Both the position numbers and the translations under genes were made by a program. A stretch of DNA of 49,736 nucleotides, from positions 1 through 49,736 of the IMG/VR virus record IMGVR_UViG_3300027499_000008, one strand, 5' to 3'. Source of the stretch: a virus. Below, in pieces: positions 1-49,736 of the stretch (its first letter is position 1; the number at the start of each line of letters is the position of its first letter). A model generated the notes under the pieces. The model had not been told where the DNA came from. It did no database searches and was given only the letters and a program-made list of their open reading frames with translations.

Positions 1-130
1 GTTCCCTCCCCGCAGAACAACACTTTCCCCAAATCCCTTGCAAATCAAGCACCTACGACCTGTTTTTCTGACATTCAACACGGAACAAATTCCCGAACAT
101 CCCCGGAACAGCCACTACTGGGCAACTACG

Positions 131-142
131 TTTACCAGTAAA
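131..142. promoter_or_regulatory. palindromic operator-like site 1 (TTTAC-CA-GTAAA)
   Basis: This is an inverted repeat with arms TTTAC and GTAAA around CA, in the 225-bp non-coding stretch ahead of the first gene. The same palindrome recurs at 1393-1414, 1949-1964 and 2271-2282. A weak -10-like TACGAT (144-149) abuts it, but I see no good -35. Otherwise bases 1-225 hold only the ribosome binding site at 214-219. A binding site for a phage or host regulator is an inference. Confidence 0.5.
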
Positions 143-225
143 TACGATACATCCGACGTGCCGACAGCACCGCCACGACATCGGATACAATCAACACCCC
201 AACCCTCACCCCCAAGGAGCCACCC

Positions 226-1272
226 GTGCACATCACCTTCCTCGAATCATTTATTTCCCGCGTCTACCTCTCCCCGAAGGGGGTGCCCCTCTTCCGCCCC
301 AACGACAAAAACTCCAAGCGCATCTGGCACAGCCCCGTGCCCAAGTTGCGGACCGATGACCTCGTCGGTGCGTGGTACTTCATGGGCGAACTGGTAGCGC
401 CCGAGGAGATGGTGCGTATCTTGCCGCACGTCACCGTGCCGGTGGATGCCCCCTGGCATCCGAAGACCTTCGAGTCCGACGCCGCCATCGAGCACAGTGC
501 CTTGCGCCTTGCGGACGAGGTCCGCGAGCGCGTCGTCTATCTTCAGGGCATTGTCCGCAAGCCCATGTTGAACCGGCTGCGTCAGCGGCTGATCATTCAG
601 ATGGTCGAGCGCATGTGTCGCAGGGCGGAGGTGCCGGTTGATCAGGCACCGCGCGCGGTGCTCGAAGCGGTGGCGCTGTTGATGGACTGTGGGCTGATCA
701 CTGTGCAGCGGGCGCTAGAGCGTGCTCATGGGGCACCTGCCAAGGTGGACGACAAGCCCAAGGCACACCGTGAGGATGCCCGGTGGAAGGCCGTGCTGAA
801 CGCCGTGGCCAAGGCCCGGTCGACAGCCTATCAGTTGGACATGCGCTCGCCCATGAACGCGCCGAAGATCTCCGGGAAGTTCTCAGGAGAGAGTGTGCTG
901 GTCGAGCGCCGTGGTGAGTACTTGTACCCTGAGCGGTGCCCGATTGTCGGCGTGTGGTTGGAGTATGACCGGTTCGCGCATCCGAAGGCCCCCAATCTGG
1001 TCTGTGTCGGGCGGCTTGACACCCGGGCCCCTTACGCAGCGGGCAACGTAACGTTGATGTCGACACTCGGACGCAAGGTGCAGGAAGGGAAGGTGCACAA
1101 GTCACAGCTCAGCGACGACCAACGACAGGCATATGACAAGTTCCTCGGTGTCACGCCGACACCAACCACAACCACAAACCCTGCCGATACCGACGATGAA
1201 ACCAACCCCCTCCAAGGCATCATTGACAGACTTAAGGACTTGACAGACACCGTTAGCGGAGGAAAGGCTTGA
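226..1272 (+). CDS. phage protein with degenerate HNH-like core
   Basis: This is a 348-residue protein of unproven function. The GTG start is chosen because AAGGAG (214-219) lies 6 nt upstream. The middle is helical and charged. Residues of about 235-290 run CPIVGVWLEYD, then VGRLDTRAPYAAGNV and a following LGRKVQ. This follows the layout of the phage HNH family that reads CP.LG.PL...DRID...GY..GNV....RAN, but the expected D-R-I-D becomes GRLD and the catalytic histidine is not evident. It may therefore be a catalytically dead DNA-binding relative. The C-terminus is Thr/Pro/Asp-rich. The stop codon lies inside the -35 box of the next promoter. Confidence 0.75.
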   Translation: MHITFLESFISRVYLSPKGVPLFRPNDKNSKRIWHSPVPKLRTDDLVGAWYFMGELVAPEEMVRILPHVTVPVDAPWHPKTFESDAAIEHSALRLADEVRERVVYLQGIVRKPMLNRLRQRLIIQMVERMCRRAEVPVDQAPRAVLEAVALLMDCGLITVQRALERAHGAPAKVDDKPKAHREDARWKAVLNAVAKARSTAYQLDMRSPMNAPKISGKFSGESVLVERRGEYLYPERCPIVGVWLEYDRFAHPKAPNLVCVGRLDTRAPYAAGNVTLMSTLGRKVQEGKVHKSQLSDDQRQAYDKFLGVTPTPTTTTNPADTDDETNPLQGIIDRLKDLTDTVSGGKA

Positions 1273-1297
1273 CATGAACGACACATTGTGTTATACT
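1269..1297 (+). promoter_or_regulatory. strong sigma70 promoter
   Basis: TTGACA (1269-1274) and TATACT (1292-1297) are separated by exactly 17 bp. This is the best promoter in the window, with 6/6 and 5/6 matches to the consensus. The -35 overlaps the stop codon of the preceding gene. Transcription should start near 1304 and run into the boxA-containing leader. Confidence 0.85.
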
Positions 1298-1329
1298 ATG
1301 TGTTCGGTGGGAGATCGTATCAAATACCA

Positions 1330-1343
1330 GCTCTTTAACAATT
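1330..1343 (+). promoter_or_regulatory. boxA antitermination element
   Basis: GCTCTTTAACAATT matches the boxA of E. coli rRNA leaders, the RNA site bound by NusB and NusE (S10). It lies about 26 nt after the predicted transcription start. It is followed 11 nt later by a perfect 7-bp hairpin (1355-1375), the boxA-then-stem-loop order seen in lambda nut sites. This suggests Nus-dependent processive antitermination of the early operon. That role is inferred. Confidence 0.75.
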
Positions 1344-1392
1344 CATCACCGGGAGGTGCGCTTGGCACGCGCACCGCTATCACCGGGGCTTT

Positions 1393-1414
1393 CTGTATTT
1401 ACCAGTAAATACAG
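1393..1414. promoter_or_regulatory. palindromic operator-like site 2
   Basis: This is the most extended copy of the TTTAC-YR-GTAAA palindrome. Its arms CTGTATTTAC and GTAAATACAG are perfect over 10 bp around CA. It sits about 90 nt downstream of the predicted transcription start, inside the leader, where a bound protein could act as a roadblock. As RNA it could form a 10-bp hairpin. Confidence 0.6.
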
Positions 1415-1735
1415 TGACAAGATACCGGCTTGCCGGTTCCTCGACGTGACCGACGGTAAGAATCCGCTTGGCGCGTAGGCCGCAGGGGAAAGACCCTGTG
1501 CAGGTTGTTGACGAGACCTGAACGTCAACCGATAAGACTGCACCCCTACGGGGTGCATATCAACAACCCGGGCGGACTTGTTCGCCTCGGCGGGTGCATG
1601 GTGCGGTTCGTCCGCACGGTGCAAGCCTAGCCGGTAGTACGGGTTCGCAGGGGGCGTGGCCCCCTGCCCAGAGTGCGCCGCCGCGTAGCGGCGTATTGTG
1701 GGCAGCATGTGCTGCGAACACCGGAGAGTGAAACT

Positions 1736-1909
1736 ATGAATGCTTTGTATTACGCCATGCGTTATCGCGTCACGGGTGGGAAGCTGCCCGAGCGTGATCT
1801 TGCCCATGAGCATGACATGCGTAGGCTGGCACGGGAACAACTGCTCCTCGACGTTGAGGAAGAGTCCGTGCCTTACGAGCCCACCCCGCTGGAGGAGTAC
1901 GAGTTCTGA
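1736..1909 (+). CDS. small acidic phage protein
   Basis: This is a 57-residue protein and the first ORF after the structured leader. The ATG at 1736 follows GGAGAG at 1723-1728 with 7 nt spacing. An in-frame upstream ATG at 1673 falls inside the hairpin region and has no binding site, so it is rejected. The sequence begins MNALYYAMRYRVTGGKLPERD and ends in an acidic, proline-containing tail. I do not recognise a family. Its place directly behind the boxA leader suggests very early expression. Confidence 0.7.
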   Translation: MNALYYAMRYRVTGGKLPERDLAHEHDMRRLAREQLLLDVEEESVPYEPTPLEEYEF

Positions 1910-1948
1910 ACCGGTGGCCCCGGCCACCGTGAACCAAACCCAGGCCAG

Positions 1949-1964
1949 TATTTACTGGTAAATA
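1949..1964. promoter_or_regulatory. palindromic operator-like site 3
   Basis: TATTTAC and GTAAATA arms surround TG. The site lies immediately upstream of the Shine-Dalgarno AGGAG (1966-1970) of the next gene. A protein bound here, on DNA or RNA, could control that gene directly. Confidence 0.6.
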
Positions 1965-1978
1965 TAGGAGTGAGTAAC

Positions 1979-2281
1979 GTGAACATCATCACCAACAACC
2001 ACCAGCGCCAGATGGCGTGCCTCGCAGAGCTACCGGACAACGTCCGGGCTGACTTCGACTACGTCAACGAGGACGAGAGGTACTGCCCCCGGTGCGGGGA
2101 CGACATCGACCCCCGGCGTACCGCCCTGGGCTACCGCCTGTGCCTATGGTGCGGGGAGGATGAGGCCAAGGCCGAACGCCGCTCGTGGACGGTGGTGCCC
2201 ATGCACAAATCGAATTACGTCCTGCTGACCGATAAGCGGGACCTGCACGGCATCAACAACAAGGGCGGAATTTACCGGTAA
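1979..2281 (+). CDS. zinc-ribbon phage protein
   Basis: This is a 100-residue protein. The GTG at 1979 is chosen over the in-frame GTG at 1970 because AGGAG (1966-1970) lies 8 nt before 1979 but overlaps 1970. Residues of about 36-60 carry CPRCGDD...CLWCG, two CxxC pairs 17 residues apart, which make a probable zinc ribbon. The C-terminal KSNYVLLTDKRDLHGINNKGG stretch looks like a conserved phage motif. Function is unknown, and nucleic-acid or protein binding is plausible. The last codons and the stop lie inside operator-like site 4, which ties gene end and regulatory site together. Confidence 0.75.
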   Translation: MNIITNNHQRQMACLAELPDNVRADFDYVNEDERYCPRCGDDIDPRRTALGYRLCLWCGEDEAKAERRSWTVVPMHKSNYVLLTDKRDLHGINNKGGIYR

Positions 2282-2282
2282 A
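2271..2282. promoter_or_regulatory. palindromic operator-like site 4
   Basis: TTTAC-CG-GTAAA is fully self-complementary and overlaps the stop codon (2279-2281) of the zinc-ribbon gene. It is the last of the four copies, all within the first 2.3 kb. Confidence 0.55.
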
Positions 2283-2286
2283 CAAC

Positions 2287-2302
2287 GCCCCCTGTCGGGG
2301 GC
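2287..2302 (+). other. intercistronic hairpin
   Basis: GCCCCC and GGGGGC pair around TGTC, just before the binding site of the next gene. There is no U-tract, so it is not an intrinsic terminator. It is the first of a series of short GC-rich hairpins between early genes. Confidence 0.55.
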
Positions 2303-2314
2303 TGGAAGGGTATC

Positions 2315-2500
2315 ATGAAGAAGCAACCGATCTACGACCACCGCACAGTGGTGGGCTACGCATCATCGGCTAAGGCCGCTGAGAAGATCCTGCGTGACAT
2401 GCTCCAGCACATCCCGAAGGGGTGGAAGATCACCGTCAGGGAGCGCGACACGTCGATCATCGACCTGCCGCCTGGGTTCATTTACTCTGTTCATCCGTGA
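2315..2500 (+). CDS. small hypothetical phage protein
   Basis: This is a 61-residue protein. The ATG at 2315 has GGAAGGG shortly upstream. The sequence (start MKKQPIYDHRTVVGYASS) is a mix of short strands and one amphipathic helix, KAAEKILRDMLQHIPKGWK. No catalytic motif is visible and I recognise no family. It lies in a run of four small genes, each preceded by its own binding site and several by a hairpin. This is typical of early phage host-takeover genes, an inference from position only. Confidence 0.7.
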   Translation: MKKQPIYDHRTVVGYASSAKAAEKILRDMLQHIPKGWKITVRERDTSIIDLPPGFIYSVHP

Positions 2501-2510
2501 GGTAACAACC

Positions 2511-2741
2511 ATGAACATCAACATCGAAGTAACCGACACGTTCGGACATGAGCCCAACTACGGTTGGGCCAAGCGTGCCACGCTCGAAGCCCCTGACGCC
2601 TTGAGCAGGTACAGCATCGTGCGACGTGCCAAGCACGCCGTAGGTTGGACGGGTAAGCGCACCGTCACCGTGGATCATGGTGACATGATCGAACTCCGCC
2701 CGCACGGGGAGTGCCTCGTGTGTTTCATCACGTTCAACTGA
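2511..2741 (+). CDS. hypothetical phage protein
   Basis: This is a 76-residue protein. The ATG at 2511 follows GAGGTAACAACC. An upstream in-frame ATG at 2394 would overlap the previous gene in another frame and is rejected. The product looks like a small beta-rich domain (TGKRTVTVDHGDMIELRPHG, then FITFN at the end). I do not recognise a family. It belongs to the early small-gene run. Confidence 0.7.
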   Translation: MNINIEVTDTFGHEPNYGWAKRATLEAPDALSRYSIVRRAKHAVGWTGKRTVTVDHGDMIELRPHGECLVCFITFN

Positions 2742-2748
2742 CAACCCC

Positions 2749-2761
2749 GGGCCGTAGGCCC
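2749..2761 (+). other. intercistronic hairpin
   Basis: GGGCC and GGCCC pair around GTA between two early genes, upstream of the AAGAGGCG binding site. There is no U-tract. Confidence 0.45.
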
Positions 2762-2782
2762 ACAACCAAGAGGCGACAGACC

Positions 2783-3175
2783 ATGAAAGACATTAACGTA
2801 GGTGACACACTCACCTGTGCCGAGACACGGAAGACGTTCATCGCAGCGCAAGAGGGCTGCACGTTCAACTACGCCATTACGTCGGAGGGCGAAGCTCTTT
2901 CCGATGAAGGTGTGGACATCAGGCAACGCCGCGAGCTACTCGACCGCACACTGCCTTTCACGGGCTACCTGTCCTGCGATGGACGTCACCTCACGGGGTG
3001 GAAGGGTAACGTGCTCGGCACGGTGGTGGGCTGGGCCCCCTGCCGACTGACGCGCCGCTCGTGGACGCACGGCAAGGACTACCGCTCAGTGCGCGTGCGC
3101 GACATCCACGGTGCCATGTGGTACGGGCGAGGCTCGCCCGGCATCGTCATCAACCTGCGCCCGTGCAAGGGCTGA
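2783..3175 (+). CDS. hypothetical phage protein
   Basis: This is a 130-residue protein. The ATG at 2783 has AAGAGGCG about 8 nt upstream, and the longer ORF from 2711 overlaps the previous gene without a binding site. The sequence contains several Gly/Asp turns and Trp-rich strands (TGWKGNVLGTVVGWAP) that suggest a small beta fold. No family is recognised. Four cysteines are scattered without a CxxC pair. Confidence 0.7.
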   Translation: MKDINVGDTLTCAETRKTFIAAQEGCTFNYAITSEGEALSDEGVDIRQRRELLDRTLPFTGYLSCDGRHLTGWKGNVLGTVVGWAPCRLTRRSWTHGKDYRSVRVRDIHGAMWYGRGSPGIVINLRPCKG

Positions 3176-3183
3176 CATCAACC

Positions 3184-3197
3184 GCCCCTTCGGGGGC
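3184..3197 (+). other. intercistronic cUUCGg tetraloop hairpin
   Basis: GCCCC and GGGGC close a TTCG loop. C(UUCG)G is an unusually stable RNA tetraloop. It sits just before the GGAGAG binding site of the DUF3150-like gene. Confidence 0.6.
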
Positions 3198-3213
3198 ATC
3201 ACCGGAGAGTGAC

Positions 3214-4149
3214 ATGAAGATCGACATCACCACCGCCGCTATGCTCGGCTCCCTGAACATCAGCGTGTGGGAAGCACGCATCCAAGACAAGAGGACGAAG
3301 GACGAGGTGCTCGCCAACAAGGGTGCCAAGTCCAAGAAGGCAGCATCGGTATCCAAGAACTTGTTCTCGGAGTGCCCTGAACTCGAAGCCATCAAGACCA
3401 TTCGCAGTGAGGCCCGCGTCTGGTTCAACTCCCACACCTTGCCGTGGGATGACAACGGCAACAGGCTGATCACCACGAGGCAGTACCTCGACGTCACCGC
3501 CAAGGTGGCGGAGTACGAGTCCAAGTTCGACGGGCTGGTGCGGATCTTCGTCGGTGTGCTGGGCACGGCCATCTCAAAACAAGCCTTTGAGAACGGCGCA
3601 CTGTTCGATCGGTCGGAATACCCGACCGAGGACGAGGTGGCGGCGAAGTTCCGCTTCGGGCTATCCCTCAGCCCACTGCCTTCGTCGGGCGACTTCCGGG
3701 TCGACATCGGCCACGAGGCACAGCGGGTACTCGCTGAGCAGTACGAGCGTGCCACGGCAGAGCGTGTGGCCGGTGCGGTACAGGACACGTGGCAACGCGT
3801 GAAGTCCCAGGTCGAGTGGGTGCGGGAGAGGATGACCGCCGTGCTTGAGTATGACCCCGACGAGGTGGAGGAGATCAAGACCACGGACGAGGACGGCGTT
3901 GTGGTGTCGGTGGAGATTAAAAAGCGTCGTCGCCCGAAGCTCTACGACAGCATGTTGGAGCAGGGCCTTGAGCTGTGCAAGATGTTGTCGGACCTCAACG
4001 TCACCAACGACCCGCGCCTTGAGGAAGCGCGGCGTGACCTCGAACGTGCGCTGACCCGCGTCGACATGGACTCCCTCAAAGAGTCCCCTGAACTCCAGCG
4101 TGCCACGAAGCAGGCGATGGACGACATCCTCGACAAGTTCGCTCTTTGA
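3214..4149 (+). CDS. DUF3150-like protein, partner of AAA/VWA module
   Basis: This is a 311-residue, mostly helical, charged protein. The ATG at 3214 follows GGAGAG, and the longer ORF from 3061 overlaps the previous gene. Length, helical character and above all the neighbours (a MoxR/CobS-like ATPase and a VWA/metallopeptidase protein downstream) fit the DUF3150 family, which is found with such ATPase pairs in phages and bacteria. The molecular role is not established. By analogy with MoxR-VWA systems it could be a scaffold or substrate of a chaperone-like remodelling complex. The C-terminal third (EEARRDLERALTRVDMDS) is likely coiled coil. The family assignment is from memory. Confidence 0.65.
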   Translation: MKIDITTAAMLGSLNISVWEARIQDKRTKDEVLANKGAKSKKAASVSKNLFSECPELEAIKTIRSEARVWFNSHTLPWDDNGNRLITTRQYLDVTAKVAEYESKFDGLVRIFVGVLGTAISKQAFENGALFDRSEYPTEDEVAAKFRFGLSLSPLPSSGDFRVDIGHEAQRVLAEQYERATAERVAGAVQDTWQRVKSQVEWVRERMTAVLEYDPDEVEEIKTTDEDGVVVSVEIKKRRRPKLYDSMLEQGLELCKMLSDLNVTNDPRLEEARRDLERALTRVDMDSLKESPELQRATKQAMDDILDKFAL

Positions 4150-4158
4150 ACCCCAAGT

Positions 4159-4174
4159 CCGCCCTTCGGGGCGG
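4159..4174 (+). other. intercistronic cUUCGg tetraloop hairpin
   Basis: CCGCCC and GGGCGG close a TTCG loop, directly after the DUF3150-like gene. It is the strongest of the series by stem length. No U-tract follows. Confidence 0.6.
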
Positions 4175-4198
4175 CAACGCCGCCCGGGCGAGGCCTGG

Positions 4199-4214
4199 GT
4201 TAAACACGTTTAAC
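4199..4214. promoter_or_regulatory. perfect palindrome upstream of Gly-repeat gene
   Basis: GTTAAAC and GTTTAAC flank AC to give a 7-bp perfect inverted repeat. It lies three bases before the AGGAG binding site of the first Gly-repeat gene. It differs from the TTTAC-YR-GTAAA sites. It could be an operator or a recombination site. The second repeat copy lacks it. Confidence 0.4.
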
Positions 4215-4228
4215 ACAGGAGAACCTAT

Positions 4229-4450
4229 GTGAACCACGGCTTCTGGTACATGGCTGAGGCCGCCATGCACGGCGACGGCTACGGCGACGGCAACGGCTAC
4301 GGCTACGGCTACGGCTACGGCAACGGCAACGGCAACGGCAACGGCGACGGCTACGGCAACGGCAACGGCTACGGCAACGGCTACGGCAACGGCTACGGCA
4401 ACGGCTACGGCTACGGCTACGGCGACGGCAAACACGCTAAGACTTTTTAA
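4229..4450 (+). CDS. Gly-Tyr/Asn/Asp dipeptide-repeat protein A
   Basis: This is a 73-residue protein. The GTG start overlaps an ATGTGA and AGGAG lies 7 nt upstream. It has a 14-residue head (NHGFWYMAEAAMH), then 26 Gly-X dipeptides in which X is Tyr, Asn or Asp, then the tail GKHAKTF. Such a sequence should be disordered, rich in stacking Tyr and H-bonding Asn/Asp, and possibly prone to condensation or self-association. I know no function. It sits between the DUF3150-like gene and the AAA ATPase, and has a longer paralogue at 4730-4987. The conserved head and tail, and the frame kept throughout, argue that it is translated. Confidence 0.7.
   Translation: MNHGFWYMAEAAMHGDGYGDGNGYGYGYGYGNGNGNGNGDGYGNGNGYGNGYGNGYGNGYGYGYGDGKHAKTF
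4271..4426 (+). repeat. hexanucleotide array GGCNAC, 26 units
   Basis: These are 26 uninterrupted units of GGC-NAC in which only N changes (T, A or G, never C), giving Gly-Tyr, Gly-Asn or Gly-Asp. Unit-number changes stay in frame, so slippage would alter protein length without breaking it. Confidence 0.95.
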
Positions 4451-4469
4451 CTAAACGAAGGAACATCAG

Positions 4470-4733
4470 ATGCAAAACCTCGGATTCCAACTCGCCATTG
4501 TCGACAATGGCTTCGTGTATGTTGGCAGCATCATCCGTGATGGTGAGTATTACGCCATCACTTCGTGCCACAATGTCCGCAAAGCGGGCACAACGAAAGG
4601 CTTTGGACAACTCGCTATCGAAGGCCCACTGAAGGAAACAGTATTGGACAAGTGTCCCACCGTGCTGGTGCCCGTCAACAGCTTGTGTCATTTCATCGCT
4701 TGCAACGCTGATGTATGGAAGGCTTACATGTGA
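4470..4733 (+). CDS. hypothetical protein between the two repeat genes
   Basis: This is an 87-residue protein. The ATG follows AACGAAGGAACATC, the same binding site that precedes the AAA ATPase gene. The sequence begins MQNLGFQLAIVDNGFVYVG and looks like a small compact alpha/beta domain with four cysteines. I do not recognise it. Its stop TGA (4731-4733) overlaps the GTG start (4730) of the second Gly-repeat gene. Together with that second copy it looks like an insertion or duplication product between the first copy and the ATPase. Confidence 0.7.
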   Translation: MQNLGFQLAIVDNGFVYVGSIIRDGEYYAITSCHNVRKAGTTKGFGQLAIEGPLKETVLDKCPTVLVPVNSLCHFIACNADVWKAYM

Positions 4734-4987
4734 ACCACGGCTTCTGGTACATGGCTGAGGCCGCCATGCACGGCTACGGCTACGGCAACGGCTACGGCTA
4801 CGGCTACGGCTACGGCTACGGCGACGGCTACGGCAACGGCAACGGCGAAGGCAACGGCGACGGCTACGGCAACGGCTACGGCGACGGCGACGGCGACGGC
4901 AACGGCTACGGCTACGGCTACGGCTACGGCTACGGCGACGGCTACGGCGACGGCTACGGCGACGGCAAACACGCTAAGACTTTTTAA
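4730..4987 (+). CDS. Gly-Tyr/Asn/Asp dipeptide-repeat protein B
   Basis: This is an 85-residue paralogue of the protein at 4229-4450, with an identical 14-residue head and 7-residue tail around 32 Gly-X dipeptides (X is Tyr, Asn, Asp and once Glu). I choose the GTG at 4730 rather than the in-frame ATG at 4715 because it matches the first copy and has GGAAGG 7 nt upstream. It overlaps the stop of the preceding gene, so translation is probably coupled. The single Glu comes from GGCGAA, the only unit that breaks the NAC pattern. No function is known. Confidence 0.7.
   Translation: MNHGFWYMAEAAMHGYGYGNGYGYGYGYGYGDGYGNGNGEGNGDGYGNGYGDGDGDGNGYGYGYGYGYGDGYGDGYGDGKHAKTF
4772..4963 (+). repeat. hexanucleotide array GGCNAC, 32 units
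   Basis: These are 32 in-frame hexamer units, all GGC-NAC except one GGCGAA. Tyr units dominate both ends, and Asn/Asp/Glu units cluster in the middle. The unit order differs from the first array, so the two arrays have diverged since duplication. Confidence 0.95.
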
Positions 4988-5004
4988 CTAAACGAAGGAA
5001 CATC

Positions 5005-6051
5005 ATGAAGATCAGTATCAACCAATGCGCAGCGGCTATCAACGCTGTTGGTCAGCACACCACCGTCCTGATCGAGGGCCCTTCGGGCTCGGGCAAGTCC
5101 TCCATCCTCGGCATGCTCAACCTGCCGACGCACCGCAAGGTGTACATCGACTGCACCCAGATCGACGTGGGTGACATCCAGATCCCGAGCGTGAACCACA
5201 CCACGGGGACCAGCACCTTCTACCCCAACGAGGTGTTCGGTGTGCATGGCGAGCAGCCCGTCGCCATCTGCCTGGACGAGTTCGGCAAGGCTCCGCGCAG
5301 TGTTCAGAACGCACTGCTCCCCGTCGTGCTCGACCGCCGTGTCGGTACCCGCCCACTGCCCGCTGGCTCGGTGGTGTTTGCAACGACGAACCTCAGCTCC
5401 GAGGGTGTGGGTGACACGCTCCAGCTCCACGTCCGCAACCGCATGTCGGTGATCCCGATGCGCAAGCCCACCGTCGAGGAGTACGTCAACTACTCGCTGG
5501 CAAACGACGGCAACCCTGCCGTGCTGGCGTGGGTGCAGGAGACGCCGCAGACCTTGGCCGACGACGACACCGTGCCCAACCCGGACCAGAACCCCTACAT
5601 CTGGCACCGCAAGGACCCGAGCCGCAAGGCCTTCTGCTCTCCGCGCAGCATGACCGCTGCCGGTCGCGTGCTCAACGACGCCGAGCACCTCGATGACGAC
5701 ACCATGCGGGGCCTGCTCGCTGGCCTGATCGGCGCTCGCTCCGCTGCTGATCTGCATGTGTTCGTACAACTGGGCAACAAGCTGCCCTCGTGGAAGGCCA
5801 TCGTGACGAGCCCGCTCCAAGCCCCGGTGCCCGACACGCCGACGATGTGCATGATGCTGGTGCACCGTGCGATCACTCGCACCACGCAGGACACGCTTGA
5901 CCCAGTGATGGCGTACATGAAGCGCTTGCCCATGGAGCTGCAAGCTGTGTTCGTCAACCAGTTCCTGCGTATCCCGCAGCGTGCCAAGTTCGCTGCACTC
6001 AACAAGTCATTCACCAACTGGTGCATGGCTAACAACTGGATCATGGGATAA
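5005..6051 (+). CDS. MoxR/CobS-like AAA+ ATPase
   Basis: This is a 348-residue AAA+ ATPase. Walker A is GPSGSGKS (residues 25-32), Walker B is CLDE (90-93), and a sensor-1 asparagine lies in FATTN (126-130). The dynein/MidA/MoxR-type order fits a CobS or MoxR ATPase, which works with a VWA-domain partner to remodel protein complexes or insert metals. The next gene encodes just such a partner, with the DUF3150-like gene upstream. The ATG at 5005 follows AACGAAGG. A cytoplasmic ATP-driven remodelling or chaperone role in infection is inferred and the target is unknown. Confidence 0.85.
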   Translation: MKISINQCAAAINAVGQHTTVLIEGPSGSGKSSILGMLNLPTHRKVYIDCTQIDVGDIQIPSVNHTTGTSTFYPNEVFGVHGEQPVAICLDEFGKAPRSVQNALLPVVLDRRVGTRPLPAGSVVFATTNLSSEGVGDTLQLHVRNRMSVIPMRKPTVEEYVNYSLANDGNPAVLAWVQETPQTLADDDTVPNPDQNPYIWHRKDPSRKAFCSPRSMTAAGRVLNDAEHLDDDTMRGLLAGLIGARSAADLHVFVQLGNKLPSWKAIVTSPLQAPVPDTPTMCMMLVHRAITRTTQDTLDPVMAYMKRLPMELQAVFVNQFLRIPQRAKFAALNKSFTNWCMANNWIMG

Positions 6052-6065
6052 GTCAACCACAACCC

Positions 6066-6081
6066 GCCCCCTCACGGGGGC
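6066..6081 (+). other. intercistronic hairpin
   Basis: GCCCCC and GGGGGC pair around TCAC between the ATPase and the VWA gene, just upstream of GAAGGAGA. There is no U-tract. Confidence 0.5.
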
Positions 6082-6097
6082 TCCGAAGGAGAACCAC

Positions 6098-7306
6098 ATG
6101 CTGTCCGCCGAGGACCGAATCACCAAGGCCCGTGCCAAGATCATGCGCGACGAGCGCTTCACCGCCATCTCACCGATCCTGATGGTCGGTTCGTGGCAAG
6201 TGGTGGACGACATACCCACTGCGGCAACCAACGGACGCGACGTCTTTTATGGTCGAGCCTTCGTCAACCAGTGCGACGACAAGCTCTTGCGCTTCGTCGT
6301 CTTGCACGAGTACTTCCACGTAATGCTCATGCACATGACGACGTGGGCCAAGCTCGACAAGGACGACGCGCAACTGTCCAACATCGCCAAGGACATGGTG
6401 ATCAACAACATGCTCAAGGCGATGGACCCGGGCGGGCAGTTCATCACCATCTGGGAGAACGCGTACTGTGACCCGCAGTACGATGGGCTCGACACCGGTG
6501 AGGTGTACAGGCGGCTCAAACAACAGGCACAGTCCAAGCCGCAGAGCGGCGGGGGCGGCAGCGGCAACGGGCCCAAGGGTCAACAGTTCGACCAGCACCA
6601 ACCTGCGGCGGGCGATGGGGACGGCGACGGTGACGAGGGTGGACCCGCACCCCTGACTCAGGCCGAGGCCGAGGAGGTAGCCAAGGCTGTCGACAACGCG
6701 CTGCGCCAAGGGGCGCTGATCGCAGGCAAGACGGGTGCTGGCATGTCCCGTGACATCGAGGCGCTCCTTGAGCCTGTGGTGCCCTGGCAGGACGTGCTGC
6801 GTGACTGGCTGACCAACACCGCCAAGGGCGGCGACCTGTCGACGTGGGCTCGGCCCGCTCGACGCTGGCTCGGGCAGGATCTCTACCTGCCATCACGGTA
6901 CACGGAAGCGGTCGACCGCATCGTGATCGGTATTGACACCAGCGGCTCCATCGACGACGAGCAACTCCGCCGTGCACTGAGCGAGGCGGCCAGTGCCTGC
7001 GAGGCTGTCTGTCCGCAGATGGTCGACGTGATCTATTGGGACTGGGCGGTCGCAGCACACGAGTCCTACGAGGGCGAGCGGGTGCAGGACATCGTCAAGG
7101 CGACGAAGCCCAAGGGCGGCGGGGGTACCGACGTGCGGGCCCTGTTCAACTTCATCGACCAGCGGGGGCTGAACCCCAACGCGGTGATCGTCTTCACCGA
7201 TGGCTACACGCCGTGGCCTGCGGACCTCAAGCACCCGACGCTGTGGTGCATCAGCACCAAGGGGCTCCGCGCCCCGGTGGGGGAGACGCTGTATGTCCCA
7301 GCCTGA
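6098..7306 (+). CDS. VWA-domain protein with HExxH metallopeptidase-like domain
   Basis: This is a 402-residue protein. The ATG at 6098 has GAAGGAGA upstream. The N-terminal domain carries HEYFH (residues 70-74), an HExxH zinc motif, followed by NIAKDMVINN. This resembles the putative metallopeptidase part of DUF2201-type proteins. A Gly/Asp-rich linker (about 148-183) leads to a C-terminal VWA domain with the MIDAS motif DTSGS (280-284), a downstream GGTD and FTDGY. All three MIDAS elements are present, so Mg binding is likely. It is the expected partner of the upstream AAA ATPase. Its last 14 nt overlap the next gene. Confidence 0.85.
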   Translation: MLSAEDRITKARAKIMRDERFTAISPILMVGSWQVVDDIPTAATNGRDVFYGRAFVNQCDDKLLRFVVLHEYFHVMLMHMTTWAKLDKDDAQLSNIAKDMVINNMLKAMDPGGQFITIWENAYCDPQYDGLDTGEVYRRLKQQAQSKPQSGGGGSGNGPKGQQFDQHQPAAGDGDGDGDEGGPAPLTQAEAEEVAKAVDNALRQGALIAGKTGAGMSRDIEALLEPVVPWQDVLRDWLTNTAKGGDLSTWARPARRWLGQDLYLPSRYTEAVDRIVIGIDTSGSIDDEQLRRALSEAASACEAVCPQMVDVIYWDWAVAAHESYEGERVQDIVKATKPKGGGGTDVRALFNFIDQRGLNPNAVIVFTDGYTPWPADLKHPTLWCISTKGLRAPVGETLYVPA

Positions 7307-7598
7307 CGCGGCACCGGAGCTGCCCAAACCCCTCGGTGGGGGGCGAAGCTGGCACCATATCGAGGACAAGCTCGTTGAAGCCTATACCCTGTACGAGCTT
7401 TACACCATGCCGGAGGGATACAGCACGACCAAACGACGGGCGACGCTGTCACGCATCAAGGGGGAGCCTGGGTGGGTTCTGACCGGAGTGCGGATGAACC
7501 CTATCAACGTGTCTCAGTGGCGATGGCAGTTGCAACTCCCACCGAGCGAAGACCCACCCTTTGAGTTAGCGGAGGCAATGTATGACGCTGCCAAGTGA
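7293..7598 (+). CDS. hypothetical protein, paralogue of next gene
   Basis: This is a 101-residue protein. The ATG at 7293 lies inside the end of the VWA gene and follows GGGGGAG. The C-terminus, PPFELAEAMYDAAK, is closely matched by the end of the next gene, PPFKVVEALYDAAR, so the two are probably tandem paralogues. No catalytic motif is visible. A mixed strand/helix small domain is likely. Function is unknown. Confidence 0.7.
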   Translation: MSQPDAAPELPKPLGGGRSWHHIEDKLVEAYTLYELYTMPEGYSTTKRRATLSRIKGEPGWVLTGVRMNPINVSQWRWQLQLPPSEDPPFELAEAMYDAAK

Positions 7599-7836
7599 CA
7601 CACTAAGACCCAACAGACTCTGGTTTGACTTCGGAGGTGCAGGCCTGCTGGTCTATGTACTGCGGGAGTCGGTAGACGGAAGACCGTACAGAATGATCGC
7701 CGAGATCAGTAGGAAAGCAAACACACCGTGGAAGGTAGAGGCAATACTACCTAACAACACGTTGTGGCAAACGACCATCGACGTCGAAGCACCGCCGTTC
7801 AAGGTGGTCGAGGCACTGTATGACGCGGCGCGTTGA
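7582..7836 (+). CDS. hypothetical protein, paralogue of preceding gene
   Basis: This is an 84-residue protein. The ATG at 7582 overlaps the preceding gene by 17 nt. The middle contains short beta strands (LWFDFGGAGLLVYVLRES) and the C-terminus shares the P-P-F-x-x-x-E-A-x-Y-D-A-A motif with the upstream gene. Tandem duplication followed by divergence is the simplest reading. Function is unknown. Confidence 0.7.
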   Translation: MTLPSDTLRPNRLWFDFGGAGLLVYVLRESVDGRPYRMIAEISRKANTPWKVEAILPNNTLWQTTIDVEAPPFKVVEALYDAAR

Positions 7837-7837
7837 C

Positions 7838-7850
7838 ACCGCGAAGCGGT
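7838..7850 (+). other. intercistronic hairpin
   Basis: ACCGC and GCGGT pair around GAA shortly after a stop codon. It is short and has no U-tract. Confidence 0.35.
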
Positions 7851-7898
7851 CCCGGCGCGGACCGGATGTCGCCCCTCAACCCTAACCAAGGAAATCCC

Positions 7899-8201
7899 AT
7901 GAGCAAAGCACAGTTCGACAAAGTGATCCTCTCGTTCGGCGGCACCGAGCTGATCGTCCCTCGGGATGCAGCGATGGCGGTGTTCAACCTCTTCGCTGGC
8001 CACGATGTGTACAGGGTCCAGACGTGGTACGAAAAAAACTACCACTACAGCAAACAGACAGCAGTGCACTTGGAAGATCACAGCATGCCCACCATCCGCA
8101 CGCTGGGTCCGGTGCAGTTCGCAACGATGCGGGCCAACGCTGAGGCCAAGGAAGAGCAGGAGCGGGCAGAACAGAGAGCCAAGAAGGAAGCGAATGCTTG
8201 A
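7899..8201 (+). CDS. hypothetical phage protein
   Basis: This is a 100-residue protein. The ATG at 7899 follows AAGGAAAT. The longer ORF from 7833 lacks a binding site. The N-terminal half has beta-type sequence (VILSFGGTELIVP) and the C-terminal 25 residues form a strongly charged helix (EAKEEQERAEQRAKKEANA). No family is recognised. The stop overlaps the next gene's start by 8 nt. Confidence 0.7.
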   Translation: MSKAQFDKVILSFGGTELIVPRDAAMAVFNLFAGHDVYRVQTWYEKNYHYSKQTAVHLEDHSMPTIRTLGPVQFATMRANAEAKEEQERAEQRAKKEANA

Positions 8202-8472
8202 GCCCAAGCGCAACCCCAAGTCGTCCTACCACATCAACGCTTCCTCGAACTTGCCCCCGGAGTACGTCTACGTCACGACCTACCCGCCGATGCCTGAGGA
8301 GGTGCGCACCGGTACCTACCGCCGCGATGTGTTGCCCCGGTGGATGGTCGAGGCGATGGCGATTCTGGACGCTGGACACCCCGAGACGATCTACGGCATC
8401 GGTGTGCGGGTAGGTGAAAATTCCTACTGGATTGAGCCCGTGGGCGTTGACAGCGTTAAAAGGAGTTGGTAG
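8194..8472 (+). CDS. hypothetical phage protein
   Basis: This is a 92-residue protein. The ATG at 8194 follows AAGAAGGAAG and overlaps the previous gene. The sequence includes PRWMVEAMAILDAG and a C-terminal beta hairpin-like GVRVGENSYWIEPVG. I do not recognise a family. Its 3' end contains a promoter (8447-8475) for the next gene, so codons and promoter boxes overlap. Confidence 0.7.
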   Translation: MLEPKRNPKSSYHINASSNLPPEYVYVTTYPPMPEEVRTGTYRRDVLPRWMVEAMAILDAGHPETIYGIGVRVGENSYWIEPVGVDSVKRSW

Positions 8473-8475
8473 AGT
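8447..8475 (+). promoter_or_regulatory. sigma70-type promoter
   Basis: TTGACA (8447-8452) and TAGAGT (8470-8475) are 17 bp apart. The -10 begins on the TAG stop of the preceding gene. Downstream are a roughly 90-nt leader with two hairpins and a single gene closed by terminators, which supports use of the promoter. Confidence 0.65.
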
Positions 8476-8509
8476 CGGACCACCAATCAACGGAGTAGCC
8501 GTCAATCAA

Positions 8510-8558
8510 GCACCGACCCCGGTGCGCTAACCCTTCGCCCGCTGCTACTCGACGGGCG
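8510..8558 (+). other. two-hairpin leader
   Basis: GCACCG/CGGTGC (8510-8525) and CGCCCG/CGGGCG (8536-8558) form two consecutive stems in the short leader between the promoter and the ATG at 8573. This repeats, on a small scale, the arrangement of strong promoter plus structured leader seen at 1269-1735. Confidence 0.5.
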
Positions 8559-8572
8559 CATCAGAGGACAAC

Positions 8573-8842
8573 ATGTTCCAAATCGAAGCAGACGTTTCCA
8601 TCCCCAAGGGCACCCGCCCGGGCCGTCGTGGCACCACGTTCCCGTTCGCTGACATGGGAGTCGGCCACTCTTTCCTGATCCCCTTCGACACGTCGGGTGA
8701 CGAGGGCAAGAAGCTGGTGGACTCGTGGCGGCGCAAGGTGCTGAACGCACGCAAGAAGTTCGAGGGTACCGAGGGCTATCAGGACTTCGAGACCCGCACT
8801 GCCGTCCTTGAGGGAGGTCTGCGCGTGTGGCGCACCGCCTGA
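8573..8842 (+). CDS. conserved phage protein (DUF7303-like), own promoter and terminators
   Basis: This is an 89-residue protein. The ATG follows AGAGGACAAC. The pattern 'PFADM.VG.SFLIPF...' near the start and 'GLRVWR' at the end is shared by many phage proteins that I believe are grouped as DUF7303 (from memory). A diverged paralogue lies at 24721-24957 with 'IGQSFFLP' and 'GIRVWR'. A small DNA-binding or regulatory protein is possible but not shown. The gene stands alone between a promoter at 8447 and terminators at 8866-8932, so it is probably expressed at its own high level. Confidence 0.75.
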   Translation: MFQIEADVSIPKGTRPGRRGTTFPFADMGVGHSFLIPFDTSGDEGKKLVDSWRRKVLNARKKFEGTEGYQDFETRTAVLEGGLRVWRTA

Positions 8843-8865
8843 ACGACGACAACGTTCCCCACTCA

Positions 8866-8891
8866 ACGCTCTGCAAACGCAGGGCGTTTTT
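8866..8891 (+). terminator. intrinsic terminator
   Basis: ACGCTCTGC and GCAGGGCGT pair (one G-U) around AAAC and run into TTTTT. It closes the single-gene unit at 8573-8842. Confidence 0.8.
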
Positions 8892-8898
8892 CATGGCC

Positions 8899-8932
8899 GA
8901 ACGCTCAACACCCGCCAGGGCAGGGCGTTTTT
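8899..8932 (+). terminator. second terminator-like element
   Basis: An ACGCTC ... GGGCGT stem with a long loop ends in GTTTTTG. The CAGGGCGTTTTT segment duplicates that of the terminator just upstream. It is a weaker hairpin and is probably a backup. Confidence 0.5.
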
Positions 8933-8939
8933 GTTGGCT

Positions 8940-8975
8940 GTCCGCTTTGCGGACGGTCATCCGCCCGAAGGGCGG
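8940..8975 (+). other. two consecutive hairpins before gene start
   Basis: GTCCGC/GCGGAC (8940-8954, loop TTT) and CCGCCC/GGGCGG (8961-8975, loop GAA) stand between the terminators and the AGGAGAG site of the gene at 8995. They resemble the other intercistronic hairpins. Confidence 0.5.
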
Positions 8976-8994
8976 TAACTCTAGGAGAGCACAG

Positions 8995-9297
8995 ATGACA
9001 AACAAGATTGCACATAAGATCAAGAAGCTGGACAGCTTCCGGGGCGAAGCGGAGCTGTTCCGCATGGAGCCCCCGCACGAAGGTCACGAGTACGTCGTGG
9101 TCAGCGCTGTCAAGCCCAAGCCCACGGGCATGCCTGAAATCGACAACATCCCGGGCATCTTTGACCCCGAGACGTACATCTTCGGTGCCCGCCCTGACGG
9201 CGTGGTAGCAGAGTGGTGTGAACTCCCGGGCAGCTTCCAGGGTGCGATGGACATCCCGCAGGCACTGCGCAACGCAGGGTATGAGGTGAAGGAATGA
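8995..9297 (+). CDS. hypothetical phage protein
   Basis: This is a 100-residue protein. The ATG at 8995 follows TAGGAGAGCACAG. The ORF could be extended to 8827 but that would span two terminators. The sequence reads as a small beta-rich domain (HEGHEYVVVSAVKPK; ETYIFGARPDG) followed by a short helix. No family is recognised. Its stop overlaps the ATG of the next gene (ATGA), starting a chain of coupled small genes. Confidence 0.7.
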   Translation: MTNKIAHKIKKLDSFRGEAELFRMEPPHEGHEYVVVSAVKPKPTGMPEIDNIPGIFDPETYIFGARPDGVVAEWCELPGSFQGAMDIPQALRNAGYEVKE

Positions 9298-9449
9298 ACA
9301 CCAAAATGTTACGCCGTGCCCGGGCCTTGTGGGCCTCGGGCGACCGCCGCCTGGACCGGCACAATCAGCGGGCATGGGTCCGCGCCATCCGTCGGCTGGG
9401 TAGCCGCTGGCTACTCGCCACGCACGTGCCGAGGAAGGAGTTGCTATGA
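9294..9449 (+). CDS. 51-residue basic protein
   Basis: This is a short, very basic protein (start MNTKMLRRARALWASGDRR, about one third Arg/Lys/His) and probably all helical. It overlaps both neighbours by ATGA, which supports translation by re-initiation. The GAAGGA just before the start serves as binding site. Nucleic-acid or membrane binding is possible from the charge. No family is recognised. Confidence 0.6.
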   Translation: MNTKMLRRARALWASGDRRLDRHNQRAWVRAIRRLGSRWLLATHVPRKELL

Positions 9450-9700
9450 GCGGCGGCTACTTCGACTACGAACAGTGTCGGATGCAGAACATGGCGGACA
9501 GACTCGCGTCTGTTATCGAGACGGATGACCAGTACAGCAAGGAGACGCTCGCGGAGTTCCACAAGGGACTCGTGCTGCTCATGGCGGCAGCGGTGTACTT
9601 GGAGCGCATCGACTTCCTACTCTGCGGCGACGACAGCGAAGAGTCGTTTCACGTGCGGCTAAAAGAAGATCTACTTCCCACCCACAAGGATGCACCATGA
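9446..9700 (+). CDS. conserved phage protein (MSGGYFDY family)
   Basis: This is an 84-residue protein. The ATG overlaps the previous stop and follows AAGGAG. The opening MSGGYFDYEQCRMQNMADRL matches a small protein family common in phages and plasmids whose members begin SGGYFDY and carry helices of this type. Function is unknown. The remainder is helical, with a hydrophobic stretch LVLLMAAAVYLERIDFLL that could be a core helix rather than a membrane span. Confidence 0.75.
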   Translation: MSGGYFDYEQCRMQNMADRLASVIETDDQYSKETLAEFHKGLVLLMAAAVYLERIDFLLCGDDSEESFHVRLKEDLLPTHKDAP

Positions 9701-9906
9701 AACACGATTACTACATCAAGCCGACAGTGCGTCGGCTCCCCAAGGGCGCCGACTACCAAGGGCGCTACCCCGAAGCCGCAGAGCCCTGCACCGACGTCGG
9801 GCAGGAGGACGAAGACCCGAAGGAGGACACGATGTGGTTCTGGGTCGTAATCGTCGTGATCTTCACCGCCGTTGTGGTGGCGGCAGCATGGGAGGGGTTG
9901 GCATGA
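9697..9906 (+). CDS. small membrane protein
   Basis: This is a 69-residue protein with an ATG overlapping the previous stop. Residues of about 46-65 (WFWVVIVVIFTAVVVAAAW) form one strong transmembrane helix after a soluble acidic N-terminal part. An internal ATG right before the helix (9832), preceded by GAAGGAGGACACG, could give a second, 24-residue membrane peptide. Function is unknown. Small membrane proteins of this kind in early phage regions may act on the host envelope, which is speculation. Confidence 0.65.
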   Translation: MKHDYYIKPTVRRLPKGADYQGRYPEAAEPCTDVGQEDEDPKEDTMWFWVVIVVIFTAVVVAAAWEGLA

Positions 9907-10187
9907 GCAAGCACACACCGGGTCCGTGGAACATAGTTTTAGGCTACACCATTGATGAAATTCCATGCTATTGGTTGATCGTTGGTTCCGGTCTAATTAT
10001 TGGGGACATTCGATCGGATAACGTCAACGATGGTTGTCTGCTTGCCGCCGCTCCCGATCTGCTGGAGGCGTTGAAAAACATCGTGAACTTGTGGGACCAC
10101 CACGCAAGCGCGCACGGCGATGGAACCATCTTTCCGCTGCACGTAGCTGCCCGCGCAGCAATCGCCAAAGCGGAGGGCGCAGCATGA
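9903..10187 (+). CDS. conserved phage protein (HTPGPW...AAAPDLLEAL)
   Basis: This is a 94-residue protein. It begins MSKHTPGPWNI and contains LLAAAPDLLEALKNIV, the two hallmarks of a small protein family found in very many phages and of unknown function. The ATG overlaps the stop of the previous gene. The codon choice in the first half is AT-richer than in its neighbours. Confidence 0.8.
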   Translation: MSKHTPGPWNIVLGYTIDEIPCYWLIVGSGLIIGDIRSDNVNDGCLLAAAPDLLEALKNIVNLWDHHASAHGDGTIFPLHVAARAAIAKAEGAA

Positions 10188-10747
10188 CCACGCTACGCGA
10201 AGCTGTTCAGCAGGCGCTGGAGGCGTTGTTAGCCGCTTGGCAGCACAACCCGCACTGGCAAACCAACGACGCCATCACCGCCCTCCGCGACGCGCTGGCG
10301 CAGCCCGAACCCCGTAACCAGTGCGGCGAAACGTGCGAGCGCGCCAAGCTCTGTGCGGTGTGTGCGCGGGGATTGGAGGAGACTGCACAACCCCCCTGCG
10401 ACATTGCCGAAGACGGCGTGTGTGAGGTGATCGACTGCTGTCGCAAGTTGCCGCAGATACTGGAGGCGCTTGAAATCGGTTACGACTCGGCGCAGGCTGA
10501 AGCCGCCCAGTACCACGCTGCTATGGCTGGATACAGGCCCGAGCGGCACGCTGAGATGGATGCGGATGTGCAGAAGATTGCGAAGGCCATCACCGCAGTC
10601 AAGGCAGTGCTGGAGCAGGAGGAGCAGGAGCCAACAGCGCGCTACAAATGTACTGTGGTTGATGACCAGCATCCAAACGGCGTGCCTTTTGAGCAGTGGG
10701 TAAACGCACCGCCAATGGGCCGACGCCATGCTCGCAGAGAGGAGTAA
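10184..10747 (+). CDS. hypothetical helical protein
   Basis: This is a 187-residue protein with ATGA coupling to the previous gene. The N-terminal third (VQQALEALLAAWQHNPHWQTNDAITALRDALAQPE) resembles the start of many phage proteins with short helical pairs ending in 'ALAQPEP'. A cysteine-rich middle (CGETCERAKLCAVCARG) might bind a metal. A helix and a C-terminal YKCTVVDDQHPNG segment follow. Function is unknown. Confidence 0.7.
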   Translation: MTTLREAVQQALEALLAAWQHNPHWQTNDAITALRDALAQPEPRNQCGETCERAKLCAVCARGLEETAQPPCDIAEDGVCEVIDCCRKLPQILEALEIGYDSAQAEAAQYHAAMAGYRPERHAEMDADVQKIAKAITAVKAVLEQEEQEPTARYKCTVVDDQHPNGVPFEQWVNAPPMGRRHARREE

Positions 10748-10750
10748 GGA

Positions 10751-10996
10751 ATGAACGGACCATTCACCATCAAGCACAAGATCGACAACTGCTTCCGACT
10801 CGCCAAGGAGTGCGGGTTTGAGTTGCGAGAGAACGGCAATCACTACGTGGCCGGGGAGATCTATCTGTACGCCGCGCCTGACAACACGGTGTTTGCAAAG
10901 GACGTGTGCCTGGAACGCTTCCCGTCGTGGGAGCTTGTAGAGGCGTTCCTCGCAGGCTACCTCAAGGCGGAGCTGGCGCACCGGGCTGGGAGATAG
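10751..10996 (+). CDS. hypothetical phage protein
   Basis: This is an 81-residue protein. The ATG follows AGAGGAGTAAGG. The central RENGNHYVAGEIYLYAAPDNTVFAK suggests a beta sheet, followed by a helix (ELVEAFLAGYLKAELA). I do not recognise the family. It is spaced one base before the next gene's start. Confidence 0.65.
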   Translation: MNGPFTIKHKIDNCFRLAKECGFELRENGNHYVAGEIYLYAAPDNTVFAKDVCLERFPSWELVEAFLAGYLKAELAHRAGR

Positions 10997-10997
10997 C

Positions 10998-11210
10998 GTG
11001 ACCCTCCCCGCCGACGTCGCCCGCTGCGCGGGGTACGGCGCAGCCGAGTGCAGCACCTGCCGCCGCTACACAGACCCGCCGCATGAGCGGCAGACATGGA
11101 CAGGCCCATGGGAACTCGAAGGGGTTCCTTGTGAAATGAGGATACCGTATGACCCCCAACCAGCAACTCCAGTGCATGACAACCGCCAGTTGGTTAGCTG
11201 GCTACGTTGA
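10998..11210 (+). CDS. small cysteine-containing phage protein
   Basis: This is a 70-residue protein with a GTG start at 10998 and GGGAG upstream. The pattern VARCAGYG...CSTCRRYTDP...GPWELEGVPCEM recalls small phage proteins with four conserved cysteines (RC, CxxC, PC) that may bind zinc. Function is unknown. Its 3' part overlaps a second ORF from 11149 in another frame, so its true C-terminus is a little uncertain. Confidence 0.6.
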   Translation: MTLPADVARCAGYGAAECSTCRRYTDPPHERQTWTGPWELEGVPCEMRIPYDPQPATPVHDNRQLVSWLR

Positions 11211-11382
11211 CGGCCTTGAAGATAAGCAGCGGCACTCCGCGCTTGTCGCGCACATTACCCGAGCAGCAGAACTGCTTTTGATCGTATGGAGTGAATCACA
11301 ATGCACGACCCAGTCAACCACCCCCAGCACTACACCGAGCACCCGTCAGGTGTCGAGTGCATCCAGATCACCGAGCACATGA
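11149..11382 (+). CDS. hypothetical ORF overlapping both neighbours
   Basis: This is a 77-residue ORF. The ATG at 11149 has GAGGATACCGT upstream and the first 50 residues (ASWLAGYVDGLEDKQRHSAL, then a helix) read like a real protein. The last part, overlapping the DUF3310 gene by 82 nt, is Ser/Thr-rich and looks like the shadow of the other frame. It may be a real overlapping gene or a frameshift remnant. Confidence 0.4.
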   Translation: MTPNQQLQCMTTASWLAGYVDGLEDKQRHSALVAHITRAAELLLIVWSESQCTTQSTTPSTTPSTRQVSSASRSPST

Positions 11383-11513
11383 ACTTCTGCCTCGGCAACG
11401 CGGTGAAGTACATCTGGCGTGCCGACCTGAAACACGACGCCGTTGAGGATCTCAAGAAGGCCCGGTGGTATATCGACAGAGAGATTAAGAGGAGAGAAGG
11501 TGCCAAGAGCTGA
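11301..11513 (+). CDS. DUF3310 protein (nucleotide kinase-like)
   Basis: This is a 70-residue protein that is nearly all DUF3310. The order is VNHPQHY, then VECIQITEH, then FCLGNAVKYIWRA and EDLKKARWYIDREI. This domain is very common in phages and is often labelled nucleotide kinase or SaV-like, though its activity is poorly defined. The ATG at 11301 has GGAG upstream. The 3' end lies in a 24-bp direct repeat that also supplies the binding site and GTG start of the following gene. Confidence 0.9.
   Translation: MHDPVNHPQHYTEHPSGVECIQITEHMNFCLGNAVKYIWRADLKHDAVEDLKKARWYIDREIKRREGAKS
11490..11513 (+). repeat. 24-bp gene-junction repeat, copy 1
   Basis: This is an exact 24-bp direct repeat of 11758-11781. 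It holds the Shine-Dalgarno site, the GTG start with the first codons of the downstream gene, and the stop codon of the upstream gene. As a result two upstream proteins end in RREGAKS and two downstream proteins begin MPRA. Confidence 0.9.
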
Positions 11514-11781
11514 AAATACCGACAGGCCCGCCGGTAAACTTTGGTCAAAGCAAACAGTCGAGGAGCGTGTTCGCACCGCGCTTTCGGCACAACAACGGCT
11601 TGTGGAAGAAATAGACCCCGGCGATACGTTCCTCACTCACGACAACGCCGTCAACAACCCCACGCGGTACATTTATGTGGATCTCAACCGCCATTTCCTG
11701 CATGTGCTGGAAACAATTTTGGAAGAGCGCAACGTGCGCTGGGACGGCGAACCCCAAAGGAGAGAAGGTGCCAAGAGCTGA
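11500..11781 (+). CDS. hypothetical phage protein between repeats
   Basis: This is a 93-residue protein. The GTG at 11500 follows GGAG by 5 nt, and the longer ORF from 11443 overlaps DUF3310. It lies exactly between the two copies of the 24-bp junction repeat. It therefore begins and ends with repeat-encoded residues (MPRAEN at the start, RREGAKS at the end), as if it were a cassette inserted by recombination. The core contains DPGDTFLTHDNAVNNP and RYIYVDLNRHFLHVLETIL. No family is recognised. Confidence 0.65.
   Translation: MPRAENTDRPAGKLWSKQTVEERVRTALSAQQRLVEEIDPGDTFLTHDNAVNNPTRYIYVDLNRHFLHVLETILEERNVRWDGEPQRREGAKS
11758..11781 (+). repeat. 24-bp gene-junction repeat, copy 2
   Basis: This is the second exact copy of 11490-11513, at the junction between the cassette-like gene and the winged-helix gene. 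Confidence 0.9.
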
Positions 11782-11992
11782 TAACATCAAGAAATGCGCC
11801 GACATGCTGGCCCTGTGGGTCAAGGCTCCGAGAACCATTGACGAACTGACCGAGCTGACCGGGCTCGACAGAGGCACGATCTACCGCTGGCGCAAGGCTC
11901 TGGAAGATGAAGGTCTGCTATGCAAGTGCGGGAAGACAGAAGCCAAGGCTGTCATATGGATCTGGAACCCACCAACGAAGGACAAACCATGA
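11768..11992 (+). CDS. small winged-helix DNA-binding protein A
   Basis: This is a 74-residue protein. The GTG start at 11768 lies in the junction repeat with GGAG 5 nt upstream. Residues of about 10-50 (LWVKAPRTIDELTELTG, then RGTIYRWRKALEDEG) form a helix-turn-helix with a following wing, like the IclR/MarR-type or HTH_24 fold. A paralogue lies at 12412-12660. It is probably a phage transcription regulator. The palindromic sites at 131-2282 are possible targets, which is an inference. Confidence 0.75.
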   Translation: MPRADNIKKCADMLALWVKAPRTIDELTELTGLDRGTIYRWRKALEDEGLLCKCGKTEAKAVIWIWNPPTKDKP

Positions 11993-12054
11993 TCGAACTC
12001 ATCGCGATTGCCAACATCGTTGGCACACTGGTTCTCTTGCTATGGTGCGAATGA
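11989..12054 (+). CDS. 21-residue single-span membrane microprotein
   Basis: This tiny ORF encodes M-I-E-L, then a hydrophobic run (IAIANIVGTLVLLLW) and C-E. It overlaps the previous stop (ATGA) and the next start (ATGATG), so it sits neatly in the coupled chain. One membrane helix fills nearly the entire protein. Function is unknown. Holin-like, antiholin-like or envelope-modifying roles cannot be told apart. Confidence 0.5.
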   Translation: MIELIAIANIVGTLVLLLWCE

Positions 12055-12188
12055 TGCACCCATCAGGATTGACACTCGCCCGCTGGGCGTGGCCCTTCAA
12101 GACCGACGCGGAGCGCGTACTGGTCGCACGGTGGTTCGCCAAGCAAGACCGCGCCCATCGTGGGCAAGGTGAGGAGGCACTGCTATGA
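12051..12188 (+). CDS. 45-residue hypothetical protein
   Basis: This small basic protein (start MMHPSGLTLARWAWPFKTDAE) has its ATG overlapping the previous stop and its own stop overlapping the next ATG. The helix DAERVLVARWFAKQDRA is amphipathic. No family is recognised. Confidence 0.55.
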   Translation: MMHPSGLTLARWAWPFKTDAERVLVARWFAKQDRAHRGQGEEALL

Positions 12189-12412
12189 CCGACGAACGCC
12201 TACACGAACTCATGAACCCGCAGCCTTCGGTCGTGGTGCGTTCTCTCGCCAAAGATCCGAACTACGTCAAGTGCCCTCGCTGCTGGCACTATACACACGA
12301 GGGCTTGCACAACTATGACAACCTGTGTGACCGTTGTTGCACGGTGTTGATCAACCATTTTCCGAACCACGAAAGTGTTCCGCGTATCCTCGCGGCGAGA
12401 GCGGAGCGGTAA
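12185..12412 (+). CDS. zinc-finger protein resembling IleRS C-terminal finger
   Basis: This is a 75-residue protein with ATGA coupling and AGGAGG upstream. Residues of about 27-53 read KCPRCWHYTHEGLH...LCDRCCTVL. The CxxCWHYT...LCxRC pattern closely resembles the zinc finger at the C-terminus of isoleucyl-tRNA synthetase. The rest (DFP-like NHFPNHESVP) is typical of short phage versions. Zinc binding is likely. Whether it mimics or interferes with host IleRS or simply binds RNA is unknown. Confidence 0.75.
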   Translation: MTDERLHELMNPQPSVVVRSLAKDPNYVKCPRCWHYTHEGLHNYDNLCDRCCTVLINHFPNHESVPRILAARAER

Positions 12413-12660
12413 TGCCATACAACACCGACCACCCTCCGAAGATTGCGGACCTCATCGCACTTTTAATCAAGGCCCCGCGTACAGGGCGTGAGCTTGCGGA
12501 ACTGACAGGCATGCACCTGGGTACCATCCGTGCTTACCTCTTCGCCTTCCACGCCGAGGGCTTCATCCACTACGATGAGCCTGCGCACCCAACAAAACCG
12601 CGTATCTACGTCTGGGATACCACGGCACTAGAATCGAGAAAACATGGCCAACACACCTGA
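12412..12660 (+). CDS. small winged-helix DNA-binding protein B
   Basis: This is an 82-residue protein. The start ATG shares one base with the previous stop (TAATG). The core LIALLIKAPRTGRELAELTG, then GTIRAYLFAFHAEGFIHYD, aligns with the protein at 11768-11992 (KAPRT..EL.ELTG....GTI). They are paralogues with an HTH and wing. The C-terminal PRIYVWD strand is shared in spirit with IWIWNP of the other copy. It is a likely regulator. Confidence 0.75.
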   Translation: MPYNTDHPPKIADLIALLIKAPRTGRELAELTGMHLGTIRAYLFAFHAEGFIHYDEPAHPTKPRIYVWDTTALESRKHGQHT

Positions 12661-12937
12661 ATCCAAAGTCAAGGCGAAAGCCGTTGACATTATTAAAAAA
12701 CATAAGGGGTACTACTTCTACCCCGTCACGGGAGGCTACGGTCGTTCAGGTATCCCCGACATCATCGTGTGTCATCGTGGGAAGTTCTTGGGCGTGGAGT
12801 GCAAAGCCGGGTTCAACAAGCCCACCGCACTGCAAGAGCAGGAGATGGCAAAGATCGAACAAGCGGGCGGTGCCGCAATGGTGGTGCGAGAAGACACCCT
12901 TGATCTGCTCGATCGCTGGCTCTGGGAGAACACGTAA
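12644..12937 (+). CDS. VRR-NUC domain nuclease
   Basis: This is a 97-residue protein that is a complete minimal VRR-NUC domain. GGYGRSGIPDIIVCHRGK is followed by GVECKAG, giving the catalytic pattern D...E-x-K of the PD-(D/E)XK fold. LQEQEMAKIEQAGGAAMVV follows. Phage stand-alone VRR-NUC proteins are structure-specific nucleases, proposed to resolve branched DNA. It directly precedes and abuts the polymerase gene, as in many phages. The ATG lies 17 nt inside the previous gene. Confidence 0.9.
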   Translation: MANTPESKVKAKAVDIIKKHKGYYFYPVTGGYGRSGIPDIIVCHRGKFLGVECKAGFNKPTALQEQEMAKIEQAGGAAMVVREDTLDLLDRWLWENT

Positions 12938-14253
12938 TGGAGATAGTAACGCTAGATTTCGAGACGTTTTATGACCGTGAGTACAATCTAACCAAACTCA
13001 CTACCGAAGAGTACATCCGCGACCCACGCTTTGAAGTCATCATGCTCGGCGTGCGCTGGCCGGATGGATCGAAGGAGGTCGTCTCTGGCACCCACCTTGA
13101 GATCAAGCAGTGGTGCGATGCGGTGCCGTGGGGGCAGTACGCGATCCTGTGCCACAACACACTCTTCGACGGTGCCATCCTGTCGTGGAAGTTCGGGGTC
13201 AAGCCCCGCGTGTGGCTCGACACCCTCAGCATGGGACGCGGCATGTTCAGTGCCCGGAACAACTCCTTGGCGTCGCTGGCCAAGCGCTACCATCTGGAGG
13301 ACAAGGGTACCTATGTCATGAACATGATGGGGCGTAGGCGCTCTGACATGTCTCCGGGGGAGTTCAAACAGTACGCCGAATACTGCCTGCTCGACGTCGA
13401 CCTGTGCCATGACTTGTGGCACCTCATGTCCAGTGGCTGGTACAACCTGACCGAGGGGGACATTCGAGGCCCCTACCCTCTTGAGGAACTGAAGCTCATC
13501 GACCTGCACATTCGCATGTTCACCGAGCCGATGCTCCGGCTCAACCGAGGCAAGCTGGAGACACACCTCGCAGCGGTGCGGGCCCGCAAGGCGAACCTGC
13601 TGTGTGCCGCCGCAGTGGACGTCGAGTCGCTGATGAGCAACCAGAAGTTCGCAGAGGTGCTCAAGGGCTTTGGCGTTGACCCACCGACGAAGATCAGCCC
13701 GACCACGAACAAGCCCACCTTTGCCTTCGCCAAGACCGACCCGGGCATGAAGGCCCTCCTCGAACACGAGGATGAGCGGGTGCAGGCTGTGGCTGCTGCA
13801 CGACTTGGCGTCAAGAGCACCCTGGAGGAGACGCGCACGGAGCGCTTCATCGGGATCGCAACCCGGGGCGGTGCCTTCCCCGTGCCGCTCAAGTACGCCT
13901 ATGCGCGAACAAAAAGGTCATCTGGCTGCCTAGTAGCCGGAACGCAGGTCTTAGTGTATGATCCAGGCCAGCGCGGTGTCGTGAGCAAGCAGATCGTAGA
14001 TGTGCTAGCCGATGACCTCGTATGGGACGGAGAGGCATTCGTTGAACACGAAGGGGTTCAGTTCAGCGGGTACCGCGAAGTCATATCTTGGGATGGCGTA
14101 ACAGGAACACCAGAACATGTCGTATTCACCGAATCTGGCGAGATCAGCTTACTTGAAGCAATGCAGAGACAATGTAGAATCAAAACTACTAGAAATCCTT
14201 CCGACGACGACGTTGACTCCGCTAGAGTCGTTGCACACCACCTACGCAAGTAG
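12937..14253 (+). CDS. DNA polymerase I (family A), N-terminal part fused to intein N-segment
   Basis: This is a 438-residue protein. Residues 1-330 are the N-part of a family A DNA polymerase with a 3'-5' exonuclease. ExoI is LDFETFYD, ExoII is CHNTLFDGAIL, and ExoIII is YAEYCLLDVD. The polymerase part stops at LKYAYARTKRSSG, inside the conserved T-x-R-x-S...LQNLP motif. From Cys331 the sequence is an intein: block A is CLVAGTQVLVYD, and a B block with TPEH follows about 60 residues later. The polymerase resumes in another ORF at 14868. The stop at 14251-14253 is in frame with no visible frameshift signal. The functional enzyme needs either protein trans-splicing or two frameshifts. Confidence 0.9.
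   Translation: MEIVTLDFETFYDREYNLTKLTTEEYIRDPRFEVIMLGVRWPDGSKEVVSGTHLEIKQWCDAVPWGQYAILCHNTLFDGAILSWKFGVKPRVWLDTLSMGRGMFSARNNSLASLAKRYHLEDKGTYVMNMMGRRRSDMSPGEFKQYAEYCLLDVDLCHDLWHLMSSGWYNLTEGDIRGPYPLEELKLIDLHIRMFTEPMLRLNRGKLETHLAAVRARKANLLCAAAVDVESLMSNQKFAEVLKGFGVDPPTKISPTTNKPTFAFAKTDPGMKALLEHEDERVQAVAAARLGVKSTLEETRTERFIGIATRGGAFPVPLKYAYARTKRSSGCLVAGTQVLVYDPGQRGVVSKQIVDVLADDLVWDGEAFVEHEGVQFSGYREVISWDGVTGTPEHVVFTESGEISLLEAMQRQCRIKTTRNPSDDDVDSARVVAHHLRK
13927..14250 (+). other. intein N-terminal splicing segment (about 108 aa)
   Basis: The segment begins with the nucleophilic Cys codon at 13927-13929. Block A (CLVAGTQVLV), DLVWDGEAFVEHEGV and block B GTPEH (Thr and His present) fit phage inteins of the type C-L-x-x-G-T...VWDG..W..H.GV...G.R.V...DG...TP.H. 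The base composition is visibly AT-richer than that of the polymerase. Confidence 0.9.
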
Positions 14254-14887
14254 AATACTGATGCGGTGCCAATGTGGCACCGAGAAACGCTTTAGAGTGT
14301 CTGACCTGATAGCAGGAACAAAGAAATGCCTACCGTGCTCTTCTAAAGAGCGGGCCGCTAAAAAGACACCGGAGATGCGCCGCGCTTTTGCTGTGAAAGG
14401 GTCCCAGGCCGCGCTCAAGGCGAATACTCAAAAACTGGAGTCAGATCCGTTGCGTGCGCAGTTCGGGCATGCACAACTTGAACTAATATCCAAAATGGGG
14501 ATAAGTGCCAAAGGGCGGTGCACGAATAAAAACAACGCTGCGTATGCAAACTACGGGGGTAGAAGTATAGAGTTTAAGTTCCCTACGATTCGCGCATTTG
14601 CTGAATGGGTGCTACAAAATTTGGGTCCCAGACCAAACAGCGCGTATTCTATAGACCGCATAGACAACAACGCGCACTACGAACCCGGGAATCTTCGATG
14701 GGCCACTAGAACTGAGCAAGCGCGCAATAAACGCATGTACAAACGAACTGCTCAAGGGGAACGTATACGAAGTCTGCAAGTCCAAAGGCCAGATTTAACA
14801 TATGAGACCTTGAGAATTTGGATTAAACAGGGTGCATCTGACGATGAAATTCTACAAAGGGTGAAGTATGCTCGTCCCGGTATATGA
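14117..14887 (+). CDS. HNH homing endonuclease between intein halves
   Basis: This is up to 256 residues. It lies in a different frame from both polymerase parts and overlaps the N-part by up to 137 nt and the C-part by 20 nt. RCQCGTEK...CLPC forms an N-terminal zinc knuckle. The C-terminal half has GRCTNKNNAAYANYGGRSI, then YSIDRIDNNAHYEPGNLRWA and TRTEQARNKR. This is the HNH type common in phage homing endonucleases (D-R-I-D-N-x-x-H-Y-x-x-G-N-x-R-W-A). The start is uncertain: ATG 14117, TTG 14213 or ATG 14261. It is AT-rich. It should cut intein-less polymerase genes and drive spread of the element. Confidence 0.85.
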   Translation: MSYSPNLARSAYLKQCRDNVESKLLEILPTTTLTPLESLHTTYASRILMRCQCGTEKRFRVSDLIAGTKKCLPCSSKERAAKKTPEMRRAFAVKGSQAALKANTQKLESDPLRAQFGHAQLELISKMGISAKGRCTNKNNAAYANYGGRSIEFKFPTIRAFAEWVLQNLGPRPNSAYSIDRIDNNAHYEPGNLRWATRTEQARNKRMYKRTAQGERIRSLQVQRPDLTYETLRIWIKQGASDDEILQRVKYARPGI

Positions 14888-14945
14888 CATAAAGAACTGC
14901 GGGCCTCGCCACAGGTTTGTGGCTAACGGCAAGCTAGTTCATAAT
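14868..14945 (+). other. intein C-terminal splicing segment (26 aa)
   Basis: Blocks F and G read VYDIKNCGPRHRF and LVHN, followed by Ser as the +1 residue. The terminal His-Asn needed for asparagine cyclisation is present. At 26 residues it is shorter than the C-segments of the better known natural split inteins (about 36 aa for DnaE and gp41-1, from memory). Confidence 0.9.
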
Positions 14946-15821
14946 TCAGACGGTATTAACTTACAAAATCTACCGTCACGAGGGAGTACGAATCTTAAGG
15001 CCTGCATCGAAGCACCCCCGGGCTACGTCATCATCGACTGCGACTCCTCGAACATCGAGGCGCGGGTGCTCGCGTGGCTGGCGGGGCAGGAAGATCTGGT
15101 CAACGACTTCGCCAGCGGCGTTGATGTGTACTGTAAACAATCAACCCGCATTTACGGGCGCGCTATAACGAAGGCAGATAAGCTGGAAAGATTTGTAGGA
15201 AAAACGGTAATTTTAGGCTGTGGCTACCAAACCGGTGCAGGCAAGCTCAAGGCGACGCTCAAGGCAGCAACACCGTCGGTCGACCTCGACATCGTAGAGT
15301 GCGAGAAGATCATCAACACCTACCGTGGCAGCGTGCCGTGCATCGTTGACCTGTGGGCACGGGGAGAAGACGCCATCCGCTCTATGTACAACGATCAGAG
15401 TATGTGGCTGGGGCGTGAGGGTGTGGCGCTGATCGAAGGGAAGAAGGGCATCAAGCTACCCAGCGGACTCTACATCAGCTACCCACAACTCCACCGTGCA
15501 CAGGGTGAGCGCTTCGTTGAGTGGCGATACAAGGACGACACAGGTGTGGTGAACATCTACGGTGGGAAGCTCATCGAGAACCTCACCCAAGCACTGGCGC
15601 GTATCATCGTCATGAGTCAGATGCTACGCATCTCCCGTAAGTTACCCGTCAAACTCACTGTGCATGACAGCGTGATAGCATTGGCTCGCGAAGATGAGCG
15701 CCAAGCGGCGAGGGCTTACGTCGAGTCCTGCATGCGCTGGGTGCCTGACTGGGCACAGGGGTGCCCGCTCAACTGTGAATCGAAGTGGGGCTACAACTAT
15801 GGAGAACTGCATGACGACTGA
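14868..15821 (+). CDS. intein C-segment fused to DNA polymerase I C-terminal part
   Basis: This is a 317-residue protein. The ATG at 14868 has AAAGGG shortly upstream and lies inside the end of the endonuclease ORF. Residues 1-26 are the intein C-segment (VPVYDIKNCGPRHRFVANG, ending VHN), followed by Ser+1 and DGINLQNLP, the continuation of the polymerase motif broken upstream. Motif A is DCDSSNIEAR. Motif B is RFVGKTVILGCGYQTG. Motif C is VHDSV, with Ser where most family A enzymes have Glu. The palm and fingers are therefore complete. The split leaves exonuclease and polymerase on separate polypeptides unless splicing joins them. Confidence 0.9.
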   Translation: MLVPVYDIKNCGPRHRFVANGKLVHNSDGINLQNLPSRGSTNLKACIEAPPGYVIIDCDSSNIEARVLAWLAGQEDLVNDFASGVDVYCKQSTRIYGRAITKADKLERFVGKTVILGCGYQTGAGKLKATLKAATPSVDLDIVECEKIINTYRGSVPCIVDLWARGEDAIRSMYNDQSMWLGREGVALIEGKKGIKLPSGLYISYPQLHRAQGERFVEWRYKDDTGVVNIYGGKLIENLTQALARIIVMSQMLRISRKLPVKLTVHDSVIALAREDERQAARAYVESCMRWVPDWAQGCPLNCESKWGYNYGELHDD

Positions 15822-16014
15822 CGAGATCATCGACTACGCTATGCCGATGATGAAGATTCAGCAGATGCTGCGCAAAGCGCACGACCTGTGCCTTGAGCAC
15901 CGCTACGCTGAAGCCCGTGAAGTGGCCTTGCATATTGGCACCGAAGCGCGTATCCTCCAGCACACGCTATCCATCATGGAGGACGGGCCTATGGCCCGCG
16001 CTGCCACGTCATGA
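15811..16014 (+). CDS. small helical phage protein
   Basis: This is a 67-residue protein. The ATG at 15811 is preferred over the one at 15799 because GGAG (15801-15804) lies 6 nt upstream. It overlaps the polymerase stop. The sequence is helical (MMKIQQMLRKAHDLCLEHRYAEAREVALHIG). Small helical proteins of this kind commonly sit between polymerase and nuclease genes in related phages. Function is unknown. Confidence 0.7.
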   Translation: MTTDEIIDYAMPMMKIQQMLRKAHDLCLEHRYAEAREVALHIGTEARILQHTLSIMEDGPMARAATS

Positions 16015-16694
16015 GCTTGCCCGGACCTTGGTCGTTCTCGTCTCTCAAGTCGTTCAAGACTTGTCCAAAAAAGTTTTTTGAGATTAAGGTCGCAAAGAAC
16101 TACAAAGAGCCTGAATACACCGAGGCCACGCTGTACGGCTCTAACTTCCATGAGGCAGCAGAACACTATGTCCGGGATGACAAACCGCTGCCCCCGGAGT
16201 TCTCTTATGTTAGAGGGCAGCTTGACACACTCCGGGCACTGCCTGGAGAGAAGTTCTGCGAGTACGAGATGGGGCTGACGAAGGACTTCGAGCCCTGCGG
16301 GTTCAAAGATCCGAACGTCTGGTGCCGGGGCATCGCTGACCTGCTCATCGTCAACCGTGAGACGGGCACGGCGCGGGTCATCGACTACAAGACCGGCAAG
16401 TCGGCCAAGTACGCGGACACTGCGCAGCTTGAACTCATGGCCTTGATGGTCTTCAAACACTTCCCGGAGATCAAGAGAGTCAAGGCAGGCTTGCTGTTCG
16501 TCGTGGCAAATTCGTTCAAGCCAGCGGAGTACACCGCTGAGCAAGAGAAGATCTACTGGCAGCAGTGGATGGCTGACGTCAAGCGTCTTGAAAATGCACA
16601 CCGTACAGGTGTGTGGAATCCGAATCCTTCGGGGCTGTGCAAACGGCACTGTGTGGTGATGTCTTGCCCGCACAACGGGCTGAATGGAGGTTGA
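16011..16694 (+). CDS. PD-(D/E)XK nuclease (Cas4/RecB-like)
   Basis: This is a 227-residue protein with ATGA coupling. FSSLKSFKTCPKKFFE near the start is the usual RecB/Cas4 N-terminal signature. The catalytic residues follow in CRGIADLLIVN (Asp) and VIDYKTGK (D-x-K). A QLELMALMVF helix matches the QxxxY region of the fold. The C-terminal CKRHCVVMSCPHNG could, with the N-terminal Cys, hold an Fe-S cluster as in Cas4/AddB. An exonuclease role in replication or recombination is likely. Confidence 0.85.
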   Translation: MSLPGPWSFSSLKSFKTCPKKFFEIKVAKNYKEPEYTEATLYGSNFHEAAEHYVRDDKPLPPEFSYVRGQLDTLRALPGEKFCEYEMGLTKDFEPCGFKDPNVWCRGIADLLIVNRETGTARVIDYKTGKSAKYADTAQLELMALMVFKHFPEIKRVKAGLLFVVANSFKPAEYTAEQEKIYWQQWMADVKRLENAHRTGVWNPNPSGLCKRHCVVMSCPHNGLNGG

Positions 16695-16695
16695 A

Positions 16696-16962
16696 ATGCC
16701 TTACAAAAACAAGGCCGACCGGGACCACAAGAAAGAGTACGCTGACTTCCTAGCCAATGGTGGACGCGCCAAGCAGAGCGAAAGGCAGAGAGCCCGACGT
16801 GCCTGGGACAAAGAGAACGGCAAGGCATCGCGGAAAGGTAAGGCTCTGGATCACGTTGTCCCTATCAAGGACGGTGGCAAGAGCAAGCCGGGGAACGTGA
16901 AGCTCAAGAGCTTCAGCGCAAACAGCGCACGCAATTTCAAGGGACCGAAGTCCGGGGGCTGA
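16696..16962 (+). CDS. HNH endonuclease-like protein
   Basis: This is an 88-residue protein. The ATG at 16696 has GGAGG 5 nt upstream and is preferred over the ATG at 16684. MPYKNKADRDHKKEYADF followed by a basic helix and LDHVVPIKDGG...NVKL fits the small phage HNH family (D-H-x-x-P-x-x-x-G-G....N-L). The third His/Asn position is N-S-A-R-N. Nicking or packaging roles are known for HNH proteins, but none is demonstrated here. Confidence 0.75.
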   Translation: MPYKNKADRDHKKEYADFLANGGRAKQSERQRARRAWDKENGKASRKGKALDHVVPIKDGGKSKPGNVKLKSFSANSARNFKGPKSGG

Positions 16963-16983
16963 CCCCGGGTTCTCCCTATACCG

Positions 16984-17005
16984 CCTAGCATCGCAAGGTG
17001 CTAGG
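16984..17005 (+). other. hairpin after HNH gene
   Basis: CCTAGCA and TGCTAGG pair perfectly around an 8-nt loop. It is followed by CTTGT rather than a T-run, so it is a weak terminator at best. A second cUUCGg hairpin lies at 17013-17024. Confidence 0.45.
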
Positions 17006-17012
17006 CTTGTCC

Positions 17013-17024
17013 GCCCTTCGGGGC
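17013..17024 (+). other. intercistronic cUUCGg tetraloop hairpin
   Basis: GCCC and GGGC close TTCG, about 45 nt before the AGGAG of the exonuclease gene. It belongs to the same class as 3184-3197 and 4159-4174. Confidence 0.5.
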
Positions 17025-17079
17025 TTCGAGCTTGACGGACTTTGTCCCTCAAGCGATTTCCGTTTGTCTAGGAGCGCAA

Positions 17080-17610
17080 GTGAAACAACATGTCATGGTA
17101 GATATCGAGACCCTTGGTACACGCCCGGGGGACATCATCCTGTCTATTGGCGCTGTGAAGTTCAGCGTAGAAGAAGAGATCAAGGGCGAGTTCTACGTCA
17201 CGATTGACGCGGAGTCGTGCAAGGCAGCGGGCCTGCGTGCACAGAAGAGCACCCTTGAGTGGTGGAGCAAGCAGTCCGATGCGGCGAGAGAGGCTGCGTT
17301 CAAGGGGGAGTTCTCTCTAAACGTAGCCCTGATCAAGCTCGCGGTGTGGATGCCCCCGCTGGAGGAAGCAGTTGTCTGGGGCAACGGTGCCAACTTCGAC
17401 AACGCACTACTGGCCGCTGCGTACCGGGCTATCAAACACGACGTGCCTTGGCACTTCTGGAACGATAGGTGCTACCGGACGATGGCCGCGATGTTTCTCA
17501 AGGATCGTATTGAGCGTGTAGGTACCGGACACGTCGCGCTTGATGATGCCAAGACTCAGGCGATGCGGCTGATCCATATGGCGAAGAAGAGTAAGTTCGC
17601 TCTGGAGTAA
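17080..17610 (+). CDS. DnaQ-fold 3'-5' exonuclease (exoribonuclease-like)
   Basis: This is a 176-residue protein. The GTG at 17080 is 5 nt after AGGAG, whereas the ORF from 17032 has no binding site. The motifs are DIETLG (Asp8, Glu10), WGNGANFDN (Asp) and a C-terminal HVALDDAKTQA, giving the DEDDh set. DIETLGTRPGDIILSIGAV together with TLEWWSKQS matches the family of phage/bacterial 3'-5' exoribonucleases of the Rv2179c type. It likely trims RNA or DNA during infection. Its stop overlaps the helicase start by one base. Confidence 0.85.
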   Translation: MKQHVMVDIETLGTRPGDIILSIGAVKFSVEEEIKGEFYVTIDAESCKAAGLRAQKSTLEWWSKQSDAAREAAFKGEFSLNVALIKLAVWMPPLEEAVVWGNGANFDNALLAAAYRAIKHDVPWHFWNDRCYRTMAAMFLKDRIERVGTGHVALDDAKTQAMRLIHMAKKSKFALE

Positions 17611-19160
17611 TGATGCAGATCATTGACAACAAGGCATTGTTGTTGAAGCTCCGCAACCCCCAACGGGTACTGAACACCATCCCGAAAAGCAAGCTGCTTG
17701 ATGATGGTCGCGTGCTTGTCCACTGGGGGTTGGACGAAGCGCGGGTGCTGAAGAACGTCGGCGTCAAGGGGGTACCCTCTCCCATCGAGCGCCGCTACAA
17801 GTGGCCGGGGATCTACAAGCCCTTCGATCACCAGCGGACGACAGCATCTTTCATGACGCTGCACAAACGGGCCTTCTGCTTCAACGACCCGGGCACAGGA
17901 AAGACCGCATCGTTTGCATGGGCGGCTGACTACCTGATGAACAAGGGCTACATCAGGCGTGCACTGGTGATCTGTCCTCTGTCCATCATGTCCTCAGCAT
18001 GGCAGGCGGATCTGTTCAAGGTGGTCATGCACCGACGCGTCGATGTGGCCTACGGCGACCGGCGCAAGCGGGCCAAGATCATTCAGTCCGATGCCGAGTT
18101 CGTCATCATCAACTTCGACGGCGTGCAGACGGTGCTGGAGGAGCTGAAGGCCGGGGGCTTCGACCTTGTCATCATTGACGAGGCGAACGCCGTGAAGACC
18201 GCGACGACCAACCGGTGGAAGGCTATCAACGAGCTGATCACTGCCGACACGTGGTTGTGGATGGCAACTGGCACCCCGGCGTCCCAAGCACCGACCGATG
18301 CCTACGGCCTTGCCAAGATGCTGAACCCGGACTCGGTGCCAAGATACTTCTACGCTTTCCGTGACATGGTGATGTGGAAGGTCACGCAGTTCAAATGGAA
18401 GCAGAAGAACAACGCTGCGGAAATCGTCAACCGCGTGCTTCAACCCGCCATTCGTTTCACCAAGGAGGAGTGCCTTGACCTACCAGAGCTTTTATACACC
18501 ACACGAGAGGTAGAGCTGACGCCGCAACAACTCAAGTACTACAAGCTGCTGAAAGATCAGTTCATTATGTCGGCGGGCACTGAGACGGTGACATCAGTCA
18601 ACGCCGCGACCAACCTCAACAAGCTCCTGCAAGTGTCCTCCGGCGCAGTCTATTCCGACGACGGTAACACTGTCGAGTTCGACATCACGAACCGCTACAA
18701 CGTTCTGCTGGAAGCCATCGAGGAGAGCACCCACAAGGTGCTGGTCTTCGTTCCGTACCGGCATACCATCACGGTGCTCGAAGAGCGGCTCAAGAAGGAC
18801 AAGATCGCTGTCGAAGTCATCGACGGCAGCGTCCCGGTGGCCCAGCGCACGAGGATCTTTGCGGCGTTCCAGACCGAGCCTGAGCCGAGGGTGCTGCTAA
18901 TCCAGCCTGCGGCGGCTTCGCACGGCGTGACCCTGCATGCGGCCAACACGGTTGTGTGGTGGGGCCCTGTGACGTCGAACGAGATCTACCATCAGGCCAA
19001 CGCCCGCGTGCACCGTGCAGGCCAGAAGAACCCCTGCCTTGTGGTCAGGCTGTGCGGCAGTGGCGTGGAGCGCAAGCTGTACGACTCGCTCGACGGCAAG
19101 ACCGAGGACATGGAGTCCCTGCTCAACTTGTATCGAGAGGAGGTGTTATGCAACCTTTGA
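17610..19160 (+). CDS. SNF2-family helicase
   Basis: This is a 516-residue superfamily 2 helicase. Motif I is NDPGTGKTA (about residues 92-100), motif II is IIDEAN (about 188-193), motif III is MATGTPAS, motif V is VTLHAANTVVWW, and motif VI is QANARVHRAGQ. The order and the HRAGQ ending are those of phage SNF2-type helicases found beside PolA, VRR-NUC and SSB genes. It probably moves along duplex DNA to clear proteins or aid replication. The start is ATGATG at 17610, with either ATG possible. Confidence 0.9.
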   Translation: MMQIIDNKALLLKLRNPQRVLNTIPKSKLLDDGRVLVHWGLDEARVLKNVGVKGVPSPIERRYKWPGIYKPFDHQRTTASFMTLHKRAFCFNDPGTGKTASFAWAADYLMNKGYIRRALVICPLSIMSSAWQADLFKVVMHRRVDVAYGDRRKRAKIIQSDAEFVIINFDGVQTVLEELKAGGFDLVIIDEANAVKTATTNRWKAINELITADTWLWMATGTPASQAPTDAYGLAKMLNPDSVPRYFYAFRDMVMWKVTQFKWKQKNNAAEIVNRVLQPAIRFTKEECLDLPELLYTTREVELTPQQLKYYKLLKDQFIMSAGTETVTSVNAATNLNKLLQVSSGAVYSDDGNTVEFDITNRYNVLLEAIEESTHKVLVFVPYRHTITVLEERLKKDKIAVEVIDGSVPVAQRTRIFAAFQTEPEPRVLLIQPAAASHGVTLHAANTVVWWGPVTSNEIYHQANARVHRAGQKNPCLVVRLCGSGVERKLYDSLDGKTEDMESLLNLYREEVLCNL

Positions 19161-19924
19161 ACTACTGCCGCCAACTGATAAAGGCGGCAATCCACGAACC
19201 AGAATTTGTAGACCTTGCAGAAACAGCTAAATTAGCTGTAAAGTTTTGTCTACCTGACAGTGGTATCGTACTTGAAGACACTGACCTTCGTGGGCTCGAC
19301 GGTGGTATTGAGCTTTGCTTACCGTTTGACCGTATCGCTTTGGAGTTCACTGAGCCTAGAGAACCAAAGCCTGGAGAGTTACGGTCATCAAAACGCGTGA
19401 TCATCGCAGAACAGACAGAAGAGAAAATAGAATGCATGACCGCTATATGGATGGATAGTAAGCAAAAGTGGATACCTTACATTGGTTTTGGTTTACCCAG
19501 AAGCGGCTATCTGTTCAGTATGGATGGCGTCAGGCAGATGCGTATCTACTGCGACGCTGGAAACATCCATGACATCGCTCAAGAAGCCGAGGTACTGTTG
19601 AATTTCATCAACGCACTTCAGTGCAGCAACGTAGAAATTGCCAAAACTGAAGGCAGAAAAAAGTCGGTCAAACACATCAAAGACGCACTTCCGTTTGACG
19701 ACTACCATTTCTTGGCGATCAAGCGCCCGGAGGGCACATCAGAGTCTTCAGGGTCTGGGGGTACGCACCGGTCCCCCCGCGAGCACCTGCGTCGGGGTCA
19801 CATCAGGCGGCTCCAGACCGGCAAGAAAGTTTGGGTCAGTGCGACCGTGGTCTGCGCCGGTCGTGGGGGCAAAGTCTCCAAAGACTATCTGATGGCGCTT
19901 GACACAGCCAAAGTTCAACCGTAG
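19148..19924 (+). CDS. hypothetical phage protein with basic C-terminal motif
   Basis: This is a 258-residue protein. The ATG at 19148 follows GAGGAGGTGTT and overlaps the helicase end. The ORF extends upstream only as a shadow of the helicase. The C-terminal segment THRSPREHLRRGHIRRL...GKKVWVSATVV follows a pattern (SPR.H.RRGH.R.L..G..VWV) that recurs in proteins of phages and mobile elements. Most of the gene is AT-richer than its neighbours, which suggests later acquisition. Function is unknown. The end carries a promoter for the next gene. Confidence 0.7.
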   Translation: MQPLNYCRQLIKAAIHEPEFVDLAETAKLAVKFCLPDSGIVLEDTDLRGLDGGIELCLPFDRIALEFTEPREPKPGELRSSKRVIIAEQTEEKIECMTAIWMDSKQKWIPYIGFGLPRSGYLFSMDGVRQMRIYCDAGNIHDIAQEAEVLLNFINALQCSNVEIAKTEGRKKSVKHIKDALPFDDYHFLAIKRPEGTSESSGSGGTHRSPREHLRRGHIRRLQTGKKVWVSATVVCAGRGGKVSKDYLMALDTAKVQP

Positions 19925-19927
19925 ACT
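19899..19927 (+). promoter_or_regulatory. sigma70-type promoter
   Basis: TTGACA (19899-19904) and TAGACT (19922-19927) are 17 bp apart. The boxes overlap the last codons and stop of the preceding gene, as with the promoters at 1269 and 8447. Downstream lie the 136-aa gene, the Acb2-like gene and the SSB-like gene. Confidence 0.6.
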
Positions 19928-19952
19928 TTGTACCCCAGCCACAGGAGGCCGC

Positions 19953-20363
19953 ATGGAACAGAACCCCGAGGCACCTCAGGTGCCCACTGAAAAGCTCGTC
20001 AAGACGTACATCAAGATGCGCGATGCGCGTGCAGCGCTCGCCAAGAAGTACGAAGAGGACGACAAAGCCATCAAAGATCAGATGGAACTGGTTGAGCACG
20101 CCCTCATGGACGTGTGCAAGAAAGCGGGTGCAGATAGCATCCGCACCGGAGCAGGCACCGTGATTCGCGGTGTCAAGACGTCGTACTGGACTTCCGACTG
20201 GGAGTCTATGCACAACTTCATCAAGGAGAACCAAGCACTTGATCTACTAGAAAGACGCATCGCGCAGCGGGCTATGAAGGATTGGCTCGAAGCGAACCCC
20301 GACAAGATGCCCAAGGGACTCAACACTGAGTCGAAGTACACCGTGACCGTAAGGAGGTCGTAA
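19953..20363 (+). CDS. conserved phage protein next to SSB
   Basis: This is a 136-residue protein. The ATG at 19953 follows AGGAGG. An N-terminal coiled coil (KTYIKMRDARAALAKKYEEDDKAIKD) leads into IRTGAGTVIRGVKTSYWTSDW, LLERRIAQRAMKDWLEANPD and a final ESKYTVTVRR. This arrangement recurs in many phages near SSB and primase genes. I cannot assign a function. Its stop overlaps the next start (TAATG), so it is translated together with the Acb2-like gene. Confidence 0.75.
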   Translation: MEQNPEAPQVPTEKLVKTYIKMRDARAALAKKYEEDDKAIKDQMELVEHALMDVCKKAGADSIRTGAGTVIRGVKTSYWTSDWESMHNFIKENQALDLLERRIAQRAMKDWLEANPDKMPKGLNTESKYTVTVRRS

Positions 20364-20587
20364 TGGAGAACCAACACCGCCTTATCAAAGGCTACCGAGA
20401 CCTGACACAGGACGAGATTAGCCTGATGAATGAGATCAAGGAACAAGGAAAGCAACTAGGAGATCTTGTTGCTACTTTGAAACAAATGCCTAACGTAGAC
20501 CAACGCTGGGTGTCTATTGGTGCAACCGATCTACAGACCGGTTTGATGGCGCTTACCCGGGCTGTAGCCCGTCCCGAAACCTTTTGA
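20363..20587 (+). CDS. acb2: anti-CBASS protein Acb2 (cyclic-oligonucleotide sponge)
   Basis: This is a 74-residue helical protein. GYRDLTQDEISLMNEIKEQG at the start and QRWVSIGATDLQTGLMALTRAV at the end match the Acb2 (T4 Vs.4-type) family. Those proteins form hexamers that bind and sequester the cyclic di- and trinucleotide signals of CBASS immunity. Tyr11 and Lys26, the two residues I recall as essential for ligand binding in the studied Acb2 proteins, fall at exactly those positions here. The start overlaps the previous stop. Placement in the replication operon suggests early expression, before CBASS kills the cell. The assignment is from motif memory, not a search. Confidence 0.85.
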   Translation: MENQHRLIKGYRDLTQDEISLMNEIKEQGKQLGDLVATLKQMPNVDQRWVSIGATDLQTGLMALTRAVARPETF

Positions 20588-20594
20588 GGTCGTA

Positions 20595-21548
20595 ATGTCT
20601 GAACTCACTCTCTTCCAAACCGGCAACCAACTGCCGGCACACCTGCGCCGCAGCACTGCGGAACTCAGCCCGCTGACCAAGTCGCTCATGGGCGGCGGCA
20701 ACTCGAAGCGCATCAGCATCGAGAACAACGTCTGGCACATGCTTGTCGGCGGCAAGGAAGTCGCCGTCAACGAAGACCGGGCGATGAACGTCATCGTCAT
20801 CCGCAGTGCAGATGCGAATCGCCGCACGTTCTACGGCACCACCTACGAGAAGGGTGTCAAGGGCCGTCCGCAGTGCTGGTCTGAGGATGGTGTCAAGCCC
20901 CACACATCGGTGAAGACGCCGCAGCACCGCACCTGTGCAGGGTGCCCGCAGGACATCAAGGGCTCCGGAACCAACGAGTCGAAGGCGTGCCGGTACAGCC
21001 GCCCCGTGGCGCTGCTGTTGGAAAACGACATGCAGGGTGACATCTACGCGCTGAACATCAACGCGTCGAGCCTCTTCGGCCAGGGCGAAGGGCGCAAGAT
21101 GGGCCTTCAGCAGTACGCTCGGTTCCTCGGCGGGCACGGGGTCGAAATCAACGCTGTCGTGACCGAGATGCGCTTCGATGCCACGGCGAACATGAAGCTG
21201 GTGTTCAGCGCGGTGCGTCCGCTGACTGAAGAGGAGTACCGGATCGCCGTCGATCGCCAGAACGATCTCGAAGCGGTCAACGCGGTGACCGTGAGCATCG
21301 CTGACATGGACAACGTCCCTGCGGCTCCTGAGCCCGCTCCTGCGCCTGCGCCAGCCCCTGTGGCTGCGCCGAAGCCTGCGGCCAAGCCTGCCCCTGCACC
21401 CAGCGCGTTCAAGGTCACCAAGGACGTGCCAGCACCCGCCGAAGAAGCGCCTGTGGTGCGCGAAGCCAAGGCCTCTGCGCCTGTGGTAGCAGACGGCCCG
21501 AACGTCAACGCGATCCTCGCCGCATGGGGCGACGACGCTGACGACTGA
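20595..21548 (+). CDS. single-stranded DNA-binding protein (phage SSB-like)
   Basis: This is a 317-residue protein. The ATG follows TTGAGGTCGTA. The N-terminal 220 residues contain HRTCAGCPQDIKGSG and KACRYSRPVALLLENDMQGDIY, a pattern shared by phage proteins usually called SSB. A Pro/Ala-rich flexible linker (about 238-285) and the acidic end NAILAAWGDDADD follow. An OB-type core, a disordered linker and an acidic tail make the classic SSB design for recruiting replication proteins. The cysteines (CAGC...C) may bind zinc. Confidence 0.75.
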   Translation: MSELTLFQTGNQLPAHLRRSTAELSPLTKSLMGGGNSKRISIENNVWHMLVGGKEVAVNEDRAMNVIVIRSADANRRTFYGTTYEKGVKGRPQCWSEDGVKPHTSVKTPQHRTCAGCPQDIKGSGTNESKACRYSRPVALLLENDMQGDIYALNINASSLFGQGEGRKMGLQQYARFLGGHGVEINAVVTEMRFDATANMKLVFSAVRPLTEEEYRIAVDRQNDLEAVNAVTVSIADMDNVPAAPEPAPAPAPAPVAAPKPAAKPAPAPSAFKVTKDVPAPAEEAPVVREAKASAPVVADGPNVNAILAAWGDDADD

Positions 21549-21614
21549 TTGACGGGGGCGGCGGTCAGCGCCGTGAGCAGTGTTTTTTCGCTTGAGTGTC
21601 TCCGCACTGTGATA

Positions 21615-21634
21615 GCCCCGGGTTGCGCCGGGGC
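21615..21634 (+). other. GC-rich hairpin before HTH gene
   Basis: GCCCCGG and CCGGGGC pair around GTTGCG. The sequence TAGCCCCGGGTTG is shared with the terminator at 25005-25039, but here no U-tract follows. A T6 run at 21584-21589 lies upstream after a GC stem (CGGCG/CGCCG) and may end the SSB transcript. Confidence 0.45.
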
Positions 21635-21651
21635 CGCCCCCACCCAACACC

Positions 21652-21882
21652 ATGTACACCACAAAGATCATCCGGCGCAACGCCGACGCTGACCCGAGCC
21701 TGCTCGGCGTGCAGCTTGGTCGCCTGTGCATTCACAGGTGCGTTTCTGTGAACCAAGTCATCGCAGACCTTGGCGTGACCAAGGGCGCGGTCTACTCATG
21801 GTTCTCGGGTCAACGGGACGTGTCCAAGCACTTGCGCTCCAAGGTCTTGGCGTATTACCGTTCGATCCTCGCCTTGCCCTGA
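21652..21882 (+). CDS. small helix-turn-helix regulator
   Basis: This is a 76-residue protein. VSVNQVIADLGVTKGAVYSWFSGQRDVSKHLRSKV is a Cro/YdaS-like helix-turn-helix (helix 2 NQVIADLG, recognition helix KGAVYSWFSGQ). The ATG at 21652 has no strong Shine-Dalgarno (CCCAACACC precedes), so it may be weakly expressed or leaderless. It sits alone between SSB and primase genes. It is a likely phage transcription regulator and another candidate to bind the TTTAC-YR-GTAAA sites. Confidence 0.75.
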   Translation: MYTTKIIRRNADADPSLLGVQLGRLCIHRCVSVNQVIADLGVTKGAVYSWFSGQRDVSKHLRSKVLAYYRSILALP

Positions 21883-21941
21883 CCGGGCATCCATGCACCA
21901 TCCGCAACGCTCGCCGCGTTTGTGGCTAACTCCGTGTCACC

Positions 21942-24755
21942 ATGTCTCCAAAAGAGTTCCTTGAGAACGTTCTCCCACATGGCACGCGATACTCCCTCAG
22001 GCTAGTCAAGAAAGTTCCGCTCAAAGACACTCTCGTTTGGGATCGTCGTTACACCTCTTTTGCCAGCATGGCGGAAGCGGTCGAAGAGTTCAGTAACGGC
22101 GGATGGGATGTGTACTATGCAACCGCTGGCTTTGGCGCAGAAGAACACTCAAAGGCCACCAATGCAGTTGCCAAGAGGGAGTTTTACGTCGATGTGGATT
22201 GCGGGCCTAAGAAGCCCTACGCTGACAAAGCCGCTGGCCTGTCAGCACTCCGTGAATTTTGCAAGGTAGTAGGCCTGCCGAAACCTACGCTGATTGACTC
22301 AGGCAATGGCCTGCACGCACACTGGTATCTTGACAACCCCATACCGGTGCATGAGTGGAAGGCGACAGCCGAAGCCCTGAAGGCGCGTTGTGTCAAAGAA
22401 GAGTTTGAAGTTGATGGTGACTGCACCGCCGACATCGTTCGGGTACTGCGTATCCCCGGCACCCTGAACAAGAAGAACGACAGTCCTGTCGTCCTGCTCA
22501 CGCCGATCAAATACCACGCCTTCGAGTCCATCCGTGACGCAGTGGGCGTGGCCGCTGCCGACATGTTCGCCAAGGCCCGGGCGCTGTCGGGCGGGGTCTC
22601 TGATGAGACCAAGAAGCTGTACATCGACCCCAATAGGGTCAGCAAGTTCGAGACGATCTGGATCAAGTCCAGCAACGGCGAAGGCTGTGCGCAGATCGCT
22701 GAGGCAGCGAAGAACCAAGAGGCCGTGCCGGAGCCCGTATGGCGTGCCGTGCTGTCGATCGCTCAGCACTGTGAGGACCGTGACTGGGCCATACATGAGG
22801 TCTCCAAGAACCACCCGAACTACAGCCCCGACGAGACGGAGCGCAAGGCAGCGCTGACCAAGGGCCCGTACACGTGCGAGACGTTCCAAGGTCTGGACAA
22901 CGCCAAGCTGTGCGCAGGGTGCCCGCACATCGGCAAGATCAAGTCACCGATTCAGCTCGGCTCCGAGATCAAGCTGGCACCGCCCGAGCCCATTCAGGTC
23001 GAAGTCGAGAACGAGACCATCGAGATCCCGCCATACCCACGGCCATTCTCTCGGGGGGCTACAGGCGGTATCTATCACGACATCACAAAATCAGATGGAG
23101 TAGAACGCGTCAAGATATACAACCACGACATCTATATCTACAAACGCATGCGTGACGGCACCGGTGGGGGTGATACGTTGTGGGCTAGGCACCATCTGCC
23201 ACATGGCGACGTGCGAGAGTTCAGCATCCTCCAGAGTGAGATAGCAGCGGCGGACAAGTTCAAAGAGGCAGTGAACCGTGAAGGTGTCATTGCTTTCGAC
23301 CCCCGGCAGTTGTTGTCGTTGCAGCAGATGTTCGGTCTGATGATCCGCGACTTACAGTTCAGGGAGAAAGCAGACAACATGAGAACTAGATTCGGATGGA
23401 CCCCTGAAGACACGTTCATCATTGGGAACCGCGAGTACACCAAGCGCGGCGTCATCTACACACCGATTGCCAAGCCCATCGAGCACTACGTGCCGTGGCT
23501 GAGCCCCAAGGGTTCGATCGACGTGTGGAAGCAGGCCGCTGCACACTACGACACACCGGAGATGGACTTCCATGCGGCGGGGGTGCTCGCCGGGTTTGGT
23601 AGTGCGCTGATGCACCTCTCGCCGGAGAACGGCGGGATCATCAACTACTACTCGAAGAAGTCAGGCACCGGTAAGACGACCATCTTGCGCATGGCCAATG
23701 CGATCTGGGGCGACCCTGTGGCTTTGATGAAAGATGCGCAGGACAAGACCCTGACCAAGGTGCACCGGCTGGGGGTGATGAACGGGATCGTCGGCACCCT
23801 TGATGAGATGACCAACGCAGAGCCGAACGAAATGTCGGATCTGGTCTACAACAACACGCAGGGGCGTGGGCGTGACCGCATGGAAGCGGGGCGCAACATG
23901 GAGCGGGTCAATAACGTTCGTTGGAAGCAGATGTCTATCTGGTCCAGCAACTCTACGATTGAAGACCGGCTCATGATGATCAAGAGCGACCCGGCTGGAG
24001 AACTGGCCCGTATCCTTGAGATTCATCTTACGACACCCGTACCCTCTGATGTGCTGGAGACAAAGAAGCTATTCGACAATCTGTTGACGAACTATGGTCA
24101 CGCTGGTGACGTGTTCATGCGTTTTGTCATTCCTAACCTAGACTACGCCAAGAAGATATGGGAAGACACGCGGGACAACATCTACAGGATGGGTAGCTGG
24201 ACACAGACTGAGCGGTTCAAGCTGAACAACGTGATTTGCATCATCGCTGCTGGCATTATCACGAACAGTATTGGACTGACCAGCTACAACATCAAGAGAA
24301 TCCTGAACAAGCTCATCTCGTTGATCAAGCAGGCCACGGTAGAGCAGAGTGTGTCTGCAACCACGGCGGTGTCCACCGTCGCGTCCTACATCAACAAGAA
24401 CATCCGCAACGTGCTGATTGTCAACAGGAAGCCTGCGGCGGTAGGTATCAATGACAGGCCTGCACTGGAGCCTATGGGCGAACTGCTGATCCGCTACGAA
24501 CCGGATAGCGACACGCTGTGGATTACCAAGAAGGAGTTCACCAAGTGGTGTGCACAGGCCTACATCAACGTGAAGGAGCTGTACTCCTCCTATACCCGTG
24601 AAACAGGTGGCACCATGACTCTGACGAAGAAGCGGATGGGTGCAGGCTGGCGCAGCGACTTCGGCCCTGTGGACGCGATCGAGTTCCCGCAGGCCAAGAA
24701 GGCTTTGAACCTTGACCTCGATGTCTCAGCGAACCAAACGGCTGAAGCTGGTTGA
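21942..24755 (+). CDS. replicative primase-helicase (AEP primase plus P-loop helicase)
   Basis: This is a 937-residue protein. The N-terminal archaeo-eukaryotic primase domain shows FYVDVDCG (Asp84, Asp86), DSGNGLHAHW (about 119-128) and DIVRVLRIPGTLNKK (about 164-178), the metal-binding and nucleotide-binding motifs. A cysteine cluster (CETFQGLDNAKLCAGCPH) follows the primase domain. The C-terminal helicase has Walker A KKSGTGKTT (about 572-580) and Walker B GTLDEMTN (about 618-625), in the layout of DUF927-type helicases. It should both prime and unwind DNA at the phage fork. The ATG lacks a strong Shine-Dalgarno. The end overlaps a small gene. Confidence 0.85.
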   Translation: MSPKEFLENVLPHGTRYSLRLVKKVPLKDTLVWDRRYTSFASMAEAVEEFSNGGWDVYYATAGFGAEEHSKATNAVAKREFYVDVDCGPKKPYADKAAGLSALREFCKVVGLPKPTLIDSGNGLHAHWYLDNPIPVHEWKATAEALKARCVKEEFEVDGDCTADIVRVLRIPGTLNKKNDSPVVLLTPIKYHAFESIRDAVGVAAADMFAKARALSGGVSDETKKLYIDPNRVSKFETIWIKSSNGEGCAQIAEAAKNQEAVPEPVWRAVLSIAQHCEDRDWAIHEVSKNHPNYSPDETERKAALTKGPYTCETFQGLDNAKLCAGCPHIGKIKSPIQLGSEIKLAPPEPIQVEVENETIEIPPYPRPFSRGATGGIYHDITKSDGVERVKIYNHDIYIYKRMRDGTGGGDTLWARHHLPHGDVREFSILQSEIAAADKFKEAVNREGVIAFDPRQLLSLQQMFGLMIRDLQFREKADNMRTRFGWTPEDTFIIGNREYTKRGVIYTPIAKPIEHYVPWLSPKGSIDVWKQAAAHYDTPEMDFHAAGVLAGFGSALMHLSPENGGIINYYSKKSGTGKTTILRMANAIWGDPVALMKDAQDKTLTKVHRLGVMNGIVGTLDEMTNAEPNEMSDLVYNNTQGRGRDRMEAGRNMERVNNVRWKQMSIWSSNSTIEDRLMMIKSDPAGELARILEIHLTTPVPSDVLETKKLFDNLLTNYGHAGDVFMRFVIPNLDYAKKIWEDTRDNIYRMGSWTQTERFKLNNVICIIAAGIITNSIGLTSYNIKRILNKLISLIKQATVEQSVSATTAVSTVASYINKNIRNVLIVNRKPAAVGINDRPALEPMGELLIRYEPDSDTLWITKKEFTKWCAQAYINVKELYSSYTRETGGTMTLTKKRMGAGWRSDFGPVDAIEFPQAKKALNLDLDVSANQTAEAG

Positions 24756-24957
24756 CGGCAGGCTGGTGCACCGTGGGGCTGAGTATCAGCTCCCTCAGTG
24801 GCTAGAGATCGGGCAGAGCTTCTTCCTGCCCACGCTCAAGAGCGATGAGCTGATCACCAAGGTCAAAGCCCGGTACGCGGCGCGGGGCATTCAGGTGGTG
24901 CACGAGATGCGCATCGAGGCTGACCACCTTGGCATCAGGGTCTGGAGGGTGCTATAG
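24721..24957 (+). CDS. small conserved protein, paralogue of the 8573 gene
   Basis: This is a 78-residue protein. The ATG at 24721 lies within the end of the primase gene, and an in-frame TTG lies at 24712. 'LEIGQSFFLPTLKS...HLGIRVWRVL' parallels 'MGVGHSFLIPFDTS...GGLRVWRTA' of the protein at 8573-8842, so the two are diverged paralogues (DUF7303-like, from memory). Function is unknown. It is the last rightward gene before the convergence point. Confidence 0.7.
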   Translation: MSQRTKRLKLVDGRLVHRGAEYQLPQWLEIGQSFFLPTLKSDELITKVKARYAARGIQVVHEMRIEADHLGIRVWRVL

Positions 24958-24958
24958 T
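24929..24958 (+). promoter_or_regulatory. candidate promoter for a short RNA
   Basis: TTGGCA (24929-24934) and TATAGT (24953-24958) are 18 bp apart, each a 5/6 match. There is no gene to serve downstream. The terminator at 25005-25039 lies only about 75 nt from the predicted start. Confidence 0.45.
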
Positions 24959-24964
24959 CCCACC

Positions 24965-25040
24965 CGTCAAAAGTTCGGCCCGTTGACTGTGCGTCTCCTA
25001 GTTAGCCCCGGGTTGAGCTTGCTCCCCGGGGCGCTTTTTC
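24965..25040 (+). ncRNA. candidate small RNA between promoter and terminator
   Basis: A roughly 75-nt transcript would contain a GTCAA/TTGAC stem (24966-24987) and the strong terminator hairpin. Its 3' end would overlap the end of the leftward giant gene by two bases. Existence is inferred only from the promoter-terminator pair. Confidence 0.35.
25005..25039 (+). terminator. intrinsic terminator at the convergence point
   Basis: GCCCCGGG (25005-25012) and CCCGGGGC (25025-25032) form an 8-bp GC stem, followed by GC and TTTTT (25035-25039). It ends the rightward early/replication transcripts exactly at the stop codon of the leftward structural operon. In the leftward direction no U-tract follows. 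Confidence 0.85.
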
Positions 25041-28000
25041 ATCTAGACGCGTCCATCATCCGCTGCTCCTCGGTAACCTGACGACGCAGCCGGTACACAT
25101 CCCGGGCAAGGTCGTTTTGTTGGGTACGCAGGTCGTTGATGATCACGCGCCGCTCTTCAGGTGAGAGATCAGTCATCTTGTCGATAGCACGGGCCTGGGC
25201 GTTGAGAGCACGGATCGCCTCCATCGTGCTACGCACCTCGCTACGTACCACGTACAGGCCGAAGTTGTCCTTGAGGTACTTCTCTGCATCCTCAGGGTTA
25301 TCCTTCAGCTTGCGGTTGTAAGAGTTGTAGACCTGCTCGACAGACCTGTCAAGGTTGTAGATCTCGTCAAGGTAGCGCATGCCGACCGGGTCCTTCATCA
25401 CAGCCGAGGCACCTGTTAGCTGAGCTGCAATCGTCTGGTGCAGGGGGCGGTCCGTCCGCGTGGGGTTGACCATGACATCAGCAACGCTCAAGGCGATACC
25501 TGCGGACATACCGAACATGCCCCGCACCAAGTTCTCCAGCATGATCGGGGAAGTCTTCAGCGACTCGATGCCCGTCGATGTGGCAATGTCAGTCAGAGTT
25601 CTGGACGCAGCCTTCATCGTCTCGGACGTGCCGGTACCGTAGCGCTCGGACGGGTCGAGGGCCAACTGCGCCTGAGACTCCAGTGGGCGTCCAAGGAAGA
25701 ACGAGTAGTTCATGAGGTTCTCAAGAACCGGCTTGACGATCTGCGGGGTGAGGTTCGGAGCCCAGAAGAGGTCGACACCGTTGAGCATCAGTTCCTTCAG
25801 CACCCGGATACCGTCACGTTCTTCTGGTGTGCCTTGGAACTTGAAGTACTGCACCACACGCTCGGGGATGGCTTTGAAGAAGAACGACAGTTCAGGAGGG
25901 ATCGGAATGCCGGGCACGAAGCCAAGCTCCTTGCCGCCCGGGATGATCCAGTTCCGATCGCGGACGTGGTCCGGTTGTTTCTGGTATTCCTCGTCGTCCG
26001 ACATCATCACCGCGTAGCCGAAGCCCATCACAGTCAGCACCCCCATCCGCTTGTAGAACAGGTTGCGGGCGTAGCCGGTCGTCGCGCCGATGCTGCGCTG
26101 GGCGCTCGGGTTGCCTGCCGCTGCCAGCAGGAGCTTGTCCATCGAGCGGGCGTAGGCGTTGAAGAACGGGATGGTGCGGATGAGGTAGTCGGCAGTCCTC
26201 GACGCACCTCTGCGGCTGAAGTTGATGATCTCCCGGGCGCGTAGTTCAGCCAGTGCCCGGTCACCGGTCTCCTTCAGCGTCTGGTTGTAGATCGCCTCAC
26301 GCACGGCGACGTCCGAGGCCTTGGCACCGGCCTCCATGATGCGCAGGATGGCCTTGCCGATAGAGCGCGGCGCGAGCCCGGTCTCTTCCAAGATGTTCTT
26401 GACGTTGCCACCGATGACGGTGTCATAGGCAGGCACCACACCCGACCTGGCAAGCTCTCGTACAGCGGCGGACTCCGTACCCCTGATTTCATTCCACCAG
26501 TTCAGGGGGAAGTTCAGCAAAATGCGGGGGAGCATCGCGGCAGGGTTCTTGACCCCCGAGTGCACATATGCCCGGGTGATGTCATCGAAGACCTGCTTGA
26601 TAGCGAACGGCGGCGTAGCGGTCACACCGATGCGCAGGTACTTCGAGAACTTCTGAGCCCCTCGAATCATGAGGGGGATGTCAGTTTTCGGTGTACCGAT
26701 GAACGCCGCAAGGTTGGCAGGGTCGGGAACGTAGAAGACTTTCTTCTGTCCGTTGACGTAGGCGTCAACAAGTGCCCCCTGCTTATTGTTGTCAACAGCA
26801 GCACGGTTTGGCACAAAGTCAGCGTAGCCAAGCAGCTCCATCTCAGGCAACGCACGGCCAACTGCGTCTGCCTTCATCGACTCATTAACCATCCAATCCA
26901 TGAGCTTCGAGAAGCTCTCAACAGGGTTCTGAGTCTGACGATCTTGAGAGCCTTTGTACTTTGCAATCTCCTTGAACGCAGTCAGCTTTGCGTTAGAGCC
27001 CCCACCCTGCGGGAGTGCCAGATTGTCGAAGTCGTCAATCCGAGAGAAGGGGACGTAGCCTATCGCGTCCTTCCAGACCTGGGCTTTGGCTGGCGTGATG
27101 CGACCAGCCTCAACCATTGCGTCGATCATGGTGAAGCGGATTTGGTCCAGCTTCTCACTTACCCCTTTGATGAACGCATCGGATTGGAAGGCTTGCTCTG
27201 CCGTTGCAGCCTCTTGGGGGGTCAAGAAGAAGTCGAGTCCAGCGGCCTGCGGAGAGTTCATCAACTCGTATTCGCGATGCGAAGCCAGCAACTCACCGAC
27301 GTCTTTCAGGAACGTCTCGGGCTTGATCCCGCGTACCTTGGCCTCAGCGGCGATCTCTTCGAGCACCTTGTTGTAGCTGATCTGCTGCCCGTTGTAGGTC
27401 AGCGTGTCAACGCTGAGCAACCCGGTCGGGTCACGCCGCATCGTGCCGTACTTCTTGACTTCGGTGGCGAAGCGCGGTGCATCCAGTGCCCGGGACAGCA
27501 AGAACACCGGGTTGTAGTCCCCCCGGTTGTCGCGGATACGGTTGCCGTAGGCTCTGGTGAAGACGTAATCCACACCCGCCAACTGGTCCATCGCCTGTGC
27601 ACGGAATCCGAGCGCTAGGTTGCCACCAAGTTTGGCTTGCAGGGACTGACCCAGCGTGCGCTCTTCCTTTTCTCCGACGAGGGAGCGGTACCGAGTCTGC
27701 CCGGTGGCAGTGCTTGGCTTGATCCCCGCTTGAATCGCATCGCGGATGAAGGCTTGCAGAGGGTCGAGGCCCATCGTGCGGATGGCACGGGCCAGCCCCG
27801 GCATGCCGATCCGGTCAGCGAGTCGTGCGAAGAAGTTCCCCAGTTGCCGCAGCGTGGAGCCGGTGAGCTTGGTCGCCTCTGCCATCTCGGCAAGGGCTTC
27901 CTCCACTGCCAGCACGCGAGCTTCCTCGGGGCTCATGCCCTCGGTGTCCTTCTTCCCAGCCGCAGACGCGAGGTAGGCATCCGCTGTCTGACGCACCGCT

Positions 28001-30927
28001 GCGCTCTGGTTGTAGAACTTCGTCATCAGCGCCCGGTATTCAGCGGGCGGCAACAGGTTGGCTAGACCCTTGTGGAAAACTTCGTGGAAGATGGTCTTCT
28101 GCCCCTCGACACCATCAGCGATGCCGCTGCGGAACAGGTAGATCTTCCCACCCTGGAGTGCACCGGCCCTGGAGCCCGGGGCCTGCTTGTTGTCAAAGTC
28201 CGTGACGTCATCGAGAATGGTGATGTCGACGCTGCCACCCAGTGCCCGCTCGATGTCCGCAACGATCTTGCGAAGTTGGGCGTCAGAGACGACACCTTGG
28301 ACGAGCGGGGTTTGAGGAATGGTGCGGTACTTAGACTCGTCCCCGTATCTAGCGATCAGATCCTGCGCAGCCTTGATACTCTCGGGTCTGTTCTTGACCC
28401 GCTCACCTTTTCCGTCAGTATGTTGTCCGTAGAACGTGCCATACTCGCGCTGAGAAATCCTGCCCGAGATGCGTTCGATTTGTTCAACGAGGTCAGCGCG
28501 TTCAGCGGCGGTGAGTTTGGCGGGGACCTGCGCCTCCCGACTAGACCGTAACGCTCTAGCTTCATCAGAAATAGCTACACCACTTTCAAGTGGCGGCAGC
28601 TTAAATCCTAGTTTTTCAAAAGCGTCATAAAGAGCAGTACCGACACCCTTGCGACGGTCAGCTTCACGCACAGACACATCTATAGGACCGCCCCCAGGCA
28701 TGTAAGTCAACCTGCCGGTTTCTTCCCCTTTGTCATTTGTAGCTACTAATGAGCGCGGTTCCCCGTACTGCGTCCTAACAAGAGGCGCAAATGCGTTAGG
28801 GGCTGAAACCTGCGATATTCGTATTTGTTCGCCGGTTTTGAGTGTAGCTACTGCAACGGGCTCGCCTGTTTCTCTGCCAGCAGGCTGTCCAGCATCCTCG
28901 ACAGGAGGAACCACTCCGCTTGGCTCAGGGGCTCCAGCCCCTTCGGTGGGGGTGACGGCAGCGGGTCCGCCAGCCACTGGAGCGCCTGCTCCACTTGGTT
29001 GTTCGTCAGGTTGGACAGCACTTGGAGTCTCCGGTTCAGCCGCCACGGGCGGCGTCGGTTCGGGCACCGTAGGTGCCGGGGTAGGTTCAGCCGCCACGGG
29101 CGGCGTCGGGGTGGGTTCAAACCGAGCCTTGAACTCGGTCAGCTTGGCACGCGATTCTTCGCTGCCAAGGCCTTTGGTCAGGTACTTCTCGATGTCCTCA
29201 AGGATGGCTTGTCGCTGCCCAGCATCCTCCATGTCCTTGCCAAGCATGCGCCGGTAGATCGGCTGCTTCTTGGTGATACCCAACGCCTCGATGTCAGTGG
29301 GTTGTAGACCCGTCGTCGAAGCAGCAGGGGCACCCACCTTACGAACGGTGGGCTCTTCGACAAGCGCTGTTGGCGCCGTAGGCGGTGTCCACCGCCCTCC
29401 ACCGATCTCGACCAGACGGGCATCAAGCTCATCGAACTTCCGACGCGAAGGGCTCTTCGGTGCCGGGGGCTTGCCATTGACCAGCATGTCCTCACGCTGC
29501 TGGCGCAGACGCGCAATCTCTTCGCGACGTGCTTGGGTAGGATCGAACTCCTCGCGGGGCGTCACAGCCGCTACGGCTGCTTCATCAGCAGGAAGGAACC
29601 TATCTGCACCCCGCTTGTTGGCTACGCGTTGCTCGACATCTTCGCGCTGCCTGCGGCCCCGTTCAGCTTCCAGGGCCTTGATCGCTTCGTCGCGATACTT
29701 GGTAGGGCGCTCCTGTTTCAGAGCCTCAATCGCCTGCGTCAGCTTTGGGTAAGCCTCGTTGATGGGCAACCCCAGCGTCTCGTCAATCGTGGATTGGGCA
29801 GTGTTGGCCGGTGCCGCTTTCGCAGCCTCCGCCGCCTGACGCTCGGCCTCTCGCTTGGCCTTGACGACGTCGATCTCGGTCTGGCCCGGGGCAGCAGGCT
29901 CGGCTCCCGGTTCACGTACCGGTGCACCGCCTACCAGCGTGCCAAGACCCAAGCCGCCGAGGGCACCAAAGCCAGCCGCAGCACCCGCGCCTGTGAGCGG
30001 AGAGATCGTGGGGTCGACCTCTGCCATGCCAACGCCCCTGGCGATGGCTCCTCCGGCCTCTTCGATCGACTCAGTGCCCGCCTCTCTGAGGCCTGTGGTG
30101 ATGCGCCCTGCACCGGGCACGCCGGGTAATCCAGCCAGCCTGCGTTCGATTGCCGAGCCGCCCGGAATCCGAGAGGTGGCTACGGAGATAGCCCCGGCTT
30201 CCAGCCCTGCGACACGCGCCTTCTGCTCGGCCACAGCCCGAGCTTCGTCCTCAGGCATGCCCTGCTTGATGGCAAGGTCGTACACCGCTTGGTAGGTGTC
30301 AGCGCCGATGTCAGCACCCTGCATCGCAGCGCCTGTGCCCACGGCAGCGGCAGCAGCACGGTTCTTGAGGGCATCAACAGCAGCGTCCCGTGCAGTACCT
30401 TCAGCGGCAGCTCGCACCGCGCCACGCCCGAGCATGGTGGTGACTTTGACCGCAGCGGCAGGGCCGAGGAGTTGGGGTAGCTGCTCTGTCAGGAACGTCG
30501 ACAGGAGCGCCGGGTCTTTGATCGTCTGCCCGACGGCAGTGGCGAACTCAGCGAGGAAGCCATCCTTCTCAGCCTCACTCAGTGCCCGACTGCGCAGCGC
30601 CTCGCGGGCTTTCAGCCCAGCGGACTTGAGACTTTCACCGTATTCGGACAGGGCTTCGCCGGGAGCCGCAAGCGCTTCGCCAAGGCCCCGCCCGCCTGGG
30701 ATGAGTCCGACAAGCTGACCCGGGAAGGCCAGTGTGGCACCGGTACCCCGAGCGAGAGCAGCGCCAATGTCCTGAGCGGCTTCGCCCCAAGTGCGTTCGG
30801 TTGAGGGGGGTTCGGGGGCAGCAGGCCCCGCCATTTGACTGGCAATCTGAGCCAGCCTCCTTGCCGCTTCTACATCACCCGCCGCATCGGCGTTTCTCAG
30901 GGCTTGGAGGACTTGGTTCAGATTCAT
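25039..30927 (-). CDS. giant large polyvalent protein (ejected virion protein, HExxH zincin, LPD38-like)
   Basis: This is a 1962-residue protein. The ATG at 30927 is chosen (MNLNQVLQALRNADAAGD is a typical start for these proteins), and the ORF could run to 30999. Ala/Gly-rich N-terminal segments could insert in membranes (about 160-340). A long Pro/Ala linker (about 600-690) precedes a GNAT-like domain (RRKGVGTALYDAF, about 759-771). Next comes a zincin with HEVFH (948-952) and a downstream VEEALAEMAE. The C-terminal third, with INFSRRGASRTADYLIRTIPFFNAYARSMD, matches the large-polyvalent-protein domain LPD38. Such proteins are thought to be ejected with the DNA and to act in the host cell or envelope. 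The GNAT-like region is AT-rich. Confidence 0.8.
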   Translation of the reverse strand: MNLNQVLQALRNADAAGDVEAARRLAQIASQMAGPAAPEPPSTERTWGEAAQDIGAALARGTGATLAFPGQLVGLIPGGRGLGEALAAPGEALSEYGESLKSAGLKAREALRSRALSEAEKDGFLAEFATAVGQTIKDPALLSTFLTEQLPQLLGPAAAVKVTTMLGRGAVRAAAEGTARDAAVDALKNRAAAAAVGTGAAMQGADIGADTYQAVYDLAIKQGMPEDEARAVAEQKARVAGLEAGAISVATSRIPGGSAIERRLAGLPGVPGAGRITTGLREAGTESIEEAGGAIARGVGMAEVDPTISPLTGAGAAAGFGALGGLGLGTLVGGAPVREPGAEPAAPGQTEIDVVKAKREAERQAAEAAKAAPANTAQSTIDETLGLPINEAYPKLTQAIEALKQERPTKYRDEAIKALEAERGRRQREDVEQRVANKRGADRFLPADEAAVAAVTPREEFDPTQARREEIARLRQQREDMLVNGKPPAPKSPSRRKFDELDARLVEIGGGRWTPPTAPTALVEEPTVRKVGAPAASTTGLQPTDIEALGITKKQPIYRRMLGKDMEDAGQRQAILEDIEKYLTKGLGSEESRAKLTEFKARFEPTPTPPVAAEPTPAPTVPEPTPPVAAEPETPSAVQPDEQPSGAGAPVAGGPAAVTPTEGAGAPEPSGVVPPVEDAGQPAGRETGEPVAVATLKTGEQIRISQVSAPNAFAPLVRTQYGEPRSLVATNDKGEETGRLTYMPGGGPIDVSVREADRRKGVGTALYDAFEKLGFKLPPLESGVAISDEARALRSSREAQVPAKLTAAERADLVEQIERISGRISQREYGTFYGQHTDGKGERVKNRPESIKAAQDLIARYGDESKYRTIPQTPLVQGVVSDAQLRKIVADIERALGGSVDITILDDVTDFDNKQAPGSRAGALQGGKIYLFRSGIADGVEGQKTIFHEVFHKGLANLLPPAEYRALMTKFYNQSAAVRQTADAYLASAAGKKDTEGMSPEEARVLAVEEALAEMAEATKLTGSTLRQLGNFFARLADRIGMPGLARAIRTMGLDPLQAFIRDAIQAGIKPSTATGQTRYRSLVGEKEERTLGQSLQAKLGGNLALGFRAQAMDQLAGVDYVFTRAYGNRIRDNRGDYNPVFLLSRALDAPRFATEVKKYGTMRRDPTGLLSVDTLTYNGQQISYNKVLEEIAAEAKVRGIKPETFLKDVGELLASHREYELMNSPQAAGLDFFLTPQEAATAEQAFQSDAFIKGVSEKLDQIRFTMIDAMVEAGRITPAKAQVWKDAIGYVPFSRIDDFDNLALPQGGGSNAKLTAFKEIAKYKGSQDRQTQNPVESFSKLMDWMVNESMKADAVGRALPEMELLGYADFVPNRAAVDNNKQGALVDAYVNGQKKVFYVPDPANLAAFIGTPKTDIPLMIRGAQKFSKYLRIGVTATPPFAIKQVFDDITRAYVHSGVKNPAAMLPRILLNFPLNWWNEIRGTESAAVRELARSGVVPAYDTVIGGNVKNILEETGLAPRSIGKAILRIMEAGAKASDVAVREAIYNQTLKETGDRALAELRAREIINFSRRGASRTADYLIRTIPFFNAYARSMDKLLLAAAGNPSAQRSIGATTGYARNLFYKRMGVLTVMGFGYAVMMSDDEEYQKQPDHVRDRNWIIPGGKELGFVPGIPIPPELSFFFKAIPERVVQYFKFQGTPEERDGIRVLKELMLNGVDLFWAPNLTPQIVKPVLENLMNYSFFLGRPLESQAQLALDPSERYGTGTSETMKAASRTLTDIATSTGIESLKTSPIMLENLVRGMFGMSAGIALSVADVMVNPTRTDRPLHQTIAAQLTGASAVMKDPVGMRYLDEIYNLDRSVEQVYNSYNRKLKDNPEDAEKYLKDNFGLYVVRSEVRSTMEAIRALNAQARAIDKMTDLSPEERRVIINDLRTQQNDLARDVYRLRRQVTEEQRMMDASR

Positions 30928-30928
30928 A

Positions 30929-32365
30929 TCACTTCGGTGCTGTGTACCGCTCGATGAGTGCCCTGTCTTCAGCGGACAAGGTAGCGCCCGGGGCCGCACT
31001 GGCTTGACCGGAGGTTGAACCCATTCTAGCTACACCATACTCCTGTGCAAGCTGGTTAAGTGCCGCCTCGGCATTTCGGACGCGTTCTTGGGCTCTAGGA
31101 TTGCTCGGCGCAACAGCCAGAAGTTTCACCGCTTCTTCGTATTCTTTAGCCAAACCGGAGTACTTCGGGTCTTGACGCATAGTCCGCATACGCGTTAGTG
31201 CAAGGGATTCCTCCGAGGAACCACTGGCGGGTCGTGAGGCAGAGGTAGCAGAAGCATCCGCGCTGATCCGGCGAGTCTCCAACTCGTAAGACTTTTCGTT
31301 CATAGCAGCGCGGATTTCCGCCGCCTTGAGCTTGGCTCGGCGTTCACCCTCAACGTCCTTCTCCGCACGTGCCAGACGTGCTTCAGCTTCCGCTTTGGCG
31401 AGTTCCTGACGGAGCTTGACGAGGTTGGCCTTAGCTTCCCTTTGTTCCTTCTTCTGGCCTGCACGGGCTCTGACCAGACCAGTAGCAGCACCCATCAGCG
31501 TGTCACCGAGACGGTCTGTACCCTTCATGCCCTCAAGGATTGCGGACATGAGTTCAGGGTTCTCGAAGATGTTCAGCGCTTGCTGCGCTTCAAGCTCCCG
31601 CATCTGCTGTTCCGCAGGGTCCATCGACGCTTTCAGCATCGCGTCATAGGCTTGCCGTGCTTCAAGGACTCGGGGGTCTACCGCTGCGGTACCCTCAACG
31701 TCCTTTGCCAACTGCTCGGTCATCCGAAGGTACTCTGCCAATCCGCCCCTCTGCGGTGCGGCAGCACCACCAGCACCCCCAACACCGGCACCACCAGCAG
31801 TGCGAGCGACAGGGGGGCGAGCAGACGGAGTAGGGCCAGCGGGCGGCGTAGCCGCAGCGGCAGCGGCGAGTCCAGCGGGAGCCGCGAAAGTAGGCGGACG
31901 GTTAGGGTCTCGATACGCCTGCTCCAATGCCGCTGCGTCCCTCGAAGCTGCGCGTTCTTGCGCTCCGGGACGCTCACGAGGTTGCGGGACGTTACCTCCC
32001 AAACGCTCTATGATGTAGTCAACAATGGGTCTGTCGAGCAGCCCTTCCGCCACGAGGTCTTCATCAAGACCTTCAAGGTCAGCTTCCGCCAGACCACCCT
32101 TATCGAACGCCACCATCCCACCACTGGCCATCCCTGGCACGGGCTGCTGTGCCTGTATCTGCTGAAGTGCCATCTCCAACTGATCTTTGATGGTAGGCGG
32201 CATCTGCTGCGCCTGTGACATCGCCCGCTGGCCTTGGGCAGCACGTCCGAGGTTCGCTGTCTTGACAGCCTCATTCAGCGCGAGCAGTTGTTGAAACGGC
32301 TGCGGTTGAGACGCCATCGGATTGGGGTTACGGGGGGCGATAGCCCCAAGTCCAGCGTTCATCAT
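30929..32365 (-). CDS. virion-associated coiled-coil protein
   Basis: This is a 478-residue protein. The ATG at 32365 follows GGGAAG by 5 nt, and a GTG at 32371 is an alternative. An Ala/Pro-rich, low-complexity middle (about 140-205) precedes long charged helices (QKKEQREAKANLVKLRQEL; ARLARAEKDVEGERRAKLKAA), a probable coiled coil. The composition and position just upstream of the giant protein suggest an internal or ejected virion protein. No enzyme motif is visible. Confidence 0.7.
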   Translation of the reverse strand: MMNAGLGAIAPRNPNPMASQPQPFQQLLALNEAVKTANLGRAAQGQRAMSQAQQMPPTIKDQLEMALQQIQAQQPVPGMASGGMVAFDKGGLAEADLEGLDEDLVAEGLLDRPIVDYIIERLGGNVPQPRERPGAQERAASRDAAALEQAYRDPNRPPTFAAPAGLAAAAAATPPAGPTPSARPPVARTAGGAGVGGAGGAAAPQRGGLAEYLRMTEQLAKDVEGTAAVDPRVLEARQAYDAMLKASMDPAEQQMRELEAQQALNIFENPELMSAILEGMKGTDRLGDTLMGAATGLVRARAGQKKEQREAKANLVKLRQELAKAEAEARLARAEKDVEGERRAKLKAAEIRAAMNEKSYELETRRISADASATSASRPASGSSEESLALTRMRTMRQDPKYSGLAKEYEEAVKLLAVAPSNPRAQERVRNAEAALNQLAQEYGVARMGSTSGQASAAPGATLSAEDRALIERYTAPK

Positions 32366-32367
32366 GG

Positions 32368-33393
32368 TCACTTCCCAGCCCTAGAGAAATAGTCCATCAG
32401 GTTATACGCACCGAGCCCGCCTTGGATAGCGGCAGAAGCTGCCGACTGACCTTGCGTACCGGGCTCGTACGCGTTAGCCCGTACGGGAAGTCCTTGCAGC
32501 AACGACGACATGTACGTCGCCGCCTCCCGAGGTGCAGCCACCGACTCCTCGAACTGCTTGTAGCCGAAGTCGAGCGGCTCCTGAGCGATCCGGCGCTGCT
32601 CTTTGCCTGCGGCCAGTTGATCCGCAAGCGACTTGAGCCCGTACTCGGCACCAAACTGCTTCGACTCTTCCCCGTACTTCTGCGCGGTGAGGCCGAGCGT
32701 GGCTTCTTTCATCCGCTGCTCCATCGCCCGGTCGTAGGCAGACTGCAAGCCCTTGGAGCGAATGTCCCCGATCTGCGTGCCCAGGTTGCGCTGGCGCTCG
32801 GCCTCCATGATGGCCTGCCTGCTGCCGCCATAGGCCCCGGCACGGGCGAGCCGCCCCTGCTCCGCTTGGCGTCCAATGTCCGCTTCGCGTCGAGCTTCCC
32901 GCGCCTCGATGTCAGTCACCGCCGACATGTACGGCGACATGTAGTCCTGCACGGAGCCAACCTGCCCCAGGCCAGTGTTGAACTGCGTCGGGTCGTACCC
33001 GCCGAGCGCGCCAAGGCCCGCGAAGGCCTGAGACTCCAGCGGCGAGTACCCTGCACCGTACTGGCCCGTGGTGGGGTCCATCTGACCGAACGCGAAGCGC
33101 TGACCGGTGAACGGGGTGAACGGCATGTTTGCCGCTTCCCAGCCCTTGCCGAGCATGCCGTAGACATACGGCGCGAAGTTGGGGCTCAGTGTCGACTGAG
33201 ACGGGTCGATAGCGGGCGGTGGGGTGGTAGTGGTCACATCACCTCCAGAAGCAGTTTGGAGCCTATTTTCCGAAGTCCACGTAGACGGATCGCTTTGCGG
33301 GACCATGCTCGCCAGCTTTTGCATTCCGTTAGTGCCGGTACTCGCGGAAGTGCCAGTAGACGGAAATAGTGCAGCGGCGGAAGTTCCGTACAT
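32368..33393 (-). CDS. conserved virion protein with glutamine/arginine-rich helix
   Basis: This is a 341-residue protein. The ATG at 33393 has AGGAG 6 nt upstream and overlaps the previous stop. The signature YMSPYMSAVTDIEAREARREAD...GAYGGSRQAIMEAERQRNLGTQIGD recurs in predicted virion proteins of many podovirus-like phages. Helical repeats fill the C-terminal half. It is probably part of the tail or ejected core. The molecular role is unknown. Confidence 0.75.
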   Translation of the reverse strand: MYGTSAAALFPSTGTSASTGTNGMQKLASMVPQSDPSTWTSENRLQTASGGDVTTTTPPPAIDPSQSTLSPNFAPYVYGMLGKGWEAANMPFTPFTGQRFAFGQMDPTTGQYGAGYSPLESQAFAGLGALGGYDPTQFNTGLGQVGSVQDYMSPYMSAVTDIEAREARREADIGRQAEQGRLARAGAYGGSRQAIMEAERQRNLGTQIGDIRSKGLQSAYDRAMEQRMKEATLGLTAQKYGEESKQFGAEYGLKSLADQLAAGKEQRRIAQEPLDFGYKQFEESVAAPREAATYMSSLLQGLPVRANAYEPGTQGQSAASAAIQGGLGAYNLMDYFSRAGK

Positions 33394-34046
33394 CACGCTC
33401 TCCTCTCAAGGGCACTCATCAGCCCGTACATGCGTTTGGGGCCACCAGCCTGCTGCACTGCATGGCGGGGGACGTAGGCTTCGCCGTTTGACACCCGGGC
33501 CGGAGTCTGTCCTCTGGGCCCGCTGATTGTCGCCGGGATGCTGTCGCTTGTGCCAGTCCCCGGACCGCGAATCATGCGTGCTTGGGGCAGCGCCGCCGCC
33601 AAACCCCGAGGACCACCCGCGCCGTCGACGGCACGTTTGGTCAGAACGAAGCCACCATCTTCCATGTGGACGGGGCCACCTTGGGCGTAGGCGTGCATCA
33701 GACCACCGTTGGCTGCGTAGCGCACGAGATCACTGTACTTGCCGGGGTTCTTCACTTCGACAAGCTGACGTGGAGCCGTCATGCCATAGGAGACGCCGCC
33801 CCCGGTGGGTTTGGTCCCGCGCCGACGATCTTTCGCACTGGCGAGCGCTGCCAAGATGCTGAGCAGCCCCTTGGGGGTAGATGCGAATCCCAACGCACCG
33901 CGCAACAGTCCGCTGAGGTCGAAGCCAGAGCCCCCATAGGCACGATCTTCGTTGAAACCGAACATAGTGGGATCAACTCCCCCCGCACCGGAGTCGTCCA
34001 TGTAAGGCTCGGTGTAATCATCACCGAAAAGCAAGTATGGGTCCAT
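33393..34046 (-). CDS. virion protein with GPGTGTSDSIPA motif
   Basis: This is a 217-residue protein. The ATG at 34046 follows GGAG by 7 nt and overlaps the previous stop. The C-terminal part, GPGTGTSDSIPATISGPRGQ, then VSNGEAYVPRHAV, is a motif seen in many phage structural proteins near tail and tape-measure genes. The N-terminus is acidic and Gly-rich. It is a tail-associated protein of unknown detail. Confidence 0.7.
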   Translation of the reverse strand: MDPYLLFGDDYTEPYMDDSGAGGVDPTMFGFNEDRAYGGSGFDLSGLLRGALGFASTPKGLLSILAALASAKDRRRGTKPTGGGVSYGMTAPRQLVEVKNPGKYSDLVRYAANGGLMHAYAQGGPVHMEDGGFVLTKRAVDGAGGPRGLAAALPQARMIRGPGTGTSDSIPATISGPRGQTPARVSNGEAYVPRHAVQQAGGPKRMYGLMSALERRA

Positions 34047-35233
34047 CACGCTTCTCCAAAATCGTAGGCCAACAGCGGGCCGTAGGGTCCTTGGGCCGTA
34101 CCGTACAACAGGCGTCGTGTGGCGGCGACTTCTGGCGTTGTGGCAGCGGGGGTCGTTGGTGCAGTTACCGCAGCGGAAGGTTCAGGCCCGCCAGATTCGT
34201 ACAGGTTGGAGTCCGGTGAAACGTATGCACGTGTCGGAGTGGTCACTCCCGGCGTTGCAGGGATAGGTGCTGAAGGAGTCCCGCCGAACAGCCCCCTGAT
34301 GCCTTGTGCGCCCCGGTTGATTGCATCAGTGATGGAGCTGACAAACCCGGTACCTTGTCCGGCCTGCGGTTGAACCGCGCCGGAGACACTCCTTTGGATG
34401 GCAGGACCAAGGCCAGTCTCTTTCGCGACGATAGGTGCGAGCGCACCAAGCCCTGCACGGCCAAGAGCACCGGTTGCCAGCCCAGAGGCTGCACGCCCTG
34501 CGGCGGACCCGACACGCCCTTCGAGGAGATCACCGAGCATTGGGCCACCACCGGGAAGACCAGCCGCCCGCGCCGCAGCTTCCAGTCCAAAACCCATCAA
34601 AGCCTGACCGGGCGTCGTGCGCCCTTCGGCGATGTCAGCACCCGAGCGAAGCGCGTTGAACGCAAACGCCATACCCGGAGGAAGCCCTGCTGTGAACAGC
34701 GAAGGTCCGTATTCGGTGAGGAAATCGTTGGCACGGAACGAGTTCAGCAGTTGCTGCGCAGTCTGGTCAGGGTTGTTGGGGTTGAGTCCTTCTAGATCAC
34801 CATACCCCATACCAACAAGCGAGCGTACTGCTTCCCGCTCGTTCATCCCACTCCGGCCATAGACCGGCGTAGTCAATCCGGGTTCCGTTGGTGTGGTAGC
34901 AGGCCCAACAGAGCCGAGACCACGTGTACCAGATGAAACTGGCTCCCGTGCGTATGGATCAAAAGTACGCGGACCAAGAAGGTCTGCGGACCCACCGAGC
35001 ATGTCAAAGTAGTCTTGGTAGACACCCCGAACTTCGGGGCTCATGACATAGGATTCAGAGGGCGTAGACGGCGAAGGCGGCGCACTGGGGGCGTATCCGC
35101 CCGTATTCGGATCAAAATACGAGAACGGATCGTTTATCGTTGTCGGGTCAGACCCAGTACTCGCGTTGCTCGCAGAAGCCGCGTCCATACTGGACACCGC
35201 GTCCATCGCTTCGCTCATCTCACTTGGACTCAT
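34046..35233 (-). CDS. virion protein, Gly/Ala/Pro-rich
   Basis: This is a 395-residue protein. The ATG at 35233 follows GTGAGG. It is low in charge. Ser/Pro-rich disordered ends flank an Ala/Gly helical centre (GLEAAARAAGLPGGGPMLGD; GRAASGLATGALGRAGLGAL) that could contact membranes. This is common in proteins ejected with phage DNA. No catalytic motif is visible. It is stop-start coupled with the downstream structural genes. Confidence 0.7.
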   Translation of the reverse strand: MSPSEMSEAMDAVSSMDAASASNASTGSDPTTINDPFSYFDPNTGGYAPSAPPSPSTPSESYVMSPEVRGVYQDYFDMLGGSADLLGPRTFDPYAREPVSSGTRGLGSVGPATTPTEPGLTTPVYGRSGMNEREAVRSLVGMGYGDLEGLNPNNPDQTAQQLLNSFRANDFLTEYGPSLFTAGLPPGMAFAFNALRSGADIAEGRTTPGQALMGFGLEAAARAAGLPGGGPMLGDLLEGRVGSAAGRAASGLATGALGRAGLGALAPIVAKETGLGPAIQRSVSGAVQPQAGQGTGFVSSITDAINRGAQGIRGLFGGTPSAPIPATPGVTTPTRAYVSPDSNLYESGGPEPSAAVTAPTTPAATTPEVAATRRLLYGTAQGPYGPLLAYDFGEA

Positions 35234-35240
35234 ATCAGCC

Positions 35241-36044
35241 TCACGGTGGAAGGGTCGGCCTCGGCTCAGGGAGCGGGGCGATGAAGTTTACAGACAACAC
35301 TGACGATGCGCCAGTGGGATATGGTGCGGTGGCAGCAACGGTTGCGAACTTAATGGCGGTGTAGTCGTTACTGACCGACGTTTCCAACTCAATGTACTCG
35401 CCCGCAGCTAAGTCGATGTTGAAGTTCCAAGTGATCTCGACGTAATCACCGTTGTCTTTGACAGTATTGATCCGTGTAGAGTACGGGATGTCAGACCCAT
35501 TACGCGTGATCCAGAGCGATACCGACTTAGCATTGCCGCTGGAACTCAATAACTGACCGGTGTACTGAAAGTTGTAAACACCGCTGACAAGGACTTCGAT
35601 CTTTGACGCCGTGTCCGCTGTCCCTGTGCCAGCGCCAACGCCCGTTGCAACAAAAACAACGCCTACTGTGTTCGACGCCGCACCGATAAGCGTGAAGTCA
35701 GTAGTGCCGATGGTTTTAATAACGTAAGTAATACCAACAACAAACGAACCCGCCGTGACTGTAGTGGTCTGTATTTGTACAGCGTTGCTCAGATACGTCT
35801 GGTTGAATCCGATCGCGTTGGCGGTGTCGTCCGCTGTGAATAACTGGTCCGACGTGTTGAAAAACACCCCGTTGGGGCAGTCGATGAACTGCCCACCGTT
35901 GCGGCCCAGCACCTTGTCGAAGACGTTCTGGATCTGGTTGAAGAACAGCCGCAGCACGTTGTTGTGCGCGTCCAAGTACTGGCGTGAGTAGTCCGGCGTC
36001 GGCAGAGGCAGCGCCGGGTTGGTGGGCTTGTTGAGGAAGCTCAA
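35241..36044 (-). CDS. tail structural protein with AGSFVVG-type insert
   Basis: This is a 267-residue protein. The start is a TTG at 36042-36044 overlapping the previous stop (TTGA). No better start exists. The N-terminus (LPLPTPDYSRQYLDAHNNVLRLFFNQIQNVFDKVLG) is a conserved phage motif. In the middle, TAGSFVVGITYVIKTIGTTDFTLIGAA...VGVVFVATGVGAGTGTA is a short domain widely found as an insertion in phage tail proteins. The C-terminal half is beta-rich. It is probably a tail tip or fibre-base protein. Confidence 0.7.
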   Translation of the reverse strand: MSFLNKPTNPALPLPTPDYSRQYLDAHNNVLRLFFNQIQNVFDKVLGRNGGQFIDCPNGVFFNTSDQLFTADDTANAIGFNQTYLSNAVQIQTTTVTAGSFVVGITYVIKTIGTTDFTLIGAASNTVGVVFVATGVGAGTGTADTASKIEVLVSGVYNFQYTGQLLSSSGNAKSVSLWITRNGSDIPYSTRINTVKDNGDYVEITWNFNIDLAAGEYIELETSVSNDYTAIKFATVAATAPYPTGASSVLSVNFIAPLPEPRPTLPP

Positions 36045-38029
36045 CTCTTTCGCCCGCTAGGCCGCACGTCCATGCGCGGCGTACCCAGTTGCCACTGCAC
36101 CCCCAGCCCGGTCGACGCAACGCGGAGTGACATCTGCCTGCCGCGCACGCGGATGTACAGGTTGCCGTCGTACGGCGTGACTGTTCCCGAGAAGCGCTCG
36201 ATACCCTTGTCCGCGTCACGTTGCACGGTTGCCTCGTTGGTCAGCGCCACCGACATGTTTACGTTGGGCTCCACGCTGTCCACGCCCCGCGTGTAGCCCG
36301 AGCCTGAGTTCTGAAGCGGCAGCAGCGCCATCGTGAGCGACTGGTTCTCCACCGCCGCCGTCGAGCCTGTGAACGTCACATCCGGCAGCATCCGGCGCAC
36401 GAACCCGAAGTTGTGCCCGTCGTCAATGTCGAACTCCGACGAGATGATGTAGGACTCGATGGGGGCAGGAGACGTGGTGGACGCGTCGTCGCACCCTGTC
36501 TCGTGATTGAGCAGGCGGCGGTTGTAGTCCGCAGCGATGGGCAAGTTGGAGATGACGCTGGCGTCGATCCACGCGGTGCGTCCCAAGGAACCGTAGTACC
36601 AGATGCGCTCGGCGTAGTTGTAGACCGCGTAGCGGTCGACCACAGTGTTGGGGTTGGCGGGCGTGCCCGTGCCGTCCGGGCCGGTGATGGAGCAGTAGAA
36701 CCACCATACCTCACTGAACTGCTCCACGGTGGAGGCGAAGACCTGAAGACGCTGGGACGCGTTGAAGTCATCGAAGATGAACTTGCGGATGTCGCAGTTG
36801 AGCGTTTGCACGCGCCCATCGAAGACGTAGAACTTCTCGTCGCCCATCCAGTAGGTGACGCCTGCCGCCACTGCCCATGCACGGTCGCTGACGATGGTGA
36901 CGTTGTCCGCGAGAATCTGTGAGCCCCACACGATGGGCGGGCCGAGGTACTGGAGCGAGTACAGCGCGATGTCTGTCCAGACGAGGATCTCCTGCCGGGT
37001 CTGCGCCACGGCGCGAATCTCGGAGCCCCGGGACAGCGTCAAGTCGCCCGCCTGCGTGGTGGCAGACGGCTCCCAGTTGAGGTAATCCTCCTGATCCGAC
37101 CAGCGGATCAGCATCGGGTCGAGGTCAGCGGCAGTAGAAGTGCCGAACGGGTTGGTACCGAACACCAGCACGATGCGCGACGCATCGGACACCATGCGGT
37201 AGTTGGCTACGACAGGCGTGTTGGCAGAAGCACCGGGATCGTCAGCAATGTTGATGCCGCGTACGGTGAACCCTGCCGAAGCGTCCCAGTAGTAGATCGC
37301 ACCGCCCTTCGGGCCGTAGATCAAGTCCTCACCGAAGTTGTACGCGTTCCACAGACCGATCTGCGTGGGGACGTAAGGCGTCAGACTACCACCCCAGACC
37401 CCGCTGCCCCAAGTGCCACCGCCCCAACCCGTGAGAACACCCGCAGGGGGGTATTGGATCGCTGTACCGATGTTGGGCTGATACTGCGCTGTGACGGAGC
37501 CGCCACCGGGAGATATGTCTGATGAATTTGCCAGCACAGGGTCTCCCGTGCTCGGGTCTCGGGCGTTGATTGTGTAGCTGTTGTCGTTAATGACCGTAGC
37601 TACTTGATACTCCAGCTCAAGCACAGCCTGCGTCATGTTGCCGCCAAGGCCTGTAACGTTGTCGAACTGAACGTAGTCCCCTTCAAGCCGCCCGTGACTG
37701 GTGTGCGCCACGGTAATGACAGCGGAGCCGGTGGTAGCGCTAAACGGGTTGGTCAGCGAGTAGGTGTCGATTGGCGTAATGTCGTAGTACGCGCCGTAGT
37801 AGATGTAGTACTTGAGTTCAGTACCTAGCCCAAGGTAGACCTCCCAAGGCCAAAGTGCCCGTGCATAACCAAGGAACTGGTCGTTACTGACCTGCTGCCA
37901 GCCGCCGATCTTCTCAGGCTGTCCCGAGCGGAAACGCACCTTGTCGCACTCGTACCATCCGCCTTCTGCGGAGTAGCGCGTGTTCTCCCGGAAGATCCCG
38001 GGCTTGAGGCGGAGTGCTTTCAGCGGCAT
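36041..38029 (-). CDS. tail hub or DNA-stabilisation-like protein
   Basis: This is a 662-residue protein. The ATG at 38029 (MPLKALRLKPGIFRENTRYS) is chosen over the GTG at 38050, which would overlap the holin gene. The N-terminal signature ..GGWYECDKVRFRSGQPEKIGGW is conserved in podovirus-like phages. The rest is repeated beta strands with many Trp/Asp (VVFGTNPFG; DPMLIRWSDQEDYLNW; WWFYCSIT), suggesting a beta-propeller such as P22 gp10. That similarity is a guess from pattern and position. Its stop overlaps the next TTG start. Confidence 0.6.
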   Translation of the reverse strand: MPLKALRLKPGIFRENTRYSAEGGWYECDKVRFRSGQPEKIGGWQQVSNDQFLGYARALWPWEVYLGLGTELKYYIYYGAYYDITPIDTYSLTNPFSATTGSAVITVAHTSHGRLEGDYVQFDNVTGLGGNMTQAVLELEYQVATVINDNSYTINARDPSTGDPVLANSSDISPGGGSVTAQYQPNIGTAIQYPPAGVLTGWGGGTWGSGVWGGSLTPYVPTQIGLWNAYNFGEDLIYGPKGGAIYYWDASAGFTVRGINIADDPGASANTPVVANYRMVSDASRIVLVFGTNPFGTSTAADLDPMLIRWSDQEDYLNWEPSATTQAGDLTLSRGSEIRAVAQTRQEILVWTDIALYSLQYLGPPIVWGSQILADNVTIVSDRAWAVAAGVTYWMGDEKFYVFDGRVQTLNCDIRKFIFDDFNASQRLQVFASTVEQFSEVWWFYCSITGPDGTGTPANPNTVVDRYAVYNYAERIWYYGSLGRTAWIDASVISNLPIAADYNRRLLNHETGCDDASTTSPAPIESYIISSEFDIDDGHNFGFVRRMLPDVTFTGSTAAVENQSLTMALLPLQNSGSGYTRGVDSVEPNVNMSVALTNEATVQRDADKGIERFSGTVTPYDGNLYIRVRGRQMSLRVASTGLGVQWQLGTPRMDVRPSGRKS

Positions 38030-38033
38030 GGTG

Positions 38034-38438
38034 TTACTTTGTGGCGACACCCTTGGCTTTTTCGTAGGTCCTCAAACCGCCGATGCCAAGCATGCCAGAC
38101 AGAACAACCCAAAGCAGGTCGGTCTCAACCGTAGGAGGTGCAGGCCAGCCGTGGATAGAGCCCACCCAAGTCAGCACCGGCTGACCGAGCGTAGCGTACA
38201 TCAAACCCAGGCCACCGACCCAGCCCACGAACGGTCTCCACCCAGCAACCCACACGGAGGGATGGAGCGCCTCTTTGGCGTTGATCTCCAGTTGGGCAAT
38301 GACTTGTTTCAACTCCCCGTCCATCGCCTGCTTGAGGAACTCAGCCTCTGCCTCACGGCGTTTTTCGGGGTCGGGGACGAACCGATCAAGGAGCGTCTTT
38401 CCCACCTCAAGGATGGGGCCGAGAAAGAGCGGGTTCAT
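38034..38438 (-). CDS. holin (3-TM, GTA-type)
   Basis: This is a 134-residue protein. The ATG follows GTGAGGTCACT. An N-terminal amphipathic segment and a charged helix (PEKRREAEAEFLKQA) are followed by VAGWRPFVGWVGGLGLMYA, a second hydrophobic stretch (LGQPVLTWVGSIHGW) and LLWVVLSGMLGIGGLRTYEKAKG. The WRPF...GMLGxGGLRTxEK pattern is that of the three-transmembrane GTA holin family. It forms the membrane holes that let the adjacent endolysin reach the wall. Confidence 0.85.
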   Translation of the reverse strand: MNPLFLGPILEVGKTLLDRFVPDPEKRREAEAEFLKQAMDGELKQVIAQLEINAKEALHPSVWVAGWRPFVGWVGGLGLMYATLGQPVLTWVGSIHGWPAPPTVETDLLWVVLSGMLGIGGLRTYEKAKGVATK

Positions 38439-38445
38439 AGTGACC

Positions 38446-38922
38446 TCACATGGTCAGGATGTCGCAGCAGCGACGGGCCCACCCCCGACCGAAGTCGTCA
38501 AAGGTGCCGAGGTTGGTCATGAAGCGCAGGCGCTGAGCCACGAGGCGGGCGCGGAGCGCGTCGGGGTTGGCTTGGTTGGCCGCAGACATGGTCTGGGGGC
38601 CAATGACACCGTCGTCCGTCACGCCAAGGGCCCGCTGTAGCCAGCGCACAGACTGCGCAGGGCCTGAGTTCACCGCAGCGTCGAAGACGGCGTAGCGGAC
38701 CGCAGGGGGCAGTTGCTCAGCACGGACAGCGTTCCAGTAGTCCTCACGGTAGATGCGCTTGGCCAGCTCAAGCGGCAGCTCGCGCATGTCGCCCCGGTAG
38801 CCCACCCTGCGTGCCACAGCCTCGGTGATGCCGTAGCGGGTCTTGCCGCCCGGATCAGCGGCGTGGTCAGAGAAGCCGCCCTCATGCTTGAGGAGAACGT
38901 CGAATGCTGTGTCGAAGTTCAT
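38446..38922 (-). CDS. endolysin, GH108 muramidase
   Basis: This is a 158-residue protein. FDVLLKHEGGFSDHAADPGGKTRYGIT contains the catalytic Glu of glycoside hydrolase family 108 (E-G-G-x...D-P-G-G-x-T-x-x-G-I-T). A C-terminal GVTDDGVIGPQTMSAAN matches the PG_binding_3 domain that follows it in the family. No signal peptide is visible, so release depends on the holin encoded immediately downstream. Spacing between the two genes is 7 nt. Confidence 0.9.
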   Translation of the reverse strand: MNFDTAFDVLLKHEGGFSDHAADPGGKTRYGITEAVARRVGYRGDMRELPLELAKRIYREDYWNAVRAEQLPPAVRYAVFDAAVNSGPAQSVRWLQRALGVTDDGVIGPQTMSAANQANPDALRARLVAQRLRFMTNLGTFDDFGRGWARRCCDILTM

Positions 38923-38925
38923 GGG

Positions 38926-40233
38926 TTACTCGTACATGATGTTGATGGAGCCAGCGTCGAAGGTATCGCCGCCTGCGGAGATGCGTAGGCGATCAAGTAC
39001 CCCCGAAAGCGCTTTTTGTCCTGCGCTGAAACACATCGCGGCAAGGCCGGAGTCAACCCCGTGCACACCAGACGCTACCCACAGGTTTGTCGCGGAGTTG
39101 AGTAATGTCAAAACAAGATGGCCTGAAAGAGCCGTAGTGGTGCCGTTATAACGAAGCTCAAACGCGTCACCGCTATAGTTATTACCCCCAGTACCGCCAC
39201 CTATGATGTTTGTCTGAGCACCGGTATAACCAGTAGTTTCTATACCCCCAGAGTCGCCGATTTGGATGTCAATAAAATTGCTTCCGTTGGTGCTTACACC
39301 AGCAAACATCACGGTAATTCGCTTGACCCATGCAGGAATGCTTGTGAAGTCGACGGAGGTACCAGTCGCCGTAGCTACCGTTCCCGACACCAACGCACCC
39401 TTCCGCAACGCATCAGGCGTGATCGCCCGCGTGGCGTCGGTGCCGGTCTGGACCTCAGCGTCGGTAGCAAGCTCGACAAGGCCCTCAGCCGACGTCGTCG
39501 CAGAGGCGAGCGTGCCGCTCGTCCAGTTCCCCGCGCCATCTGAGCGCAGCACGTTGCCGTTTGCACCGGGGTCAGAGAGGCCCGTCCCGCCGTTGGCCGG
39601 AGGCAGAATGCCCGTCACGTCCGTCGTTAGATCGACCTTGCCCCAAGCGGGCGCGGTACCCACGCCCCCGGCACGCAACACGTTGCCCGTGGCGACACTG
39701 GCGAGCTTGGCCAGCGTCGTGGTTGTGCCCGCGTACAACAGGTCGCCCACAGCGTAGCTGCTCTGCCCAGTGCCCCCAGAGGTCGCAGCAAGGGCGGTGT
39801 CGAGCGTCAGCGACGCCGCGTAGTTCACCGCCTCATAGACGCCGGTCGAAGTCACACGAACCAGCAACGCTCGGTTGTGGGGGATGCTTACCTCATCCCC
39901 CCCGGAGGTCTCCACAGCAACCGTCTGCCCCGCCTCGTTTCGAATCGAGTAGAGCTTGGTCACACCCGCACCCGTCGCGGGGACGCGTACAGTAGCCGTC
40001 TGGCCCGTGGTCAGCGAGCCCGTGATCAGCAGCGACATGTTCCGTGCATCAGAAGATGCACCGTCAGCAATCGCGCTGAGGGTGGTGGTACCCCCAGCAG
40101 TCACCGCAACACTGACAGCCCCTGCAACAGCCTGATCGACCAGAGCGGTCACACCGCTGTTAACCGTCGTGCCCCATCCCGTGTCACCCAGATTGGGCTG
40201 CGTCAGTTTCAGGCCTGTGGTGTAGCTTGCCAT
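38926..40233 (-). CDS. tail fibre protein
   Basis: This is a 435-residue protein. The ATG at 40233 follows GAGGG. The N-terminus (GLKLTQPNLGDTGWGTTVNSGVTALVDQAVAG) is a common fibre attachment start. Repeats typical of fibres follow: ATSGGTGQSSYAVGDLLYAG, VLRAGG...APAWGKVDL, ANGGTG and VELATDAEVQTGTD. The C-terminal 150 residues (VDFTSIPAWVKRITVMFAGV...) form a beta-rich tip domain that probably binds the receptor. The tip region is AT-richer than the shaft, as expected for exchangeable fibre tips. Confidence 0.85.
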   Translation of the reverse strand: MASYTTGLKLTQPNLGDTGWGTTVNSGVTALVDQAVAGAVSVAVTAGGTTTLSAIADGASSDARNMSLLITGSLTTGQTATVRVPATGAGVTKLYSIRNEAGQTVAVETSGGDEVSIPHNRALLVRVTSTGVYEAVNYAASLTLDTALAATSGGTGQSSYAVGDLLYAGTTTTLAKLASVATGNVLRAGGVGTAPAWGKVDLTTDVTGILPPANGGTGLSDPGANGNVLRSDGAGNWTSGTLASATTSAEGLVELATDAEVQTGTDATRAITPDALRKGALVSGTVATATGTSVDFTSIPAWVKRITVMFAGVSTNGSNFIDIQIGDSGGIETTGYTGAQTNIIGGGTGGNNYSGDAFELRYNGTTTALSGHLVLTLLNSATNLWVASGVHGVDSGLAAMCFSAGQKALSGVLDRLRISAGGDTFDAGSINIMYE

Positions 40234-40240
40234 GATGCCC

Positions 40241-43200
40241 TCAAGTTTGGATCTCGACCCAGTTCGGGCCCTGCGCGTCGTTGATCTGCACCCATCCCGG
40301 GGACTGCGCCGTTACCACATTCTGCCAGTTCGCGCTCTGGGTGTCATCTATCGGATTCCAGAGGTAGCCCCCAACGACAACGTCGGTGATCGCGCCGGTC
40401 TCGCTGAGAGAGACGTTGAAGGTCGAACCAACCACGGCAGGGGTGTCCTGCCCGATCGCTGAGGCGCTGAAGCTCGCGTTGAAGGTCGACGCTGCGACGG
40501 CAGGGGCATCAAGCCCCGAGGCCGTGTCCGAGAAGGACACGTTGAGCGTTGCGGCAGCGGAGACCGCGTCCGAACCCGTGGCTACATCCGAAAACTCGAC
40601 GCCGAGCGTAGCGATCGTGGAGACCGCGTCTGCCCCCGTGGCAGTGTCGGAGAAGGCTGCGCTGAAGGAGAGCCCGGCCAGCAGGCTGTCCGCGCCCGTG
40701 GCGGTGTCGGAGAAGGAGACGTTGAACGCAGCGGCTGCGCTGAAGGCATCCACCCCTGTGACAGTGTCGGAGAAGGCTGCACCGAGCGCAGTGACTGCGC
40801 TGAACACGTCGGCACCCGTGGCGGTGTCGCTCACCGAGACAGTGAACACCCCCGTAGAGGGGACTGCGTCTGCACCGGTGGCCGTGTCGGAGATGCTCGC
40901 GCCGAAGGTTGAGGCCGCGACGGCAACGGTATCAGCACCCGTGGCCGTGTCGGAGAAGGAGACGTTGAACGCAAGGCCTGCGGAAACGGTGTCAGCACCC
41001 GTGGCGGTGTCGGAGAATGACGCGTTGAAGGCAAATGAGGCGCTGAACGCGTCCGAGCCTGTGGCGGTGTCAGAAAAAGCTGCGGCAAACGAAAGCCCTG
41101 CGCTGAACGCGTCGGCACCGGTAACCGTGTCGGAAAAGGCGGTGTTGAAGGTCCCTGTGGTAGAGACCGTGTCCGCACCCGTGACGGTGTCAGAGAAGGA
41201 CACGTTGAAGGCGAACGAGGTGGAGATTGCGTCCGAGCCCGTGGCCGTATCGGAGAAGGAGGCGTTGAACGACGTGCCGCCCGAAGCCTCGAACAGCCAG
41301 CCCAGCGAGCCGTTGTTGGTCGAGTTGGCCCCTGCGTACCACGTGGCGTTCAGATCGTAGGCGCGGATGCCGGTGATCGTCAGGTAGTCAGGCGTGGTCA
41401 CCGTGCCCGAGGTCAGCACCAGCGTCGCAGGGGAGGACGCAGAAGAACCTGTCAGCGTCAACACTCTACCGGCTTCACCAGTAGCAGTGAAGCTACCAAC
41501 ACGCTGTGTCGTTGTGCCGAAGGCGATGGTGGTGGCACCAGTGGCGCTGTAGGTGTTGGTGATGTTGGCGAAGGTGTTGTTGCCGTTAACGGACAGCGCG
41601 CCTGCACCTCCTTGGTTGAGGGTGATGCCGCTGTAGGAGACGCTGCCGCCTGCAAAGGTCTTGGCAGATGCGGAGGTGAGGCTGATGGTGCCGGTGCCGG
41701 TGACGGTGAGGTTGGTGGAGGTGGCTGCGCTCCATCCGGACGCACTAGCGATTGACCAAGTTCCAGAACCCACATCAACTGTCCGAACACTTGAATAGCT
41801 AGTGCCAAAAAAACCAGTGGAAAGAGTTACGTTATAGGATGACGCAGAAAACGTACCGCTAACAACAGTAAAGTTGGTGTTTGGTAAAGTTAGAGCATCT
41901 TGCAAAGTAACAGAACCTGAAGGTGAATCAATATTTAAACCCCCTGAGAAATTCGTGCCAGCATTTGTAATTGTTTGACTACCGCGCCCTGCAAACGTAA
42001 TATTGCCTGTGCCTGTTAACGTAGTTCCAGTACCGTTGATCCAGTTGCCGTAGATTGCTGGTGTGGTTGAGCCCGTCGCCAGCGTCATCGTATTCGTCGT
42101 CCTAGCCGACATGTCGATGGTGCCGATGTTGTAGGCTCGGTTGATGGTGACGGTAGCGCCGCTGTTCAACCCTGTGGCTTCAAAGAAGCAGGTGTCTTGC
42201 GCGAGAGGGAAGTCGTTGATGTTCGGCGTGCCACCGCTTGACGTCGCCCATCCAATAGCACCGCCCCAGTTGCCGCCAGCAGCAAGGTTCCAATACTTGT
42301 TTGACGCAGCCGTGAACGTAACACCGCTGTTGCCTTTGCAATCGCCAATGCGTGTCCCCGTCGCTGGCGCTGCTGCACCGGCTATGGTGATGTCTCTGAA
42401 GTCAACGTCGGTGAGGCTGGCAGCCGCGCAGGTGAGCGTGCGTGTGGTGCCGATGGTGTTGGAGCGAACGAAGTGACGCATCGTGGCGTTGGTGCCTGCG
42501 GAGAGCGTCAGAGTGCCGGTGATGGTCTGGTTGGCTGTGACGCTGATGATCTTTAAACCAGCAGAGGTGATGCCGGTGAAGGACAGGTTGTTGAAGCTGT
42601 TGGTGCCGTTGATGGTAACGGTGCCTGCGGATGTGCTGGTGAAGGCGACGTTGTAGAAGGTTTGGTTGTTGCCGGAAAAAGTAATACCAGAGGCGCTGAT
42701 ATTTAACTGAGAAGTTCCCGCATTAAAAGTAAAACTAGATCGACTGGTTTCTGTCGTATTAAAATTAATACCAGATGATAGGGTTATAGTTCCTGAGCTA
42801 AATTTAACATCTTTTGTTGTGTTAGCGGGGGTTGAGCTTAGCGTTAATTCTCCAGCAGTCAAATTATAAGAAGAAAGATCGAGACCTCCTTCACGTATGA
42901 TAAATTGACCTGTGCCGCTGTTCAGCGCACTACCCAACGCCCACTCACACCCAACTCCATTCACCGTAATAGCGGACGCCAACGCCACTCCATTAGTCGT
43001 CAACGTCAACCCCGACGTAGACCCTGACAGCGTGATGTTTCCAGTATACGTCCGCGTCAGCCCTGTCGCAGGCAGCGTCACGCTGCCGTGAATACCGTCA
43101 ATAGCTGCGCTTCCTGCCAGCGTCACGTTGCCCACCAACGGGCCTGCAATGGTCAGAGACTTCATCCTGATGCCGCCAGTGACCGTATTCACCGTGGCTG

Positions 43201-46200
43201 TGTAGGCTGTGGCGTTGGACAAGCTGTCGAAGACAACATCATCATGGCTTCTCGGCACAGACGCGCCTGAGGCTCCACCAGACGACGTAGACCAACGAGC
43301 AGTGTCGCTCCAGTTGCCTGTGCCACCAACCCAGTAGCGTGTGCTGTCGGCGGGCTTGGCTGTCCGGTAGACAGGCGCTGCCGCCGTGCCTGTGCTGTTG
43401 GCCCCGGCGTAGAACTCGCCAGGAGAATTTGCAGAGAAGCCAATGCTGCCCATAGCAAGGTAGTCAATGCTGTCTGTGCAGGCTCCAGCGAGGATGTGGG
43501 CGGTGCCAGTGCCGGTGAGGGTGACGACGTTGCCTAATGTGCCCGTCACCGTCCACTTGCCGAAGGTCTGCGTTGTGGTACCGAGGGAAATGGTGTGGGC
43601 TACGGTTTTGGTGCTGGCGAGTTCGGTGAATTGGTTGTTGCCGGTGATGGTGAGGGTGGAGATGCCGGTGGTGCCGCCGATGGTGAGTTTGTTGTAGGAG
43701 AGGCCCGCCCCCAAAAATGATCTTGAGCTTGTGCCGGTATCGGACAAAACAATGTTAGCGGTGCCTTTATAAAAGTTCAAGCCAGTGGTAAAACAATCCC
43801 AAACATTTCCGGCTGACCCGGACAAGGTCCAGGTGCCTGAACCCATTTTAATAGTTTTGACACCAAAACCAAACACCACAAATCCCACTGTGATGTTATA
43901 CGTCAAGGCATCAAATGTCCCTGTAAGAAAAATTAATGTTCTTGTAGAACCAATCGTCAAGGCATCAGCAAGTTGAACTATGCCTGTAACGGAATTTATC
44001 GTGACAGGACAACCAAACGTCACTCCGTTGCTGGTGATCGTTTGAGTACCGCGCTTGGAAAACGTTATCGTCCCTGTATTGCTTGAGGTTACCCCTGTAC
44101 CAAAATCCCAATCACCATAGACAAACGGAGCGCCGCTACCGCTCAACGTCATCGCACTAGTACGCGCAGACGCATCGAACGTACCAATGTTCCAGGCCTG
44201 ATCAATCGTCACCGTCCCTACGCTGCCTGTGTCATCAAACACAGCCGTGTCCTGCGCCAGCGGGAAGTTGTTGATGTCAGGACTGCCTCCAGAGGAAGGT
44301 GCCCAAGCCGTAGCAGACCAGTTCTGACTTCCGGCGAGGTTCCAATAGACGGTCTTCGGTGAAGGGAAGGTGATGCCGCTGTTGCCGCCACAGTCGCCTG
44401 CACGGGTCGGAGAAGAGCCTGCTGCGGTGCCTGCAATGGTGATGTCGCGGAAGTCGCAATTGTCGGCACTGAGCGTGCCGACTGTGAGGGTGCGGGTGGT
44501 GCCGAGCGTGTCAGAGCGGACGAAGATGCGGCGGACGGCTGTGGCACCGGCGACGGTGAGGGTGCCGGTGATGGTTTGGTTGGCGGCAATACTTAATTGC
44601 ACCAAACCCGCAGACGCTGGTGCGGTTACTGTTATGTTATTGAAGGTATTTGACTGAGTAACAGTATTTGATCCCGTCCCTATATTAGTAAACGACGCAT
44701 TATAAAATGTTACCCCTCCTCCCGCAAACACAAAATTTGACCCTGTTACTGATATTTGCGATGTACCAGAGTTAAACGTTAAATTTATTGAGTTTGATAA
44801 AGAAACAGAAGTACCGCCCGCGCTCAACGTCACCGTACTCGACCCCAATGTTATCGCCCTGACGTTGCTGTTGCTGGACGACAGAGAGCCTGCGGTGACG
44901 TTGTAGTTCTTGGTGTCGAAGGTGCCGTTGGTGACGGTGAGGGTGTTGGAGCCTATGTTTAGGGCGTCAGCGAGTTCGATGGTGCCGCCGTAGGAGTCAA
45001 CGGTGATGCCACCGGCAAACGTTTTGCCCGCACTGGTGATGGTCTGCGTGTTGCGACCAGAGAACGTCAGAGTAACAAAACCTGTAACGGAGGTGCCTGA
45101 ACCATTTGTCCAATTACCATAGCATGTTGCCGCAATATTTAGCGTAATAGTCATCGCATTTGTTCGCGTTGACATGTTCACGCCGGATATGTGCGTCGTC
45201 AAAGCAGAGTCGATCTGCACCGTAGCGCCGGTATTCAGCCCCGTGTTCTCGATGACAGCCGTGTCCTGCGCCAGCGGGAAGTTGTCCGTGCTGACTGCGC
45301 CACCAGAGCTTGCAGCCCAGTTGTTGCCGCTCCAGTTGCCGCCAGCGGCTTGGTTCCAGTAAACGCTCTTGGGGGTGTCGAAGGTGATGCCTCTGCACCC
45401 GCGCAGGTCGCCAACACGCGTGCCGCTGATGGGCGCGGCTGTGCCAATGACGTAGATGTCTCGGAAGTCCGCGTCGGTCAGGCTTGGGGCTGAGTTGATG
45501 GTGAGGGTTTGGGCGATGCCGTAGGTGTTTGCACGGAACCAGACTCTGCGGTTGCCTGCGGTGCCTGTGGTGGAGAGGGTGCCGTTGATGGTCTGACGTC
45601 CCCAAAAATCTACCGCAGTCACGCCCACCGCAGAACGTGCAGTTACAAAAAGATTGTTAAAGGTATTTATTCCTTCAATTACAATACTTGTTGAATTTGT
45701 CGCAGTAAATGCTACATTATAAAATGTCACTCCCGGCGTAAACGGAGTTGCCCCCGAAAAAATGGGACTTGTTGCGGTGCAACTTATTGAAGATGTGCCG
45801 GCGTTAAATGTCAAGTTTGTATTGACTGAAAAATTTACTGCCGGAGTGCTCGTTAGCGTTATAGTAGATGATCCAAGATTGATAGTTCGAGTATTGCTAT
45901 TAGAGGATCTCAGATTAGGAGATGTGACATTGTAGTTTGCGGTGGTAAAAGTTCCGCTAGTGATCTGGAGGTCGTTGGCGGCAATAGTAAGCGCATCCCC
46001 CAGCGTCACCATTCCACCCGGTGCGGCTATGGTTAAACCCTGTAAACTTTTTCCTGCGGTTGTTAGCGTTCCTGTGGCATTGATGGTAAAGATGTTGGTG
46101 TAAGTAAACCCCATCCCCGCCACAAGCGTGATACTACCAGACACGGTGATGGCTGCGGTTCCCGCCAACGTCCCTGTAAACCCTGTGCAGTTGATGGACT

Positions 46201-46375
46201 TGGCACCAGTGTTGCCGGTGGAGATGGTGCAGGTGCCGGAGGAGGTGGCGTCGAAATAGACATCCTCTGTGCTATTGGGAATGGAAGCACCGCCAGCGCC
46301 ACCAGACGTAGTAGCCCATTTAGTACCGGCAGTGCCGTCCCATGCCGCAGTTCCACCAACCCAATAGCGTGCCAT
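40241..46375 (-). CDS. giant repeat-built tail fibre/adhesin
   Basis: This is a 2044-residue protein. Five blocks start with a Y-W-V-G-G or Y-W-N module (about residues 4, 339, 677, 1014 and 1361). They are spaced about 340 residues apart and include W..SSGG and, in three of them, FPLAQDT. Between them are beta-solenoid-like Thr/Ser/Gly/Asn repeats. From 1702 to about 1997 there are 15 short units of 19-21 residues around F-N-x-S-F-S-D-T-A-T-G-A-D. The last 47 residues hold three W-x-x-I/V-x-D/A-Q motifs. It is probably a long extracellular fibre for host attachment. The ATG at 46375 has only a weak binding site, 3 nt after the previous stop. Confidence 0.8.
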   Translation of the reverse strand: MARYWVGGTAAWDGTAGTKWATTSGGAGGASIPNSTEDVYFDATSSGTCTISTGNTGAKSINCTGFTGTLAGTAAITVSGSITLVAGMGFTYTNIFTINATGTLTTAGKSLQGLTIAAPGGMVTLGDALTIAANDLQITSGTFTTANYNVTSPNLRSSNSNTRTINLGSSTITLTSTPAVNFSVNTNLTFNAGTSSISCTATSPIFSGATPFTPGVTFYNVAFTATNSTSIVIEGINTFNNLFVTARSAVGVTAVDFWGRQTINGTLSTTGTAGNRRVWFRANTYGIAQTLTINSAPSLTDADFRDIYVIGTAAPISGTRVGDLRGCRGITFDTPKSVYWNQAAGGNWSGNNWAASSGGAVSTDNFPLAQDTAVIENTGLNTGATVQIDSALTTHISGVNMSTRTNAMTITLNIAATCYGNWTNGSGTSVTGFVTLTFSGRNTQTITSAGKTFAGGITVDSYGGTIELADALNIGSNTLTVTNGTFDTKNYNVTAGSLSSSNSNVRAITLGSSTVTLSAGGTSVSLSNSINLTFNSGTSQISVTGSNFVFAGGGVTFYNASFTNIGTGSNTVTQSNTFNNITVTAPASAGLVQLSIAANQTITGTLTVAGATAVRRIFVRSDTLGTTRTLTVGTLSADNCDFRDITIAGTAAGSSPTRAGDCGGNSGITFPSPKTVYWNLAGSQNWSATAWAPSSGGSPDINNFPLAQDTAVFDDTGSVGTVTIDQAWNIGTFDASARTSAMTLSGSGAPFVYGDWDFGTGVTSSNTGTITFSKRGTQTITSNGVTFGCPVTINSVTGIVQLADALTIGSTRTLIFLTGTFDALTYNITVGFVVFGFGVKTIKMGSGTWTLSGSAGNVWDCFTTGLNFYKGTANIVLSDTGTSSRSFLGAGLSYNKLTIGGTTGISTLTITGNNQFTELASTKTVAHTISLGTTTQTFGKWTVTGTLGNVVTLTGTGTAHILAGACTDSIDYLAMGSIGFSANSPGEFYAGANSTGTAAAPVYRTAKPADSTRYWVGGTGNWSDTARWSTSSGGASGASVPRSHDDVVFDSLSNATAYTATVNTVTGGIRMKSLTIAGPLVGNVTLAGSAAIDGIHGSVTLPATGLTRTYTGNITLSGSTSGLTLTTNGVALASAITVNGVGCEWALGSALNSGTGQFIIREGGLDLSSYNLTAGELTLSSTPANTTKDVKFSSGTITLSSGINFNTTETSRSSFTFNAGTSQLNISASGITFSGNNQTFYNVAFTSTSAGTVTINGTNSFNNLSFTGITSAGLKIISVTANQTITGTLTLSAGTNATMRHFVRSNTIGTTRTLTCAAASLTDVDFRDITIAGAAAPATGTRIGDCKGNSGVTFTAASNKYWNLAAGGNWGGAIGWATSSGGTPNINDFPLAQDTCFFEATGLNSGATVTINRAYNIGTIDMSARTTNTMTLATGSTTPAIYGNWINGTGTTLTGTGNITFAGRGSQTITNAGTNFSGGLNIDSPSGSVTLQDALTLPNTNFTVVSGTFSASSYNVTLSTGFFGTSYSSVRTVDVGSGTWSIASASGWSAATSTNLTVTGTGTISLTSASAKTFAGGSVSYSGITLNQGGAGALSVNGNNTFANITNTYSATGATTIAFGTTTQRVGSFTATGEAGRVLTLTGSSASSPATLVLTSGTVTTPDYLTITGIRAYDLNATWYAGANSTNNGSLGWLFEASGGTSFNASFSDTATGSDAISTSFAFNVSFSDTVTGADTVSTTGTFNTAFSDTVTGADAFSAGLSFAAAFSDTATGSDAFSASFAFNASFSDTATGADTVSAGLAFNVSFSDTATGADTVAVAASTFGASISDTATGADAVPSTGVFTVSVSDTATGADVFSAVTALGAAFSDTVTGVDAFSAAAAFNVSFSDTATGADSLLAGLSFSAAFSDTATGADAVSTIATLGVEFSDVATGSDAVSAAATLNVSFSDTASGLDAPAVAASTFNASFSASAIGQDTPAVVGSTFNVSLSETGAITDVVVGGYLWNPIDDTQSANWQNVVTAQSPGWVQINDAQGPNWVEIQT
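40385..41272 (-). repeat. tandem array of about 15 units of 57-63 bp
   Basis: The coding repeat has the unit core SFSDTATGAD. Units are similar but not identical at DNA level. They form a Thr/Ser/Asp-rich stalk near the end of the giant fibre. Copy-number change would alter stalk length in frame. Confidence 0.9.
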
Positions 46376-46378
46376 CTC

Positions 46379-46651
46379 TTACACCTTGTAGTACCAGACG
46401 CCGTCGATCTCAACCAGCTTGGCACCAGACGGAGGCACACCATCGAGCTTCTGATACATCTCACCAGCAATCTCTTTGGTCGTCTCAGGCTCCGATGCAG
46501 GCGGAGCTGTCACCACAGCAATCCAGTTGTCTCGGCGCTGCTCCTTCATCGCCTCAATCTCAGCCTCTGTGAAGCCGTGGTCATCAGGCAGATGAAGAGC
46601 ATCGGCAAACTTGCCGTGAGGGGTGTCGAAGGAGAAGTCGATTTTGATCAT
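46379..46651 (-). CDS. small conserved tail-region protein
   Basis: This is a 90-residue protein. IKIDFSFDTPHGKFADALHLPDDHGFTEAEIEAMKEQRRDNWIAVV is a conserved opening of small phage proteins found next to fibre genes. Function is unknown, and a chaperone or assembly factor for the adjacent fibre is a guess. No clear Shine-Dalgarno is seen. The start comes 16 nt after a terminator-like hairpin. Confidence 0.7.
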   Translation of the reverse strand: MIKIDFSFDTPHGKFADALHLPDDHGFTEAEIEAMKEQRRDNWIAVVTAPPASEPETTKEIAGEMYQKLDGVPPSGAKLVEIDGVWYYKV

Positions 46652-46666
46652 GGCTTAAAAGCAAAA

Positions 46667-46684
46667 CACCCGCCTAGACGGGTG
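46667..46684. terminator. bidirectional intrinsic terminator
   Basis: CACCCG and CGGGTG pair around CCTAGA. On the + strand TTTTT follows (46687-46691). On the - strand TTTTGCTTTT follows. In the leftward operon it separates the upstream structural genes from the fibre/lysis genes, so partial read-through or antitermination must be assumed. Confidence 0.7.
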
Positions 46685-46706
46685 CCTTTTTCAGAGTTGT
46701 TGAAGA

Positions 46707-47225
46707 TCAGGCAGCATCGAGGCTGAAGGTGTAGGTGACGTTCAACGTGTCCCCACTCGCCACACTCCGATCACCCGGCGCGGCAAAGTCTGCCGCAGAG
46801 AACAGCGTGCCCGTCGTCCCGCCCTTGGTGTCATTAGACGTCAAGAACGCACCCCCAACGACTGTCGTGCCGTTGATGTTGAACGCCGCTGGAGAAGCGC
46901 TATTCGTGATCACCGAAGGGTCCGCCGTTGTGGCCGTACCGAAGGTGCACGTCGGGCGCGTGGCGTTGCTGTAGGCGGTGACTTCTGTCCAGCCGATATG
47001 GCTGGACATCGTGTCACCCGCTGCGGGGTTGTTGGACGAGGCCGCGCCGTACAGACCGATGTACCATGTAGTAATCTGAGCACCGGCGTCAAGCGCAACA
47101 TCGTTCATGTACTTCAGGCCGACATTCACGACGAGGTTGTGAGATTCGGCCTCCCACTTCAGTTTGCCCTGGGGGTCATGGCAAGTGATCTTGAAGACAC
47201 CGCCCGCTCTGGACTTATTCAGCAT
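46707..47225 (-). CDS. phage structural protein (minor tail type)
   Basis: This is a 172-residue protein. The ATG at 47225 has AGGA 7 nt upstream. It starts MLNKSRAGGVFKITCHDPQGK and contains WYIGLYGAASSNNPAAGDTM and HIGWTEVTAY. This beta-rich pattern is found in phage virion proteins near the tail adaptor. Its exact place in the tail is unknown. Confidence 0.7.
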   Translation of the reverse strand: MLNKSRAGGVFKITCHDPQGKLKWEAESHNLVVNVGLKYMNDVALDAGAQITTWYIGLYGAASSNNPAAGDTMSSHIGWTEVTAYSNATRPTCTFGTATTADPSVITNSASPAAFNINGTTVVGGAFLTSNDTKGGTTGTLFSAADFAAPGDRSVASGDTLNVTYTFSLDAA

Positions 47226-47234
47226 GATGAGTTC

Positions 47235-47651
47235 CTATGCAAAGCGCAACAGCGCAGAAGCGGCTGTCGCCGCAGGGAGTTGGATGGTGAAAGTACCTGA
47301 CGCCGTCTTGTCCGCACCGAAGTCCAGCACCGCGATGGCGCGGTTGGCCTCGCTGGCGTTGTAGATCAGCCCGCCCCGACAGACGAATGACGCACCTGAC
47401 CAGACCGGATTGTCGAACGTGACATAGGCCGTCGTACCGGAGAGGAGGACTTGGACATTGACGAGGGGGATGCCGCCCGAGATGTAGCCCGTGCCGACGA
47501 CCTCGCCGGTCGGCGTGTAAACCGTCGTGGCTTGACTCAGATCGGCCGCAGCGGTGTAGAGCGCGAGCTTCAGCGTGTCCGTGTCAAGGTCATGAATACC
47601 AAGCCAAGACTCCTGCTTGAACGACGAACACATGCCTTGAAGGATGGGCAT
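47235..47651 (-). CDS. phage structural protein
   Basis: This is a 138-residue protein. The ATG at 47651 (MPILQ) follows AGGGAG by 7 nt, and an in-frame GTG lies at 47654. FKQESWLGIHDLDTDTLKLALYTAAADLSQATTVY...TGEVVGTGYISGG is a conserved phage pattern in which a short helix is followed by a beta sandwich. It is paired with the gene downstream in many phages. Its start overlaps the stop of the inserted HNH gene, so translation is coupled to it. Confidence 0.75.
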   Translation of the reverse strand: MPILQGMCSSFKQESWLGIHDLDTDTLKLALYTAAADLSQATTVYTPTGEVVGTGYISGGIPLVNVQVLLSGTTAYVTFDNPVWSGASFVCRGGLIYNASEANRAIAVLDFGADKTASGTFTIQLPAATAASALLRFA

Positions 47652-48286
47652 CACGCAACTCCCTCTACGAGACTGTTACCTTTGCGTATGTTATCAATCC
47701 AAGGGATAACCTGCAAATTTTCTGGGACGTGCAGGCCCGAAACAAGCGCACCTTGCAACGGTATGATGTGGTCAACGTGCCACACAAAACCGAACATTTT
47801 TGTCCTCAATGCGGCCAGTTTATAAGCCTCTTGGATTACCCAAAGATCGTCACTACTAAGCCATTTTGGTGTCCGCAGAAGTTTTGCCGCACGCCGCTTA
47901 GCTGTACCCGCATTCTTTGCGCCAGGATGTCGTTGGCGGTGCGCAGCAGCATACTCTTTGGCTTTTTCAGGATGCGCAGTCATCCACTCCTTAACACGCA
48001 AACTCATCTTTTCGCGGTTTTGCTTTTGGTATTGACGGTCTAGTTCCCGCTTTTTAACAACAAACTCTGGGTTTTGCCGTTGTTTTACATACTGTGTTTT
48101 TGTCCATTCCCTGAGTTTTTCAGGGTTATTTTTCCTGCACTTAACCAGTGTCTCTTTAGCACACTGCATGCAAGCGCCGGAAACCCTACGAAGCCCTTCC
48201 AATTCAGGATGTTTTTTGCAGGGCGAGCCGTAACAGGTAGGAAGCCCTTTGGCTATCGCATTTTGTCGTGTTAGGCGTTCGTTCAT
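47651..48286 (-). CDS. HNH endonuclease inserted in the tail operon
   Basis: This is a 211-residue protein. An N-terminal Cys/His part (CYGSPCKKHPELEG...SGACMQC) leads to a long basic helix and a C-terminal HNH core, VDHIIPLQG...VSGLHVPENLQVI. It is the type of free-standing phage endonuclease that behaves as a mobile gene. The gene is AT-richer than its neighbours, which are virion genes, and it shares stop/start bases with both. It probably interrupts an original pair of tail genes without breaking them. Confidence 0.85.
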   Translation of the reverse strand: MNERLTRQNAIAKGLPTCYGSPCKKHPELEGLRRVSGACMQCAKETLVKCRKNNPEKLREWTKTQYVKQRQNPEFVVKKRELDRQYQKQNREKMSLRVKEWMTAHPEKAKEYAAAHRQRHPGAKNAGTAKRRAAKLLRTPKWLSSDDLWVIQEAYKLAALRTKMFGFVWHVDHIIPLQGALVSGLHVPENLQVIPWIDNIRKGNSLVEGVA

Positions 48287-48936
48287 TTGACGGGGTTCCG
48301 TACCTGACCGTTTCTAAACGTATCCCCTCTATTTTTCCCATCACCAAGGTTCTTGAGCAGCAGAAACGACTCATTGAACTGGTTCTGGTACATCGTCATG
48401 ATGTCCGCCTCTTCCTTCATGAACCGACCCGCCTCAACCATGACTGCGTTGAACAGCACCGACTCGAAGTTGTCACCGATCCATGACGTACCCGCAGTAG
48501 CGATGCTCTCCGGGTAGTAGAAGTAGTGCAACTCCGCCTTGTAGCCCGCCATAGGCGTTGGGCCGAGGATGAACGTCAGCTCGGTAGGCAGGTTGTACAC
48601 CGGGCCGAAGAGCGAGTAATAACGCGGCACGCCCGTCACAGTGGGATTCGGGTACGACTCCCGAATGAAGTTGACGTCCTTGTTCAGCAGGAACGTGTAC
48701 TCTCCGCCTGCGGCAGGGAACACCGCCATCGAGTAGACCGACAAGAAGTCGTTGGGGGCAGCGAGGTACTGGTTGCCCGCGCTCAAGTCGCCCGTGACGT
48801 TCTTGCGGAGCGCCGGAAGCTGCACGCTGTTGTAGATCTTGTCCTCGGCCAGCTTCGTCAGCGTGGCAAAGTCCGTGTCCGAGAACGTGTTCTCGACGCT
48901 ATCCTCAACAGCGGCCTTGAGCTGGGTGTAGTTCAC
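48283..48936 (-). CDS. tail adaptor / connector protein
   Basis: This is a 217-residue protein. The start is a GTG overlapping the previous stop (GTGA), with GAGGA upstream. It begins MNYTQLKAAVEDSVENTF and continues with LTKLAEDKIYNSVQLPALRKN...YLAAPNDFLSVYSMAV, then FIRESYPNPTVTGVPRYYSLFGP. This pattern is well conserved in podovirus-like phages for the protein linking portal to tail (gatekeeper or tail-tube A analogue). The structural role is inferred from that resemblance. Confidence 0.75.
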   Translation of the reverse strand: MNYTQLKAAVEDSVENTFSDTDFATLTKLAEDKIYNSVQLPALRKNVTGDLSAGNQYLAAPNDFLSVYSMAVFPAAGGEYTFLLNKDVNFIRESYPNPTVTGVPRYYSLFGPVYNLPTELTFILGPTPMAGYKAELHYFYYPESIATAGTSWIGDNFESVLFNAVMVEAGRFMKEEADIMTMYQNQFNESFLLLKNLGDGKNRGDTFRNGQVRNPVK

Positions 48937-49112
48937 GCCATCGGTCCTCGGGCCATCGTGCCCTTGGTGGCCGCACCGGTGCCGCGCACCTTGATCCCGG
49001 AGGTTTTCACAGGCGGGCAGGGGGCGGTCGACTCAGCGCCCACGACAAGGCGCGGGGGAGTGCGCTCGGAGAGGCCTACAGAAGGCGTAGGGACCGGCTT
49101 GGCCTTCATCAT
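48933..49112 (-). CDS. small conserved phage protein (GIKVRGTGAATKG)
   Basis: This is a 59-residue protein. The ATGATG at 49112 follows AGGGGTGAACCC. The C-terminus SGIKVRGTGAATKGTMARGPMA is a motif strongly conserved in short phage proteins located between portal/capsid and tail genes. Function is unknown. The longer ORF to 49259 is mostly shadow. Confidence 0.75.
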   Translation of the reverse strand: MMKAKPVPTPSVGLSERTPPRLVVGAESTAPCPPVKTSGIKVRGTGAATKGTMARGPMA

Positions 49113-49116
49113 GGGT

Positions 49117-49290
49117 TCACCCCTTCTTGCGCCCGACCGGGCCTTGGTTGCGCGCGCGGGCCATGTTGCGACCCATCTGCTGGGACATCGGCGAGGTAAT
49201 CCCGCCCTGGGCGAGCTTCGCGCCGGGGCCGTGAGCTTGGCTGGCGGGCTTCTTGGCATGCGCCCGGAGGGCTTTCATCGCGTCTTTCAT
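49117..49290 (-). CDS. small basic phage protein
   Basis: This is a 57-residue protein. The ATG at 49290 follows GGAGTTCGAG, and the stop lies 4 nt before the next start. The sequence is basic and Ala/Gly/Gln-rich (MKDAMKALRAHAKKPASQ...), ending in GPVGRKKG. It is probably disordered or DNA-binding. No family is recognised. Confidence 0.65.
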   Translation of the reverse strand: MKDAMKALRAHAKKPASQAHGPGAKLAQGGITSPMSQQMGRNMARARNQGPVGRKKG

Positions 49291-49341
49291 CTCGAACTCC
49301 TTCGGGCTGCGCCCGTGTGAATGATACCGCTGACCAGCGGT

Positions 49342-49736
49342 TTAGGGAACTGGTTGCCAGTAAGCGATTTTGACTGCGCCAGGACCCCCGGAGTTAAGAA
49401 ACCCCGAAGTTCCACCACTGCCAACAACGATAGAGTAGTTGTTGCCAGGGGTTACCGCAAGCCCCGGCGTCCACCTAAGACCACCACCGCCCCCACCGGC
49501 AGCACCTGAAGAGCTAGTATTTGTGCGCTTACCGCCGCCACCACCGCCGTAAACGCCACCCCCAGTGCTCGTACCGTTAGTGCCGCCAGACCCCCCAGCG
49601 CCGTCACCTACACCGTTAGCGCCAACGCCACTTATTCCTACACCGCCACCACCAACTGCGGAAAGTAGTGCTGCGGAACCGCCCGCACCTGCGCCGCCGT
49701 TACCGTCTAGCCGCGTCCCTATAAGAGAGCTGCTAC
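49342..49736 (-). CDS. glycine-rich fibre-tip domain, partial (runs off right edge)
   Basis: This is the C-terminal 131 residues of a leftward gene whose start lies beyond the window. Poly-glycine loops (VYGGGGGGK; AAGGGGGG) alternate with short strands. It ends with LAVTPGNNYSIVVGSGG, then NSGGPGAVKIAYW. This is the layout of the glycine-rich C-terminal domains of phage tail fibres and adhesins. A hairpin with ACCGCT/AGCGGT arms (49327-49342) follows the stop. It is AT-richer than the small genes beside it. Confidence 0.7.
   Translation of the reverse strand, partial: SSSLIGTRLDGNGGAGAGGSAALLSAVGGGGVGISGVGANGVGDGAGGSGGTNGTSTGGGVYGGGGGGKRTNTSSSGAAGGGGGGLRWTPGLAVTPGNNYSIVVGSGGTSGFLNSGGPGAVKIAYWQPVP

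Follow-up and report, generated by a model that had tools for sequence, protein, structure and literature searches.

Some eukaryotic Sm/LSm proteins carry low-complexity tails. Hfq has a disordered acidic tail (acidic tip) that contends with nucleic acid for the core (PMC5606850), and how many GGFGGQ repeats Acinetobacter Hfq carries is important for its function (PMC11617691). The phage locus analysed here resembles Hfq in that it appears to combine a predicted Sm-type core with a disordered Gly/aromatic/acidic tail of variable repeat number. However, there are several differences. Hfq is one protein, whereas the phage module consists of two separate, overlapping genes, and the phage chain strictly alternates Gly-X, with Tyr, Asp, Asn or Ser as X. 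The core protein, here called W, has no LSM or Hfq sequence match, and its likeness to Hfq rests on the predicted fold. The likeness to eukaryotic Sm/LSm proteins likewise lies in a predicted Sm fold with low-complexity sequence, these proteins being structural neighbours of W in Foldseek searches, but the tail chemistry differs, the genes are separate and there is no detectable sequence homology. The marine Sm-like protein 3BY7 (TM 0.60/0.67, with a weak score and 11% identity) and phage Sm-like proteins in BFVD have barrels similar to the predicted barrel of W but, unlike W, no known array partner. Many W proteins directly match DUF6948 (PF22253), a phage domain of unknown function; in the openly licensed literature, we found no mention of DUF6948, its predicted Sm-like fold or its array partner.

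The window, by which we mean the whole analysed stretch of 49,736 nucleotides of viral DNA (IMG/VR record IMGVR_UViG_3300027499_000008), carries two repeat genes, A and B, in which a short head is followed by an array of GGCNAC hexamers encoding Gly-X units (Table 1). A good ribosome site, AGGAGA, precedes gene A, and the GTG start of gene B lies within the last codons of W, in an ATGTGA overlap. An earlier note on this DNA had described two repeat genes in one operon with 26 and 32 hexamers, and our recount gave the same numbers. It had called them a duplicated cassette, but the actual unit is repeat gene, W, repeat gene. The common 5′ end of the two genes is exactly 47 bp long, as the note had it (from 4227 and 4728), whereas the common 3′ end, previously given as 54 bp, is 56 bp when the last array bases are counted. 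Together the arrays contain GGCTAC 29 times, GGCAAC 16 times, GGCGAC 12 times and GGCGAA once, and apart from this single GGCGAA all variation lies in the first base of the second codon, which agrees with the earlier observation. The proposal of a Tyr-rich peptide also holds, the composition being rich in Tyr and Gly and of the sticker-and-spacer type. GGC accounts for only 43% of Gly codons in the plus-strand genes of the window but for 58 of 58 in the arrays (p ~1e-21), so the purity of the arrays is not due to codon bias. Matches of the arrays to Pfam TrAA12 and PHROG 18306 reflect composition only. We also considered a diversity-generating retroelement target, which was rejected: such a target would show mutation of both adenines of AAY codons, but all window units keep A at position 5, and their variation is confined to the first base of the second codon.

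Table 1. Features of the repeat-gene cassette and its operon in the window
Feature	Position	Strand	Description
Upstream operon gene	3214..4149	+	Earlier called 'DUF3150-like'; no significant Pfam match
Gene A (GXG gene)	CDS 4229-4450 (4227..4450 including ATGTGA)	+	GTG start, 73 aa; head VNHGFWYMAEAAMH, 26 G-X units, tail GKHAKTF
Array A	4271..4426	+	Tandem repeat of 26 GGCNAC units, DYDNYYYYNNNNDYNNYNYNYNYYYD
W	4470..4733	+	87 aa; DUF6948 superfamily, predicted Sm/LSm-like barrel; conserved partner of GXG genes
Gene B (GXG gene)	4730..4987	+	GTG start, 85 aa; 32 G-X units; head and tail as in gene A
Array B	4772..4963	+	32 units, YYNYYYYYDYNNENDYNYDDDNYYYYYDYDYD
MoxR-like AAA ATPase	5005..6051	+	AAA_5, PHROG 1297; cassette directly upstream
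DUF2201 metallopeptidase/VWA protein	6098..7306	+	Same operon

The repeat genes had been placed between a DUF3150-like and a MoxR-like gene; the downstream neighbour is indeed a MoxR-like AAA_5 ATPase, but the DUF3150 label has no Pfam support. The position upstream of the MoxR gene is taken by a different small gene in another locus (L017, ~2350-2549), so it appears to be a hot spot for cargo genes. Elsewhere in the window, a family-A-like DNA polymerase region is spread over several ORFs (14117-14945), with an intein-like end, VYDIKNCGPRHRFVANGKLVHNS, at ~14868-14945 that suggests a polymerase intein. Tandem repeats of 60 and 243 bp lie at 40622-41071 in a 2044-aa minus-strand ORF, which probably encodes a structural protein.

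The combination of W with a G-X gene extends far beyond this window. Among the matches listed, a W gene is directly upstream in 76 of 119 Y-containing arrays. We also searched from the W side, using motif patterns that are blind to arrays. Among the matches listed, an array gene was just downstream of W in 91 of 101 loci with the WGTTKGLGE motif and in 77 of 82 loci of the DUF6948 type, against a background of 4.5% of random windows from the same loci that carry an array. Seven of the ten arrayless loci in the WGTTKGLGE set are near-identical copies from one lineage. In a pooled non-redundant set, which includes loci selected for their arrays, the array is present in 156 of 173 cases, and about 8% of W loci have no recognised array (both among the matches listed). 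The array gene mostly starts 1-22 nt, and most often 4-22 nt, inside the end of W in the 156 pairs, and the array ends at most two residues from the stop codon in 114 of 166 cases, again among the matches listed; in the window, gene B overlaps W in the same manner. Heads of the array genes are short and fall into recurrent types (TLD, E[ED][SA][QH] and RPV). In one locus (L043), W and the array are naturally fused in a single ORF. Isolates with the pair include Barba, RcapNL, PhiPLPE, Ymer, CV-1-33, IKEMa6-1 and ct8d5349, and an array gene, unannotated in some of them, follows W in every W-bearing isolate examined. The array gene of Iodobacter phage PhiPLPE (L154, 1164-1409), for example, is without annotation in the public record. 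The pair is found near genes for RecT, ERF, YqaJ, SSB, DnaB and the MoxR/DUF2201 pair, which places the module in the early recombination/replication region. That W and the G-X gene form a near-obligate phage pair is thus well supported, and this two-gene module, which is widespread across a wide range of phages, is apparently undescribed; the main text of the Barba phage papers, including the transcriptome paper, does not discuss these genes. A search of 398 bacterial genomes, made without a positive control, gave no DUF6948 match.

Among 40 relatives of W, 23 match Pfam DUF6948 directly. The window W has no direct Pfam match itself; it is linked to DUF6948 sequences by hhalign (probability 93.8, E 1.7e-7), is joined to the family by an iterated HMM, and matches DUF6948 in a structure search of BFVD (E 1.2e-5). 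By these comparisons, it belongs to the DUF6948 superfamily. Modelled by AlphaFold as single chains, the window W (pLDDT 95.7) and a DUF6948 member (pLDDT 94.6) have the same barrel, with the same order of strands and helix. For both models, the top Foldseek matches in the PDB are almost all Sm/LSm proteins, some of them RNA-bound, with probabilities of 0.9-1.0 but E-values of 0.003-0.05 and TM scores of 0.45-0.6. The models have an extra helix between strands 3 and 4, and W has no sequence relative in the PDB. Given the modest E-values, an Sm-like barrel is the likely, but not certain, fold. As none of the 40 W members matches the LSM profile PF01423 at E up to 10, we do not file W as a member of the LSm family, and these same two observations make it possible that W is an SH3-like barrel with another job.

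A rival proposal is that W is a peptide-binding barrel without a nucleic-acid role, which builds a scaffold or condensate with the G-X chain through Tyr contacts. The net charge of W domains is near zero, which does not favour a simple basic RNA binder, and this property, the alphabet of Tyr stickers with Gly, Ser, Asn and Asp spacers, and the natural fusion of W with an array would all suit such a barrel. However, two independent models have almost only Sm/LSm proteins as their top neighbours in structure, RNA-bound examples included, and we consider the proposal rather unlikely.

The closest relatives of the window show how the cassette changes. Five IMG/VR contigs from a single related group of phages contain its head, for which the earlier note had suggested a search in other phages; this head is not universal, and other phages use different short heads. 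A scan of genome contigs for the head gave one match, which we put down to chance, and one locus (L118) contains a distant relative of both the window head and W. The same three-gene cassette is present in four of the five contigs, and the fifth, which ends at the contig edge, shows one copy. Different samples yielded these four contigs, whose cassettes are identical, with two flanking SNPs each relative to the first. Because this cassette recurs identically in four contigs, and the same kind of array occurs in 115 isolate genomes of another phage, the arrays are not an assembly artefact, which the earlier note had named as a finding that would refute it. Relative to the window, the arrays of these contigs differ in length and order, and they contain some His, one Ser and one Arg, with GGCCAC, AGC and CGC among their codons. 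The claim that His never occurs is therefore true of the 58 window units but not of close relatives. Part of the head reads GAG GCC GCC in both copies in the window and GAA GCC GCT in both copies in the relatives. Both heads are alike within each genome, so the copies evolve in concert. All head differences between the window and its relatives are synonymous, so the head is kept at the protein level, which bears out the suggestion of selection on it. For comparison, 14-26% of four-fold sites in the surrounding genes differ between window and relatives. The cassette is absent from three other relatives with 93-97% MoxR identity, so it is accessory.

Changes in the arrays can be followed at still closer range in 115 genomes of Rheinheimera 'Barba' phages from one host, all of which carry the W-array pair and of which we read seven regions. 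In five Barba18A-type isolates, W and the 450 bp downstream are identical, yet there are five forms of the array, which differ by one Y/N change, one extra Y, one extra N and one rearrangement. Barba19A and 31A, whose flanks are 99.7% identical, differ in the number (34 and 36, respectively) and order of their units, and a TAT GGT GAC block appears three times in each. Length differences between Barba isolates (+6, +30 and +42 bp), like those between the window and its relatives, agree with the earlier expectation of in-frame length change. Gains, swaps and Y-N changes of units between identical flanks indicate that the arrays turn over by unit-wise slippage or recombination, under selection at the protein level. 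The arrays of Barba19A and of one further locus (L075) contain clear blocks, but the order of units is only partly repetitive, so block duplication alone is not proved.

Hypervariable arrays in isolates, an accessory presence that varies between close relatives and an early-region position beside recombination genes are also what might be expected of an anti-defence device, in which the pair mimics, traps or inhibits a host protein and the array changes in an arms race. The same simple alphabet is used across very diverse phages, though, which is unlike the evasion of one binding partner, and we regard this explanation as unlikely.

The wider class of arrays was collected by pattern scans, and the counts are samples from the matches listed. 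Runs of at least 10 GGNNAY units occur in at least 119 stretches of viral DNA. Among the matches listed, the Gly codon is fully pure in 73% of the 119 Y-containing arrays, and an unbiased count of residues gives Y 41, D 30, N 17, S 8 and H 0.6%, so His is strongly, though not completely, excluded. The preferred codon differs from array to array, often against the usage of the contig, with GGG (L034 and L131), GGA (L066, L102 and L112) and NAT arrays (L092, L109 and L113) among them. As codons switch (GGC, GGA, GGG, GGT; NAC/NAT) while the peptide is constant, selection acts on the protein. Judged by these sequences, each array is homogenised internally at synonymous sites and the peptide is the conserved thing. 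A search with the repeat protein by tblastn gave no matches, owing to low-complexity filtering.

Array purity and unit-wise length change do resemble slippage, but it is very improbable that the arrays are functionless products of neutral hexamer slippage tolerated at the end of an operon gene, given the near-obligate linkage to W, the conserved overlap, the limited set of residues with His strongly depleted in independent arrays whatever their codon choice, and the contrast with Gly-Asp linkers of large proteins, many of which have mixed codons, often at the third base. We give equally little credence to the array being a DNA or RNA element (a binding site for W, a quadruplex-like GGN4 repeat or a regulator) rather than a peptide, in spite of the near-perfect synonymous purity within each array, since codons switch between arrays (GGA, GGG, GGT; NAT) with only the frame-0 peptide constant, and Rfam gave no match in ten related loci. 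The other reading frames fared no better. A minus-strand Val-Ala reading, in which the variable base would be synonymous, needs zero GTG among 57 Val codons in the window arrays, against 42% usage, and is also ruled out by arrays with other Gly codons; the codon switch likewise rules out a frame-2 Ala-Thr reading.

Some arrays are part of larger proteins. Five (L038, L067, L079, L093 and L141) carry a fused C-terminal domain of the KSLNxQxVYxIDGVPTII ... LTGSC type, and two (L119 and L134) carry another, FWRSxxxGxPANGGTG; the one domain of each type searched against Pfam (L038 and L134) had no match. A further array (L059) is fused to a DUF7666 domain. Long heads with a common GAC.DGV motif occur in six loci (L039, L049, L064, L081, L115 and L136), and two of these, L081 and L115, have the same head but 21 and 48 units, respectively.

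The reading we prefer is an accessory phage module in which two kinds of genes would work as a unit. W would form an Sm-like assembly, and we infer that it is a ring that binds and handles nucleic acid early in infection. The G-X chain, whose short head precedes Gly residues alternating with Tyr, Asp, Asn or Ser, is probably intrinsically disordered, and may act in trans as the low-complexity tail of W, docking, as we infer, via its head. Its effect could be to adjust binding and release, a role that the glycine-rich or acidic C-terminal domains of Hfq play, or to concentrate the complex through weak Tyr-based contacts. The array changes fast as whole hexamers are gained, lost or copied, a process that keeps the frame and homogenises synonymous sites, while selection holds the Y/D/N/S alphabet. 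In the window, there is a second G-X gene, upstream of W. By analogy with Hfq and LSm proteins and from the predicted fold, we give about an even chance to a split system of this kind, in which an Sm-fold protein works with a separate disordered Tyr/Asp-rich tail. A more specific version, in which the Sm-fold protein and its hypervariable chain assemble a nucleic-acid-handling condensate in infected cells and hexamer recombination tunes the length and composition of the array, is a tentative and somewhat unlikely proposal.

The pair is present in hundreds of phage contigs and more than 100 sequenced isolates, although its repeat gene is often unannotated or called a 'hypothetical protein', which low-complexity filtering probably explains. 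The pairing gives DUF6948 a predicted Sm-like fold plus a partner. Furthermore, the repeat length and composition of a putatively disordered chain vary between otherwise identical isolates, which provides a natural test system. Since this variation occurs in culturable lytic phages, the role of disordered tails should be directly testable.
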